Positions 1-64,000 of a stretch of DNA of 64,000 bases are shown here, in pieces. Under the pieces are notes generated by a model. The model did no database searches. It was not told where the DNA came from and saw nothing but the letters and a program-made list of their open reading frames with translations. Source of the stretch: Planctomycetota bacterium (GTDB taxonomy: Bacteria > Planctomycetota > UBA1135 > UBA2386); contig VGZG01000005.1 in the NCBI GenBank assembly GCA_016872675.1, positions 1-64,000 on the forward strand, given 5' to 3'. Made by a program: the position numbers and the translations under genes. Every line of letters begins with the position of its first letter. Positions within the stretch are counted from its first letter, which is position 1.

Positions 1-213
1 GCGCCCTCGCCGCCAACCGGCGCGCTGCCTTCGCCCGGCGGCGGTTGGCCGCCGGCGGCGTCGCCAGCGACGGGCGCAGGGTCGATCGGAGGAAGGCCGG
101 CAGTGTCGGACTCGTTCACGGGGCGAGCACGATGCGCCCTGCGGACAACGCCGACAAGGCCGCAGCGCGCATTTCCCTTCGCCGCAGCGGGCTGCTTCAA
201 TCGCCGGCCGGTC

Positions 214-1571
<1,358 letters not shown>

Positions 1572-1575
<4 letters not shown>

Positions 1576-2480
1576 GCATGAACTTCGCACGCGAGCAGTC
1601 GCTCTTGCGGCAGAAGCTGCAAGCGAAGGCCTCGCCCGAGCGCGCCGCAGCGCGCAGCGCGCCGTTCGCCGGCGCGATCGCCTTCCTCGGCGTCGCCGAC
1701 GCCGACGTCGCCGCCGCCGCCGAGGCGCTGGCGACGGCGTGGCCGCAGATGGGCCGCGCACAGATGACCGCGTTCGTACGCACGCTGTGGAGCAGCAAGG
1801 TGCACGAGCTGCGCGACGTCGGCGCCCGCCTGCTGGCGCTGCGCGGCGCGCTGCTCGAGCCGGCCGATCTGCCGCTGCTCGAGCAGTTCCTCGGCGACGC
1901 GATCGAAGACGCCGTGCTCGACCGCCTAGCCACCGAAGCGCTCGGCGCGGTCGCCGTCCGCCACAAGAAGGTCTGGAAGGACTTGAAGCGCATGGCGACT
2001 GGCGCGCACAAGGGCCGCCGCCGTGCCGCCGCGCTCGCCGCGCAGAAGCCGCTGCTCGCCGACGCCGAGGCCTTCCCGCGCTTTGGCGAACTGGCCGAGG
2101 CGCTGCTCGCCGACGCCGACACGGCGCTGCACGCCGCCGTCGATGCGACGCTGACGGCCGCCGCCGCCTTGCACCGGGACGCCGTTGCGGCGTTCGCGGC
2201 GCGCCACGGCCGCACGATCGCGCTGCCAAGGCCGACGACCGCGACGCCGGCTGCCGCCGGTGCGCCAACGAAGAAGAAGCCGGCCGTCGTCGTCCCACCC
2301 GCGAAGAAGGCAGCTGCCGCGCCAGCGAAGCCGGTGGCAAAGAAGCCCGCGCCGAAGCAGCCGGTCGCGGGCAAGCTGGTCACTGGCAAGCCGACAACAA
2401 AGAAGCCGGCGAACAAGAAGCCAACCGCGCGACCGACCGGTCGACCGGTCGCCGCGCGCGCCAAGGCCAGGTCGCGCTGA
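1572..2480 (+). CDS. AlkD-like HEAT-repeat DNA alkylation repair protein with basic tail
   Basis: The 302-residue protein has two parts. Residues 1-218 are helical and Ala-rich and resemble the DNA alkylation repair (AlkD/AlkC) HEAT family, including the segment LWSSKVHELRDVGARLLAL. Residues 220-302 are a low-complexity tail of KKPA, KKPT and similar units, like a histone H1 C-terminus. The family flips or excises alkylated bases; the tail presumably adds non-specific DNA binding, which is inference. The ATG overlaps the stop of the cystathionine beta-synthase gene (ATGA), so the two are probably translated from one message. A second ATG two codons on is an equally possible start. Glycosylase activity cannot be confirmed from the sequence alone. 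Confidence 0.65.
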
Positions 2481-2531
2481 CCCGCAGGCCCAGCGCCGGC
2501 CGTGCCGCGCGCCGCGCCCACCCGCATCGCC

Positions 2532-3293
2532 ATGGAGGTCTTCGACACGCACTGCCACCTCGGCCTCGACGGCAAGGCGACGCCCGACGACGAACACGCG
2601 CGCGCCGTCGCTGCCGGCGTGACCGGCATGCTGGTTGTCGGCATCGACGCCGCGACCAGCGCCGCGGCTCGCTCCCTCGCGCGGCTGCCCGGCGTGCGCT
2701 GGAGCGCTGGCCTGCATCCCAACGACGCCAGCCGCTTCGCCGCCGAGTGGCCAGCGATCGCCGAGCTCGCGCGCGACCCGACCTGCTGCGCCATCGGCGA
2801 AACCGGCATGGACTGCTTCCGCGACCGCACGCCGCTCGACCGGCAGGAGCAGAGCCTGCGGGCGCACCTGCAGCTGGCGCGCGAGTTCGGCCTGCCGGTG
2901 ATCTTCCACTGCCGCGACGCCTTCGCGCCGTTGTTCGCCGTGCTGCGTGGCGAGCCGCTGGTGCGCGGCGTCATGCACTGTTTCTCCGGCGGCGTCGACG
3001 AAGCGCGGCAGGCGCTCGACCTGGGACTGTCGCTGTCGTTCGCCGGGCCGCTGACGTACCCGAAGAACGAGGCGCTGCGCGCCGCCGCCGCGTTCGCGCC
3101 GGCCGATCGCGTGCTGGTCGAGACGGACGCGCCGTTCCTGCCGCCACAGAAGCGCCGCGGTCAGCGCAACGAACCGGCCTACGTCGTCGAGACGCTGGCG
3201 ACGCTCGCCGCCGTGCGCGGCATTGCGCTGGCGGACGCGGCGGCCCAGACCTTCGCCAACGCCTGCGCGCTGTTCGTGCGGGCACGCGGCTGA
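2532..3293 (+). CDS. TatD family metal-dependent DNase/hydrolase
   Basis: A TIM-barrel amidohydrolase-type nuclease of 253 residues, the usual TatD length. Metal ligands are visible in order: HxH at residues 7-9 (DTHCHLG), the Glu of GETGMD, His in IFHCRD, His in MHCFSG and Asp in VETDAPF. TatD proteins are 3'-5' exonucleases or related hydrolases acting in DNA quality control. A GTG at 2502 would add ten residues; the ATG at 2532 fits the family N-terminus better. It follows the AlkD-like gene by about 50 bases on the same strand, so co-transcription is likely. It converges on the pilin gene across a hairpin. Confidence 0.9.
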   Translation: MEVFDTHCHLGLDGKATPDDEHARAVAAGVTGMLVVGIDAATSAAARSLARLPGVRWSAGLHPNDASRFAAEWPAIAELARDPTCCAIGETGMDCFRDRTPLDRQEQSLRAHLQLAREFGLPVIFHCRDAFAPLFAVLRGEPLVRGVMHCFSGGVDEARQALDLGLSLSFAGPLTYPKNEALRAAAAFAPADRVLVETDAPFLPPQKRRGQRNEPAYVVETLATLAAVRGIALADAAAQTFANACALFVRARG

Positions 3294-3314
3294 GGCAGAC
3301 TGGCCCGGAAACGC

Positions 3315-3349
3315 CGCAACCCCGCCGCGCGGAGCGCGACGAGGTTGCG
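3315..3349. terminator. Bipartite hairpin between convergent genes
   Basis: An outer stem CGCAACC/GGTTGCG (3315-3321 with 3343-3349) encloses an inner stem CGCGC/GCGCG (3326-3330 with 3334-3338) around a GGA loop. It lies between the stop of the TatD gene and the stop of the convergent pilin gene, where a bidirectional terminator is expected. There is no clear U-tract on either side. Confidence 0.5.
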
Positions 3350-3387
3350 TCACGATCGGTCGCAGCGATCGCTCGCCGCAGCGCTGA

Positions 3388-4131
3388 TCAGTTGGTGACG
3401 ATCCAGGTGTTGTTGTCTTCGCCGGTCGTGCCTGGGCGGCCGGCCGTCGGCGTGTTCATCACGCCCAGCGGGTCCGGCGCGGTAGCCTGGCTGTCGAACG
3501 CGGCGTCCCACGCTGGAACCGTCGTGGCGCCGCTGTACTGCGTCGCCGTCGCCATCGTGGCGAGAACGTCACCCGTCTGGTTGACGAAGAACGTGCGCTT
3601 GCCCGTGCTGCCGTACGCCTGCGGCCAGGCATAGCAGCACCACATCGACTCGCAGTTCGACGCGCCGACCACGCCGGCAGCGAAGCCGCCACCGACGCCG
3701 GTCTGGGCCTGAACCGACTCGTTGAGGCCGGTCGACGTAGCGTTCGGCAGGAACATGGCGAAGTGGTAGCCCGAGCGGGTGACAACCGTGAGGCCGCCGA
3801 TCTGGGGCACCGACAGCGTGCCGAACGACTGCGAGAGCACCGGCGGGTTGATGCGGACGTTCGCAGCGCCGCCGCGGACGTAGGCGACGCCGGACAATTC
3901 GGCGAAGCAGCCGTACTCACCGGCGCCGTTGCCGTTCTCGTCGATGATGCCCGACGCCTGGCACTGGGCCTGGGCCGAGACGATGTTCTTCATCGTCGCG
4001 ATCGCCGACGACTCGTTGGCGTTCAGACGCGCGCTGAGGAGGTTCGGGATCGCGATCGACGCAATGATGGCGATGATCGCGACGACGATCATCAGCTCGA
4101 TGAGGGTGAAGCCTTGTTCCCGCTTGGACAT
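3388..4131 (-). CDS. Type IV pilin / type II pseudopilin
   Basis: The 247-residue product begins MSKREQG then FTLIELMIVVAIIAIIASIAIP, the hallmark class III prepilin leader. Cleavage by prepilin peptidase falls after Gly7, leaving Phe1 and Glu5 in the mature form. The hydrophobic helix is followed by a globular domain of about 200 residues with scattered cysteines, including a WCC motif near the middle of the C-terminal half, and a fibre-type Gly/Thr-rich end. The ATG at 4131 has GGAG nine bases upstream; an upstream in-frame start would bury the leader and is rejected. It is the last gene of the pilT-pilB-pilC-TPR run, 82 bases after the TPR gene. Whether it is a major pilin or a GspG-like pseudopilin cannot be told. 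Confidence 0.9.
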   Translation of the reverse strand: MSKREQGFTLIELMIVVAIIAIIASIAIPNLLSARLNANESSAIATMKNIVSAQAQCQASGIIDENGNGAGEYGCFAELSGVAYVRGGAANVRINPPVLSQSFGTLSVPQIGGLTVVTRSGYHFAMFLPNATSTGLNESVQAQTGVGGGFAAGVVGASNCESMWCCYAWPQAYGSTGKRTFFVNQTGDVLATMATATQYSGATTVPAWDAAFDSQATAPDPLGVMNTPTAGRPGTTGEDNNTWIVTN

Positions 4132-4213
4132 CTGAGTTTCTCCGTGACTGGTGTCGTATTGCAGTCGCCGATGTGGCGGCCGCGATCCATTCCCTTCCAT
4201 CCCTCGGATGCCT

Positions 4214-5101
4214 TCAGCGCGCCGGAGCGGCCAGTTCGGCATCTGAAACCATCTGGAATCGCGTGTTCGCGGCGACCGCCGACCAAACGTCCGCTTCTTC
4301 CCGAAGCAGCCGCTTCACCTCGGCCGGCAGGGCCGCGCTCGCGCGCTCTAAGAGGTCAAGACCGCTATCGACCTCGCCGCGCTCGAGCTTTAGCACGGCG
4401 AGAAAATAGTCGGAAATTGGTTCCTCACAAGCGGTTGCAGCAAGCGCGGCAGCGGCAGGCTGCTTGGCGCCGAGCGCCGCGAGCGCCAGCGCGGCCGCGA
4501 GCCGTTCGGCCGGCTGCGCCGCCGGATCGGCGATCACGCTCTCGAGCAACGCCGTCGCCTCGCTGACACGGCCGAGTTGGCGCAGCGCGCCGGCCTCGGC
4601 GAGTTGCCGCTGGCGGCCGAAGCGCTGGTCAAGATTGCGGCCGTGCGCGCCGAGCGCGGCGAGCGCCGCGCCGGCGTCGCCGGCCTGGGCCAGCATACGG
4701 GCCTCGTTGAAGGCCAGCACATCGCGCTGCTCCTCCGTGCAGTCAACGCAGGCACGCGCACGGCGGTACTCGGCTGCGGCGGTCGCGTAGTCGCCGCGCA
4801 GCATGGCGGCAAAGCCCTGGAACTCAGCGGTGACCGCCAGGCCCGGCTGCAGGCTCTCGGCGTCAACCAGATAGCGCTCGGCCGTTGCGACCAGTTCGGC
4901 TCGTGCCAAGAGCGGCACGCCGTCCTTGTCGCTCTCCGGCATGCGGTGCGCGAAGCGCAATTGCACGTCGGCGCTGCTCAGTAGCGTCATGACGTCGATC
5001 TGGTCGTCGACGCGCCAACTCGACCAGGCGAGCCCGGCGACCAGGGCGGCGGCAGGGCCGTAGAGCGCGAACCGGCGGCGGATGGCGTTCATGGGGTGCA
5101 T
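4214..5101 (-). CDS. Membrane-anchored tetratricopeptide-like protein
   Basis: A 295-residue protein with one N-terminal hydrophobic segment (about residues 12-28, ALYGPAAALVAGLAW) followed by a helical, Ala/Leu-rich region with TPR-like helix pairs, such as LRGDYATAAAEYRRA and LERGEVDSGLDLLERA. A Cys pair (ACVDC) sits near the middle. I recognise no specific family. Its place between pilC and the pilin suggests a periplasmic helper in pilus or secretion assembly; TPR proteins of that kind (PilF, PilW) help secretin or pilus assembly, but no direct homology is claimed. The start could be either of two Met codons three apart (5101 or 5092). Confidence 0.6.
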   Translation of the reverse strand: MHPMNAIRRRFALYGPAAALVAGLAWSSWRVDDQIDVMTLLSSADVQLRFAHRMPESDKDGVPLLARAELVATAERYLVDAESLQPGLAVTAEFQGFAAMLRGDYATAAAEYRRARACVDCTEEQRDVLAFNEARMLAQAGDAGAALAALGAHGRNLDQRFGRQRQLAEAGALRQLGRVSEATALLESVIADPAAQPAERLAAALALAALGAKQPAAAALAATACEEPISDYFLAVLKLERGEVDSGLDLLERASAALPAEVKRLLREEADVWSAVAANTRFQMVSDAELAAPAR

Positions 5102-5146
5102 CCCCCATCGGTCGCGCGCCGCTCCCGGCTTGAAAACGGCCGAGAC

Positions 5147-6391
5147 TCAGCCGCCGGCCAGCTTCTCCTGCAGCTTGAAGATCGGCAGGAACACCGCGAG
5201 AACGATGCCGCCGACGATCACGCCCATGACCGAGATCAGGATCGGCTCGATCAACGCAGTCAGGCCCTTGACCTCGGCCTCGACCTGCTGGTCGTAGAAT
5301 TCGGCGATCTTCTCGAGCAGCGTGTCGAGCGCGCCCGAGCGCTCGCCGATCGACATCATCTTGACGACCATAGGCGGGAAGATCGTCGAATCTGCGAACG
5401 GATCTGACAGGCTGTCGCCGTTGCGCACGCTGTCACGGGCGCCGTCGACAACGTTGGAGATCACCAGGTTGCCAGATGTGTCAGAGACGATCTCCATCGC
5501 GCCGAGGATCGGCACGCCGCTCTTGATGAGAGTCGAGAACGTCCGAGCAAAGCGGGACAGCGCGACCTTCTTGAACAGCACGCCGAACACCGGTAGCCGC
5601 AAGATGAAGCTGTCACGGACGTAGGCGCCCTTCGGCGTCTTGCAGACGGCCTTCAGCGCGAAGAAGGCGCCGACCATCGCGCCAAACATCAGGTACCAGA
5701 AGTCGCGCATGAAGAACGCGATGTCCATGATCAGCACCGTCAGCGCCGGCAGTTCGACTTCGAGCGACTCGAAGACCGACTTGAACGACGGCACAATGAC
5801 GATCATCAGGAACGAAGCGATGGCGACAACTAGGAAGAGCGAGACGACCGGGTAGGTCATCGCCGACTTGATCTCGCCGCGCAGCCGCGCGCTCGCCTCC
5901 AGATACTCTGCGAGACGCGTGAGGATGTTGTCGAGCTGGCCCGACGCCTCGCCGGCGCGGATCATGCTGACATAGATGTGCGAGAAGATTGCCTTGTGGC
6001 ACTCGAGGGCTCTCGACAGGTCCGAGCCCGACCGGATGTCGCTGACGACGCGGTCGAGGCAGAAGGCGAAGCCGGGATTTTCGGCCTGCTCGGCCAGGAT
6101 CTCGAGCGCCTCCAACATCGGGATGCCGGCGCCGAGCATCGTGGCGAGTTGGCGCGTGAACACCTCGAGTTCGCCCTTGCGGCACGACGAACGCTTGGCG
6201 CGGCCCCTCTTGGAGTCCTTGCCGCCGCCGCCGAACAGCGCGAGCAAGCCACTGGACTTCGTCACCTCGATCGGCTGCAGGTTGCGTCGTCGCAGGTCGG
6301 CAACCACATCGGCCTGCGTGCGGGCCGTGACCGACCCCTTCACCACCTTGCCGGCGGCATCCCTGGCCTCGAACTTGAACTTCGTCGTCAT
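5147..6391 (-). CDS. pilC: Type IV pilus / type II secretion platform protein PilC (GspF family)
   Basis: At 414 residues it matches the family length. It has two repeated GspF domains and three membrane spans: TYPVVSLFLVVAIASFLM after the first domain, a span near DFWYLMFGAMVGAFFAL, and one at the C-terminus (LISVMGVIVGGIVLAVFL). The N-terminal segment FKFEARDAAGKVVKGSV is typical of PilC/GspF. It is the inner-membrane platform that couples the PilB and PilT motors to pilin polymerisation. It lies 54 bases downstream of pilB and 45 bases upstream of the TPR gene, in one apparent operon. Confidence 0.95.
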   Translation of the reverse strand: MTTKFKFEARDAAGKVVKGSVTARTQADVVADLRRRNLQPIEVTKSSGLLALFGGGGKDSKRGRAKRSSCRKGELEVFTRQLATMLGAGIPMLEALEILAEQAENPGFAFCLDRVVSDIRSGSDLSRALECHKAIFSHIYVSMIRAGEASGQLDNILTRLAEYLEASARLRGEIKSAMTYPVVSLFLVVAIASFLMIVIVPSFKSVFESLEVELPALTVLIMDIAFFMRDFWYLMFGAMVGAFFALKAVCKTPKGAYVRDSFILRLPVFGVLFKKVALSRFARTFSTLIKSGVPILGAMEIVSDTSGNLVISNVVDGARDSVRNGDSLSDPFADSTIFPPMVVKMMSIGERSGALDTLLEKIAEFYDQQVEAEVKGLTALIEPILISVMGVIVGGIVLAVFLPIFKLQEKLAGG

Positions 6392-6445
6392 GGTCCCCGT
6401 CCCGTTGCTTGGTCCTCGCCCGCGGCGCGCGCCACGCGGCGGGCG

Positions 6446-8152
6446 TCAGTCCGCCATCGTCTGGGCCTCGATCTCCTGCAGACTGGTCTTGCCGCGCGCG
6501 GCGTTGAGCAGCCCGCAGCGGCGCAGCGTCAGCATGCCCTCGGCGAGGGCCCGCTTCTTGATGTCCGTCAGGTGCGCGCGCTCGACGACCATGCGGCGGA
6601 TCTGCTCCGTCATGCGCATCGTCTCCAGCAGCGCGAACCGGCCCCTGTAGCCGCCGGTGCAGCGCGGGCAGCCGACGGGCTCGTAGAGCTCGATCGGCTG
6701 CGCGAGGTCCGCCTCGGTGTAGCCCAGGCGCAGCAGCGCGTCCTTGGGCAGCTCGATGCGGCGCTTGCACTGCGGGCAAAGCTTGCGCGCGAGGCGCTGG
6801 GCCGCGATCAGTAGCGTCGAGCTGGCGACCATGAACGGGTCCATTCCCATGTCGACCATGCGCGTCACCGTGGACGGCGCGTCGTTGGTGTGCAGCGTGC
6901 TCAGCACCTGGTGGCCGGTGAGCGCCGCCTTGACGGCGATCTCCAGCGTCTCCTGGTCGCGGATCTCGCCTAGCAGCACCACGTCGGGGTCCTGGCGCAG
7001 GATCGACCGCAGCGCCGCGCCAAACGTCAGGCCTGCCTTGACGTTGACCGGCACCTGATTGATGCCCTCGAGCTGGTACTCGACCGGATCCTCGACCGTG
7101 ACGAGGTTGATGTCCGGCGAGGCGATGTGTTTGACCGCCGCGTACAGCGTCGTCGACTTGCCAGAGCCGGTCGGACCGGTGACGAGGATCATGCCGTAGG
7201 GCTGTGCACAGGCCCACAGGTAGTCATCCATGCACTTCGGCTCGAAGCCGAGGCCCTTGATGTCGAGCGCGATGTTGCCCGTGTCCAGGATGCGGAAGAC
7301 CGTCTTCTCGCCCCAGATCACCGGCAGGATGGACACGCGGAAGTCGACCGCCTTCTTGCCCATCTTCATCTGGAACTTGCCGTCCTGCGGCTTGCGCTTC
7401 TCGGCGATGTCCAACTTGGACATGATCTTGATGCGCGAGGTGATGTTGTTCTGCATGCGCTTGGGCAGCGTCATCGCCTCGAACATCGCTCCGTCCTTGC
7501 GGAAGCGCACGACCACCTTCTTCTCGAACGGCTCGATGTGGACGTCCGACGCGCCGGCGTTGCACGCATCCAGGATCATCTTGTTGACCAACTTGACGAT
7601 CGGCGAGTCCTCGTCGGAGATCGCCGACAGGTCCGTGGTTTCCTCCTCGAGATCCGCCTCCTTGAGCTCGACGTCCGCGCCGTCAAACGTGCCGATCAAG
7701 CCGTCGACCGACTCGGCCTCCTTCTGATAGCCCTTGCTGCGGCTCTTCTCGATCTCCTCCGCCGTGCTGACCACGAGACGGAGCTGGCACCCGGTGATGA
7801 TCCGGATGTCATCGAGCTTGAGGACGTCGAAAGGATTAGCGACCGCGATCGTGATCAGCGCGCCGATCTTGTCGACCGGGAAGACGCCGTATTCGCGCGC
7901 CACGTCCTCGGGCACCGACTCGAGCACCTCCTTGTTGACCTGCGTCTTGGCGAGGTCGATCGGCGGCACATTGGCTGCGCGCGCGATGAGCGCGACGAGC
8001 TCGTGCTCGGTCGCAACTCCACGCTGCACCAGCACCTCGGTGAACGGGCGCTTCTGCGCGATCGACTCGGCGACCAGGGTGTCGCCGGTCGCGGCGTCGA
8101 AGCGGCCCGCCTTCTCAAGGATGCCGCGCAGCTTCTTGGCGAACTGCGACAT
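6446..8152 (-). CDS. pilB: Type IV pilus extension / secretion ATPase PilB (GspE family)
   Basis: A 568-residue GspE-type hexameric ATPase. In order it has an N-terminal MshEN-like domain (about 1-150), the N2 domain, Walker A GPTGSGKS (326-333), Walker B VVLLGEIRD (391-399) and a tetracysteine zinc site (C459, C462, C495, C498). The zinc site separates PilB/GspE from PilT, which lacks it. It powers pilin assembly at the cytoplasmic face of PilC. It starts two bases after the pilT stop, which implies coupled translation. Confidence 0.95.
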   Translation of the reverse strand: MSQFAKKLRGILEKAGRFDAATGDTLVAESIAQKRPFTEVLVQRGVATEHELVALIARAANVPPIDLAKTQVNKEVLESVPEDVAREYGVFPVDKIGALITIAVANPFDVLKLDDIRIITGCQLRLVVSTAEEIEKSRSKGYQKEAESVDGLIGTFDGADVELKEADLEEETTDLSAISDEDSPIVKLVNKMILDACNAGASDVHIEPFEKKVVVRFRKDGAMFEAMTLPKRMQNNITSRIKIMSKLDIAEKRKPQDGKFQMKMGKKAVDFRVSILPVIWGEKTVFRILDTGNIALDIKGLGFEPKCMDDYLWACAQPYGMILVTGPTGSGKSTTLYAAVKHIASPDINLVTVEDPVEYQLEGINQVPVNVKAGLTFGAALRSILRQDPDVVLLGEIRDQETLEIAVKAALTGHQVLSTLHTNDAPSTVTRMVDMGMDPFMVASSTLLIAAQRLARKLCPQCKRRIELPKDALLRLGYTEADLAQPIELYEPVGCPRCTGGYRGRFALLETMRMTEQIRRMVVERAHLTDIKKRALAEGMLTLRRCGLLNAARGKTSLQEIEAQTMAD

Positions 8153-8154
8153 GA

Positions 8155-9264
8155 TCAGCGCACCGGCCTGCGGGCCATCGACAGCGCGGCGACGCCCGCA
8201 CGCGAACGCTCCATGAGCCGGTTGAATTCAGCCTCGTCGGCCGTGTGCTCCAGGGCGTCTTCGTAGCTGATCGTGCCGTTGCGGCAGAGCTCGAACAGCG
8301 ACTGATTCATCGTGCGCATGCCGGCGGCGCCGCCGGTCTGCACGATCGACATGAGCTGGTGCGCCTTGTTGTCGCGGATCAGCGCCCGGATCGCCGGGTT
8401 GACGATCATGACCTCGGCGGCCAGCGCGCGGCCCCTGCCGTGCATGCGCGGCACGAGCTGCTGGCAGACAACGGCCTGCAGCGTGAACGACAGCATCGTG
8501 CGGATCTGCTGCTGCTGGTGCGCCGGAAAGACGTCGACGATGCGGTTGACGGTCTGCTGCACGTCGGAAGTGTGCAGCGTGGCGAACGTCAGGTGGCCCG
8601 TCTCGGCGAGCGTCAGCGCCGCCTCGATCGTCTCGAGGTCGCGCATCTCGCCCACCAGCACGACGTCCGGGTCCTGGCGCAGCACCGACTTGAGAGCCTT
8701 CTCGAAGCCGTGCGTGTCGCCGCCGACCTCGCGTTGGTTGACGAGACACCCCTTGTTGCGGTGCAAAAACTCGATCGGATCCTCGATCGTGACGATGTGG
8801 CTCTGCCGGGTCTCGTTGATGTAGTTGACCATCGACGCGAGCGTCGTCGACTTGCCCGCGCCGGTCGCGCCGGTACAGAGCACAAGGCCGCGCGGCAGGT
8901 TGCAGATCGACTCGCAGACCTTCGCCGGCAGACCGATCGTCTCGAAGTTGTAGACCTCGAACGGGATGACGCGGAGCACGGCAGCGACCGTGCCGCGCTG
9001 CAGGAACGCATTGGTGCGGAAGCGGCCGAGGTTGCTGACGCCGAACGAGAAGTCGAGTTCGAGGTTCTTCTCGAACTTGGCGACCTGGTCGACGCTCAGC
9101 ACGGAGTAGACGAGCTTCTTCGTCGCCTCGGGCATCAGCGGCTCGTAGTCCGTGTCGACGAGCTTGCCGTCGATGCGGATCTTGGGCGGCGAACCCACCG
9201 AAAGATGGAGGTCGGAACCGCCCCGCTGAACCATGAGGTTCAGCAGTTCTTCCATCGAGACCAT
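8155..9264 (-). CDS. pilT: Twitching motility retraction ATPase PilT
   Basis: The 369-residue product has the PilT N-terminus (MEELLNLMVQRGGSDLHLSVG), Walker A TGATGAGKST (131-140), Walker B VVLVGEMRD and the C-terminal AIRALIRD element, the PilT hallmark usually written AIRNLIRE. It depolymerises pili, so the system is likely to retract and is more than a plain type II secretion system. The ATG at 9264 has GGAG about ten bases upstream; a longer upstream frame is rejected. It heads the pilT-pilB-pilC-TPR-pilin run. Confidence 0.93.
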   Translation of the reverse strand: MVSMEELLNLMVQRGGSDLHLSVGSPPKIRIDGKLVDTDYEPLMPEATKKLVYSVLSVDQVAKFEKNLELDFSFGVSNLGRFRTNAFLQRGTVAAVLRVIPFEVYNFETIGLPAKVCESICNLPRGLVLCTGATGAGKSTTLASMVNYINETRQSHIVTIEDPIEFLHRNKGCLVNQREVGGDTHGFEKALKSVLRQDPDVVLVGEMRDLETIEAALTLAETGHLTFATLHTSDVQQTVNRIVDVFPAHQQQQIRTMLSFTLQAVVCQQLVPRMHGRGRALAAEVMIVNPAIRALIRDNKAHQLMSIVQTGGAAGMRTMNQSLFELCRNGTISYEDALEHTADEAEFNRLMERSRAGVAALSMARRPVR

Positions 9265-9397
9265 GCGCGTCGCTCCTGAGTCGCCCGACCGGAAGGGTCG
9301 GACGTCCGCTGGTATCGACGGAAAGGGCCTCGCGCATTGAGGTGGGCGTCCCCGAGGCGCTACGGCCCCGCAGTCGGTCGGCAACGACCGATGCCAC

Positions 9398-9463
9398 CGG
9401 CGCCGCCCTGATCGGCGGCGCCGAGGCGCAGGAGCCTGGATCACGGGCGCGCGTCAGCGCGCC
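9398..9463 (-). terminator. Two GC hairpins between the OmpA-like gene and pilT
   Basis: Two perfect inverted repeats follow the OmpA-like stop codon: GGCGCGC/GCGCGCC (9446-9452 with 9457-9463) and CGGCGCCGCC/GGCGGCGCCG (9398-9407 with 9414-9423). They probably end the upstream transcript, so pilT would be read from a promoter in the remaining spacer down to 9265. No strong U-run is present. Confidence 0.5.
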
Positions 9464-9485
9464 TACCGTTACTCGCAGCGGGCGG

Positions 9486-10124
9486 TCAGATCTGCTCGCC
9501 GACGACGACCTCGACGCGGCGGTTCTGCGCCTTCGTCGTGGCGTCGCGCGGGTCGTACTCGCCGTAGCCGACAATCACGATCGACGAGGCCGGCACGCCC
9601 TGCTGGATGAGGAAGCTGGCGACCGCGTCCGCGCGCAGCGCCGACAGGTGACGGTTGCTGGTGAACTGATCCTTCGTCCTGCTGATCGGGTCCGTGTCGG
9701 TGTGGCCCTCGACGTAGAGACGCTTGCCGGCAAACTGGCCTTTCAGCACGCCCGCGACCTTGCGCAGCACCGTGTGCGAGCCGTCGAGCAGCTTGGTGCT
9801 GCCCGAATTGAACGTCACCGAGTTCTCGACGCCAATGCTGACGCGGCCACGCACGTAACGAGCCTCGGCGCCCTCGCCAAGCTCCTTGTTGATCTCGGCG
9901 AGCATCGAGCTGTTGTCAGGCCTCTGCGTCGAGGCGTCGACCGGGGCGGCGGGGGCGCGCGCCTGCAGGTCCTGGTTCTCGCCGCGCAGGCGAGCGTTGT
10001 CGCCGCTGAGCTCGCGGATGCGCTCGTCGCGCTCGCGGAGCATGTCCTGGTAGCGCGTCGTGCAGCTCGTCGACAGCGACGCGAGGATGAGCGAAAGGAA
10101 GAGGATGGACTTACGGATGAACAT
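9486..10124 (-). CDS. OmpA-family peptidoglycan-binding lipoprotein-like protein
   Basis: A 212-residue protein with a hydrophobic N-terminus, a short coiled coil (about 25-57, RERDERIRELSGDNARLRG) and a C-terminal OmpA/MotB domain (about 95-210) with VEGHTDTDP and NRRVEV. Cys21 could be lipidated, but the box before it (LSTSC) lacks Leu at -3. This is the Pal/OmpA type of outer-membrane-to-wall tether. The ATG at 10124 is preceded by GGGAGG. It lies just downstream of prepilin peptidase and may share its transcript. Confidence 0.88.
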   Translation of the reverse strand: MFIRKSILFLSLILASLSTSCTTRYQDMLRERDERIRELSGDNARLRGENQDLQARAPAAPVDASTQRPDNSSMLAEINKELGEGAEARYVRGRVSIGVENSVTFNSGSTKLLDGSHTVLRKVAGVLKGQFAGKRLYVEGHTDTDPISRTKDQFTSNRHLSALRADAVASFLIQQGVPASSIVIVGYGEYDPRDATTKAQNRRVEVVVGEQI

Positions 10125-10183
10125 GGAGCCTCCCAGCGAAACGGACCGATCCGAGAAAAGGGTTGGTTGGATTGGAATAGGGA

Positions 10184-11152
10184 TCAACCCGAGCGCCGCG
10201 CGCGGCGCACGAGCACGAACAAGAGGACTAGCGCCGCCGACGCCATACCGGCGAGCGCCCACTGCGAACCCGCGTTGGCGCGTTGCCACTCGGGCCAGGT
10301 GACGAGCAAAAGGTCGGCGATCGCATCGCCGAAGAACAGGGCCGCGACCGCGCCGAGGGCGAGGTACGGGCCGAAGGGGATGCGGGCCGAGCCGCCGAAC
10401 AAGAGGCCGAGACCGCCGAAGATCGCGCCGGCGACGCAGCCGAGCAGCATCGTCAGCAGCGCCGACCGCCAGCCGAGGAAGGCGCCGATCATCGCCATCA
10501 GCTTGACGTCGCCAAAACCCATCGCCTCGCGGCGAAACACGGCGCTGCCCAGCGCACGGATGGCCCATGTCACGCCGCCGCCGACGCCGGCGCCAACGAC
10601 GCCCGCGAGCGCGCTGCGCAGCGCCGGCGCGACCGTCGGATCGTCGCCGAGTTCGCCGGCAACGCCGGGCCACACGCCGGCCGCAAGGCCGAGCGCAAGT
10701 CCGGGCTTGGTCAGAGCGTCGGGCAGCAACTGCGTGTCGAAGTCGATGAACGACAGCGCGACGAGCAGCGACAGGAACGTCGCGCGCGCCGACCACGTCG
10801 CGGCCGCGGCGGCGTCGACCACCACCGCGTGCTCCGCGGTGACGGCAAACGGCGCTGCGGTCCCCCACGCGGCCAGCGCCCAGAACAACACGGCCGTCAA
10901 CGCTTCGACGAAGGGATAGCGCACGGCAATTGGCTTGCCGCAGCACGCCGCGCGGCCGCGCAACGCCAGCCAACTGAGCACCGGCACGTTGAGGAACCAC
11001 GGGATCACCGCGCCGCAGTGCGGGCAGTGCGAACGGCCGAGCAGCGACCGCTTCGCCGGGTCGACCTGCTGCAGACGCCAGATCACGACGTTCAGAAAGG
11101 AGCCCACGCAGGCTCCCAGCAGGGCTGCCCCCACTCCGAACATCGTGCCCAT
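10184..11152 (-). CDS. pilD: Prepilin peptidase / N-methyltransferase (A24 family)
   Basis: A 322-residue polytopic membrane protein with an N-terminal methyltransferase-type domain and a C-terminal aspartic protease domain. The catalytic aspartates are D137 or D139 in FIDFDTQLLPD and D215 in GFGDVK. The zinc-binding cytoplasmic loop has C43 and C46 (HCPHC) but then adjacent C70 and C71 rather than a CxxC pair. It cleaves prepilin leaders and methylates the new Phe; the pilin at 3388-4131 is an obvious substrate. The gene stops 59 bases before the OmpA-like gene. A second Met codon three residues in (11143) is an alternative start. Confidence 0.93.
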   Translation of the reverse strand: MGTMFGVGAALLGACVGSFLNVVIWRLQQVDPAKRSLLGRSHCPHCGAVIPWFLNVPVLSWLALRGRAACCGKPIAVRYPFVEALTAVLFWALAAWGTAAPFAVTAEHAVVVDAAAAATWSARATFLSLLVALSFIDFDTQLLPDALTKPGLALGLAAGVWPGVAGELGDDPTVAPALRSALAGVVGAGVGGGVTWAIRALGSAVFRREAMGFGDVKLMAMIGAFLGWRSALLTMLLGCVAGAIFGGLGLLFGGSARIPFGPYLALGAVAALFFGDAIADLLLVTWPEWQRANAGSQWALAGMASAALVLLFVLVRRARRSG

Positions 11153-11353
11153 GAAACGACCGAGCTACCGCCGTCGACCGGCGGCCCAGCAGAAGACCGA
11201 CTGGCGCAACCCTGCAGCCCCAGCGGCTGCCACGCATCGTGCTGACCCACGATGCACAACGTGCTGCGCGGGTGACAGCATATGGTCTCGCCGGACGCGA
11301 GTCCACATCAGTTGCGGCGAACTGGGCGCAACCCGCGGCAGCGCGCCTGCGAC

Positions 11354-13225
11354 TCAGCGACCGACGATCTGCGGCTGGATGGCGGCGGCGGCATCGCCGG
11401 CGGCGACTTGGAGGCTCAATTGGCAACGTACGAAGTCGCCCGCCGCGAACGGCAATGGCTCGCCATCGCGGGCCGGCTCGAGCCGGCTGACACGACCGGC
11501 CGAGGTGTCAGGCCAGCCCAGGCGCACCGGGTCGGGAGGCGCCGTCTGCCAGTGCACCGACACCCTACCTTCGGGGTCGCCGGTCCGCAGGACGCCGAGA
11601 ATGCGGTCGACCGGCATCGGCCGCCACGGCAGCAGCGCCTCCGCGCGCACACTGGCCCCAGCTGGCAACCCGTAGGTGAACACGGCCGGAACGACGAGGC
11701 TCTGGCCGCGGACGCCGAGCAACGACGTGCGCCCATCGCCGATGGCGGCATCGACCGCAAGGACGGTCTGGAACGGTAGTTCGCCCTGCAGCGACCGCAG
11801 ATCGATCGGTCCAGCGCTGGCCAGCGTCCAGGTCGACTGGCCAACGCCCGGCGGCGGCTCCGCCGACAACCAGCCGGCCAGTTCGATGCCGCCACCGGCG
11901 ATCACCGCGACCGACGCCATGGCGGCGAGTTCGAGCACCGACACGGCCTGGAAGCGCCGTTCCAACTGCCGCCCGGGCGGCGCCATCGCGACCAGCGCAC
12001 CGGCGATGCGGACACTGCCGACCGCCATCAGGCACGCAGACTCGTTGCCAGCGTCAACGCGCACCGTGACGCCGGCCGGAATGTCGATGGCCAGGAACGG
12101 AAAGCGCCCGCCGTCGCTGACGACGATCGCGCCGTCGCCGCGGTCGAACGGCTCACCCGGCCGCAGGACGAGATCCCGCTGGGGCCGCAGCACGCCAAGC
12201 CGGCCGTCGCCGCACTCGACGCGCAAGCGCGGCCGCAAGCCGCCGGCATGGGCCTCGAAGGTCGGCGACAGGCCGTCCGACGCGGTGATGACGTCCCCGG
12301 CGGACGGCCACTCCGCGTACGGCACTTGATCGCCGGCGACGACGCTCCACAACTGCGGCGGCGCGGCGAGCGGCGCCGTGCCGCGATGGTCGCGCAGACT
12401 GGCGATGCCGCCGCGCAACTGCAGGCAGATGCGATCGCCGGCGCGCAGCGGCCGTGGCTCGCCGCCGGCGCGCGCCGGCGCCGCACCGAGGTCGATCTCG
12501 ACCGCGGCGCCGTCGAGTTCGTCGCTACGGCGACCGCTGCGGCGCGGCGGCACGATGCGCACGCTGCGCGGCGTCAGCGTCTCGAACGGCGGTTGGTCGA
12601 GCAGCGTGATCTCGAACGCGCCGACACTTACCGAGGACGGCAGCACGGGCTGGGTGAAGTCCAGGCGCAATCGAGGCGCGTCAGCCGGTAGTTGCAACAG
12701 GCCATCCGGCGGACGCAACACGAACGGCAGTTCGTTGGCCGGGGGCCGCAGTGGTGCGGGCAGGCCGGACGGCGCGTCATCGCGACCGGCGACGCGAAAC
12801 GGCAAGGCCACGGGCGCCGCGAGACGGCGGCCGTCGATCGCACGGATCGCGTCGGGTCGCGGCATGCCGGCGATGCGCAATTCGTACGCGCCACCGGGCC
12901 GAAACGAGCCGTCATCGAGCGACGCGGTGACCGGCGGCAGCGGCATGAAGGTGATCCAGTCGGCGCCGACGCGAAGATCGCCCGGAACACGGTGGCCGCG
13001 GTTGTCTACGACTGTGACCGAGTCCGGTGTCACGCTGACCGGCAGCACCGGCGCCGTGAAGTAGGCCGTGATCGCGTCGTTGAGCAGCAGCGGCGGCACC
13101 GGCGCGTCGGCCGGCGGCGGCGACGTCCGAGCGAGCCGAAATGGCGCCTGCTCTCGGCCGCCATGCTCGCAGGCGGCGGCGACGACGCCCGCGAGGCAGC
13201 ACGTGAGGCGCAGGCAGACATCCAT
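11354..13225 (-). CDS. Lipoprotein with Ig-like (Big_5-type) domains
   Basis: The product of 623 residues opens with a lipoprotein leader, MDVCLRLTCCLAGVVAAAC, giving lipidated Cys19. Two Ig-like segments follow, recognisable by runs such as LNDAITAYFTAPVLPVSV and LRLDFTQPVLPSSVSVG, the pattern of the bacterial Ig-like SbsA/Big_5 family. The C-terminal half is beta-rich, with short alternating hydrophobic strands (SVAVIAGGGIELAG). No enzyme motif is seen. The upstream Met at 13249 is possible, but 13225 gives the cleaner signal. It is the last and smallest of four tandem lipoprotein genes and is followed by prepilin peptidase. Confidence 0.7.
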   Translation of the reverse strand: MDVCLRLTCCLAGVVAAACEHGGREQAPFRLARTSPPPADAPVPPLLLNDAITAYFTAPVLPVSVTPDSVTVVDNRGHRVPGDLRVGADWITFMPLPPVTASLDDGSFRPGGAYELRIAGMPRPDAIRAIDGRRLAAPVALPFRVAGRDDAPSGLPAPLRPPANELPFVLRPPDGLLQLPADAPRLRLDFTQPVLPSSVSVGAFEITLLDQPPFETLTPRSVRIVPPRRSGRRSDELDGAAVEIDLGAAPARAGGEPRPLRAGDRICLQLRGGIASLRDHRGTAPLAAPPQLWSVVAGDQVPYAEWPSAGDVITASDGLSPTFEAHAGGLRPRLRVECGDGRLGVLRPQRDLVLRPGEPFDRGDGAIVVSDGGRFPFLAIDIPAGVTVRVDAGNESACLMAVGSVRIAGALVAMAPPGRQLERRFQAVSVLELAAMASVAVIAGGGIELAGWLSAEPPPGVGQSTWTLASAGPIDLRSLQGELPFQTVLAVDAAIGDGRTSLLGVRGQSLVVPAVFTYGLPAGASVRAEALLPWRPMPVDRILGVLRTGDPEGRVSVHWQTAPPDPVRLGWPDTSAGRVSRLEPARDGEPLPFAAGDFVRCQLSLQVAAGDAAAAIQPQIVGR

Positions 13226-13310
13226 GGGTCGGCAACGGCCCGACGGCATGACATCGGAACGCGAACGCGGCGAACGAAGCGCCGCGCCCCCAACTCCCGG
13301 AATGGAAACA

Positions 13311-13338
13311 CGCGCGGGGGCCGAGGGGCCCCCGCGCG
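13311..13338 (-). terminator. 12-bp perfect GC hairpin terminator
   Basis: CGCGCGGGGGCC (13311-13322) pairs perfectly with GGCCCCCGCGCG (13327-13338) around a four-base loop. On the minus strand it lies just past the stop of the 13375-17331 gene and is followed by TGTTTCC, a short U-containing tail. It probably ends that gene's transcript. Confidence 0.65.
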
Positions 13339-13374
13339 CGCCGGCCGTGCGACCGATTCCGGGCGTCGCCAGGG

Positions 13375-16300
13375 TCAGTTGCCCCCCATGCGGTACACGA
13401 CGCCCATGCTGCGCAACGACGGCGACAACGACGGCGACACGTCGACGTTGTTGTTCATCGACAGCCGGACGTTGAGGTAGCGTGGCAGCAGACCCGTCGC
13501 CGGGTCGCGGATGAGGGCGAGTTGGCCCTCCGTGACGTAGCGCGTCAGTCCCCCGGCGGCGACGCGCGGCACGCCGCCGTTGAAGTTGGCGGTCGAGTAG
13601 CGGTACGCCTCGGCGGAGAAGTTCGGGTTGAGCAGGTTGCCACGCGTGTCGAACGCGTCGCTTGCCGTCTGGCCGCCGGCCGTGAAGCCGGGGTTGTAGA
13701 GCGCCCCCGCGTTGCCGAACGTGGTCGCGCCGCGCAGTTCGACGACGACCGAGGTGCCGGCGGGCTGGCGGATCTGGGGCGGATCGAGTTGCACGACGAG
13801 ATTGCTGATGCGCAGCGTCGGATCGACCGCCAGGAGGTCCGGCGTGCCGTTCTCGGAGGTGACGACGTTGGCGGAGTCGACGAACAGGGCCCGCTGCGGC
13901 TGCAGCGTATCGAAGAAGCCGAAGGTCACCGTCGAGACCTTGCGGACGAAGTCCGCGCGCGCCCACTGCAGCATGCCGTCGCCGGCGGGCGCCGTGAACA
14001 GGGCCGTGGCGGCAGCGCCGTAGCCAGCGTCCTTGACGACGCTGGCCTGGGCGTTGAGCTGGTTCGCGGGGTCGATCAGGATCGGCGCGCCCGTGATCAG
14101 GTCGAAGCCGCCCGACGCGTGGACGCGGACGCGCGGCCAACGCGGACCGTAGCCGAGGCCGCCGCAACCGGCCGCAACGCCGTCGTAGTAGCCGCCCCAC
14201 GGCGCGGCGCCGTAGCTTGGCGGGCCAAGCAGCGCCATCTGGAAGGAGTTCGAGCCCGAGGCCAGGCCGTTGGCGGCGTCGTCCGGGAACACCTTGATGT
14301 CGAGCAGCAGCGGCAACGCGATCGGATCGTGGTCACGCTGCAGGGTGCCGATGAAGTCGGCCGGGTCCTGCGTGTAGACCGACGCGCCGCTGGCGAAGAA
14401 CTCGGGATCCGGGACCGGCGCCAGGCCCGTGCGATCCTGCGGGTCGCTCTGGATCCAGGGCGAGTCGATGTTCGCCGTGAAGTCATCGAAGCCAACGATC
14501 GCGCCAGGCTGCTGCGCGCCGCCGAGGCCGATGACGTTGCCATTCGCGTCGACCGTGATGAGACGCGAGTCACGCCACGTGTAGGTGCGGTCGAAGCGCG
14601 GGTACGGCACGAAGTTGGTGCCGGCGACGCGGAACGCCTCGTTCGGATTGATCCGGTAGATGGCGTCCTCGAAGACCGGGACCTGCGACGTGCCCTCGAG
14701 CACGTTGTCGCTGAACACATTGGACAGGCTGCTGTTCATGCTGGCGCAGGCCAGCGTGCACTCCGGCGGATTTGGCGCGAGGTTGAGGAACCAGTGCTCG
14801 TCCGGACGCCGACGGCTGTGGCTCAGCGACATCGACATGCGATCGAAGACGTCGTACAGCACGGTCTCGTCGTTGAACGGCGACCAGTACATCTGCTCGA
14901 TGTCGAGGCCGAAGTCGGTCGGCTGGCGATAGCTCAGCGCGAAGTCGTCCTCCAGGTAGCGGATCTGCATGCGCGAGCCCTGGGGCTTCATGGGCTCGAG
15001 CACGCGTCCCACCTTCTGCGGCAGGATCTGGTTGTACTCGTAGACGTTCGGGACGTTCGGCGGGAACACCTGGTCGAACATCGTCGGCTGCCAGTAGAGC
15101 AGGCCGGGGTGCGGCACGAGCGCCTGGTCGACCGGAAGTAACGGCGCGATCAGCGTGTTGCCAGTCACCGGCGCCGGCGGCGTCCCCGTCGGATTGCGCG
15201 GGTCCCAGCACTCGCCGCGGTTGATGCGGCTGATCGTGCCGAGGTTCTGCCCGTCCGCCGAACGACCGAAGCGGACGCCGGTCGCGCCAATGAGGCGACC
15301 GTTCTCGCGGCGGAACTGGCCGAAGATGTCGACCGAGCCCGGCAGCGTGCCGTCTTCGTCGTCGGCTTCGAACAAGTACTGCTTCCAGCCGACGTTGTTC
15401 GACGGCGAGGCCGGGTTCAGCGTGAAGTCGACCGACCAGCTGTCGGCCGGATTCGCCGGGTCGTCGAAGATCTGCAGCGGGTTGCCGGCGAGGTCGAAGA
15501 CGCCAGTGGCGCCAAGGCGCACGTGAACGCTGTAGGGCTCCGACTGGCCGTTGCGGTGGAAGAATCCGAGCGGCGGCTGCAGGCGGAGCACCGTGCCGTC
15601 GCCGTTGAGGTCGGTCAGGCGCGCGATGACGACGCGCGAAGTGGCCCGCTTGGGCGCGGTCATCTGTTGGGCGAATGTCTCCGCCGAGACCGGCTTGCTC
15701 GTGATGAGCAGGTTGGAGGTCGGATCGACCTGTTCGAGGTCCATCGGCTTGGTGAACTCGATGGCGATCGACGCGATCGGCTGGACGTCAACGGTCGCCG
15801 ACGTCGGCTTCGGCTCGATGCGCGGATAGAGCGCGCGCCAGTTGCGGTCGCTGAGGTTGCCCGCTGCGTCGTTGAACGGCACCGCCTCGTGGTAGACCGA
15901 CCGCAGGATGCAATCGCGGCCACCGGGCTCCGTACTGGCGAGGAACGCCACCGGATTGCCGACCGAGTCGACCGCCGGGGTCACGGACTGCAACCGCACC
16001 CAACAGTCAGGGAACAACTCGCCCTGGCCGGAGTCCCCCGCCAGCGGCGCGATCGCGCGGCCGCGGTTCGCCTCGTTGCTGAGCGTCGCGATGCGGTCGT
16101 TGGCCAGCACCTCGGCGCGCAGTTCGATGGTCTCAAATGCGCCGTTGACGAGCACTTGCACGCTCTGCGTCAGGATGTCGCCGCGGGACAGCGGGCGACG
16201 GATCGGCGCTTCATTCGGGCCGAGCGGACGCACAGGGTTCGACGCCAGCAACGGACCGTCGATGAACGGATAGCGGCCGCGAACCGGCACGAACGAGGCC

Positions 16301-17331
16301 CGTTTGTCGAGCCGAACGCGATTGTTCGGCAGGTCGACCTCGACGATGCCCATCGAGAACGAACCCTGGATCGCGGGCGCCTCGTCCTCGCGCAGGCGGC
16401 CGGCAACGCCATCGGCGAGATTGCCCGAGCGGAAGTCACGGATGACCGACTGACGCCCGGCGCTGTCGACGCCGTTCAACTGCGGGATGTCGTCGTTCTG
16501 GACGTAGAACTGCGGCGAGAGCGCGCCGCGGCTAGGGATCGCGATGCGGATGTTGGCGGTGACGTTGTCCGAGGACAACGGCAGGCCCGAACTGCTGCCG
16601 GACACTCCAGCCTCGCCGCCTTGGATGGTCGTGTCGAGGATGACCGTGTCGCCTCTGGGAATAACGCGGAACGGCAGGATGCGGAATGCGCTCGCCGGAT
16701 TGACGACCGCGGGATCGCCCTTGAACTCCAGCAACTGGATGGCCGACGGGTTGTCGGCGAAGAACTGCGCGGCGGCGAGGATCGGCCCACTGAAACGCAA
16801 CCGGATCGCCGCGTTGCGCGGCACGATCGGAATCGGGCGCAGGAACGTGTTTTGGCCGCGGTACGACGGCGGCACGGCGCCAAGACCCGACTGGGCCGCG
16901 GCAAATGCAGCGGCGAATCGCTTGTCCTCGCCATTTGCCACCGTCGTCGGACGGTCGTCCCAGAGGATCAGCAGTTCTTCGTGGCCAACCGACTTGTCAA
17001 AGGGCAGGAATTCGTAATCGGCGGTTGGCACAACGTTGCCCGCGGCGTCGAACAACGACTCGCTCGCGATACCGGCGTTGACGATGACGTCGCGAGCAAC
17101 GAGCGTCAGTTCGCGCAGGCTGCGGTCGCGACGGTCGGCGGCAGCCACGGCCAGCGGGGATGAAGCGCGCCGGTAGGCATACACATCGACCACGCGGCCG
17201 ATCTCTACGCTCACGAGTTCCGGACGGCCGTTCTCGGCGTCGACGCCGGCCTTGCCGCCGGAGCACGCTGCCATCGTGGCGAGGGTCAGGGCGAGCGGAC
17301 CTGCCCAGGATCGAATCATCGCGTTCTTCAT
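13375..17331 (-). CDS. Giant Ig-like domain lipoprotein, paralogue A
   Basis: The 1318-residue lipoprotein has the leader PLALTLATMAAC ending in lipidated Cys. Ig-like/Big_5 strands are visible in AIRLRFSGPILAA and SIAIEFTKPMDLEQVD, linked by long beta-rich stretches with many Asn, Pro and Asp. The segment RPELVSVEIGRVVDVYAYR near the mature N-terminus and the C-terminal segment LNVRLSMNNNVDVSPS match similar segments in the product of 21117-25034, so the two are paralogues. It is likely a cell-surface or periplasmic structural protein; no catalytic motif was found. The ATG at 17331 has AGG ten bases upstream and gives a proper signal sequence; the longer frame is rejected. Confidence 0.75.
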   Translation of the reverse strand: MKNAMIRSWAGPLALTLATMAACSGGKAGVDAENGRPELVSVEIGRVVDVYAYRRASSPLAVAAADRRDRSLRELTLVARDVIVNAGIASESLFDAAGNVVPTADYEFLPFDKSVGHEELLILWDDRPTTVANGEDKRFAAAFAAAQSGLGAVPPSYRGQNTFLRPIPIVPRNAAIRLRFSGPILAAAQFFADNPSAIQLLEFKGDPAVVNPASAFRILPFRVIPRGDTVILDTTIQGGEAGVSGSSSGLPLSSDNVTANIRIAIPSRGALSPQFYVQNDDIPQLNGVDSAGRQSVIRDFRSGNLADGVAGRLREDEAPAIQGSFSMGIVEVDLPNNRVRLDKRASFVPVRGRYPFIDGPLLASNPVRPLGPNEAPIRRPLSRGDILTQSVQVLVNGAFETIELRAEVLANDRIATLSNEANRGRAIAPLAGDSGQGELFPDCWVRLQSVTPAVDSVGNPVAFLASTEPGGRDCILRSVYHEAVPFNDAAGNLSDRNWRALYPRIEPKPTSATVDVQPIASIAIEFTKPMDLEQVDPTSNLLITSKPVSAETFAQQMTAPKRATSRVVIARLTDLNGDGTVLRLQPPLGFFHRNGQSEPYSVHVRLGATGVFDLAGNPLQIFDDPANPADSWSVDFTLNPASPSNNVGWKQYLFEADDEDGTLPGSVDIFGQFRRENGRLIGATGVRFGRSADGQNLGTISRINRGECWDPRNPTGTPPAPVTGNTLIAPLLPVDQALVPHPGLLYWQPTMFDQVFPPNVPNVYEYNQILPQKVGRVLEPMKPQGSRMQIRYLEDDFALSYRQPTDFGLDIEQMYWSPFNDETVLYDVFDRMSMSLSHSRRRPDEHWFLNLAPNPPECTLACASMNSSLSNVFSDNVLEGTSQVPVFEDAIYRINPNEAFRVAGTNFVPYPRFDRTYTWRDSRLITVDANGNVIGLGGAQQPGAIVGFDDFTANIDSPWIQSDPQDRTGLAPVPDPEFFASGASVYTQDPADFIGTLQRDHDPIALPLLLDIKVFPDDAANGLASGSNSFQMALLGPPSYGAAPWGGYYDGVAAGCGGLGYGPRWPRVRVHASGGFDLITGAPILIDPANQLNAQASVVKDAGYGAAATALFTAPAGDGMLQWARADFVRKVSTVTFGFFDTLQPQRALFVDSANVVTSENGTPDLLAVDPTLRISNLVVQLDPPQIRQPAGTSVVVELRGATTFGNAGALYNPGFTAGGQTASDAFDTRGNLLNPNFSAEAYRYSTANFNGGVPRVAAGGLTRYVTEGQLALIRDPATGLLPRYLNVRLSMNNNVDVSPSLSPSLRSMGVVYRMGGN

Positions 17332-17450
17332 TTCGGGAGACCTGTGGAACGATCCGGACGCGTCGTCCGGCCAGTTGCCGCGGTCGCGCTCGTCGAGGAC
17401 GGACGCAAGCCGCACAGAATTTGGTTCGGGTTTCGAGGGGCGTCAGCGGG

Positions 17451-20400
17451 TCAGAAGCGGAACGGAACGCTCAGGAACCGGAGTTCCGGCCGCGGTGTGC
17501 TCGGCGACAAGTTCGGCGGGACATCGCCCGTGCTCTCCTTGAAGCCGATGTCGAAGAGGATGTCCCACTGGACGAAGGCGGCGCCAAGGGCGCGGATCTG
17601 CTGCTGAACGGCCGCGTCTTCCAGATTGTAGAGGTAGTCGTTGGGGTTCGCCGGGAAGCGCAGCGCCGTGAGGCTCGCAGGGTCCTGATGGAAGGCGAAC
17701 CCGATCTTGACGTTCGCGTTCGGCACGCGCAGGCCGTTGGCGCCGAGGTACGTCGGCCCCTGGCCGCGCACGCCATTCGTGATCATCTCGTAGAACGCGG
17801 CGAGCACGCGCGCCTTGGCGACGGCTGCGGGCATCGCCCGACCGTCCGAGGACACGATCAACTGCCGGTCCGTGTGCGAGAGGATGCGGAAACCTTCGAG
17901 CCGAGCATTGGCGGCGTTGAAGAGTTCGACGATGTATCCCGTGTAGCGGTCCGGCGTCGCGCCGAGGCCGATCGCCACGGTAGCGAAGTCGATCACGTAC
18001 GCGGCGTCGCCCTGATACGTCGTCGCAACCGGCTGCGACAGCACGCTGGAGAGTGGCACGATCTCCGGGAACTTCGCGAGCGCGACGCTGCCTTGGCGAC
18101 GGAAGCTGGCGAAGCCAACGTTCGTCGTGCTCGTCTGGATCACGCCATCAAAGTCGCTGACGCCGGCAAACTCGTACCGCGGACCGCGCTGCGCGCCGCC
18201 CGACTCGATGACGCCGCGCGGCAGATTGTCGTCGCTGAGGATGCCGCGGCGGACAACCGAGCCGGTGTCGATCCAGCGTGAGCGGAGACGCGTCTTCGCG
18301 CCGAATGGCGCCGGCAACAGGATCGGGGACGGGCGGATGTCGCCCTCGTTGTCGCCGATCGTCACCACGGTGCCGGAGTCGTCGACGCCCTGACCGAGGC
18401 TATTTGGGAAGCCGCGCCACGCGATCAGGTTGCGCTTGCCAGCGCCGGACTGGAGCACGGACGCGCGGAAGAAGTTGATGTTGTCGTCGAGGCGCGTGTT
18501 GGTCCCGTCCGTGTTGCTGCCCGGCGGAGCCATCAGCTGAACGATCCCCATGCCGCCGAAACCACCGAGCGGCGCCGAGTCGTACAGGGTCGCGAATGCC
18601 GCCGGGATCACGCCGGTCGTGTCGGTCTGGTACTTGCGCAACACCGTCGGAGAGTAGGTGCCCGCTGTCACGCACGCGCCACCATCGGCCGAGATCGAGA
18701 AGTCGAAGTCGTTGGTGTCAACGCCGGACGCGGCGCCGTAGAGAAAGCGGCCGTTGTTGCCGCGGGCGTTGATGTCGATGCGCGTGGCCGACATCAGGAT
18801 CACCATGCCGCCTGCGCCTGCGCCGCCACCGCCGCCGCGCCTCGACGTGGCCACCGAGCCGACTGCCTCGCCGTCGCCGCCGCTGCCGCCGTCGGCGACG
18901 ATCTTGCCGCCGTCAGCGACGATGATCGGGCCAAGCGCCTTGACGATCAGCACGCCACCGCCGCCACCGCCGCCGCCGCCGGACAAGTCAGTCTCGAAGT
19001 TGACATCGTTCTCGTCGCAGGTGCTGCTCGAGACGTCGCCACCGCCGCCGCCGCCGCCGCCGCCGATGGGCGCCGCCAATTCGCCAGGGATGCGCTGCGG
19101 CGTGCCGTCGAAGCGGATGCCGACGCCAAAGAAGTTGTTGTCGCTGCGCGCGTCGGCGAACACGGTCACGCCTGCGACCGATCCGGGGAGGCTGCGCGTG
19201 ACCGAACCGCCGGCGCCAAAGCAGCCGTTGCCGCCGATGCCGTTCTGCTGCTGGAAGACCGGGAATGGCGCCGTCGCAGTCGGCGGCTGCGTCTTCTGCT
19301 TAAAGTTGGGGTCGCCCTGCGTGGTCAGGCCGCCGCCGCCGCCGCCGGCGCCGCGGTTGCAGCCGGCGATGCACGAGAGCGTGCCGCCGACGCCGCCTTG
19401 GCCTGGCGCCTGGTTCGGGCCATTGCCCGGCGCGCCGAAGAGATCACGGAGCGTCGTGCTTGGCGAGCCCGCGCCGCCGTCACCACCACCGCAAGCGCCA
19501 GCGCCACCGGCCTTCGGCACGTTCGCGTTGGCGGTGGTTGTGACGCGAACACCGTCGAAGCCACGCACAGACAGCGTGCCGGCGACCTCGAACGAGCCCG
19601 TGACGAGGAACACCATCGGATTGGTGCCGGTGCCGAGCACCACCTTGCCGGCAGGGATCTTGACGTTCTTGAAGTTGAACACGCCGCCAGCGACGTTGAA
19701 GGGCGCGCCCTCCTTGGGCGTGACGACCGTGAAGTTCGTGTTGAGGATCGTCTGCGGGACCGTCGGCTCAAACTCGGCGCCCGTGACCGCGCCTTCGAAG
19801 TCGAAGCCGGCCTTGATGTAGCCTGGCCCCACTTGCGCGGTCGGCTCGGGGAACGCCGCAGCGAGGTCGATCTGCTCGGCGGCGAGGAAGTCCTGCACCA
19901 CGGCGTCGAACTGCTGGTCGTATGCCCGCCGCGTGCGGAACTGACCGAAGATTCGGTCGTAGGCGGCGTTGGCGACGTTCGACTCGCCCGAGATGTCCTC
20001 CAGCGTGTTCTCGACGACGACGCGCACCAGCGCGTTGTTCGGCAACACACCCAACGGACGCAGCGTGATCGTCGCGCCCGAGGTGGTGTTCGACGCCAGT
20101 TCCGCGTCGGCCGGCAGCCAGATGTTCTCGCCGTAGATCGGGTCGTCGTACTCGAGGAACACGCGGCCGCGGTTGTTCGGGCTGCGCGTCAGCGGATCAG
20201 TCGGGATGGCGACCGGGACGTTGAGGCTGCTCGGGTTGAGCGGCTGGTCGAACTGCAGCCGGACCTCGACGCCGGACGAGCCGAGCTTGTTGAGCGAGAT
20301 GGCGCCCGACGTGTCGGTGACCGGCGTAACCAGCAGCTGAGACTTGCGCGGGCCGCCCGGCAGCGTGTTGCGGAACAGCTGCGCCGCCGTCGTGCCGTTG

Positions 20401-20900
20401 GAAGTCGTGAATCGGAAGGTGACAGGCTGGGCCAGCGGCCGACCGCGCTGGTCGCTGAGAGTCGTGCCGTTGACGATCGAGCCGCCAACGAGTTGCACCA
20501 CGTACGTGCGGCCGGGCCGGAAGCCGCCGTTGGTGTAGAGGTCATTGGACGGCAGTCGCGGGTTGAACAGCAGCCGGCGACCAGGAGCAGTGTCGCCGGG
20601 ACTCGTGCCGACCGAGAACTCGCCAGCGACCGGTTCGGCGATGATGTTGCCGAGTTGGTCCTGCACCTCGAACGCGAAGGTCGACAGGTTGACGGAGTCA
20701 AAGTTGATCGGGTTGCTGAAGTCGATTCGGATCGCGTCGTTGAGGAACAACGTCGCGTTGTTGCTGGGCTCCGTGCTCAGCACGAGGAAGGTGCCGCCCG
20801 TGCTGGTGCCGACGCCAGCACCGTCATCGCCACCTGAGCAGGCAGCGACGAACGCGACGGAGAGCAGGGAGAGGAGCCGAGTCGGGGTCACACGGATCAT
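17451..20900 (-). CDS. Giant Ig-like lipoprotein with glycine-rich beta-repeat region
   Basis: An 1149-residue lipoprotein: leader RLLSLLSVAFVAAC, then an Ig-like domain (LNDAIRIDFSNPINFDSVN) and further beta domains. A glycine-rich region follows (roughly residues 470-720), with blocks of up to nine consecutive glycines alternating with short hydrophobic strands such as VLIVKALGPIIVADGGKIVA. That alternation suggests a stacked beta fold like those in bacterial surface adhesins. The C-terminal 350 residues are again beta-rich. No enzyme motif is seen. It sits between the two giant paralogues on the same strand. The bases just before the ATG are CCTCC, not a Shine-Dalgarno sequence. Confidence 0.75.
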   Translation of the reverse strand: MIRVTPTRLLSLLSVAFVAACSGGDDGAGVGTSTGGTFLVLSTEPSNNATLFLNDAIRIDFSNPINFDSVNLSTFAFEVQDQLGNIIAEPVAGEFSVGTSPGDTAPGRRLLFNPRLPSNDLYTNGGFRPGRTYVVQLVGGSIVNGTTLSDQRGRPLAQPVTFRFTTSNGTTAAQLFRNTLPGGPRKSQLLVTPVTDTSGAISLNKLGSSGVEVRLQFDQPLNPSSLNVPVAIPTDPLTRSPNNRGRVFLEYDDPIYGENIWLPADAELASNTTSGATITLRPLGVLPNNALVRVVVENTLEDISGESNVANAAYDRIFGQFRTRRAYDQQFDAVVQDFLAAEQIDLAAAFPEPTAQVGPGYIKAGFDFEGAVTGAEFEPTVPQTILNTNFTVVTPKEGAPFNVAGGVFNFKNVKIPAGKVVLGTGTNPMVFLVTGSFEVAGTLSVRGFDGVRVTTTANANVPKAGGAGACGGGDGGAGSPSTTLRDLFGAPGNGPNQAPGQGGVGGTLSCIAGCNRGAGGGGGGLTTQGDPNFKQKTQPPTATAPFPVFQQQNGIGGNGCFGAGGSVTRSLPGSVAGVTVFADARSDNNFFGVGIRFDGTPQRIPGELAAPIGGGGGGGGGDVSSSTCDENDVNFETDLSGGGGGGGGGVLIVKALGPIIVADGGKIVADGGSGGDGEAVGSVATSRRGGGGGAGAGGMVILMSATRIDINARGNNGRFLYGAASGVDTNDFDFSISADGGACVTAGTYSPTVLRKYQTDTTGVIPAAFATLYDSAPLGGFGGMGIVQLMAPPGSNTDGTNTRLDDNINFFRASVLQSGAGKRNLIAWRGFPNSLGQGVDDSGTVVTIGDNEGDIRPSPILLPAPFGAKTRLRSRWIDTGSVVRRGILSDDNLPRGVIESGGAQRGPRYEFAGVSDFDGVIQTSTTNVGFASFRRQGSVALAKFPEIVPLSSVLSQPVATTYQGDAAYVIDFATVAIGLGATPDRYTGYIVELFNAANARLEGFRILSHTDRQLIVSSDGRAMPAAVAKARVLAAFYEMITNGVRGQGPTYLGANGLRVPNANVKIGFAFHQDPASLTALRFPANPNDYLYNLEDAAVQQQIRALGAAFVQWDILFDIGFKESTGDVPPNLSPSTPRPELRFLSVPFRF

Positions 20901-20980
20901 GGAGGAACTCAGTCAGACGACGCTGTTCGGCCAGAACTCGTCACGCGCAGCCCGCAAGGGCAGCGCCGCGCGGGGCGAGC

Positions 20981-21105
20981 GGGCCGGTCGACGGCCCCAG
21001 GACTGCGTAACCCTGGGGTCGAGGGATTGCATCCAGGCACGGCCTGGATGCCAGCGAGAACGGCAAGCGGAAGAATGAAAGAGCGCGCCCCGCGACGCCG
21101 GGGCG
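20981..21105 (-). repeat. Chain of four hairpins between giant lipoprotein genes
   Basis: Four inverted repeats occur in 125 bases downstream of the 21117-25034 gene: CGCCCCG/CGGGGCG (21086-21092, 21099-21105), GCATCCAGGC/GCCTGGATGC (21029-21038, 21042-21051), CCCCAGG/CCTGGGG (20995-21001, 21012-21018) and GGGCCG/CGGCCC (20981-20986, 20992-20997). The last two share three bases and so cannot both form fully. The first may be a terminator. The rest could be the 5' leader structure of the next gene, whose ATG is at 20900. Confidence 0.55.
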
Positions 21106-21116
21106 ACGAGAACGGG

Positions 21117-24100
21117 TCAGAGCGTCCGGAACCGATAGGCCACCGCGAACGTATCGATCGCTGGAACGACCGGCGGATTCGCGTCGACGTTGTTGGTCGT
21201 GACGAATCGCCAGTTGAGGTAGCGGACGTCACGCGGCGTGAAGGCTTCGTTGGGGCCAGCAAACTGTGCCGTGAACGATGGCGACAGCAGGACGTTGGGG
21301 TCCTCGACGTACGTCGTCACGGTGCGGTTGTAGGTGTACGTCCACCAGTTGCGGGCGGTCGAAGTGCCCGGGATGTTGCGGGTGTCCCACTTGCGGATGT
21401 GGGCGTCGCCGGCCTTGAACGGATCGAGCGGGAAGTTCGCCGCCGTCGGCCGCAGCTGGGCGCGCATTGCGGCCGTGAACACCCCCCCGGGGTAAACCAC
21501 CGAGGCGGTGTTGATCCACGCGTTCCAGTACCACGGCGTGCTGTCGACCACGCCGGCGCCGCGGAACTGCGGCACCAGCGACGTGCCCGCGGGCAGTTGC
21601 GAGAGCGGCGGATCGAACTGGTAGCTGAACTGCGGCAGCACGTTCGTCGGCACGACGCTCACACCGTTCGACAGGTAGAACGGGCCAAGACGCGGGTCCG
21701 AACTTCCTTCCGGCACACGGTGCGGATTGTTGATGTCGATGAAGCCGTTCGTGATCACGCTCTGGCGCTTCACGACATCCATCATGATCCAATAGAAGGT
21801 GTTGTCGCCGGGCGACGTTGGAGCAGTGCTGCCACCGACGAAGCCGCCCGCGGCCGTGCTCCACGCCGGATCGCTGGGGCCGCGGCACACCGGCGGCGAA
21901 GAGCCGACCCCTGGCCTGCCAGCGCTAAGCACGCGAAAGTTCGGCTGCGGGCCCGACTGCACCGTGATGGAAACCTGCCAGCCGTTGGTGCCCAGAGCGA
22001 TGTAGCCCCCACCTGCCGGCAACTCCGACGAGTCGCAGTATGTCCAGAAGTCGGCGAGCAGCGGCAGAGCGATGTTGCCGACCAAGCCCGCAGTGAAGCT
22101 ATCGATGCCGCTGGTCAGGTTCGCGTTCGACGCGTCGTTCCAGTAGGCGTTGACGAACTGGACTGTGCCGGCGTTGTCGACCCAGCGGCGCCCCTGGCCC
22201 ATGTTGAACGGCGACACGATGTAAGGCGCGACGGTGGCGCCGTTGAGGTCGGACCCACCGCCGATGTTGCAGCCCTGCTCGACCACCGTTTCGTCGCGGT
22301 AGACAAAGTATGGCTGTTGGAAGGTCGGCAGTGGCAGGAAGCGATTGACCTGGTTCGGCTCGTAGACGACCTTCGACGGGTCGATCGACATCGGCATGTC
22401 GACGTACGCGGCGCGCTTCGGGGATTGTGTCTGGAGGATCGTGCCGGTGCCCGTCGGAATGGGGTTCCACGCAAAGTTTCTCTCGAATTGGCTCTGCAGA
22501 CCGCTGTCTGGCATCGACGGCAGGGAACTGAAGTCGCCGACACAAGGCGCCGGACGTCGCTCGGAGTGACCGAGCCACATACTCGTACGGTCGAACTCGT
22601 CGAAGGTCAGGTTAGTCGCCGTGTACGGCGCCCAATACATCTGCTCGATGTCGAGGTTGAAGTCGAACGGATCGGTGCGCGAGAGGCTCAGGTCGATCTC
22701 GCGCCACAGCGTCTGCAGACGGCAGCCATAGGGATTGAGCGGGTTCTGGATGCCGGCGTTGAGGAGGTTCGTCGCCGTGTTGGATGCGATCATGACTTCG
22801 GAGCTGAACGTCTGCGGGCACCAAGCAAGCGGATTGAGCAGCGTATTCGGCCCGGGGATTGTGTTCTGAACAACCGGCAACTGGTTCAGATTGTCGGCAA
22901 CGACGCGGGAACGCGTCGACGGGCGCGCCAGCAACTTGTTGTCAAGGTAGACAAAGCCGCCGAACAGGTCTTCGAGCGGGTAGGCCTCAGCGATGTTGCC
23001 TTGCGTGGTTCCCTGCACCTCGTTGGCAAGGAAGTAGCTGGGATTGGCGTCCTCGTCGCGATTCGCGAAGCGGCGGACCACCGAGACAGCCAGATTGTCG
23101 GGAAACAGCGGCACATTGCCGTTGACGCGCGTATCGACTGTGAACGGAATTACGACGCTGTTGCTGCGATCTGCGGTCGTACCCTGGAGGTCCAGCGGGT
23201 TGCCCGCCAAGTCCTTGATGCCGCCGTCGTCCGAGGCGGAGATCATGTGGAGGAAGTAGCGGTAATCGGCGCCAGCCGGCGGATTGCGCAACGTGTCGTC
23301 AAGGAAGAACCCGGACGTCGGCTGCAGGCGCAACGACGTCTGCGAGCCGTCCTCGTCGAAGACTTGCGCCTCGATCAGGTATGGCGTTCGATACTTGGCG
23401 AGGTTGAAGGCCGCCGGATTCATGCCGACTCCGCCCAGCGCATTTGGGCGCGTGGCGATGAACTGCTCGATGCTGTCCGAGGTCGTCAGGTCGCGCATCG
23501 CGAAGAAAAACGTGTCGGCCCACCGCACCGTGCTGCGATCGACCGGCTTGGTGAAGCGCACGATTGCGCCGGCGAATGGCGACACGAACTCATTGGGCGG
23601 CGGCTGGACGCCGTTGAGCGACAGCGGCGCCGGCGAGAACAGCAGAAAGTTGCGCGGATCGTCGCGGCCGGCGGCGCCGCCGGCGGTGAACTCCGCGACG
23701 CAGACGGTGCGCGGCGCGTTGGCCACCAGCCACGGCTCGCGCTCGGCGATGCTCGCTGGGTAGCCGGGCAGCAACCGAGGATCGCGCTCTTCCAAGCCCG
23801 GAATCCGGCGAATGCGCACGCGGACGTGCTGTACCGAAGGGTTGTTCAGGTCGTCCGCCGGATCGACCACGACCTCAGCGCTGCCAAAGACGGTGCCCGA
23901 CGAATCGGTGACGATGCGCATGACGTCGCCGCGGTCGATCTCGTGCGAGACGCCGTTCTTGTAGACGGTGATCTCCTGCGTGAACGAATTGATCGGCGCG
24001 ACGCTCTCGAGGAAGAACGGAATTTCGCCGATCACGCGGAGCGGCAACGGGTCGCGCACGAAACCGCCAGCGATGTCCGCCGAAGTGTCGCTGGCGTTGC

Positions 24101-25034
24101 CAGAACGGAAGTCGCGCGCGATCGAAAGGCGGGCGGCGTTGTTCAGGCCCGTGAGATCGTTCGCACCGGCGCGCAGGCGCGGCAGCGCAAGCGGCCCATC
24201 GAGGGCGAGGGCGACGCGGATGTTGGCCCCAGTCTGGTTGGGGGACGCAGGCAGCCCGGCGGCGTTGTTGATCGTCTGGTACTGCTGGCCCTCGGTGCCG
24301 AGCAGGACGGGGTCGAGGACCAAATCGCGCTCACCGACCACGATGCGCACTGGCATCGGCACGAAACCATTGGGCTGCGTCGGATCGTCGACGATCTTGA
24401 GCAACTGCACGGCCTCGGTGTTGCGCAGACCGACGACCTGACCTTGGCCGTTGCGCTCGACGAAGAAGGTGTCGGTGACGCCGAGTGGTTGCGAAAACGT
24501 CAGGCGAATGGCGCTGTTGCGCGCGACGACGCTGTACGTCCCTGCCGACGGCGTCGTGGCGTAGAGTTGTGGCGTCACCTCGCGCAACGCGTCATCCAAC
24601 GCGTCGAAGGCGTTGCGGAACTCGACGCTCGCGACATCACGCGGGATGAACAGCCGTGGCTGCAGCGTGTCCGGATCGGCGGCGATGAAGTCGTAGGTGA
24701 TGTCTTCGTCGCGCAGAGTCGAGTTGGTCGGGCGCTGGTCCTGGATGTCGCCGCCGATCACCACGTCCCTGCGGTAGAGGGCGATCGCAGCGCCTCCGGG
24801 CGAGACCTGCAGACCATAGACATCGGCGAGGCGGCCGCTCTCGACCCGGATCAGTTCCGGCTGCCCACCGGTGGTCGGGATGCCGACGTCGACGCCACCA
24901 GAGCCGCAGGCGACCGCGAGGAAGGCCAGCGCCGCCGCCGCGAACGGCATCGCGCCTTGGCGCAAGGGTGTCGCGACGGGATCGAGGCTGCCGGCGGTGT
25001 TCGGGCGCCGGGACACGCTGTGGGGGTGGACCAT
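21117..25034 (-). CDS. Giant Ig-like domain lipoprotein, paralogue B
   Basis: The product of up to 1305 residues carries a lipoprotein signal (ALAFLAVAC followed by GSGG). The mature N-terminus has QPELIRVESGRLADVYG and the C-terminus LNWRFVTTNNVDANPP, both matching the paralogue at 13375-17331. Ig-like strands such as AIRLTFSQPLGVTDTFFV recur. It also has the same organisation of a signal, a short VxxGR..DVY motif, several beta domains and a C-terminal domain ending in a YRF/YRM motif. The long N-terminal extension before MPFAAAALAF may be untranslated; an internal ATG at 24950 gives 1277 residues and a shorter signal lacking basic residues. It is probably surface-exposed; the function is unknown. 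Confidence 0.72.
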   Translation of the reverse strand: MVHPHSVSRRPNTAGSLDPVATPLRQGAMPFAAAALAFLAVACGSGGVDVGIPTTGGQPELIRVESGRLADVYGLQVSPGGAAIALYRRDVVIGGDIQDQRPTNSTLRDEDITYDFIAADPDTLQPRLFIPRDVASVEFRNAFDALDDALREVTPQLYATTPSAGTYSVVARNSAIRLTFSQPLGVTDTFFVERNGQGQVVGLRNTEAVQLLKIVDDPTQPNGFVPMPVRIVVGERDLVLDPVLLGTEGQQYQTINNAAGLPASPNQTGANIRVALALDGPLALPRLRAGANDLTGLNNAARLSIARDFRSGNASDTSADIAGGFVRDPLPLRVIGEIPFFLESVAPINSFTQEITVYKNGVSHEIDRGDVMRIVTDSSGTVFGSAEVVVDPADDLNNPSVQHVRVRIRRIPGLEERDPRLLPGYPASIAEREPWLVANAPRTVCVAEFTAGGAAGRDDPRNFLLFSPAPLSLNGVQPPPNEFVSPFAGAIVRFTKPVDRSTVRWADTFFFAMRDLTTSDSIEQFIATRPNALGGVGMNPAAFNLAKYRTPYLIEAQVFDEDGSQTSLRLQPTSGFFLDDTLRNPPAGADYRYFLHMISASDDGGIKDLAGNPLDLQGTTADRSNSVVIPFTVDTRVNGNVPLFPDNLAVSVVRRFANRDEDANPSYFLANEVQGTTQGNIAEAYPLEDLFGGFVYLDNKLLARPSTRSRVVADNLNQLPVVQNTIPGPNTLLNPLAWCPQTFSSEVMIASNTATNLLNAGIQNPLNPYGCRLQTLWREIDLSLSRTDPFDFNLDIEQMYWAPYTATNLTFDEFDRTSMWLGHSERRPAPCVGDFSSLPSMPDSGLQSQFERNFAWNPIPTGTGTILQTQSPKRAAYVDMPMSIDPSKVVYEPNQVNRFLPLPTFQQPYFVYRDETVVEQGCNIGGGSDLNGATVAPYIVSPFNMGQGRRWVDNAGTVQFVNAYWNDASNANLTSGIDSFTAGLVGNIALPLLADFWTYCDSSELPAGGGYIALGTNGWQVSITVQSGPQPNFRVLSAGRPGVGSSPPVCRGPSDPAWSTAAGGFVGGSTAPTSPGDNTFYWIMMDVVKRQSVITNGFIDINNPHRVPEGSSDPRLGPFYLSNGVSVVPTNVLPQFSYQFDPPLSQLPAGTSLVPQFRGAGVVDSTPWYWNAWINTASVVYPGGVFTAAMRAQLRPTAANFPLDPFKAGDAHIRKWDTRNIPGTSTARNWWTYTYNRTVTTYVEDPNVLLSPSFTAQFAGPNEAFTPRDVRYLNWRFVTTNNVDANPPVVPAIDTFAVAYRFRTL

Positions 25035-25429
25035 AGATTCGAGCAGCGACGCGTAGATCGACGACCGCGATGAGGCCTAGTCCGCACGGTCCCTAGGGCA
25101 CGCCCGCTCCGTCGCTCGAAACTCCCGGCGGTGCGCGCACGATGCGCGCATGCGGAGGCCTGCGAATCCACGGAAGCGACCGAACGTACCCAGGCTTGCC
25201 AGCGGCAAGTCAGGGGGCGTTCGACGGCTCGAGGGGTATCAAACATCATGCCGCATTGGTGCCCTGCTGCAAGCACCCGCAACCGGGTGAAGCAACGAGA
25301 TTTATGTGGCGTCGAGGGGCTCAACGGCATGCCCTCGCGGGCGGTCTCGCGCCCGTGGTGCGCGCATCCGCACGCAGCGTCCGCTTTCACCCCGACGCCG
25401 CGCGCCGGTCGACGCCGATGCGGACGGCG
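25035..25429. other. 395-base intergenic region with no gene
   Basis: This spacer lies between the start of a giant lipoprotein gene and the stop of the pyrB-type gene. No convincing coding frame is seen. It holds one short perfect hairpin, TGCGCGCA, loop CGA, TGCGCGCA (25132-25150). The rest presumably contains the promoter of the lipoprotein gene and the end of the pyrB transcript; I could not pick a promoter with confidence. Confidence 0.6.
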
Positions 25430-26770
25430 TCAGGGCTCGCAGTCGTAGCCAGCTGCCTGTGCCTGGTCTTCCGACTCGAAGTACACCCGGTCGGGCCGCG
25501 GGATCTCGACTGCACCTGAGGAACTTGTCCGGAACGCCTTTCGGGATAATGGGTTACCAACAAATCGCGCCTCGACTTCCCGCTCGCAATAGGCGCACGA
25601 AAGCACCGGCGGCTGCTCAGCGTCGCGGATGCGGAAGTCGCGGTTCAGGTAGCGCACGCCCTCGTTGTTGGTGATGCACCGCTCGTTCCGACAGCGGAAA
25701 CCCGCCCCAGCCGCCGCCCCAGGGGTGACTGTGAAGACCGCCGGAGGCGCGGCGTCGAGTTGGATCTTGCCCAGCAAGAAGGCCATCAGGGCCATGCGCA
25801 TCGGCACGCCAAGTTCTGCTTGCCGGAAGTAGACCGACCGAGGGTCGTCGTCGACGTCGTAGTCGATTTCGTCGACGCGCGGTAGCGGGTGCATGATCCG
25901 CGCGTCCTTCGCGGCGGCGGCGCCGAGGGTCGAGCGCGTGAGCCGCGGGTAGTTGCGCGTCTCCTCGCCGGCATGGCGCTCGCGCTGCGCCCGCGTCATG
26001 TAGATCGCGTCGATTCGGTTCACTTCGAAGTTGGTGAGGCTGGTGAACAACGCCAACTGGTGCGGCTTGCTCGCGGTCAGGTACGCAGCCGCGTTGCTGC
26101 TGCCGGCGATGCCGGGCAGGTCACCGACCGATGCCGTCGCGGCCTGCACGCCGAACTCGCGCCGCAGTCGGTGCAGCACATAGTCGGGCAATTCGAAACC
26201 TGGATAGGGCATCGTGACGATGTTCGCGCCGAAGCGCGCCAGCGCGTAGCAGAACGAGTGGATGGTGCGCGAGTAGCGCAAGTCGCCACAGAGAACGATT
26301 TCGAGGCCCTCTAGCCGCCCTTTCTCCTTCCACAGAGTATAGAGGTCGCAGAGCGTCTGCGTCGGGTGCTCATGCGCGCCGTCGCCGCCATTGACGACGG
26401 GCACGCGTGCGTAACGTGCCGCAACACGCGCCGCGCCGTCCTCGGGATGACGCACGACGAGGATGTCGGCATAGCTGCCGCCGACGACGCGGACGGTGTC
26501 GGCCAGCGACTCGCCCTTCGAACGGCTGGTGTTCTTCTCGTCCGCCGCAGTGATCACGCCGCCGCCCAGACGATGCATCGCCGACTCGAAGCTGAGCCGC
26601 GTTCGCGTGCTCGGCTCGAAGAACAGCGTCGCCATGATCGTGCCGCAGCAGATGTGCGACCACGCACGGAGGTCGTCACGGAACGTGTCCGCGTGCCGGA
26701 AGAGTTCGAGGATCTCGGCGGTGCTCAGATCCTCGATGGAGACGAGATCGCGCTTGGCAGGTACGGCCAT
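25430..26770 (-). CDS. pyrB: Aspartate carbamoyltransferase fused to a PyrI-type zinc domain
   Basis: The 446-residue product has a full catalytic chain (about 1-338): carbamoyl-phosphate loop FEPSTRTR (51-58), the 80s-loop lysine K85 in SKGESLADT, HPTQT (135-139) and HPLPR (294-298). It makes carbamoyl aspartate in pyrimidine synthesis. Beyond the normal end comes a linker, then C360, C365, C392 and C395 in CRNERCITNNEG and CAYCERE, matching the C-x4-C...C-x2-C zinc domain of the regulatory chain PyrI. The nucleotide-binding N-terminal half of PyrI is absent. A last segment of about 45 residues (ending FESEDQAQAAGYDCEP) is unassigned. No carAB or pyrC is adjacent. PyrB-PyrI fusions are known in Thermotoga; a zinc-only version is unfamiliar to me. 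Confidence 0.9.
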   Translation of the reverse strand: MAVPAKRDLVSIEDLSTAEILELFRHADTFRDDLRAWSHICCGTIMATLFFEPSTRTRLSFESAMHRLGGGVITAADEKNTSRSKGESLADTVRVVGGSYADILVVRHPEDGAARVAARYARVPVVNGGDGAHEHPTQTLCDLYTLWKEKGRLEGLEIVLCGDLRYSRTIHSFCYALARFGANIVTMPYPGFELPDYVLHRLRREFGVQAATASVGDLPGIAGSSNAAAYLTASKPHQLALFTSLTNFEVNRIDAIYMTRAQRERHAGEETRNYPRLTRSTLGAAAAKDARIMHPLPRVDEIDYDVDDDPRSVYFRQAELGVPMRMALMAFLLGKIQLDAAPPAVFTVTPGAAAGAGFRCRNERCITNNEGVRYLNRDFRIRDAEQPPVLSCAYCEREVEARFVGNPLSRKAFRTSSSGAVEIPRPDRVYFESEDQAQAAGYDCEP

Positions 26771-26824
26771 CGGGGCTGGCGATCATGCCGCCGCACGCTG
26801 GGCGGAACAATGCGGGCGGATGGG

Positions 26825-27835
26825 CTAGCCTGCGGCCACGACGAGGGCGCGCAGCGCCGCGAGCTCGCGGTCGTCCAACGCCGCGAAGCCGCCGACCCTG
26901 CCCGCCGGCGGCAGCCCACGGGCAGCGCGCAGCCACCCACCAATCGACTGCTGCAGACCGGCCACCACCCCGCTCGCCGCGGCGCAGCGTCCGGCGCACG
27001 GGACGTCGGCTGGCCAGCGTGCCGCCGGTCCGTCGCCCTTCGACGCGACGACGACCGCGGCGTCGGCGGCCAGCAGCCGGTCGGCGGCGTCCGGGCCGCG
27101 CATCCCGTCGACGACCAGCAACCGCAGCCCGTCGCGCCGTGCCGCGCGCGAGCGCGCGATCGCCGCCGCGTCCGCCGCATCGTCGGCCAAGCCTTCGCCG
27201 GCGTGGTCATGGAGCACGTAGGGGTAGCCGTCGAGCACGACGGACTCTGCGACCACGTCGCGCGTGAGCCCGGCCGTCGGGCCGGCGAGCGCGCGCTCGC
27301 GGCCCAGCAGCGCATTGAACAACGTCGACTTGCCGGCGTTCTGTCGGCCGATCAGGTGCACAGGCGCCGGCACGGCGAGCGCCACCGCTACCTGCGAGCG
27401 CGCCAAGGCTGCGGCCACTGCAACTCGGCGCGCTGGCAAGGGCGACTCGGCCAGGCGCGCCAGCTCGGCCGCGAAGTCGTGGCCCAGTTGCTCGATCGCG
27501 AGTTCGAGCTGCGCGCGGCCGATCGCGGTACGAGCCAATCGCATGGCCGCGTTCGGTGGCGACGGCGCCGTCAGTCCGAACGTCGCCAAAGCCGCCGCTT
27601 CGATGGCGAGTCCGCCGTGCGCATGGACCTCGATGGCGCCATCGGCGCGCGCGACCACCAACACGTCGTCGCACGCGTCATCCGCCAACCGCCAGGTTGC
27701 CCGCGCCGGCCGGCCGGCAGCAGCCGTCGCCAGCGCCGACGCGGGCGCGAGGCTCGCCGCGAGGACCGCCGTCTCGTGCGCGGCGAAGCGGTAGACGGCG
27801 ACGCCCGCGACGCCGCCTGGCGTCAGTCGTTCCAC
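26825..27835 (-). CDS. Degenerate MnmE-like GTPase
   Basis: A 336-residue P-loop GTPase related to MnmE (TrmE). It has G1 GRQNAGKS (163-170), a switch TAGLTRD, G3 HDHAG (209-213) and G4 SKGD (265-268) in place of NKxD. The N-terminal part keeps a reduced MnmE-like fold with the HGG motif (EVHAHGG, 69-75) followed by an LELAIEQLG helix. The C-terminal helical half with the catalytic CxGK motif is missing, and MnmE is normally about 450 residues, so tRNA modification is unlikely. The first bases overlap the end of the pantothenate kinase gene by 13, implying coupled translation. I judge it a divergent paralogue; a regulatory GTPase role is only a guess. Confidence 0.7.
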   Translation of the reverse strand: MERLTPGGVAGVAVYRFAAHETAVLAASLAPASALATAAAGRPARATWRLADDACDDVLVVARADGAIEVHAHGGLAIEAAALATFGLTAPSPPNAAMRLARTAIGRAQLELAIEQLGHDFAAELARLAESPLPARRVAVAAALARSQVAVALAVPAPVHLIGRQNAGKSTLFNALLGRERALAGPTAGLTRDVVAESVVLDGYPYVLHDHAGEGLADDAADAAAIARSRAARRDGLRLLVVDGMRGPDAADRLLAADAAVVVASKGDGPAARWPADVPCAGRCAAASGVVAGLQQSIGGWLRAARGLPPAGRVGGFAALDDRELAALRALVVAAG

Positions 27836-28566
27836 GCCAGCTCCGCCAAGCGAGCAAGGCCGCGGTGCACGAGGTCCGGAACGCGCTCGACAGGCAACGA
27901 AGCGTGGCGCGCGAAGCGCTCGGCGTTGCCGCCGGTGAGCACGACCTGCGTCGCGGCGGGCATCGCGACGAGGACGCCGGCGACGAGCCGTTCGACCATC
28001 CCGCAGTAGCCGAGCAGCACGCCGGCGTCGACGGCGGCCTGCGTGCTGCGCGGGGCGGAGTCGACCGCACCGACGTCGAGTCGGGGAGCCGGCAAAGCCG
28101 GGGTGGCTTGCGCCATGCCGGCGACGATCGCAGGCAGTCCAGGCCCGATCGGACCGCCGCGAAACGTCGCGTCAGCATCTACCGCGTTCACCGTCGTCGC
28201 GGTGCCGCAGTCGACGACGATCGCGGCGCCGAAAAGACGGTGCGCGGCGACGCACCCCAACCACCGATCGACGCCCAACGTCGCAGGCGTCTCGTAGGCG
28301 ATCCGGAGCGGGCACGGCAGGTCATCGCCGGCCACCGCGAGCGCGACGCCAAGCCCGGCGGCGACGTCTCGCACTTGCGCGAGGCTCGCAGGCACGACGC
28401 TGGCGACCACCAACCGCGACGGCGACGCACGCCGCAGGAAGTCGCGCAAGTCGGCGGTCGCGTCCATGCCGCGCTGGATTCGACGACGCGCGCCGGAGGC
28501 TTGAGCCAGGCAGTCGATCGTGCTGTTGCCGCAGTCGATCGTGACGATGCCTGCCCTGGCCGTCAT
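27823..28566 (-). CDS. coaX: Type III pantothenate kinase
   Basis: The 247-residue product is an ASKHA-fold kinase with the CoaX motifs: DCGNST at the N-terminus, GVDRWLGC in the middle and VVDCGTATTVNAVD, followed by GGPIGPGL. It phosphorylates pantothenate in the first step of coenzyme A synthesis. Type III enzymes need a monovalent cation and are not feedback-inhibited by CoA. The ATG at 28566 is preceded by AGG and gives the conserved N-terminus; a longer frame is rejected. It lies 23 bases after the PDZ gene and overlaps the MnmE-like gene. Confidence 0.9.
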   Translation of the reverse strand: MTARAGIVTIDCGNSTIDCLAQASGARRRIQRGMDATADLRDFLRRASPSRLVVASVVPASLAQVRDVAAGLGVALAVAGDDLPCPLRIAYETPATLGVDRWLGCVAAHRLFGAAIVVDCGTATTVNAVDADATFRGGPIGPGLPAIVAGMAQATPALPAPRLDVGAVDSAPRSTQAAVDAGVLLGYCGMVERLVAGVLVAMPAATQVVLTGGNAERFARHASLPVERVPDLVHRGLARLAELAWND

Positions 28567-28589
28567 CGTGGAGCCTGCGGGCACGCCGC

Positions 28590-29924
28590 TCAGCGATCCG
28601 GCGCAGTGTAGGTGCGCTCGACGACCTGGCCGTTCGACATCCACTTGGTGACGAAGTTGCGGACGCCGCGGCGGTAGTCATCCTTGACGAGGGCGACCGT
28701 CTGCATCTTCGACTCGACCCTCTGGCCGTTGACCTCGATCAGCACGTCGCCGGGCACAATGCCGAGGCTGCCGGCGATCTGCTGGTCGGCAGCCTTGACG
28801 ATGAGGCCGCGCACGCCCGACCGCGACACGTAGGTGTCGACGGTCACCTGATCGAGCATCGCGTCGGAGTTGTCGCGGAAACGCTGCTCGTCCTTGCGAC
28901 CGATGTTGAAGCGACTGCCCTCGCGCGTGGTCTCTTCGACGTCGACCCACTTCGGAGCGGTGTCGACGGTCTCCGCGAGAGACTGCCGATCGCCGACGTC
29001 GGACTCCTTCGTGCGCCCCTGGATCACGCGGAGCTCACGCAGGATGTCCTGCGAGAGGTCGGCGACCGTCTTGATCAGCTCCTCTTCCTTCGCCGGAGCA
29101 GCCGGTTCGCCCGACGGCGAGGGCGGCAGATCGCGCACGAAGAAGGCCGAGTGCGCGTCGGACGCGACGCGGACGAGACGGATGGTCTCGAGCTCCTTGC
29201 CGTCGTTCGACTTCACCGGCCAAAGACGGGCGCTGCGGCGCTGGTCGCCGCCATCGTCGACCCAGATCTTCTGCAGCACCTCGCGACCGCTCAGGCCCGC
29301 GGCCGCACTCGCCGCCGTCGGCATCTGGGAAGTCTGCGGCGGCGCGGCCGGCGCGGGGGAACCACCACGACCACCAGCGCGATTGCCGCGGTTGGGCGCA
29401 ATGTCGCGCGGGGCTTGCGATGGACGTGTCGCCGTTGCCGTCGGCGTCGCCGCGACGTTCTCCTTCACCCACCAATCCGGCGGCTGCACGTTGGCTTCCG
29501 GCTTGTAGCGGACGATGACGTGCGAGTTGCCGCCCTTGCCTGCGAACTGGCCGTCGTAGACCAACGACACCAACTCGATCACCTGCTCGATCGGACGCTG
29601 GTCGACGACGACCGGCGGCGGCGCCTCGGCAGCGAGCTGCTCCGGCGACTTCGGCGGCGGTGGCGGCAGCTTGCCGGTCCAGTTGGTTTTCTTCAGGCCG
29701 GCCCACCACGGCTCGGTCTCGCGCGAATAGACCCAGTTGGCCGTCCGGGCGCCGCGGGATCGGCCCTTGTCGACGAGATTCTTGCCTTCCTCTTGGCCGT
29801 CGGTCGTGGCCTTCGTGCGCACTTCCTCCTTCCACATCGGCAGCATCTCGTAGACCGTCCAGCCGGAGAGGGCGAACAGTCCGGCCGAGGCGCAGTAGAG
29901 CAGCAGCGGAATGGGCAGCTTCAT
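28590..29924 (-). CDS. Single-pass membrane protein with C-terminal PDZ domain
   Basis: The 444-residue protein has one N-terminal membrane span (about 4-27), a Pro/Ala-rich linker (about 85-215, with PPPPPKSPEQ), a middle alpha/beta region and a C-terminal PDZ domain (about 365-440, with LGIVPGDVLIEVNGQRVES). There is no Ser/His/Asp protease domain, so it is not a DegP-type enzyme. The plan (span, linker, homology region, PDZ) is that of GspC of type II secretion, but it is longer and sits among unrelated genes, so that is only a suggestion. It starts about 100 bases after the rpsG terminator and is followed by coaX. Confidence 0.65.
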   Translation of the reverse strand: MKLPIPLLLYCASAGLFALSGWTVYEMLPMWKEEVRTKATTDGQEEGKNLVDKGRSRGARTANWVYSRETEPWWAGLKKTNWTGKLPPPPPKSPEQLAAEAPPPVVVDQRPIEQVIELVSLVYDGQFAGKGGNSHVIVRYKPEANVQPPDWWVKENVAATPTATATRPSQAPRDIAPNRGNRAGGRGGSPAPAAPPQTSQMPTAASAAAGLSGREVLQKIWVDDGGDQRRSARLWPVKSNDGKELETIRLVRVASDAHSAFFVRDLPPSPSGEPAAPAKEEELIKTVADLSQDILRELRVIQGRTKESDVGDRQSLAETVDTAPKWVDVEETTREGSRFNIGRKDEQRFRDNSDAMLDQVTVDTYVSRSGVRGLIVKAADQQIAGSLGIVPGDVLIEVNGQRVESKMQTVALVKDDYRRGVRNFVTKWMSNGQVVERTYTAPDR

Positions 29925-30027
29925 CGGCGGTCGCAGAGCCTAGCAGGCGGACGGAGCCGTCACAGCAACGGATTCGACGCTCGGACGGCGACTCCGGCCG
30001 GTTCTTCCCGCTGCGGCCGGAAAACGA

Positions 30028-30052
30028 ACGAGGCCGCCCAGGGCGGCCTCGT
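30028..30052 (-). terminator. Intrinsic terminator after rpsG
   Basis: ACGAGGCCGCC (30028-30038) pairs with GGCGGCCTCGT (30042-30052) around a three-base loop. On the minus strand the stem is followed by TCGTTTTCC, a U-run. It lies 53 bases past the rpsG stop and is the best intrinsic terminator in the window. It should end the rpoB-rpoC-rpsL-rpsG transcript. Confidence 0.85.
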
Positions 30053-30105
30053 CGCGTCGGATCAGCCCAAACCCGCCATGGCGGCGAACTGGCCTCGCAC
30101 CACGG

Positions 30106-30579
30106 TCACCAGGCGAAGTGGCTGTAGGCGCTGTTCGCCTCGGCCATCTTGTGGACGTTCTCCTTCTTCGTCACCGCCGCGCCCTGGTTGTTGAACGCGT
30201 CGAAGATCTCCTCGGCCAGCGACTTCGCCATCGGCTTGCCGCGCTTGCTGCGCGCCGCGTCGACCAGCCAACGGATCGCCAGGCTCTGCTGGCGACGCTT
30301 GTTGACTTCGCGCGGAACCTGATAGGTCGCGCCACCGACGCGCTTGCTGCGGACTTCGACGCGCGGCTTGATGTTCTCGATCGCCGTCGTGAAGACGTTG
30401 ACCGGATCGGATCCTTCGACCTTCTTGCAAACCGTATCGACAGCCTCGTAGAAGAGGCGCTGCGCGGTGTTCTTCTTCCCCTGCAGCATGATCTTGTTGA
30501 TGATCTTGCTGGCGAGCTTGTTGTTGTAACGGGGGTCGCCCTTCAGGAAGACTTCGGTGGACTTGTAGGAACGAGGCAT
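30106..30579 (-). CDS. rpsG: 30S ribosomal protein S7
   Basis: The 157-residue product matches S7 end to end: MPRSYKSTEVFLKGDPRYNN at the start, the helix-rich core with NKIMLQGKKNTAQRLFYEA, and the end YSHFAW. S7 nucleates assembly of the 30S head and contacts 16S rRNA near the E site. It lies 59 bases downstream of rpsL, as in the str operon, but fusA does not follow: the next element is a terminator. Confidence 0.98.
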   Translation of the reverse strand: MPRSYKSTEVFLKGDPRYNNKLASKIINKIMLQGKKNTAQRLFYEAVDTVCKKVEGSDPVNVFTTAIENIKPRVEVRSKRVGGATYQVPREVNKRRQQSLAIRWLVDAARSKRGKPMAKSLAEEIFDAFNNQGAAVTKKENVHKMAEANSAYSHFAW

Positions 30580-30638
30580 CGGAGAATCGGTCTGGCGGTT
30601 GCTGGTTCGCGCGGTCGGTCAGTGATTCGACGATCGGG

Positions 30639-31013
30639 TCACTTCTTCGGGCGCTTCGCGCCGTACTTGCTGCGACTGCGGCGACGATTCTCGACGCCCG
30701 AAGCGTCGAGGCAGCCGCGCAGCACGTGGTAGCGAACGCCCGGCAGGTCGCGCACACGGCCGCCGCGGATCAGCACGATGGAGTGCTCCTGCAGGTTGTG
30801 ACCCTCGCCCGGGATGTAGACGGTGGTCTCCTTGCCGTTGCTCAGACGCACACGCGCGATCTTGCGCAGGGCCGAGTTCGGCTTCTTCGGCGTCATCGTC
30901 TTGACCTGCAGACACACACCACGCTTCTGCGGGCAAGCGTCGAGGATCGGCGACTTGCTCTTGTACGTGATCTTCTTCCGACCCTTGCGGATGAGCTGAT
31001 TGATCGTGGGCAT
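30639..31013 (-). CDS. rpsL: 30S ribosomal protein S12
   Basis: This 124-residue S12 carries the decoding-site segments [11 protein letters not shown] and [13 protein letters not shown]. Both lysines whose mutation gives streptomycin resistance (K43 and K88 types) are present, so the wild-type sensitive form is expected. The ATG at 31013 matches the universal start [12 protein letters not shown]; the frame continues 22 codons upstream and those are excluded. It lies 120 bases after rpoC. The short inverted repeat GGCAGGT/ACCTGCC in that spacer (about 31060-31085) may be regulatory. Confidence 0.98.
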
Positions 31014-31133
31014 CTGGCTAGGCAGTCCGGGAATGAGGGCGGGAAACGATAAAGACTGACGGCAGGTTTGCAACCCCACCTGCCCTCAGGGCTCCTGCCT
31101 TGCAGGCGCCCGTGGCGGCGCTGAACGTGAGGA

Positions 31134-35339
<4,206 letters not shown>

Positions 35340-35431
35340 CGTGCGCCTGCTGTGCTGGTCGCGCCGCGGCTTCGCCGCGACGCAGGGGATGTCGGATTCG
35401 GGATGTTTGGGACGGACGGTGCGGCGAAGAC

Positions 35432-39142
<3,711 letters not shown>

Positions 39143-39480
39143 GCGATTCCACCTGCGCGCCGGGGGATGGCGCGGTACTTCAGCTTGGGGGAGCGATCAA
39201 CCAGCCAACTCAGAACGACCATGGCCATCTCGCCGCCGTGGCGGCGGTGACGAGACGGGGCGACGACCGCCGCGAGGGGAACGCGGGACCGGGCCTGCAA
39301 AAAGCGATCCAAATCGGGCGAACAAGCGTAGACGGCCCGCTCACCCTCTCGCAATCGTTTTGTGGGAAAGGGTTGCGGAGCCCGCGCGATCGCGCGACCG
39401 GAGGGGCGAGGCCTTGGGCGCGGCATCGGCCGCGCCCACGCCATGCCCCCACCGGAGTCCTGCGACTCCGGCTCGGCGCA
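39143..39480 (-). promoter_or_regulatory. 338-base rplL-rpoB spacer with three GC hairpins
   Basis: No gene is present. In reading order it holds: CCGGAGTC/GACTCCGG (39452-39471) just past the rplL stop; TGGGCGCGGC/GCCGCGCCCA (39415-39438); and the palindrome CGCGCGATCGCGCG (39383-39396). Further on, TTGCGA (39349-39354) and TACGCT (39325-39330), 18 bases apart on the minus strand, could be -35 and -10 boxes of an rpoB promoter. In other bacteria this interval carries an attenuator and RNase site that set the L7/L12 to RNA polymerase ratio; the same is inferred here. The promoter call is weak. Confidence 0.5.
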
Positions 39481-39888
39481 CTACTTGAGCTCGGCCGTGG
39501 CGCCAGCCTCGGTGAGCTTCTTCTTGATCTCGTTCGCCTCGTCCTTGTTGACGCCTTCCTTGACCGGCTTCGGCGCCTCGTCGACGAGCGCCTTGGCCTC
39601 CTTGAGGCCCAGGCCGGTGATCTCGCGGACGACCTTGATCACGTTGATCTTGTTCGCGCCGCCGTCCTTCAGGACGACCGTGAACTCGGTCTTCTCTTCG
39701 GCAGCCGGAGCCGCCGCCGCGCCGCCGCCGGCCGGAGCCGCCACGGCGACCGGAGCCGCCGCGGAGACGCCCCAGCGCGATTCCATCGCCTTTACGAGCT
39801 GGGCGGCCTTGCCCAGGCTCAGGCTATCGATCTTCTTGAAGATGTCCTCGAGATCAGCGTCGAGGACCACGTTTGCATTGTCCGACAT
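39481..39888 (-). CDS. rplL: 50S ribosomal protein L7/L12
   Basis: The 135-residue stalk protein has an N-terminal dimerisation helix (about 12-40), an Ala/Gly/Pro hinge ([19 protein letters not shown]) and the conserved C-terminal domain with [15 protein letters not shown] that contacts translation factors. It is a little longer than the usual 120-128 residues because of the N-terminus and hinge. It starts 45 bases after rplJ. It binds the C-terminal helix of L10 as multiple dimers and recruits EF-Tu and EF-G. Confidence 0.98.
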
Positions 39889-39933
39889 GACAGGAACGAC
39901 CCTTGATGGTTGGGAGTGCAGGAAGCGGAAGAA

Positions 39934-40479
39934 CTACGATGCGGCCGCGGCGGCGCCCTTCGACTGGGCATCGACCTTGGCCTGGATGCAGCGGGCCATG
40001 CCGCCGGCGACTGCGCCGACGAGGCTCGCGAGCGAACGCGCCGGGCCCGACAGGGCCGACACGATCTGCCCGTTGACGGTGTTGCGGTCAGGCAGGTCGG
40101 CGATCGACTGGGCCGCCGCCCCCACGTACGCCGCGCCTTCGACGACGCCGCCCTTGATGGTGAGCGGCGCGTCCTTGGTCTTCTTGATCCAGTCGCGCAG
40201 GATCTTGGCCGCCTGGATGGCGCCTTCCTTCGGCGCGATGGCGATGCCGCAGCGACCCGTGAGCGCGGCGCCCAGGTCGAGCTTCAGCTCGGCGAAGGCT
40301 CGACTGGCGAGGCGACTGCGGACGACGCGGTACCGGATGCCGGCCGCGCGCAACTGGCCGCGGATCTCGCGATCGTGCTGCGGCTGGAGCTTGCCGAACT
40401 CGACGACGACGCACGAGCCCATGTTGCGGAACTCGCGCGTGAGGTCGCTGAGAAGGATCTCGTTGACGATGTTGGGCAT
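39934..40479 (-). CDS. rplJ: 50S ribosomal protein L10
   Basis: This 181-residue protein anchors the L7/L12 stalk. The N-terminal rRNA-binding domain starts MPNIVNEILLSDLTREFRN and the C-terminal helix ends in an alanine tract. AGGAG is about seven bases upstream of the ATG. The gap from rplA is only 10 bases, so the leader in which L10-L12 usually bind for autoregulation in enteric bacteria is not present here. Any feedback must act elsewhere, for example upstream of rplK. Confidence 0.95.
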   Translation of the reverse strand: MPNIVNEILLSDLTREFRNMGSCVVVEFGKLQPQHDREIRGQLRAAGIRYRVVRSRLASRAFAELKLDLGAALTGRCGIAIAPKEGAIQAAKILRDWIKKTKDAPLTIKGGVVEGAAYVGAAAQSIADLPDRNTVNGQIVSALSGPARSLASLVGAVAGGMARCIQAKVDAQSKGAAAAAS

Positions 40480-40489
40480 GACGAAGCTC

Positions 40490-41176
40490 CTACTGGATGG
40501 CGAGGGCGACGCCCGGGCCCATCGACGTGGAAACGACGACCTTCTTGATGAACTCGCCCTTGGCCTGGGCTGGACGCAGCGTGCGCAGGTGATCGAGGAA
40601 CGCGACCAGATTGGCGGCGAGATCCTCGGCCTGGAACGACTTCTTGCCGATCGCCGCGTGGACGTTGGCGCCGGCGTCGGTGCGGAACTCGATCTTGCCG
40701 GCCTTGAACTCGCGGACGGCGTCCGCGACCTTGACCGTCACGGTGCCAGCCTTCGGCGAGGGCATCTTGCCCTGCGGGCCAAGGACCTTACCGAGCTTGC
40801 CGACGTACTTCATCATGTCGGGCGAGGCGATGGTCATGTCGAAGTCCGTCCAGCCCTTCTCGATCTTGTCGGCGAGGTCAGCCGAACCGACGAAGTCGGC
40901 GCCAGCAGCAAGGGCCTCTTTGGCGCGCTCGCCTTCGGCGAACACGGCGATCTTGACCGACTTGCCGGTGCCCTTGGGCAGGCTGACCGAACCGCGAACG
41001 AGCTGATCCGTCTTCTTGGCGTCGATGCCGATGCGAACGGCGACGTCGACGGCTTCGTCGAACTTAGGGCCCGAGAGCGACTTGATCAGCGCCAGCCCTT
41101 CGACGACCTGGTAGCGCTTGTTGCGGTCCACCTTTTCGGCGGCCTTCTGGTAACGACGGCTGCGGATGCGAGCCAT
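40490..41176 (-). CDS. rplA: 50S ribosomal protein L1
   Basis: The 228-residue product fits L1, with the signature region around PKFDEAVDVAVRIGIDAKK, the segment LGPQGKMPSPKAGTV and the C-terminal STSMGPGVAL. L1 forms the mobile stalk near the E site and often represses its own operon by binding the rplK leader. AGGA precedes the ATG. It is 76 bases after rplK. Confidence 0.98.
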   Translation of the reverse strand: MARIRSRRYQKAAEKVDRNKRYQVVEGLALIKSLSGPKFDEAVDVAVRIGIDAKKTDQLVRGSVSLPKGTGKSVKIAVFAEGERAKEALAAGADFVGSADLADKIEKGWTDFDMTIASPDMMKYVGKLGKVLGPQGKMPSPKAGTVTVKVADAVREFKAGKIEFRTDAGANVHAAIGKKSFQAEDLAANLVAFLDHLRTLRPAQAKGEFIKKVVVSTSMGPGVALAIQ

Positions 41177-41252
41177 TGGATGTCCTGGGAAGTTGGCTAC
41201 GGCTGCGTGCCGACCGCCGACGCCTTGGCGCCGCCGGCCAGACGCGCTGGAA

Positions 41253-41678
41253 TCAGTCGACGACGCGAATGCCGCACGAACGTGCGGTACCCTCGACCAT
41301 GCGCATCGCAGCCTCGACGCTGGCCGCGTTCAGGTCCTTCATCTTCAGTTGGGCGACCTCGCGCACCTGCGCGCGAGTCACCTGACCGGCGACCTGGCTG
41401 CCCGGAGTGGCAGCGGCGGACGCGATCTTCGCCGCACGCTTCAGCAGCACCGACGCCGGCGGCGACTTGTACTGCAGCGAGAACGTACGGTCCTTGTAGA
41501 CCGTGATGACGACAGGGATGATCAGGCCGGCCTGGGCGCGCGTCTCGTCGTTGAACTGCTTGACGAACTGCCCGATGTTGATGCCGTGCTGACCAAGCGC
41601 TGGGCCGACGGGCGGCGCAGGCGTCGCCTGCCCGGCCGGGCACTGCAACTTGACGATTCCGGTTACTTCCTTGGCCAT
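41253..41678 (-). CDS. rplK: 50S ribosomal protein L11
   Basis: L11 of 141 residues: N-terminal domain with [20 protein letters not shown] and C-terminal rRNA-binding domain with a [20 protein letters not shown] run. It sits at the GTPase-associated centre and binds 23S rRNA where thiostrepton acts; the prolines of the N-terminal loop are present. It follows nusG after 142 bases that contain two hairpins. Confidence 0.98.
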
Positions 41679-41742
41679 GTCGATCTCTCAGCGGTCCAGG
41701 CGGATGGCCGCTTGCGCGGCACACCCTCCCACAGGAGAAGGT

Positions 41743-41787
41743 CCTGTCCCGTAGGACAGGCCGTAGGCGGTCAGCGACCGCCTGCGG
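41743..41787 (-). promoter_or_regulatory. Two hairpins in the rplK leader
   Basis: CCTGTCC/GGACAGG (41743-41749, 41754-41760) and a 12-pair stem with one wobble (41761-41772 with 41776-41787, loop AGC) lie back to back between the nusG stop and the rplK ATG at 41678. No U-run follows in the reading direction, so they are better read as leader structures than as a terminator. L1 commonly represses translation of rplK-rplA by binding such a leader; that is an inference here. Confidence 0.45.
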
Positions 41788-41820
41788 AAAGGGGGCGAAG
41801 ATTGAAGCAGATCGCCCCGA

Positions 41821-42351
41821 TCAAATCAACTCCACTTCCCAATATCCGAGCGACATCGGCGTCGGCCGGCCGAAGAAGTTGACGGAGACGTCCAGGATGC
41901 CCTTGTCCGGGTGGACATCCTCCACCACGGCATCGGTGTTCTCGAAGGCGCCGGTCTTGATCTTGACCCGATCGCCCTTCTTGAAGGCGATGGCGGCCTT
42001 CGGCTGGTCCTTGCTGGCGTCCATGTGCGCCAGGACCTTCTCGACGTCCTCGCCGCGGGCCGGGCTCGGCTGGGCGGCGCCGCCGACGAAGTCGCCAAAG
42101 CCCGGCGTCTCCCGCAGCACGAACCAGACGTCGTCCGACAGGTCCATCTGGACCATCAGGTAGCCCGGATACAACTTGCGCCGCTTGACCGTCTTCTTGC
42201 CCTGACGGTGGTCGGCGATCGTCTCGGTGGGAACGACCAACTGCGGCACCAGTTGCTCAATGCCCGCCTGCTTGAGACGACGGACCATGCTCTCGCGGAT
42301 GCGGTCCTCACGACCGACCTGCACGCGGAGGAAGTACCAATCGAGGGCCAT
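41821..42351 (-). CDS. nusG: Transcription termination/antitermination protein NusG
   Basis: The 176-residue protein has the NGN domain at the N-terminus (MALDWYFLRVQVGREDRIRE, with the PGYLMVQM element) and a KOW domain at the C-terminus (KKGDRVKIKTGAFENTDAVV). It binds the RNA polymerase clamp and links it to Rho or S10. The ATG shares its A with the secE stop codon (TGATG), implying tight coupling. Confidence 0.97.
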   Translation of the reverse strand: MALDWYFLRVQVGREDRIRESMVRRLKQAGIEQLVPQLVVPTETIADHRQGKKTVKRRKLYPGYLMVQMDLSDDVWFVLRETPGFGDFVGGAAQPSPARGEDVEKVLAHMDASKDQPKAAIAFKKGDRVKIKTGAFENTDAVVEDVHPDKGILDVSVNFFGRPTPMSLGYWEVELI

Positions 42352-42782
42352 CAGGCACCCCCCATCAGCATCAGCATGACCTTGGTCAGGCCGAGGTCGG
42401 CCAGCGTCAAGAAGACGAAGAGGAGCACGACCATGACCGTGACCGCGACCGTGCCCGCCCAGGCTTCACCCCAAGACGGCCAGGTGACCTTCATCAACTC
42501 GGCCTCGGTATCGATCAGCGTGTCCGCGATCTTCGGGCTGTTGAGAATGCCGTGAATGATCAAGGCGATCGCCGCCAGCACGCCAAGGGCGATGAGCGTC
42601 GACGTCTTCAGCGTCTTCAGGATGGGGAACGGATCGACGAAGACCTGGTTGGATGCGCCCAACCAGCCGTCGACGAGGTCGGACAAGCCGCCGCCGTGGA
42701 AGCAGCCATACGCCATCAGCGACAGCAGCGCCCAGAAGGCGGCCATGCGTGCGTAGCGACCTTGGTCCTTGCGATAGCTCAC
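42351..42782 (-). CDS. secE: Preprotein translocase subunit SecE
   Basis: I place the start at the GTG at 42782, giving 143 residues (first residues VSYRKDQGRYARM), because AGAGGA lies about ten bases upstream and the longer frame upstream is rich in Arg/Pro and unlike SecE. Three spans are predicted: MAAFWALLSLMAYGCF, TLIALGVLAAIALIIHGIL and the conserved C-terminal one after ELMKVTWPSWGEAWAGT. The three-span form resembles gamma-proteobacterial SecE rather than the one-span type. It clamps SecY in the translocon. Confidence 0.9.
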   Translation of the reverse strand: MSYRKDQGRYARMAAFWALLSLMAYGCFHGGGLSDLVDGWLGASNQVFVDPFPILKTLKTSTLIALGVLAAIALIIHGILNSPKIADTLIDTEAELMKVTWPSWGEAWAGTVAVTVMVVLLFVFLTLADLGLTKVMLMLMGGA

Positions 42783-42914
42783 GAGACTAGTCCTCTGCGG
42801 CGCGCCGCGTGGCGACGCCGACGTAACCAAACCCTGATGCTGTCTCGGCCTGACCGACGCGCGTCGGCCCGCCCGGGCAGCAGCAGGAAACAGTGCGAAA
42901 GCGGAAAACACTAA

Positions 42915-42942
42915 GGGCCATGGCGCGGGTACGCCATGGCCC
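42915..42942 (-). terminator. Terminator between tRNA-Trp and secE
   Basis: GGGCCATGGCG (42915-42925) pairs with CGCCATGGCCC (42932-42942) around a six-base loop. In the reading direction it is followed by TTAGTGTTTTCC. It separates the tuf-tRNA-Trp transcript from secE-nusG. Confidence 0.75.
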
Positions 42943-43023
42943 GTTTCCCGGTCGGACGGCCCGACCGGGCGACCTCTGCGCACCGCCGCTGCAAGCCAGC
43001 TGGCGGTCCGATCAGTCGGTTGG

Positions 43024-43099
43024 TGGCAGGGCAGGAAGGAATCGAACCCTCAACCGGTCGATTTGGAATCGACTGCTCTACCAGTTGAGCTACTGCCCT
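43024..43099 (-). tRNA. tRNA-Trp (anticodon CCA)
   Basis: A 76-base cloverleaf including an encoded CCA end. Acceptor stem AGGGCAG/CTGCCCT, D-arm region GCTCAACTGGTAGAGC, anticodon loop TTCCAAA and T-arm GGTTCGATTCC are all intact. It is the only tRNA between tuf and secE, as in many bacteria. Confidence 0.95.
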
Positions 43100-43142
43100 T
43101 CGCCACGCCGACTTCGGGGGGACACCCCGTCATCGGCGCGAG

Positions 43143-43164
43143 CACGGCGCGCGGTCGCGCCGTG
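43143..43164 (-). terminator. Hairpin between tuf and tRNA-Trp
   Basis: CACGGCGCG (43143-43151) and CGCGCCGTG (43156-43164) form a nine-pair stem with a four-base loop, 20 bases past the tuf stop. No U-run follows, so it may be a processing site or a partial terminator ahead of tRNA-Trp. Confidence 0.45.
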
Positions 43165-43184
43165 TGGTCCGTCGCCTGAGCGGC

Positions 43185-44387
<1,203 letters not shown>

Positions 44388-44450
44388 GGGATCTCGAATA
44401 TTCGGTGGGGCCGCGATGGGCGCCCGGACAAGCGGAAAAGAAAGCGGAGA

Positions 44451-44526
44451 TGGAGCTGCTAGCGGGAATTGAACCCACGACCTCCTCCTTACCAAGGAGG
44501 TGCTCTACCAGCTGAGCTATAGCAGC
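44451..44526 (-). tRNA. tRNA-Thr (anticodon GGT)
   Basis: A 76-base cloverleaf with encoded CCA. Acceptor GCTGCTA/TAGCAGC, anticodon stem CTCCT..AGGAG with loop TTGGTAA and T-arm GGGTTCAATTCCC. It lies directly upstream of tuf, the position of thrT in E. coli. Confidence 0.95.
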
Positions 44527-44582
44527 GAACTTCGGGGACTCGGAAAGAACGAACCAGGCGCAACCCGCGGCGAGCAGCAACC

Positions 44583-44656
<74 letters not shown>

Positions 44657-44757
44657 AACGCGACCCGATCCATCGCCGGCAGCGCCGACTCGGGATCACG
44701 CCGTGTCTTGGATCGCGCGTCCGCTACGGACACCTCGCGGCACCGTAGACGAAGACT

Positions 44758-44842
44758 TGGTGGGCGGAGCAGGATTCGAACCTGCGAAGGCTGAGCCGCC
44801 AGATTTACAGTCTGGTCCATTTGGCCGCTTTGGTATCCGCCC
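44758..44842 (-). tRNA. tRNA-Tyr (anticodon GTA)
   Basis: An 85-base class II tRNA with a long variable arm and encoded CCA. Acceptor GGGCGGA/TCCGCCC, anticodon loop CTGTAAA in a CCAGA stem, T-arm GCAGGTTCGAATCCTGC. It is the second tRNA of the series, like tyrU. Confidence 0.95.
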
Positions 44843-44918
44843 GACGTTGCCGTGCGTGCGATCCCCTCCGGAAGCAACGCGGCCGCGACCGCAACTCGCC
44901 TGGCCAACCGATCCGATC

Positions 44919-44994
44919 TGGAGCTAGCGATGGGACTTGAACCCACAACCTCCAGATTACAAATCAGGTGCTCTACCAGTTGAGCTACGCTAGC
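44919..44994 (-). tRNA. tRNA-Thr (anticodon TGT)
   Basis: A 76-base cloverleaf with encoded CCA. Acceptor GCTAGCG/CGCTAGC, anticodon loop TTTGTAA. The anticodon stem CCTGA/TCTGG has one U-U mismatch in its middle pair. T-arm GTGGGTTCAAGTCCCAT. It is the first gene of the tRNA-tuf unit, like thrU. Confidence 0.93.
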
Positions 44995-45023
44995 GGACTA
45001 GCTGCAACAGAAAGGGACGAAGG

Positions 45024-45051
45024 AGGATACCGACGCCCTGGACCAGATCAA
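45024..45051 (-). promoter_or_regulatory. Sigma70-type promoter for the tRNA-tuf unit
   Basis: On the minus strand TTGATC (45046-45051) and TATCCT (45024-45029) are 16 bases apart, close to -35 and -10 consensus. The -10 box ends about 29 bases before the 5' end of tRNA-Thr(TGT), leaving room for a short leader. It touches the end of the receiver-protein gene. Confidence 0.5.
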
Positions 45052-45482
45052 GGCCAGCCGGGGCCTTTTTTGGCGCGCACCGCTGCGTTCGCGCCCGCGG
45101 CGTCCGGCGGCGCCTCGCCATCCGCCGCCGCGAGTCGCTTCACCCTGGCGGCGAACGCCATGAGGTCGAACGGCTTGCGCAGGATCTCGCGCACGAACGG
45201 CAACCGCTGCAGACGCGACCGCACCGCCTCGTCGACGTACCCGGAGATCACGATCGCCGGCGGCGGCGCTGGCAGGTCGACGAGCGACTCGAGGACTTCG
45301 AGCCCCGACGCCTTCGGCATGTCGAGATCGCAGACGATGGCGCCGAGCCCCGGTCGGCGGCCCTTCGCCTTCGCCTCCTCGCCGTCGTAGGCCAGTTCGA
45401 CAGCAACGCCGAAGCGGCGCAGCAGTTCGGTCAGCAGGGCACTGACGGCGCGGTCGTTGTCAGCCAAGAGGATCGTCGCCAT
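45048..45482 (-). CDS. Single-domain response regulator (receiver)
   Basis: The 144-residue product is a CheY-like receiver: acidic pocket ADND (7-10), phospho-acceptor D52 in CDLDMP, Ser80 and Lys103 in RKPFD. A short C-terminal Ala/Lys tail follows and no output domain is seen. It must act through a partner such as a kinase or another regulator; none is adjacent. The frame extends 22 codons upstream of the ATG at 45482, and that part is Arg/Cys-rich and not homologous. The tRNA promoter lies at its 3' end. Confidence 0.88.
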   Translation of the reverse strand: MATILLADNDRAVSALLTELLRRFGVAVELAYDGEEAKAKGRRPGLGAIVCDLDMPKASGLEVLESLVDLPAPPPAIVISGYVDEAVRSRLQRLPFVREILRKPFDLMAFAARVKRLAAADGEAPPDAAGANAAVRAKKGPGWP

Positions 45483-45574
45483 GTGCGGTCGACCGCGACA
45501 CCCACCGCGGCCGTGCCGAACGGTACGCACCCCGCACCTCCGGCACAACCGTAGCCGGCGGGAGTCCGCCGGCG

Positions 45575-47647
45575 TCAGCCACCCAGCGGCTGCAGCCAGG
45601 ACACGTCTTCGAACGGCACGTCCATCTTGACGTTGCCGTACTCGACCGTCACTTGCTCGCGCACGCGGTCGACCTTGTGCACGCCGGCGAGGCGCCGCCA
45701 GCGCGGCAAGAACACCTGGTCGCCCTTCTTCAGGGCATAGCAGAACGCCATGCGGCGGCGGTGCAGCGCCGCCTGCTTCAGCAACCCATCGACGATGCCC
45801 TTCAGCGCCCGCGCCCGCTCGCCGTGGACGCCGGGCGCGCTCTGCAGAGCAGTCACCGGCTCCTGTAGCGCCGCGTGGGCCCGGCGCAGTTCCGTCTCGA
45901 CCACGCCGTCGGCCTCTTCCTGCAGCCAGGTCTCCTTGCGCACGGCGTCGGCGAGCCGGCCATCCAGTTGCGTCTTCTGCTCGGCGACCGCGCGCGACAG
46001 GTCGGCGGTCTTCTGCCGGTCGGCTTCGGCGTCGCGGCGGGCGACCTGCACGCGCTCGATCAAATTGTCGAGCGTACGGTCGCGCTTGCCGAGCAGTTCG
46101 CGCGCCCGCGCCACCACCGCCGTCGGCATGCCAACGCGGCTGGCGATGTCGAGCGCATGGCTGTTGCCGGGGATGCCGAGGTCCAGGCGGTAGAGCGGCC
46201 GCAGCGTCGCGCCGTCGAACGCCATCGAGCCGTTCTCGGCGCCTTCGTGCCGGTAGGCGAAGTCCTTGAGGCGACCGAGGTGCGTCGTCACCACGGCGAA
46301 CGCCCGCGCCGCGAGCAACGCCTCGAGAACCGCGTAGCCGAGCACGCTACCCTCCTCGGGATCGGTGCCGGCGCCCAGTTCGTCGAGCAACACGAGCGCA
46401 CGCGCCGACGCGTGCTGCAGGCAACGCGCGATCCGCTGCACGTGCGAGCTGAACGTCGACAAGTTCTGCGTGATCGCCTGTTCGTCGCCGATGTCGGCCT
46501 GCACCGCGCCGAAGAACGGGAACTGCGCGCCCTCGTTCGCCGGCACCGGCACGCCGCTGATGGCCATCAGGGCCAATAGGCCGATGGTCTTGAGCACGAC
46601 GGTCTTGCCGCCCGTGTTCGGGCCGGTGACGACGAGCAGATGGTGCGGGTCGCCGAGCGCCACCGCGAGCGGCACGACCTGCACGGTCGCCGCATCGCGC
46701 CGCATCGACAACAGCGGATGGCGGGCCCCGACGATGCGCAGCGGGCCGTCCGTGACGATGCGCGGGATCGTGAAGCCACCGGCGAGCAGCCGCGCCTGCG
46801 CCTGCAGCAGGTCGGCCACCGCCACGAACTCGACGCCAGCGAGGACTTCGCGGTCGCTCTGGCGCAGCCCGCGCGCGGCGCCGGCGAGCACGACGTTGAC
46901 CTCGCGCCGCTCGGCCACCTGCGCGTCGGCCAGCCGATCGGCGGCTTCGATCACGGCCTCGGGCTCGACGAACAGCGTGGCGCCGGTGGCGCTGCGGTCG
47001 TGCAGCACGCCGCCGACCTTGTTGCGGCTGTCGGCCTTGACCTGCAGCGCCGGTCGGCCATGGCGCCACACCGGCTCGGGCGCCTGCAGGTGCTTGCGCA
47101 GCTCCGCCGACGCCAGCACGGACGCCAGGATCGCGTCGACCTGCGCCTTCGCCTGCTCGATCTCGCGGCGCACGTCGGCGAGCTTCCGCGACGCCGAGTC
47201 GAGCACCTCGCCGCGGTCGTCGACGATCTGCTCCAGGTCATGCACGAGGTCGCCGAGGTCGGGCGCGTCCGCGGCGAACTCGCACAGCGACGGCGCGCCG
47301 GCGCGAAACCAGACACGGCACCGCTCGGCCGCCCGCAGCAGTCGCTTGCAGTCGGCGAGATCCTTGGCCTGCACGACGTGCTCGCCGCCGAGGAACGGCA
47401 GCAGCCACGAGCGCACGTCGACCGCGCCGGCGAGCGGCAGTTCGGTCCGCTCCGCGAGTCGCGCTGCCAGCGCCGCCGTCGCCTCGAGGCGGCGGGCGGC
47501 CGCCTCAGCGCTCGCCAACGGCCCGAGCGCGGCGACGGCCGAACGGCCGACCGGCGTCGCCAGCCGTTCGGTCAGCAGCGCGCGCACGACGTGGAACTCG
47601 AGCGCCTCCAGGTCGTAGGCGCGCGCGGGATCGTTGGCTGCGGTCAT
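45575..47647 (-). CDS. mutS2: MutS2 (RqcU-like) ATPase without Smr domain
   Basis: A 690-residue MutS2 homologue. It has the core/lever region, the ABC-type Walker A GPNTGGKT (about 342-349), Walker B LVLLDELGAGTDPEEG and the H-loop THLGRL. A coiled-coil segment rich in AEADRQKTADL and a KOW-like end (KKGDQVFLPRWRRLAG) follow. The usual C-terminal Smr nuclease domain (about 80 residues) is missing: the protein stops after the KOW part. MutS2 splits collided ribosomes in Bacillus and suppresses recombination in Helicobacter. The ATG at 47647 is preferred over an upstream TTG. A cystathionine lyase gene diverges 50 bases away. Confidence 0.9.
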   Translation of the reverse strand: MTAANDPARAYDLEALEFHVVRALLTERLATPVGRSAVAALGPLASAEAAARRLEATAALAARLAERTELPLAGAVDVRSWLLPFLGGEHVVQAKDLADCKRLLRAAERCRVWFRAGAPSLCEFAADAPDLGDLVHDLEQIVDDRGEVLDSASRKLADVRREIEQAKAQVDAILASVLASAELRKHLQAPEPVWRHGRPALQVKADSRNKVGGVLHDRSATGATLFVEPEAVIEAADRLADAQVAERREVNVVLAGAARGLRQSDREVLAGVEFVAVADLLQAQARLLAGGFTIPRIVTDGPLRIVGARHPLLSMRRDAATVQVVPLAVALGDPHHLLVVTGPNTGGKTVVLKTIGLLALMAISGVPVPANEGAQFPFFGAVQADIGDEQAITQNLSTFSSHVQRIARCLQHASARALVLLDELGAGTDPEEGSVLGYAVLEALLAARAFAVVTTHLGRLKDFAYRHEGAENGSMAFDGATLRPLYRLDLGIPGNSHALDIASRVGMPTAVVARARELLGKRDRTLDNLIERVQVARRDAEADRQKTADLSRAVAEQKTQLDGRLADAVRKETWLQEEADGVVETELRRAHAALQEPVTALQSAPGVHGERARALKGIVDGLLKQAALHRRRMAFCYALKKGDQVFLPRWRRLAGVHKVDRVREQVTVEYGNVKMDVPFEDVSWLQPLGG

Positions 47648-47697
47648 GGCGCGCAAGATGTTGCCGACGCGGGCGCAGATGTAAACTCACCGCCCCG

Positions 47698-48861
47698 ATG
47701 AAGAGTTCGCACAACCCAGGCTTCGGCACCAAGGCGATCCACGCCGGCCAATCCCCCGATCCCACCACTGGCGCGATCATGACGCCGGTCTTTCAGACCA
47801 GCACCTACGTGCAGGAGGCCCCGGGCAAGAACAAGGGCTACGACTACTCGCGGTCGCACAACCCAACGCGCACGGCGCTCGAGCAGAACCTCGCGGCGCT
47901 CGAGGGCGGTCGCTTCGGCCTCGGCTTCGCAAGCGGCATGGCGGCGATCCACTGCGTGCTCAACCTGCTGCAGACAGGCGACCACGTCATCGCTGGCAAC
48001 GACCTGTACGGCGGCACCTACCGCATCATCAAAACGCTGTACGAGAAGTTCGGCGTGGCGACGACGTTCGTCGATCTCACCGACCACGCGCAGCTGCAGG
48101 GCGCCTTCCGGCCGAACACCAAGCTGGTGATGCTCGAGACGCCAACCAACCCGCTGCTGCGTTGCTTCGACCTCACGGCGATCGCGGCGATCTGCAAGCA
48201 GCGCGGCGCGCTGGCCTTCGCCGACAACACCTTCGCGACGCCGTACCTGCAGAACCCGCTGGCCCACGGCTGGGACGTGGTCGTGCACTCGACGACGAAG
48301 TACCTCGGCGGCCACAGCGACGTCGTCGGCGGTGCGCTGATCAGCAACGATGAGGCGCTGCACAAGCGGCTCGCGCACTTCCAGAACAGCTGCGGCGGCA
48401 CGCCGGGGCCGATGGACTGCTTTCTGGTGCTGCGCGGCACCAAGACGCTGCACGTCCGCATGGACCGGCACTGCCAGAACGCGCTCGCCGTCGCCCGCTG
48501 GCTCGAGTCGCATCCGAAGGTCGCGCGGGTCTTCTACCCGTGGCTGCCGAGCCACCCGCAGCACGCGATCGCCAAGAAGCAGATGCGCGCCGGCGGCGGC
48601 ATGGTGTCGGTCGAGCTGAAGGCGACCGTGGCGCAGGCAATGGACGTCTGCTCGTCGTTCGAGGTCTTCTCGCTCGCGGAGAGCCTGGGCGGCGTCGAGA
48701 GCCTGGTCGACCACCCGGCGTCGATGACGCACGCGTCGATCCCGGCGGCGACCCGACGCGCGTCAGGACTCGAAGACGGCCTGGTCCGGCTGTCGGTGGG
48801 CATCGAGGACGAGGCCGACCTGATCGCCGACCTCGACCGCGCGCTCGGTCGCCTGAAGTGA
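47698..48861 (+). CDS. Cystathionine gamma-lyase / gamma-synthase family PLP enzyme
   Basis: The 387-residue fold-type I PLP enzyme has the Cys/Met metabolism family hallmarks: cofactor Lys201 in STTKYLGGHSD, Asp176 in ADNTFATP, the SRSHNPTR cofactor-phosphate segment, and the C-terminal VRLSVGIEDEADLIADL. It probably cleaves cystathionine to cysteine, completing transsulfuration with the cystathionine beta-synthase at 214-1575, though a synthase role cannot be excluded from sequence. It reads away from mutS2 with 50 bases between starts. Confidence 0.88.
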   Translation: MKSSHNPGFGTKAIHAGQSPDPTTGAIMTPVFQTSTYVQEAPGKNKGYDYSRSHNPTRTALEQNLAALEGGRFGLGFASGMAAIHCVLNLLQTGDHVIAGNDLYGGTYRIIKTLYEKFGVATTFVDLTDHAQLQGAFRPNTKLVMLETPTNPLLRCFDLTAIAAICKQRGALAFADNTFATPYLQNPLAHGWDVVVHSTTKYLGGHSDVVGGALISNDEALHKRLAHFQNSCGGTPGPMDCFLVLRGTKTLHVRMDRHCQNALAVARWLESHPKVARVFYPWLPSHPQHAIAKKQMRAGGGMVSVELKATVAQAMDVCSSFEVFSLAESLGGVESLVDHPASMTHASIPAATRRASGLEDGLVRLSVGIEDEADLIADLDRALGRLK

Positions 48862-48877
48862 CGGGCGCGCGCTGGCT

Positions 48878-49258
48878 TCAGACCGACCCGTGCGCTTCGC
48901 CGGGTGCGGCTTTCTTGGCCTTCGGCGCCGGCGCGTCATCATCGTCATCGTCCAGCGACAGATCGCCGATGTCCTCGCCCGACACCTTCTTGCGCATCAA
49001 GCGGCCGACCTTGAACTTGACGATGCGCTTGGCCGGCACCGGCACCTTCTCCAAGGTGCGCGGGTTTTGCGCCAGTCGGGCCGCGCGCTCGCGCGACTCG
49101 AACACGCCGAACTCACGGAACTCCAGCCGGTTGCCTTCGGCCAACTCGTCGATGATCGAGTTGAGGAAGGACTGGATCACGTCCTTCGCCACCACCTTGG
49201 TAACGCCGGTCTTCTCGGCGATGCGATGGACCAGCTCTTTCTTCGTGACGGTCTTCAC
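48878..49258 (-). CDS. HU/IHF-family DNA-binding protein with charged tail
   Basis: The GTG at 49258 has a perfect AGGAGG eight bases upstream and begins VKTVTKKELVHRIAEKTGV, so this decides the start; a longer frame upstream lacks a ribosome site. The 126-residue protein has the HU helix pair and the beta-arm GVFESRERAARLAQNPRT (IHF/HU loop with NP). A tail follows with six consecutive aspartates and a KAKKAAP segment. It bends DNA as a dimer and may organise the nucleoid. The tail is unlike E. coli HU and could modulate DNA binding. Confidence 0.9.
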   Translation of the reverse strand: MKTVTKKELVHRIAEKTGVTKVVAKDVIQSFLNSIIDELAEGNRLEFREFGVFESRERAARLAQNPRTLEKVPVPAKRIVKFKVGRLMRKKVSGEDIGDLSLDDDDDDAPAPKAKKAAPGEAHGSV

Positions 49259-49351
49259 TTGCAGACCTCCTGGACGAGACGTGGCGCCGGACTCCCCACT
49301 GGACTTCGGGCGCATCAAGTGGCGGCAAATCCTACCTTTGCGAGCGACCTA

Positions 49352-50026
49352 GTGACAAGCATCCCCAGCGCTCTCCACGAAGTCTGCACGGATCCGTCGT
49401 GGCCGGATTGGGCGCCGGGACTCCCGCCGCTGGCAGCGCTCGCCTCGCGCCGGCTCGGCGCGGTGATCACGGACCACCGCACCTCGTTCGTGCGCGCGCA
49501 CTCTTCGGCGTCGGGCACGGTCTACGCAAAGACTTACGAATACCAGACTTGGGGCAGCCGATTGCGCGATTTTGGACGCCGTACCGGCCCGTGCGCCGCA
49601 CCGCGGGCCGTGCGCGAGTTCGCCGCGCTGCAGTGGCTGCGCAACCACGGCTTCGCGGCGCCGACCCCGTTGGTGGCCGCCGTGGCGCGCTCTGCCGGGT
49701 TCGTCACGCAGGCGCTCTTGGTGACGGCCGCTTGGGCGGGCAAACCCGCGGACGCGCTGTTCCCGACGCTCGACGCGCCAGAACGCAGAACCCTGCGCGC
49801 TGCCATCGAAGACCTGCTGCACGCCCTGCACGCGCAAGGGTTCCGCGATGGCAACTTCGACTTGCGCAACCTGCTGGCCAGCCCGACGGCGTCGGGCTGG
49901 CGGATCGCCAAGCTCGATTCGCCGCGCTTTCGTCTCGTCACCCCAGGCCCTCGCCGCGATGCACTGGCCGCAGCCGATTGGCGGCGGGTGACGCCGCAAC
50001 TCGACGCGTGGACGTCGCCGCGCTGA
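49352..50026 (+). CDS. Kdo/WaaP-type lipopolysaccharide kinase homologue
   Basis: The most likely start is the GTG at 49352, giving 224 residues. An ATP-lysine region (GTVYAKTYEY) and a loop GFRDGNFDLRNLL are visible, as in small eukaryotic-type kinases of the WaaP/KdkA group. The loop appears to have Asn where the catalytic Asp of HxD is expected, so it may be inactive or a divergent kinase. Family members phosphorylate heptose or Kdo of lipid A cores. No lipopolysaccharide gene is adjacent. It meets the TPR lipoprotein gene tail to tail, three bases apart. Confidence 0.55.
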   Translation: MTSIPSALHEVCTDPSWPDWAPGLPPLAALASRRLGAVITDHRTSFVRAHSSASGTVYAKTYEYQTWGSRLRDFGRRTGPCAAPRAVREFAALQWLRNHGFAAPTPLVAAVARSAGFVTQALLVTAAWAGKPADALFPTLDAPERRTLRAAIEDLLHALHAQGFRDGNFDLRNLLASPTASGWRIAKLDSPRFRLVTPGPRRDALAAADWRRVTPQLDAWTSPR

Positions 50027-50029
50027 AAC

Positions 50030-51109
50030 TCAGTCGATCGCGGGCCAGCGCAGCTCGTCGATTCGCGCCGGCACGGGCGGCTCCGGCCCGAGCAACGCGG
50101 CGATGCGGCCCATGCGGAAGGGCACGCCCAACGCGCGTTCGTACTGCTCAACGCCGTCAGCCGTCGCGGGGCCGTCGAGGAAGTGACGAAACGCGGCGCG
50201 CGCCACCGGCCAGAACCGCCGCCGCGCCGCCTCGTCGCGCGGAACGACCTCGTAATACAACAGCCCGAGGTTGAGCGCCGCTCCAGTCGCCTGCGGCCGC
50301 GCGCGCAGCGCCGCGACGTAGGCCTCGGCGCTCTGCTCGTATTGACCGAGCCGCCAACACGCCGCAGCGCGGTCCATCCGCACGTCGGGATCGTCGGGCA
50401 GACTCGCCTCGACGCGCTGCAGGTACGGCAGCGCCTCCTTCGTGCGGCCGAGGTCGTAGAGCAGCAAGCGCACGAACGCGCGATTGGCCGCGAGGTCGTC
50501 GGGCCGCGCCGCGAGGTAGGCGCGGAAATCGACGACGGCCTCACGACCGCGGCCGAGATCGCCCAGCGCTTGGGCGCGCTCGAGGCAAGCCTCCCAAAGC
50601 TCCGGCTCGGCGCGGAGCGCGGCGGTGTAGGCGTCGATCGCGGCCAGCGCGCGGCCCTGGCCGCGCGCCAACCGCGCCTGCGACAAGCGCGCCCAAGCGA
50701 ACTTCGGGTACTTGCCGACGAGTTCGGCGAGCGCGGCGTTCTGCGCGTAGGCCGTCGGCAGCAGCCGCGCCTTGCAGTACGCCGGCACCGCCGTGCCGTC
50801 GTCGGCGAGCCGCTCGTAAAAGCCCGTCATCGCCACAGCGGTCTCGCCACCGCAGCGCGCCGCCGCGTCCTGGAAGGCGATGTGCGCGCGGACGAAGCCG
50901 GGGCAGCGCTCGACCACGGCGCGCGCGGATGCGACCGCCCCGGCGTCGTCGCCAGCGGCGATGGCGGCGGTGGCGCGCGCCCAATCAGCAAGCGCCGCAG
51001 GATCCTGGCACGCGCCAGCCACGACGGGATCTTGCGGCGCGCCGGCGCACGCGGCCACGATCAGGGCGCCGAGCCACTTCGCACGATGGACGATCAGCCG
51101 TCGGCGCAT
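50030..51109 (-). CDS. TPR lipoprotein
   Basis: A 359-residue product with lipobox VAAC (LGALIVAACAGAP; lipidated Cys about 21) and at least five TPR helix pairs, for example GQGRALAAIDAYTAALRAEP and RLGQYEQSAEAYVAALRARP. It begins one base after the stop of the upstream lipoprotein gene, so the two are co-transcribed. TPR lipoproteins often scaffold envelope complexes; no partner can be named. Confidence 0.8.
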   Translation of the reverse strand: MRRRLIVHRAKWLGALIVAACAGAPQDPVVAGACQDPAALADWARATAAIAAGDDAGAVASARAVVERCPGFVRAHIAFQDAAARCGGETAVAMTGFYERLADDGTAVPAYCKARLLPTAYAQNAALAELVGKYPKFAWARLSQARLARGQGRALAAIDAYTAALRAEPELWEACLERAQALGDLGRGREAVVDFRAYLAARPDDLAANRAFVRLLLYDLGRTKEALPYLQRVEASLPDDPDVRMDRAAACWRLGQYEQSAEAYVAALRARPQATGAALNLGLLYYEVVPRDEAARRRFWPVARAAFRHFLDGPATADGVEQYERALGVPFRMGRIAALLGPEPPVPARIDELRWPAID

Positions 51110-51110
51110 G

Positions 51111-51623
51111 TCACTGCGGGCGCACCGCGCCGTCCTCGATCACAAAGCCACTGACGTCGCGCGGCGCCGACTTGCCGTCCTGCACCAGCACGATGTCACT
51201 CGCCGTCGCCGCCAGAGTCAGTGGCCGGCGGTCCTCGTAGACGCGGATACGCAGTTGGTTGACGACGCGAAAGCGCGTGCGCGGCGGTGTCTTTGAACCG
51301 TCCGGGATCTCCTGCGTCGCGCCGACCGCGAGCACGAAGGCGTGCTCCGGCGCGCCCGAGCGGTTGGTCCACACGGTCTCGACGAAGCCATCGCCCTGCA
51401 CGCGCGTCAGCGAATGTCGCTGCGGGTCGTGCGCCGGCCGACCGACGTTGCCGTAGAAGTTGCTGGTCAGTTCGATGCGCAGTTCCCTGCAGCCGACCAC
51501 GCGGTCGACGAGGAACGGCGCCAGCAGACGAAACTCGGCCTGGGCGCGCTGCTCGACCGTCGGTGGCGGCGCGCTGCAGGCGGCGACGGCGAGAAGGACG
51601 GGAAGGGTCGCTTGGCGGCGCAT
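51111..51623 (-). CDS. Small conserved-type lipoprotein of unknown function
   Basis: The 170-residue protein has leader RRQATLPVLLAVAAC with a good lipobox. The rest is beta-rich with no recognised motif; it contains RELRIELTSNFYGNVG and a Trp/Gly loop. The ATG at 51623 gives this leader; an upstream frame that begins inside trpS is rejected. It lies between trpS and the TPR lipoprotein in the same direction. Confidence 0.65.
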   Translation of the reverse strand: MRRQATLPVLLAVAACSAPPPTVEQRAQAEFRLLAPFLVDRVVGCRELRIELTSNFYGNVGRPAHDPQRHSLTRVQGDGFVETVWTNRSGAPEHAFVLAVGATQEIPDGSKTPPRTRFRVVNQLRIRVYEDRRPLTLAATASDIVLVQDGKSAPRDVSGFVIEDGAVRPQ

Positions 51624-51645
51624 GGTCGTGGGGTTCGAGACGGAA

Positions 51646-52629
51646 CTAGCCGCGGGCGCGGACACCGATACGGTCGCGCACGATCGCCATCGTCGCTTCG
51701 GCGGCGGCGCGGGCCTTGGCGCCGCCGGCGGCGAGGATCTCGTCGAGTCGGGCAGGGTTGTCGCGCAGGGCGGCAGCGCGCTCGCGGATCGGCCCCTTGA
51801 TCGCCTCCATGTTGGCGCACAGCGTCCTCTTGCAGTCGACGCAGCCGAGTTGGGCGCTGCGGCAGCCGGCGGCGATCTCCTCACGCTGGGCCGCCGGCGT
51901 GAAGAAGCCATGCCACGCGAACATGTTGCAGACCTCGGGCGTGCCCTTGTCCGACTTGCGCAGGCGCGCCGGGTCGGTCTTGGCGCCGCGCAGCTTCTGC
52001 ATCGTCTCGTCGGCGGTCTCGAACAGTCCGACCTCGTTGCCCTTCGACTTCGACATCTTGGCTTCGCCGTCGAGGCCGATGACGCGGGGCGCCTTGCTGC
52101 GCACAGTCTGCGGGTCCGGGAACGTGTCGCCGTAGACGAAGTTGAACCGGCGCAGCGTCTCGCGCGCGAGTTCGAGGTGCTGGTCCTGGTCCTCGCCCAC
52201 CGGCACGCGCTCAGCCCGATAGAGGGCGATGTCGGCGGTCTGCAGGATCGGGTAGGTGAACAGGCCGGCGTTGACGTTCTCCGGCTGCTGCGCGCTCTTG
52301 TCCTTGAACTGCGTCATGCGGTTCAGATCGCCGAGCGGCGTCAGACAGGTCAGGATCCAGCCGAGCTCGGCGTGCTGCGGCACGTCGGACTGCACGAACA
52401 ACGTCGCGCGCTCCGGATCGACGCCGCTGGCCAGCATGCCGATCGCGACTTCGCGCACGTTGCGCCGCAGATCCTCGGCCTTGGGCCGCTGCGTCAGCGC
52501 GTGCAGGTCAACGACGCAGAAGAACGACTCGTACTGCTGCTGCAACTCGACGAAGTTGACGAGCGCGCCGAGGTAGTTGCCGATGTGCAGGGCGCCGGTC
52601 GGCTGGATGCCGGACATGGTGCGGACCAT
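51646..52629 (-). CDS. trpS: Tryptophanyl-tRNA synthetase
   Basis: The 327-residue class I synthetase has HIGH-type SGIQPTGALHIGNYLGAL and KMSKSKGN. The tryptophan/ATP site segment GEDQDQHLELARETLRRFN is typical of bacterial TrpRS. It charges the tRNA-Trp gene found at 43024-43099. The start is the ATG at 52629; another ATG four codons on is possible. It is 22 bases upstream of the small lipoprotein gene on the same strand. Confidence 0.95.
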   Translation of the reverse strand: MVRTMSGIQPTGALHIGNYLGALVNFVELQQQYESFFCVVDLHALTQRPKAEDLRRNVREVAIGMLASGVDPERATLFVQSDVPQHAELGWILTCLTPLGDLNRMTQFKDKSAQQPENVNAGLFTYPILQTADIALYRAERVPVGEDQDQHLELARETLRRFNFVYGDTFPDPQTVRSKAPRVIGLDGEAKMSKSKGNEVGLFETADETMQKLRGAKTDPARLRKSDKGTPEVCNMFAWHGFFTPAAQREEIAAGCRSAQLGCVDCKRTLCANMEAIKGPIRERAAALRDNPARLDEILAAGGAKARAAAEATMAIVRDRIGVRARG

Positions 52630-52766
52630 GCCAACGGTATACAGGAGCCGCCGTGCCGGCGACAAAGGTCGCATCGCCGCGCCGCCGATCGCGCTGAGCG
52701 GCGCTTCTCGCGCGCGAACGCCGCGTTGGCGCGCCGCACCCCAGCTCCGCTATCCTCCGTTCCTTC

Positions 52767-54209
52767 ATGCGGCTGCGCCCAGCCCTCGCCCTCGCGGCCT
52801 TGCTCGCGACCAGCGCCTGCGCGCTGGCCCCGCGCGAACTCAACCTCGCGCCGGTGTGGTTCCACCGGCTCGACGACAACGGCAGCATGCTGGAGTGGGA
52901 CGCGGTCTGGCCGCTGCTGCACTACGAGCGCACGCCGGCGGGCGGCGACGATCTGCGCGTCCGGCCGTTCTGGCGGCGCGTCACCGAACCGGGCGTCGAG
53001 GACGCGGTCGAGCACCAGTTTCTCTGGCCGTTCGGCCGCGTGCGCAGCTACCCCGACGAGACGGCGGCGCGGCTGTGGCCGCTGTGGAGCTGGCGCAGCC
53101 GGCCCAACGAGGAGGGCACGCGCGACGTCGACTGGTACGCGCTGTTCCCGCTCTTCTGGGGTGGCGACTCAGCGGACGACCGCGAGGACTACTTCGCCTT
53201 CCTGCCGTTCTTCGCCGACATCCCGGACTTCCTGACCTACGACCGCTTCCGGACGTTCCTGTTCCCGCTGTGGGTCGGGCTCGACAAGGGCGGCCACAGC
53301 CATGACCTGTTCTTTTGGCCGCTCGTCGGCGCCAGCCACTGCGCCGATACCGAGCACCGCTGGTGCCGCGTGCTGCCGTTCTTCGGCGTCGACGTCGCGC
53401 CGGGCCGGCACGACCGCCGCTCGATCCTGTGGCCGTTCTTCACCTGGAGCACCGAGAACGAAGACGCCGCCGGCGGGCCGGTGAAGAGCTTCCTGTTCTG
53501 GCCATTCTTCGGTTGGCGCACCGGCCCCGAAGTCTCCGGCTGGACGGCGCTGTGGCCATTCTTCTCGCACGTCGAGAAGGCGAACCAATTCGGCTCGACG
53601 ACGATCCTCTGGCCGTTCTTCAAGTCGGCGTGGAACCGGAGCGACGACGACCTCAAGCAGTGGTGGCTGTGGCCGCTCGTAGGCCGCGTCGAGGCGACCA
53701 ACCAGCGCGCCTGGACGTTCGCCTGGCCGATCATCTGGTGGCGGCAATACGACGATCTCGACGGCTTCGTCGACCAGCAATGGATCGTGCCGTTCTTCTG
53801 GCGGATCGTGCAGCAAGCCAAGACCGGCGAGCGCGAGAGCTACGTCAAGCTCTGGCCGTTCTTCCACCGCAGCCAGAAGCGCAACCCCAATGGCGCGCAC
53901 ACCGGCGGCGAGTGGAGCGTGCTGTCGATCTGGCCGTGGCGCGACGGCAACGCCACCGGCTTCGAGGAGGCGTGGGGCTGGCTGTTCGAGCTCGCCCGCG
54001 GCGTGCGCCGGGCGATCGATGACCGCGGCGTCGACGTGGCCGGCCGGCTGTTCACCGCCCGCACGCGCGCGAGCGGCACGACCGCTAGCGTGCCCTTCCT
54101 CGGCAGCTACGAAGAGGATCGCGCTGGCGCACGGACGCTGCGGCTGTTCCAGTTCCTGCCGATCCCGCTGGGCGGCGGCGACGACGCCCGGGCGGAGCCC
54201 CCTCGATGA
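52767..54209 (+). CDS. WPFF-repeat lipoprotein upstream of an Mla-type cluster
   Basis: The 480-residue product starts with a hydrophobic leader ending SAC (Cys18) and then repeats a short aromatic motif, Trp-Pro-Phe-Phe or a close variant (FPLF, LPFF, VPFF), about twenty times: near residues 48, 66, 87, 104, 128, 146, 166, 184, 203, 222, 245, 263, 282, 302, 320, 341, 363, 389, 442 and 464. Spacing is mostly 17-24 residues, and the segments between are polar. This looks like beta-strands of a repeat fold, perhaps an outer-membrane or lipid-binding sheet. Its stop codon overlaps the next ATG (54206, ATGA), so it is translationally coupled to the MlaE-like gene. No known family recognised. Confidence 0.75.
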   Translation: MRLRPALALAALLATSACALAPRELNLAPVWFHRLDDNGSMLEWDAVWPLLHYERTPAGGDDLRVRPFWRRVTEPGVEDAVEHQFLWPFGRVRSYPDETAARLWPLWSWRSRPNEEGTRDVDWYALFPLFWGGDSADDREDYFAFLPFFADIPDFLTYDRFRTFLFPLWVGLDKGGHSHDLFFWPLVGASHCADTEHRWCRVLPFFGVDVAPGRHDRRSILWPFFTWSTENEDAAGGPVKSFLFWPFFGWRTGPEVSGWTALWPFFSHVEKANQFGSTTILWPFFKSAWNRSDDDLKQWWLWPLVGRVEATNQRAWTFAWPIIWWRQYDDLDGFVDQQWIVPFFWRIVQQAKTGERESYVKLWPFFHRSQKRNPNGAHTGGEWSVLSIWPWRDGNATGFEEAWGWLFELARGVRRAIDDRGVDVAGRLFTARTRASGTTASVPFLGSYEEDRAGARTLRLFQFLPIPLGGGDDARAEPPR

Positions 54210-55003
54210 ACCCGCTCGCCCACATCGGCAGCTTCGCGCTGCGGCGCGCCGACCGCGCCGGCTACGTCTGCGACCTGCTGGTGCGCACGGTCCTGTGCCT
54301 GCCGCGGGTCCGGCGGCGCTGGCGCTTCCTGCTCGACACCGCCTTCAACGCCGGCGTGCGCACGCTGCCGGTGACCATGGTCGTCGCCGCGTTCGCCGGC
54401 GCGATCCTGGCGATGCAGACGGGCATCGAACTGCGGCGCTTCGGCGACACCGCCGTGCTCGGCACCATCACGGCGCTGTCGATGTGCCGCGAAATGGGCC
54501 CGTTCATCACCGGCGTGATCCTCGCCGCCACCGTCGGCAGCTCGATCGCCGCGGAGCTCGGCACGATGACGGTCAGCGACGAAGTCACCGCGCTCGAGGT
54601 CATGTCGGTCGACCCCGTCGATTACCTCGTGCTGCCGCGCATGATCGCGATGGCGGTGATGTGCCCGGTGATCACCGTGCTCTCCGACCTGATCGGCATC
54701 TACGGCGGCAGCGTCGTCGCCGAGTTCAACCTCGGCGTCAGCCCGACCCTCTATTGGGTCAGCGCCAGGGAGGCCCTCACCTCGTCGGGCATGCTGCTGC
54801 CCAAGGAGGTCTACGTCGGGCTGCTCAAGTCGTTCATCTTCGGCGTCGTGATCGCGACCGTGAGCTGCGCCGCCGGCCTGCGAGCCAGCGGTGGCGCGCT
54901 CAGCGTCGGTCTCGCCGTGCAGGCCGCCGTGCGCGACTCGGTGATCCTGATCATCGTGCTCGGCTTCATCGTCACCTGGTTCTTCTACTTTCTCGCCGGA
55001 TGA
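54206..55003 (+). CDS. MlaE-family ABC permease
   Basis: A 265-residue polytopic protein with the MlaE/YrbE conserved core (LSMCREMGPFITGVILAA then SSIAAELGTMTV) and about five membrane spans. It forms the inner-membrane channel of MCE-type lipid transporters, here with the MlaF-like and MlaD-like proteins encoded next. The stop TGA overlaps the following ATG at 55000. Confidence 0.92.
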   Translation: MNPLAHIGSFALRRADRAGYVCDLLVRTVLCLPRVRRRWRFLLDTAFNAGVRTLPVTMVVAAFAGAILAMQTGIELRRFGDTAVLGTITALSMCREMGPFITGVILAATVGSSIAAELGTMTVSDEVTALEVMSVDPVDYLVLPRMIAMAVMCPVITVLSDLIGIYGGSVVAEFNLGVSPTLYWVSAREALTSSGMLLPKEVYVGLLKSFIFGVVIATVSCAAGLRASGGALSVGLAVQAAVRDSVILIIVLGFIVTWFFYFLAG

Positions 55004-55728
55004 TCGAACTGCGCGACGTGCACAAGCGACTCGGCGTCCGGCAGATCCTGGCCGGCATGACGCTGACCGTGCAGAAGGGCATGAACTTCGTGCTGATGGG
55101 CCCGTCCGGCAGCGGCAAGAGCGTCACGCTCAAGCACGTCATCGGCATCCTCAAGCCCGACAGCGGTTCGGCGCAGGTCGACGGCCAGGAGGTCCCGGCG
55201 ATGGACCGCAGCCAGCTGATGACGCTGCGTAAGCGCATGGGCTACCTGTTCCAGAACGGCGCGCTGATCAACTGGCTGACGGTGTTCGACAACGTCGCGC
55301 TGCCGCTGGAGGAGCACGCGCGCCTGCCCAAGGGCGAACTGGACGACCGCGTGCACCAGGTGCTGCGCCTCGTCGGCCTCGACCACGCCGCCGCGCAGTT
55401 CCCGCCGAGCATCTCTGGCGGCATGAAGCTGCGCGCCGGCCTCGCACGCGCGCTGGTAACCAACCCCGAGTACGTGCTCTACGACGAACCGAACGCCGGG
55501 CTCGACCCGATCATCAGTCGGCAGATTCATGAACTGATCGCGCGTGTGCGCGACGAACTGCACGTCACCGGCCTCATCGTCACCCACTCGAAGGCCTGCG
55601 CCACCGAGTGCGGCGATCGCATCGGCATCCTGGAGAACGGTAAGCTCGGCCTGCAGGGCACCGTCGACGAGATGCTGCACAGCGACCATCCCCTCGCCCG
55701 CGCCTTCCTCGGCGGCAGCGCCGACTGA
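55000..55728 (+). CDS. MlaF-family ABC transporter ATPase
   Basis: The 242-residue ATPase has Walker A GPSGSGKS, the signature SGGMKLRAGLARAL, Walker B YVLYDEPNAGLDP and the switch His in VTHSK. The SGGM form of the signature is typical of MlaF. It powers lipid movement by the MlaE-like permease. It is coupled to the upstream gene by ATGA and is 17 bases before the MCE gene. Confidence 0.93.
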   Translation: MIELRDVHKRLGVRQILAGMTLTVQKGMNFVLMGPSGSGKSVTLKHVIGILKPDSGSAQVDGQEVPAMDRSQLMTLRKRMGYLFQNGALINWLTVFDNVALPLEEHARLPKGELDDRVHQVLRLVGLDHAAAQFPPSISGGMKLRAGLARALVTNPEYVLYDEPNAGLDPIISRQIHELIARVRDELHVTGLIVTHSKACATECGDRIGILENGKLGLQGTVDEMLHSDHPLARAFLGGSAD

Positions 55729-55745
55729 ACCCAGCACAACCCACC

Positions 55746-56912
55746 ATGGACCGTATCCGTCGCGACACCCTGCTCGGCCTCGTGTTCTTCGGCAGCCTCG
55801 CGTTCCTGCTTTGGGCGACGCTCAATCTCACCGACCAGGCCTACGGCGACGCCAAGCTGCTGGTGCGCTTCGCCCAGGCCGGCAGTTGCGAAGTCGGCAC
55901 CAATGTGATGGTGCTCGGCAAGAAGATCGGCAAGGTCGGCGCCATCGACGTCGAATACGCCCATCCCGACCTGCCGATCGCGATGACGCTGCTGCTGCGC
56001 GAGACGATCCCGCTGTGTCAGGACTACACCATCTCGGTGAAGGACAACGGCGTGCTCGGCGGCAAACAGATCTACATCGACCCCGGCCGCGCCGCGAGCA
56101 CGTCGCCGATCGGACCTCTGCGCGGCGAGGTCGAGCCCGGCGCGTTCGACCAGATCGGCAACATCGCCAAGGGCGAGGGCAAGCTGGGCAGCAAGGCGAT
56201 CGACGCCGTCGAGGAGATCCGCAAGTTCTTCGCCAACATGAACGACCCAACGACGAGCATCGGCAAGCTCGTCACCGGCAGCAGCCTGCACGACCAACTG
56301 AGCGACGCCGCCGACAGCCTGGGCCGCGTCCTCGACGCCGTCATCGACCAGAAGGGCGCCATCGGCGACCTCGTGATGAACGCCGAGACGAAGGACAACC
56401 TGCACGGCTTCCTCGCCAGTCTGCGCTCGCTCGGCAAGAGGCTCGACACCGGCACGGACGGCGTGCTCGGCGTCCTGCTCAACGACGTCGACGCGGCGCG
56501 CAACGTGCAGTCGATCGTGCGCAACCTCGAGGTCATCGTCGCCGACGCGCGCAGCGGCAACGGCATCGTCGGCCGGCTGCTGCGCGACGACGAACTCGCC
56601 CGCCGCTTCACCAACCTGGTCGGCAACCTCGACACGCTGCTCGCCAACCTGACCAATCCCGAGGCCGGCGCGCTCGGCGCGCTCGCCGCCGATCCGGCGA
56701 CCGCGCGCGACATCAAGACCACGCTCGCCAACCTGCGCTTCGTCAGCGATCAACTCGCCCAGAAGCAGGGCCTGCTCGGCGCGCTGATCAGCGACACCGA
56801 CCTCGCCACGCGCTTCCGTCGCATCCTGACCCAGGTCAGCCGCGCCATCGAGGACGCCCGCGAGGCGGCCCCGATCGGCAGCTTCATCCAGGTCCTGATC
56901 GGCTACTGGTGA
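55746..56912 (+). CDS. MCE (MlaD-like) periplasmic lipid-binding protein
   Basis: The 388-residue protein has one N-terminal membrane anchor (about 8-27) and an MCE domain (about 35-110, with GSCEVGTNVMVLGKKIGKVG). A long helical region follows, in which hydrophobic heptads may form a coiled coil or tube, as in other long MCE proteins. It should extend lipid transport from the MlaE-like permease toward the outer membrane. The gene ends by overlapping the convergent DCC gene by 10 bases. Confidence 0.9.
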   Translation: MDRIRRDTLLGLVFFGSLAFLLWATLNLTDQAYGDAKLLVRFAQAGSCEVGTNVMVLGKKIGKVGAIDVEYAHPDLPIAMTLLLRETIPLCQDYTISVKDNGVLGGKQIYIDPGRAASTSPIGPLRGEVEPGAFDQIGNIAKGEGKLGSKAIDAVEEIRKFFANMNDPTTSIGKLVTGSSLHDQLSDAADSLGRVLDAVIDQKGAIGDLVMNAETKDNLHGFLASLRSLGKRLDTGTDGVLGVLLNDVDAARNVQSIVRNLEVIVADARSGNGIVGRLLRDDELARRFTNLVGNLDTLLANLTNPEAGALGALAADPATARDIKTTLANLRFVSDQLAQKQGLLGALISDTDLATRFRRILTQVSRAIEDAREAAPIGSFIQVLIGYW

Positions 56913-57340
56913 CCGGCGGCCGGCGCCTTGGCGGCGTCGAGGAAACGCCCCCGCAGTTCCTTGGTCGGAACCATGCACGTCTCGCGCCGGCCGAACCAAC
57001 ACAGCCGCCGGCGAGCGACGAAGTCGTAGACGAGGTCGCGCAGCGGCCGCGGCACGAGCGCGAACACGGCGAGCGCCGGCCACGGCCAACGCAGCCCCCG
57101 AGCGATCGCCAGCGCGGCCGACGACTTCCACAGCACGCGACCGCCCTCGACGACCGCGACGCTGTCCGGGCGCGGACCGCGCCAACCGGCGGCGGCGAGC
57201 AGTTCCGCGGCGGCGTTGGACTGCAGCGCCGCGAAGCGGAACCGCGCCGCGCGGTCCCGGCGCAGCACGAACTCCACCGACGCGTTGCACAGGTTGCACG
57301 TGCCGTCGAACAGCACGACCGGATGGGACGAATCCGCCAC
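56903..57340 (-). CDS. DCC-family thiol-oxidoreductase-like protein (DUF393)
   Basis: A 145-residue thioredoxin-like protein with the family motif DGTCNLCN (D12, C15, C18) close to the N-terminus and conserved hydrophobic strands. The family is poorly characterised; it carries a CxxC that suggests redox or metal binding. It reads towards the MCE gene and overlaps its stop, so the two share no operon. Confidence 0.85.
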   Translation of the reverse strand: MADSSHPVVLFDGTCNLCNASVEFVLRRDRAARFRFAALQSNAAAELLAAAGWRGPRPDSVAVVEGGRVLWKSSAALAIARGLRWPWPALAVFALVPRPLRDLVYDFVARRRLCWFGRRETCMVPTKELRGRFLDAAKAPAAGHQ

Positions 57341-57375
57341 GACCGCACTCTAGCGCGCCGGCTATCCTCCGCCGC

Positions 57376-58959
57376 ATGACGCTGCACTCCGGCCTGCCCT
57401 TCTGCGCCATGCTGCTCGCCACCGCCCCCGCCGCCGCGCAATGGCCGACGATCGATCCAGCCGGCTTGCCCGGCACGCGCATCCTCGCTGGCGGCGGCAA
57501 GATGCCACCCGAGGTCTACGCGCGTTTCCTCGCGCTTGCCGGCAGCCCTGAGCGGGCGCGCGTCGTGCTGATTCCGACGGCCAGCGGCCGCGCCGACGAA
57601 GCCGCCGAGCGCGACAAGACGCTCGCTCGCTGGCGCGCCGATCATCCCGGCTACGCCTTCGAAGCGCTGCACACGCGCGACCGCGCGACTGCCGATCGCG
57701 AGGACTTCACGGCGCCGCTGCGCAGCGCGACCGCGGTGTGGCTCGGCGGCGGCGTGCAGCAGAACCTCGCCGATGCCTATCTCGGCACGCGCGTCGAGCG
57801 CGAGTTGCAGGCGCTGCTGGCCCGCGGCGGCGTCGTCGGCGGCACGTCCGCCGGCACGGCGATCCAGACCAAGGTGATGATCGCGTCGGGCAAGGAGGCG
57901 CCGGTGATGGCGACGGGCTTCGACTTCGTGCCCGGCGCCATCAGCGACCAGCACTTCCTCGCCCGCAAGCGGTTGCCGCGGCTGCAGCAGGCGCTGGCGC
58001 TGCACCCCGGGTGCTTTGGCCTCGGCATCGACGAAGGCACGGCGGTCGAGATCGGCGGTCGCACGCTCACAGTGCACGGCGCCAGCAAGGCGCTGCTGGT
58101 GCTCGGCGCCACGCCGATGGATGCGGGCCGCGTCGTCGAACTCGCCGCCGGCGGACGCGCCGACCTCGTGACGTGGCAGCGCGCGGCGCGCGCGCGCTTG
58201 GACGTGCTGCGGTCGCCGCGCGTCGAGCGCGGCGCGCTGGTGCTCGTCGGCGGCGGCCGCATCCCTCCCGCGGCCGTCGCGCGTTTCACCGCGCTCGCCG
58301 GCGGCAGCAAGGCCAAGGTCGTGCTGGTGCCTGGTGCGATGCCCGCGGGCGACGGCGGCGGCGACGAGCCGTTTGCGCGGTTGCTGAAGGACGCCGGCGT
58401 CGCCGACGTGCGCACGCTGTCGTGTCGCCATCCCCGCGAGGTCACCAAGGAAGCCCTCGCCGTGCTCGCCGACGCCACCGGCGTGTGGTTCGGCGGCGGC
58501 CGGCAGTGGCGGCTGGTCGACGCCTTCGACGGCACCGACGCGCTCGCCGCGTTCCACGCCGTGCTCGCGCGCGGCGGCGTGATCGGCGGCACGTCGGCCG
58601 GCGCCACGATCCAGGGCGAGTTCCTCGTGCGCGGCAATCCGCTCGGCAACACCGAGATGTGGTGCCCCGGCTACGACCGCGGCTTCGGCTTCCTGCCCGG
58701 CGTCGCGATCGACCAGCACTTCGTCGCGCGCAACCGCGAGGCCGACCTGCGCGGGCTGATCGCTCGGCTGCCACGGTACGTCGGTCTCGGCGTCGACGAA
58801 GGCACGGCCGCCGTCGTGCAGGGCTCGCTGCTCGACGTCGTCGGCGACGGCACGGTGGCAGTGATCGATGCGCGCGCCGACGCCACGAAGCTGGCGCCGA
58901 CGTGGCTGCGGTCCGGCGAACGCTGGGACCTGGTCGCCGGCGCGAAGCCCGCCGACTGA
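57376..58959 (+). CDS. Secreted double-domain cyanophycinase-like peptidase (S51)
   Basis: The 527-residue protein has a signal-type N-terminus (FCAMLLATAPAAAQ) and two tandem cyanophycinase-type (S51) domains. Each has the serine nucleophile in GGTSAG (S158 and S407), a DQHF histidine (H193, H448) and DEGTA (E220, E475). Both sites look intact. Cyanophycinases hydrolyse the storage polymer multi-L-arginyl-poly-aspartate to dipeptides; a secreted form would act on external polymer. No cyanophycin synthetase was seen. The next gene, ribE, converges 30 bases away. Confidence 0.85.
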   Translation: MTLHSGLPFCAMLLATAPAAAQWPTIDPAGLPGTRILAGGGKMPPEVYARFLALAGSPERARVVLIPTASGRADEAAERDKTLARWRADHPGYAFEALHTRDRATADREDFTAPLRSATAVWLGGGVQQNLADAYLGTRVERELQALLARGGVVGGTSAGTAIQTKVMIASGKEAPVMATGFDFVPGAISDQHFLARKRLPRLQQALALHPGCFGLGIDEGTAVEIGGRTLTVHGASKALLVLGATPMDAGRVVELAAGGRADLVTWQRAARARLDVLRSPRVERGALVLVGGGRIPPAAVARFTALAGGSKAKVVLVPGAMPAGDGGGDEPFARLLKDAGVADVRTLSCRHPREVTKEALAVLADATGVWFGGGRQWRLVDAFDGTDALAAFHAVLARGGVIGGTSAGATIQGEFLVRGNPLGNTEMWCPGYDRGFGFLPGVAIDQHFVARNREADLRGLIARLPRYVGLGVDEGTAAVVQGSLLDVVGDGTVAVIDARADATKLAPTWLRSGERWDLVAGAKPAD

Positions 58960-58989
58960 CGCGCGCCATCGCCGGTCGCCGCTATTCGG

Positions 58990-59598
58990 CTAACTGGTCG
59001 CGCCGAGCCCGCGCGCGGCCAGCATCGACTCGACGTACTTCGCCAGCACGTCGACCTCGACGTGCAGCGGATCGCCCGCCTTCGCCGTGCCGAGCGTCGT
59101 CCATTGCGCCGTGTGCGGAATCACGGCGATGCGGACCTTGCCCCCCTGCTGGCCGGCGATCGTCAGCGACACGCCATCCAGCGTGATCGAGCCCTTCTCG
59201 ACGCAGTAGCGCCGCAGGTCCGCCGGCACCTCGGCCCAGAAGTCGCCGCCGTGCTCGGGGTCGATGGCGCCGGCCACCCGGCCGACCCCGTCGACGTGGC
59301 CCTGGACGATGTGGCCGCCCAGCGGCTCGCCGGCGCGCAGCGCGCCTTCCAGGTTGAGCACGGTCCCCGGTCGCGCCCGACCGAGCCAGGTCCGGGCCAG
59401 GGTCTCGCGGCTCAGGTGGAAGTCGGCGACCCCGTCGGCCAGGCTGACGACGGTGCAGCAGACCCCCGACAGCGCGATCGAGTCGCCGATGCGAAACGCC
59501 CCGGGCAGGGCGGCGATCCGCACTTGCAGCCGCAGTTCCTCGCCAACCGCCTGCCAGCCGGTGACTTCGCCCTTCTGCTGCACGAGCCCGGTGAACAT
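58990..59598 (-). CDS. ribE: Riboflavin synthase alpha chain
   Basis: The 202-residue product has the two-fold lumazine-binding repeat: MFTGLVQQKGEV at the start, GDSIALSGVCCTV in the first half and GSITLDGVSLTIA in the second, with the linking GHIVQGHVDGVG. It dismutates two lumazine molecules to riboflavin. The ATG at 59598 begins the canonical start. The gene reads away from trmD with 102 bases between starts; no FMN riboswitch was seen there. Confidence 0.95.
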   Translation of the reverse strand: MFTGLVQQKGEVTGWQAVGEELRLQVRIAALPGAFRIGDSIALSGVCCTVVSLADGVADFHLSRETLARTWLGRARPGTVLNLEGALRAGEPLGGHIVQGHVDGVGRVAGAIDPEHGGDFWAEVPADLRRYCVEKGSITLDGVSLTIAGQQGGKVRIAVIPHTAQWTTLGTAKAGDPLHVEVDVLAKYVESMLAARGLGATS

Positions 59599-59700
59599 GC
59601 GCCGCAGACTAGCGCCGCTAGGGCCGCGTACCACCTGCCGCCTTGACCGCCCCCGGCCGCGCCCCTAGTCTCCCCGCCCCTTGTTTCTGGCAAGGCACCG

Positions 59701-60432
59701 TTGCGCTGCGCCATCCTGACCCTCTTTCCGGCGGCCCTCCGGCCCTACCTGGACGAGAGCATCCTCGGGATCGCGCAGGCCCAGGGCAACCTCCGGGTCG
59801 ACCTCGTCGACTTCCGGAACTACGCCCTGGACCCGCACCGGACGGTCGACGATCGACCGTTCGGCGGCGGGCCCGGCATGGTGCTGAAGCCGGAACCGAT
59901 CTTTGCAGCCATCGAGGACCAGGAGCGCGCCCACGGCGCCTTCCACAAGGTCCTGCTCTGTCCCCGCGGTCGCACCTTCGACCAGCGCAAAGCACGCGAA
60001 CTCAGCCGCTCGGAGCGGTTGCTGTTCCTGTGCGGCCGCTACGAAGGCTACGACGAACGCATCCGCCAAGGATTTGCCTGGGAGGAGATCTCGCTCGGCG
60101 ACTTCGTGCTGGCCGGCGGCGAACTCGCCGCCATGGTCGTGCTCGAAGCCGCGGTGCGCCTGATCCCCGGCGTCCTCGGTTGCGCCCAGTCAGCGGAACT
60201 CGAGTCGTTCGAAGGCGAACTGCTCGACTACCCGCAGTACACGCGACCGCGCGAGTTCCGCGGCATGGCGGCGCCCGACATCCTGATGTCGGGCGACCAT
60301 GCAGCGGTCGCGCGCTGGCGGCACGAGCAGGCCAAGGCCCTCACGGCGAAGAAACTCGCGCCGACCGAACCATCCCAACCACCGCATTCCCCTCCCCGGC
60401 CGCTCGGCCGGGGCGGGAGCCAAGACCCATGA
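59701..60432 (+). CDS. trmD: tRNA (guanine37-N1)-methyltransferase
   Basis: The start is a TTG at 59701 with AAGG about seven bases upstream. The 243-residue product is a knotted SPOUT methyltransferase: MRCAILTLFP, FGGGPGMVLKPEP, CGRYEGYDERI and EISLGDFVLAGGELA are the signature segments. It methylates G37 of tRNAs reading CNN and CGN codons, preventing frameshifting. The stop overlaps the rplS start (ATGA), so translation is coupled. The C-terminal tail is Pro/Gly-rich. Confidence 0.95.
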   Translation: MRCAILTLFPAALRPYLDESILGIAQAQGNLRVDLVDFRNYALDPHRTVDDRPFGGGPGMVLKPEPIFAAIEDQERAHGAFHKVLLCPRGRTFDQRKARELSRSERLLFLCGRYEGYDERIRQGFAWEEISLGDFVLAGGELAAMVVLEAAVRLIPGVLGCAQSAELESFEGELLDYPQYTRPREFRGMAAPDILMSGDHAAVARWRHEQAKALTAKKLAPTEPSQPPHSPPRPLGRGGSQDP

Positions 60433-60827
60433 ACCGCCTCCTCCAGCAGCTCGAGTCCGAGCACCTGAAGCCGTCCGTCCCGGATTTCGGCATCGGCGAC
60501 ACCGTCGACGTCCACTACCTGATCAAGGAAGGCGACAAGGAGCGCGTGCAGCTGTTCTCGGGCATCGTCATCTCCTTCCAGGGCGCCGGCCCGCGCCGCA
60601 GCGCGACGGTGCGCCGCCTCGTCGCCGGCGAAGGCGTCGAGCGCACGTTCCCGCTGCACAGCCCGCGCGTCGCCGACATCCAGGTGAAGGAGCGCGGCCT
60701 CGTCCGCCGCGCCAAGCTGTTCTACCTGCGCGGCCGCGAGGGCAAGGCAACCCGCCTCGACCCGAACATGGGCGCGAAGCAGTTCCCGCGCTCGACGAAG
60801 GCCAGCAAGGCCGGCAAGGCCAAGTGA
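60429..60827 (+). CDS. rplS: 50S ribosomal protein L19
   Basis: A 132-residue L19 with the conserved DFGIGDTVDVHYLIKEGDKER region and the VKERGLVRRAKLFYLRGREGK core. The ATG at 60429 overlaps the trmD stop (ATGA). GGGAG lies about 13 bases upstream inside trmD. The C-terminal SKAGKAK tail is basic. L19 sits at the 30S-50S interface. Confidence 0.97.
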   Translation: MNRLLQQLESEHLKPSVPDFGIGDTVDVHYLIKEGDKERVQLFSGIVISFQGAGPRRSATVRRLVAGEGVERTFPLHSPRVADIQVKERGLVRRAKLFYLRGREGKATRLDPNMGAKQFPRSTKASKAGKAK

Positions 60828-61058
60828 CGATGGCGCCGGCGCTGCGCCCTGCTCGGGACTCGCGCCGGACCATCGCTTGCGTGCCCGCGGGGCTGAAGCC
60901 GATGGACCGGCGGAGGCCCCTTTGTCATTCTGTCAGTCATCGCGGCAGCCATCGGGCTGCCATCGCCGCGCGATGGCGCGCGGCCCCCACCCGGGCGTGA
61001 CGGCCCGGCGGCGCGCCCCTGCGCCGCTCCCGTCCCGCTGCGTCCCATCCAAACGGAC

Positions 61059-64000
61059 ATGCTCGAGAACGCCAGTCGTCAGATGTTCCTCGTCCTGCTG
61101 TCGCTCGTCGCCGGCCTCGCCTGCGCGTTGACGCTGGAGGTGCCATGGGGCCACGACCTCAAGGGCGGCACCCAACTGCGCTACGAGGTCCCGGCCGACG
61201 TGCTGGAGCAGATGCGCCAGAAAGAAGGCCTCTCCGTCGACCAGATGATGGAGCAGTCGATCGGCATCATCGCCGACCGCATCGACCCGCAGGGCACGCT
61301 CGATCCGCTGATCACCAAGAGCGGCGACACCGGCATCCTGATCGAACTGCCGTGGTTCAAGAACCCGCAGGACCTGCAGGCGGTGCTGCAGCGCATCCAG
61401 AACCTCGGCAAGCTCGAGTTCCGGATGGTCGCGACCGCCGAGTACGCCGACGGCGGCATCCGCTTCAACCTCGCGGCCGAGAAGTCGCGCCTCGAGGCGT
61501 GGCTCAAGGCGCCAGGCAACAAGGAGCTGATCGCCAAGGACCCGCAGAACATCCGGCTCTACAACGACAACGCCACCGAGGGCCCGATCTCGGTCGGCAA
61601 CCTCGCGTGGGCGCCGCGCTTCATCAAGCGCGACACCAAGGACGCGGCGACGGCGCGCTGGGACTACCGCTACGGCGACATACAGAAGATGGCCCAGGCC
61701 GTCGTCGCCACCTACGAGGAAGCGGACTACAACAACGGCACGATCCCGGAGGCGATCCTCAAGAAGCCCGCTGACGAGCAGCGCCTCGTCGAGTTCCTCG
61801 CGCTCAACATGCGCGAGACGTCGTTCTCGGGCGAACAGCTCGACGCCGGCGCAGTCGGCCGCACGCTGTACGAAGGCCGCGAGGCCGTCGGCTATGCGAT
61901 GGCGCCGGGCTGGTCGGGCGCCTACGCCGACTGGACGCAGAAGCACAAGGACGAGAACAGCGCGATCGTGCTCAACGGCGTCGTCAAGTCGGCGCCGACG
62001 ATCAACGGCAAGATCACCGGCTCGGGCGTCATCTTCGGCGACTTCACGCGCGAAGAGGTCGACGAGCTGGTCAAGGTGCTGAAGACCGGCTCGCTGCGCG
62101 TCGAGCCGCTGCTCGTCAGCAAGGAGTCGATCGGCCCGACGCTCGGCGAGGCCGCCATCCAGCGCGGCTCGTTCTCGCTGGCCGCCGGCGCCGTGCTCGT
62201 GTTCGCCTTCATGCTCGGCTACTACAAGAAGGCCGGCATGATCGCGTGCGCCACGCTCGTGCTGAACGTCTTCCTGCTGTGGGCGTCGATGCTCTTCCTG
62301 CAGGCGACGATCACGCTGCCGGGCCTCGGCGGCATCGTGCTGACGATGGGCATGGCCGTCGACGCCAACGTGCTGATCTACGAGCGCGTGCGCGAGGAAC
62401 TGGCCAAGGGCAAGGACCTGCTGCTGGCGGTCCGCGCCGGCTTCGACCGCGCGATGTCGGCGATCCTCGACTCCAACATCACGACGTTCCTCGTCGGCAT
62501 GGTGCTCTACAACGTCGGCGTCGGCCCGGTCCGCGGGTTCGCCGTCACGCTGATGGTCGGCATCGTCACGACGGTGTTCACGCAGTTCTTCGTCACGCGC
62601 CTGCTGTTCCACTACGCGCTCGAGAAGAAGTGGCTGGTGGACTACAAGCCGCGCACGCTGTTCGCCGACCTGAACGTCGACTTCGTGCGCTACATCAAGC
62701 CGTGCGTGGTCGGCAGCGCCGCGCTGATCGCCGCCGGCCTCGCCTACGCGACCTTCGTCGCCCCGCGCGAGGTCACGCTCGGCATCGACTTCACCGGCGG
62801 CGCCAACCTGCGCATGGTGCTGGCGAGGCCGCTCGCCGACGACGCCGTCAAGGCGAAGCTCAACGCCGACGAGCAGTTCCGCCGCGACTACCCCAACGTC
62901 CAGGTCAACCGCTTCGGCGACGCCAACGCCGACGGCACCGGCGACCAGTTCAACCTTCGCATCAAGCTCAACGACGCCCAGCGCGCCAAGATCGACGAGG
63001 AGCGCAAGCAGGATCGCGTCGCCCGCAAGGAGTCCGAGCAGAAGAACGACGCGCCGCCGAAGCTCTACGAGCCGCCGTATGCGCGCGAACTGCGCCGCCT
63101 GTTCGCCGACAACCTGGTCAAGCCGGCGTTCAGCACGCCGGTCACCGCGCCGGTGCCGAACGCGCCGAACCTGCAGTTCGCGCAGATCGAGGTCTATCTG
63201 ACCAAGCCGGTCGAGGTCGCCAAGGCCCAGGAGGCGCTGGCCAAGGCGCTGCCGGGCGCGACCGTGCAGGGCCTCGGCGACGCCGCCGCGGCGCAGGCGA
63301 AGGACCTGCGCGTGGAATGGCAAACGCAGTCCAACGTGCGCCCGTGGCAGATGCCCGAGGCCGTCAAGGCCGGCCTCGCTGGCCTGTCCGGCGTCGACGG
63401 CGAGCCGCTGACGCTCAGCGAACCGTTCCCGGACTCGAACGAGATCCAGGGCCGCCTCGTCAGCGACCTGCGCAACCAGGCGATCGGCGCCATCCTGCTC
63501 GCGTGGGGCCTGATCGTGCTGTACCTGCGCGTCCGCTTCCACGAGTACAAGTACGGCATCGCCGCCGTCGTCGCGCTGATCCACGACGTGTTCGTCGCGC
63601 TGGTCGCGGTCGTGCTGTGCAACAACCTCGACCTCGTGCACGCCGAGATCAACCTGGCAATGATCGCCTGCTTCCTGACGATCATCGGCTACTCGGTCAA
63701 CGACACGATCGTCATCTTCGATCGCATCCGCGAGAACGCGGTCGAGAACGCCCGCCTGGGCGTGACCGAGCCGTTCCGCGCGCTGATCAACCGCGCGCTC
63801 AACCAGACGATGTCGCGCACGCTGCTGACCAGCGGCCTGACGCTGCTCGTCGTCATCGCGCAGTTCGCGGTCAACTGGGGCAGCGAGTCGGACCTCGAGT
63901 CGTTCGCCTTCGCGATGATCATCGGCATGGCGTCCGGCGTGTACTCGACCGTGTACATCGCCGCGCCGATCCTAATCTGGCTCGACAAGGGCGACCTGAG
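61059..64000 (+). CDS. secDF: Protein translocase SecDF fusion (partial at the right edge)
   Basis: An open frame of 980 codons that continues beyond the window. SecD part: first span (about 9-25), HDLKGG (D33 region) and the MAVDANVLIYERVREE motif (D435). SecF part: GIDFTGG (575-581) and VNDTIVIFDRIREN (D882 region), with the C-terminal spans present and the end cut off. The single chain unites SecD and SecF, as in Bacillus and some planctomycetes. It uses the proton gradient to pull exported chains through SecYEG. The ATG at 61059 lies 231 bases after rplS. Confidence 0.95.
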   Translation, partial: MLENASRQMFLVLLSLVAGLACALTLEVPWGHDLKGGTQLRYEVPADVLEQMRQKEGLSVDQMMEQSIGIIADRIDPQGTLDPLITKSGDTGILIELPWFKNPQDLQAVLQRIQNLGKLEFRMVATAEYADGGIRFNLAAEKSRLEAWLKAPGNKELIAKDPQNIRLYNDNATEGPISVGNLAWAPRFIKRDTKDAATARWDYRYGDIQKMAQAVVATYEEADYNNGTIPEAILKKPADEQRLVEFLALNMRETSFSGEQLDAGAVGRTLYEGREAVGYAMAPGWSGAYADWTQKHKDENSAIVLNGVVKSAPTINGKITGSGVIFGDFTREEVDELVKVLKTGSLRVEPLLVSKESIGPTLGEAAIQRGSFSLAAGAVLVFAFMLGYYKKAGMIACATLVLNVFLLWASMLFLQATITLPGLGGIVLTMGMAVDANVLIYERVREELAKGKDLLLAVRAGFDRAMSAILDSNITTFLVGMVLYNVGVGPVRGFAVTLMVGIVTTVFTQFFVTRLLFHYALEKKWLVDYKPRTLFADLNVDFVRYIKPCVVGSAALIAAGLAYATFVAPREVTLGIDFTGGANLRMVLARPLADDAVKAKLNADEQFRRDYPNVQVNRFGDANADGTGDQFNLRIKLNDAQRAKIDEERKQDRVARKESEQKNDAPPKLYEPPYARELRRLFADNLVKPAFSTPVTAPVPNAPNLQFAQIEVYLTKPVEVAKAQEALAKALPGATVQGLGDAAAAQAKDLRVEWQTQSNVRPWQMPEAVKAGLAGLSGVDGEPLTLSEPFPDSNEIQGRLVSDLRNQAIGAILLAWGLIVLYLRVRFHEYKYGIAAVVALIHDVFVALVAVVLCNNLDLVHAEINLAMIACFLTIIGYSVNDTIVIFDRIRENAVENARLGVTEPFRALINRALNQTMSRTLLTSGLTLLVVIAQFAVNWGSESDLESFAFAMIIGMASGVYSTVYIAAPILIWLDKGDL

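What the first reader, a model, noticed from the sequence alone, without database searches (positions are those of the whole stretch)
52767..56912. Twenty-copy WPFF-repeat lipoprotein coupled to an Mla-type lipid transporter
The first gene of the cluster overlaps mlaE-like by ATGA, and mlaE-like overlaps mlaF-like by ATGA, so four genes appear built as one unit. The first product repeats a Trp-Pro-Phe-Phe motif about every 20 residues across nearly its whole length, which I do not associate with any named family. The periodicity fits a series of beta-strands with an aromatic belt. It could be an outer-membrane or periplasmic partner for lipid exchange, replacing MlaA/MlaC, which are not encoded nearby. 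The architecture is seen in the sequence; the function is inferred.
Basis: partly seen in the sequence, partly recalled or inferred. Interest (0 to 1): 0.7.

Follow-up and report, generated by a model that had tools for sequence, protein, structure and literature searches.

The report
Repeat lipoprotein partnered with lipid transporter
Many Planctomycetota bacteria carry an undescribed lipoprotein, built of about 18 Trp-Pro hairpins, that is almost always encoded next to an Mla-type lipid transporter and is the best candidate for the missing part that connects that transporter to the outer membrane.

Summary
Window 52767-54209 encodes a 480-aa predicted lipoprotein that overlaps mlaE by ATGA. 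mlaE overlaps mlaF the same way, and mlaD follows after 17 bases. The repeat is real: 18 in-register copies every 19.7 residues, though only 5 read exactly WPFF. Pfam, NCBIfam and PDB sequence searches name no family for it.

The gene is near-universal in its class (108 of 110 genomes). It is present in 151 of 392 sampled genomes of the phylum, and directly upstream of mlaE in 160 of 163 distinct cases. Its MlaE partners form one tree group. Its MlaD partners share a C-terminal tail (112 of 114) that none of 27 other MlaD has. The genome has no detectable MlaA or MlaC.

Covariation across 162 sequences and a confident AlphaFold2 fragment (pLDDT 90) agree on a single-layer antiparallel sheet of short hairpins, with WP at one set of turns; the closest solved folds are MORN, OspA and TCP10. 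This is neither an outer-membrane barrel nor an enzyme.

Best explanation: a dedicated envelope partner of this MlaEFD subfamily, probably docking the MlaD tip at the outer membrane. Partnership is well supported. Membrane location and lipid handling are inferred. Occurrence outside Planctomycetota could not be tested.

The parts
52767..54209 (+). WP-hairpin-repeat lipoprotein (480 aa), the subject of the finding
   Evidence: ORF and translation; no Pfam, NCBIfam or PDB sequence hit; 108 of 110 genomes of the class, 151 of 392 of the phylum
52767..52820 (+). signal peptide and lipobox Cys18
   Evidence: Cys in 151 of 157 relatives with a residue there; consensus L-[AGS]-[GSA]-C
52824..53921 (+). 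18 repeats of about 20 aa, core [LVF]-[WF]-P-[FL]-[FYW], each two short beta-strands joined at the WP turn
   Evidence: repeat statistics; Pro kept in 93-100% of 162 sequences at 16 of the 17 sites listed, P49 in 50%; covariation; AlphaFold2 fragment 194-386 pLDDT 90.3, pTM 0.70
53922..54206 (+). non-repeat C-terminal region with conserved SVPFL..YE and LRLFQFLPI stretches
   Evidence: alignments; low-confidence helix and strands in the full-length model
54206..55003 (+). mlaE-like permease (265 aa)
   Evidence: PF02405 E 1.4e-63; member of the single group of lipoprotein-linked MlaE
55000..55728 (+). mlaF-like ATPase (242 aa)
   Evidence: ABC_tran; best NCBIfam model is MlaF PRK11831, below its cut-off
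55746..56912 (+). long mlaD-like MCE protein (388 aa)
   Evidence: PF02470 E 4.3e-10, over the cut-off
56847..56909 (+). C-terminal tail of MlaD, IEDAREAAPIGSFIQVLIGYW, signature of lipoprotein-linked MlaD
   Evidence: tail motif in 112 of 114 linked MlaD and 0 of 27 unlinked MlaD
51646..52674 (-). trpS, divergent neighbour; conserved beside the cluster in many relatives but not part of the system
   Evidence: PF00579; found upstream in many loci

Best explanation
The protein is a dedicated accessory lipoprotein of a Planctomycetota subfamily of MlaEFD lipid transporters. It is exported, lipidated at Cys18 and held at a membrane facing the periplasm. Its 18 repeats form an elongated, open, single-layer antiparallel beta-sheet of about 36 short strands, with Trp-Pro-aromatic turns along one edge and polar Asp/Gly loops along the other. 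Most likely it is the outer-membrane-side partner: the conserved C-terminal tails of the MlaD hexamer dock on it, and it connects the transporter to the outer membrane and helps lipids pass between them, the job done by MlaA/MlaC in E. coli Mla and by the lipoprotein PqiC in Pqi. Shown by sequence evidence and prediction: operon, lipobox, co-inheritance, sheet topology, MlaD tail, no detectable MlaA/MlaC. Inferred: physical contact with MlaD, outer-membrane location, lipid binding, direction of transport.
For: Adjacency to mlaE in 160 of 163 distinct homologues. Found in 108 of 110 class genomes. Linked MlaE form one group among 74 MlaE, with the own-genome paralogue and E. coli MlaE outside. 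MlaD tail in 112 of 114 linked against 0 of 27 unlinked MlaD. Lipobox Cys in 151 of 157. No MlaA or MlaC match in the genome, but Omp85 present, so an outer membrane is expected. Non-linked MlaEFD loci have no WP-rich ORF nearby. Fold: AlphaFold2 fragment pLDDT 90; coupling signal at WP hairpins 0.54 +/- 0.09 and loop hairpins 0.71 +/- 0.10 against 0.07 +/- 0.07 for the through-strand alternative; Foldseek to TCP10, OspA, MORN1 and junctophilin. Precedent: PqiC, an outer-membrane lipoprotein ring that receives the PqiB C-terminus (PMC10897342). The MlaD barrel is reported absent from Planctomycetes (PMC10665443), leaving the outer-membrane end unassigned.
Against: No direct evidence for the outer membrane: the LolA family was not detected, so lipoprotein sorting here is unknown. 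No complex could be predicted. Clade-restricted linkage and the shared tail partly reflect common descent. The full-length model is poor (pLDDT 52), so overall shape is unknown. Most sampled Planctomycetota outside the class have MlaE but not this protein, so it is not needed for every MlaEFD. The lipid-binding role long assumed for MORN repeats, the closest architecture, has itself been questioned (PMC7725318).
Confidence: 0.6

Rival explanations
1. The lipoprotein stays at the inner membrane or in the periplasm and acts as an assembly or regulatory subunit of MlaEFD (a functional counterpart of MlaB or a scaffold), not as an outer-membrane partner.
For: LolA not detected in the genome; the same operon and MlaD-tail evidence fits any MlaEFD partner; in one genome lipoprotein and MlaE lie in one uninterrupted ORF.
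Against: The conserved MlaD tail is at the end expected to lie far from the inner membrane; the residue after Cys is mostly A, T, S or V, which is not the inner-membrane retention Asp of enterobacteria (general knowledge, untested in Planctomycetota).
Confidence: 0.22
2. It is an outer-membrane beta-barrel or porin-like partner whose aromatic motifs form a transmembrane belt.
For: All-beta, aromatic-rich repeat of about 20 residues.
Against: Lipobox rather than a plain signal peptide; strands of about 6 residues with a turn at every WP; hairpin covariation and no through-strand pairing; high-probability Foldseek matches are single-layer sheets.
Confidence: 0.05
3. It only shares an operon with mlaEFD and does an unrelated envelope job, such as an adhesin-like or structural surface lipoprotein.
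For: Related WP-repeat lipoproteins of 450-950 aa occur at loci without mla genes, so the repeat itself is not specific to lipid transport.
Against: Order kept in 160 of 163 cases across many families of the phylum, with start-stop overlap in most class loci, one MlaE group and a private MlaD tail.
Confidence: 0.1

Closest known systems
Mla system (MlaFEDB with MlaC and MlaA), E. coli
   Same: MlaE, MlaF and MlaD homologues in one operon; an additional lipoprotein
   Different: No MlaA or MlaC family member detected in the genome; long MlaD with a special tail; lipoprotein unrelated to MlaA by Pfam scan
Minimal MlaEFD of Veillonella and relatives (PMC10665443)
   Same: MlaEFD without MlaA/MlaC; long MlaD
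   Different: There MlaD carries its own outer-membrane barrel; that paper reports none in Planctomycetes, and here a separate lipoprotein gene heads the operon
PqiABC with the lipoprotein PqiC (PMC10897342)
   Same: An MCE-protein operon with a dedicated lipoprotein; proposed docking of an MCE protein's C-terminus
   Different: PqiC is a short ABC-auxiliary-domain protein forming an octameric toroid; this is a 480-aa beta-hairpin repeat with no match to that domain
MORN-repeat proteins (PMC7725318)
   Same: Repeat of about 20 aa made of two 6-residue strands; elongated single-layer sheet with an aromatic repeat signature
   Different: No Pfam MORN match; the motif is L-W-P-F-F, not YEGEW/GxG; secreted lipoprotein
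OspA (Borrelia) and the TCP10/CPAP G-box domain
   Same: Open single-layer antiparallel beta meander
   Different: Low TM-scores (0.4 or less), no sequence relation, different context

Membership tests
MlaEFD-type MCE transporter | MlaE permease domain (PF02405) | tested here: met
   214.7 bits against cut-off 22.5
MlaEFD-type MCE transporter | Single MCE domain protein (PF02470) and ABC ATPase in the same operon | tested here: met
   MlaD 40.1 bits against 25.1; ABC_tran 103.6 against 25
Canonical six-part Mla (E. coli type) | MlaC (PF05494) encoded in the genome | tested here: not met
   no match; positive controls ring
Canonical six-part Mla (E. coli type) | MlaA (PF04333) encoded in the genome | tested here: not met
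   no match; positive controls ring
Canonical six-part Mla (E. coli type) | MlaD equivalog TIGR04430 over its cut-off | tested here: not met
   39.9 bits against 135
Veillonella-type MlaEFD with barrel-bearing MlaD | C-terminal outer-membrane beta-barrel in MlaD | not tested
   MlaD was not modelled; the literature reports none in Planctomycetes and the C-terminus here is a short conserved tail
PqiC / ABC-auxiliary lipoproteins | ABC-auxiliary lipoprotein domain of Pfam | tested here: not met
   no Pfam family at E up to 1 for P0001, and none matched by more than one of 33 relatives at E up to 0.1
PqiC / ABC-auxiliary lipoproteins | Lipoprotein encoded with an MCE protein | tested here: met
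   lipobox Cys 151 of 157; adjacency 160 of 163
MORN repeat proteins | MORN motif by Pfam | tested here: not met
   no hit
MORN repeat proteins | Repeat built as a beta-hairpin in an elongated single-layer sheet | tested here: met
   fragment model and Foldseek to MORN1 and junctophilin, covariation; fragment only
Outer-membrane beta-barrel proteins | Transmembrane strands without internal turns, closed barrel | tested here: not met
   strands of about 6 residues with WP hairpins; closure of the full sheet not tested

The most novel reading that the evidence does not exclude
The 18 repeats form an elongated, aromatic-lined groove of roughly 150-170 A (about 36 strands at 4.4-4.8 A each, extrapolated from MORN1, 9 repeats = 80 A), long enough to reach much of the way across the periplasm. 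The lipoprotein would then be a lipid slide that takes over from the MlaD tip: a new class of bridge-like lipid carrier unrelated to TamB/AsmA or LptA.
Probability: 0.15. Interest if true: 0.92.

Novelty: new variant of a known kind. Interest (0 to 1): 0.68.

Why it matters
Most diderm bacteria have MlaEFD but no MlaA or MlaC, and it has been asked in print whether missing outer-membrane parts are replaced by non-homologous proteins (PMC10665443). In Planctomycetota, where MlaD is also reported to lack the barrel that bridges to the outer membrane elsewhere, this gives a concrete and testable candidate: a conserved, operon-encoded lipoprotein with a distinctive fold and a matching tail on MlaD. 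It also describes a repeat family with no entry in Pfam or NCBIfam.

Tried and rejected
Full-length AlphaFold2 with 9 sequences gave pLDDT 52 and pTM 0.30; its PDB matches (beta-propellers, teneurin) were discarded because the model was poor. Beta-propeller: no one-in-four gap in the hairpin signal and single-layer matches once the fragment was confident; not formally excluded. Beta-solenoid (parallel coils): little or no parallel signal between neighbouring repeats. V-shaped groove of through-strands: partner pairs at background. MI-APC alone was judged too contaminated by the symmetric conservation profile, because distant repeats also scored; the DCA contrast was used instead. A viral-contig search found no relatives, and a search with the diverse alignment could not run there. 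A search outside the phylum was not possible: the tool does not accept an E. coli locus as centre. Literature: no paper with 'WPFF' and lipoprotein; the only planctomycete Mla treatment found is PMC10665443.

Full report
OBSERVATION. The first product is 480 aa and its stop overlaps the mlaE start (ATGA at 54206-54209). mlaE and mlaF overlap in the same way at 55000-55003, and mlaD starts 17 bases after mlaF. MlaE, ABC ATPase and MlaD are over their Pfam cut-offs, although the E. coli equivalog models of NCBIfam are not reached. The repeat is not chance: 21 hydrophobic-Pro-hydrophobic motifs against 5.1 expected, maximum 12 in 1000 shuffles. In register there are 18 proline sites with mean spacing 19.7 and s.d. 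1.7. Only five read exactly WPFF.

CONSERVATION. No Pfam, NCBIfam or PDB sequence relative was found, for the single protein or for 33 relatives. In whole genomes it occurs in 60 of 61 near relatives including the own genome, in 108 of 110 genomes of the class, as a rule with one full-length copy, and in 151 of 392 sampled genomes of the phylum. MlaE occurs in 384 of the same 392. Named records hit are Planctomycetota metagenome assemblies. Sixteen of the 17 sites listed keep Pro in 93-100% of 162 sequences (P49 in 50%), and the lipobox Cys is kept in 151 of 157.

NEIGHBOURHOOD. The order lipoprotein - MlaE - MlaF - MlaD is found in the class loci with enough flank. In 40 loci from other families of the phylum, 37 have MlaE directly downstream. 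Over all loci fetched, 163 distinct lipoproteins, 160 are adjacent to MlaE, counting one in-frame fusion; exceptions are L119, L127 and L132. In most class loci the stop and start overlap by 4 bases. MlaEFD loci from lineages that lack the lipoprotein have no WP-rich ORF nearby. In a tree of 74 MlaE, the lipoprotein-adjacent MlaE fall in one group. The single exception among labelled rows, L134_W2, is a second MlaE at its locus with a very long branch. The own-genome paralogue lies outside. The group's support is moderate (SH-aLRT 80) and this was a quick tree.

MlaD TAIL. MlaD at lipoprotein loci ends in a conserved tail, roughly [ED]-x-R-E-x-x-P-[VI]-x-x-F-x-x-x-L-F-x-x-F. It is present in 112 of 114 distinct linked MlaD. 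Of the two others, L116 has a close variant, and L114 is an extra MlaD-like ORF upstream of the lipoprotein. None of the 27 unlinked MlaD has it, including the two paralogues of this genome. Linked MlaD appear to be one lineage, so this is not independent of descent, but the rest of MlaD is only about 24-33% identical to the window's copy in distant members of the class. Weakly similar unlinked MlaD may have escaped the profile used.

FOLD. The permitted 9-sequence alignment gave a poor full-length model. The fragment 194-386 gave pLDDT 90.3 and pTM 0.70 in the best of five models (90, 88, 63, 60, 45), with 19 strands of about 6 residues and every WP between two strands. An independent test used covariation in 162 sequences (effective number 124). 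With DCA, pairs symmetric about WP score 0.54 +/- 0.09, pairs symmetric about the polar loops 0.71 +/- 0.10, and the pairs expected if strands ran through WP 0.07 +/- 0.07. Repeats two to four apart score -0.02 to 0.10. The signal about WP extends to separations of about 13. WP is therefore most likely a hairpin turn, and the repeats form one continuous antiparallel meander. Foldseek gives no E below 0.001 in the PDB, but its high-probability matches are open single-layer sheets: TCP10, OspA, junctophilin, MORN1; MORN proteins recur in the viral library. MORN repeats are 23-aa hairpins of two 6-residue strands in an elongated sheet with an aromatic-lined groove, 9 repeats spanning about 80 A (PMC7725318).

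FUNCTION. MlaA and MlaC are not detectable in the genome, with positive controls working. Omp85 is present. A published survey found MlaABC mostly restricted to Proteobacteria, the MlaD barrel absent from Planctomycetes, and asked whether missing outer-membrane components are replaced by non-homologous proteins (PMC10665443). PqiC shows that a lipoprotein can ring the C-terminus of an MCE protein at the outer membrane (PMC10897342). The best explanation is that this lipoprotein does the equivalent job for this MlaEFD subfamily, with the MlaD tail as the probable contact. Operon, co-inheritance, lipobox and sheet topology are shown at the level of sequence and prediction. Contact, outer-membrane location, lipid handling and direction are inferred. 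LolA was not detected, so outer-membrane sorting is not assured.

LIMITS. Occurrence outside Planctomycetota could not be tested. Relatives of the repeat exist away from mla genes, so the fold is broader than this system. No complex was modelled.

Noticed in passing
L236-L243 (e.g. L236:3668-6031, L238:4058-6508): Larger paralogous WP-repeat proteins (450-950 aa), several with a lipobox-like Cys, at loci with no mla gene detected by the profiles: the repeat belongs to a wider undescribed superfamily.
   Followed up: partly
L230:410-2839: In genome G299 the lipoprotein and MlaE are in one uninterrupted 810-codon ORF; relatives have a stop there. Single case, could be real or an assembly error.
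   Followed up: partly
L174:3056-6216 (own genome, contig C7): A second MCE system beside gyrB: ATPase and MlaE permease fused in one 500-aa protein, preceded by a 554-aa protein with two MCE domains.
   Followed up: partly
L173:4800-8419 (own genome, contig C1): A third system: STAS-MlaE fusion, MlaF, MlaD and a small protein with a lipobox-like start that has no Pfam hit, possibly that system's own lipoprotein partner.
   Followed up: partly
L259: A Planctomycetota MlaD (425 aa, non-WPFF locus) ends in a stretch that reads like outer-membrane barrel strands (WKHFKLYAGANRLF...FIVLIGLSAP), although barrels are reported absent from PVC MlaD.
   Followed up: no
window 51646-52674 and relatives: trpS lies divergently upstream of the cluster in many families of the class and some others, a long-lived neighbourhood without obvious functional reason.
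   Followed up: no
window 56903-56912: mlaD and a DCC1-like thiol-disulfide oxidoreductase gene on the opposite strand overlap tail to tail by 10 bases.
   Followed up: no
G059: One genome of the class lacks both the lipoprotein and any MlaE match, consistent with joint loss or a gap in the assembly.
   Followed up: no
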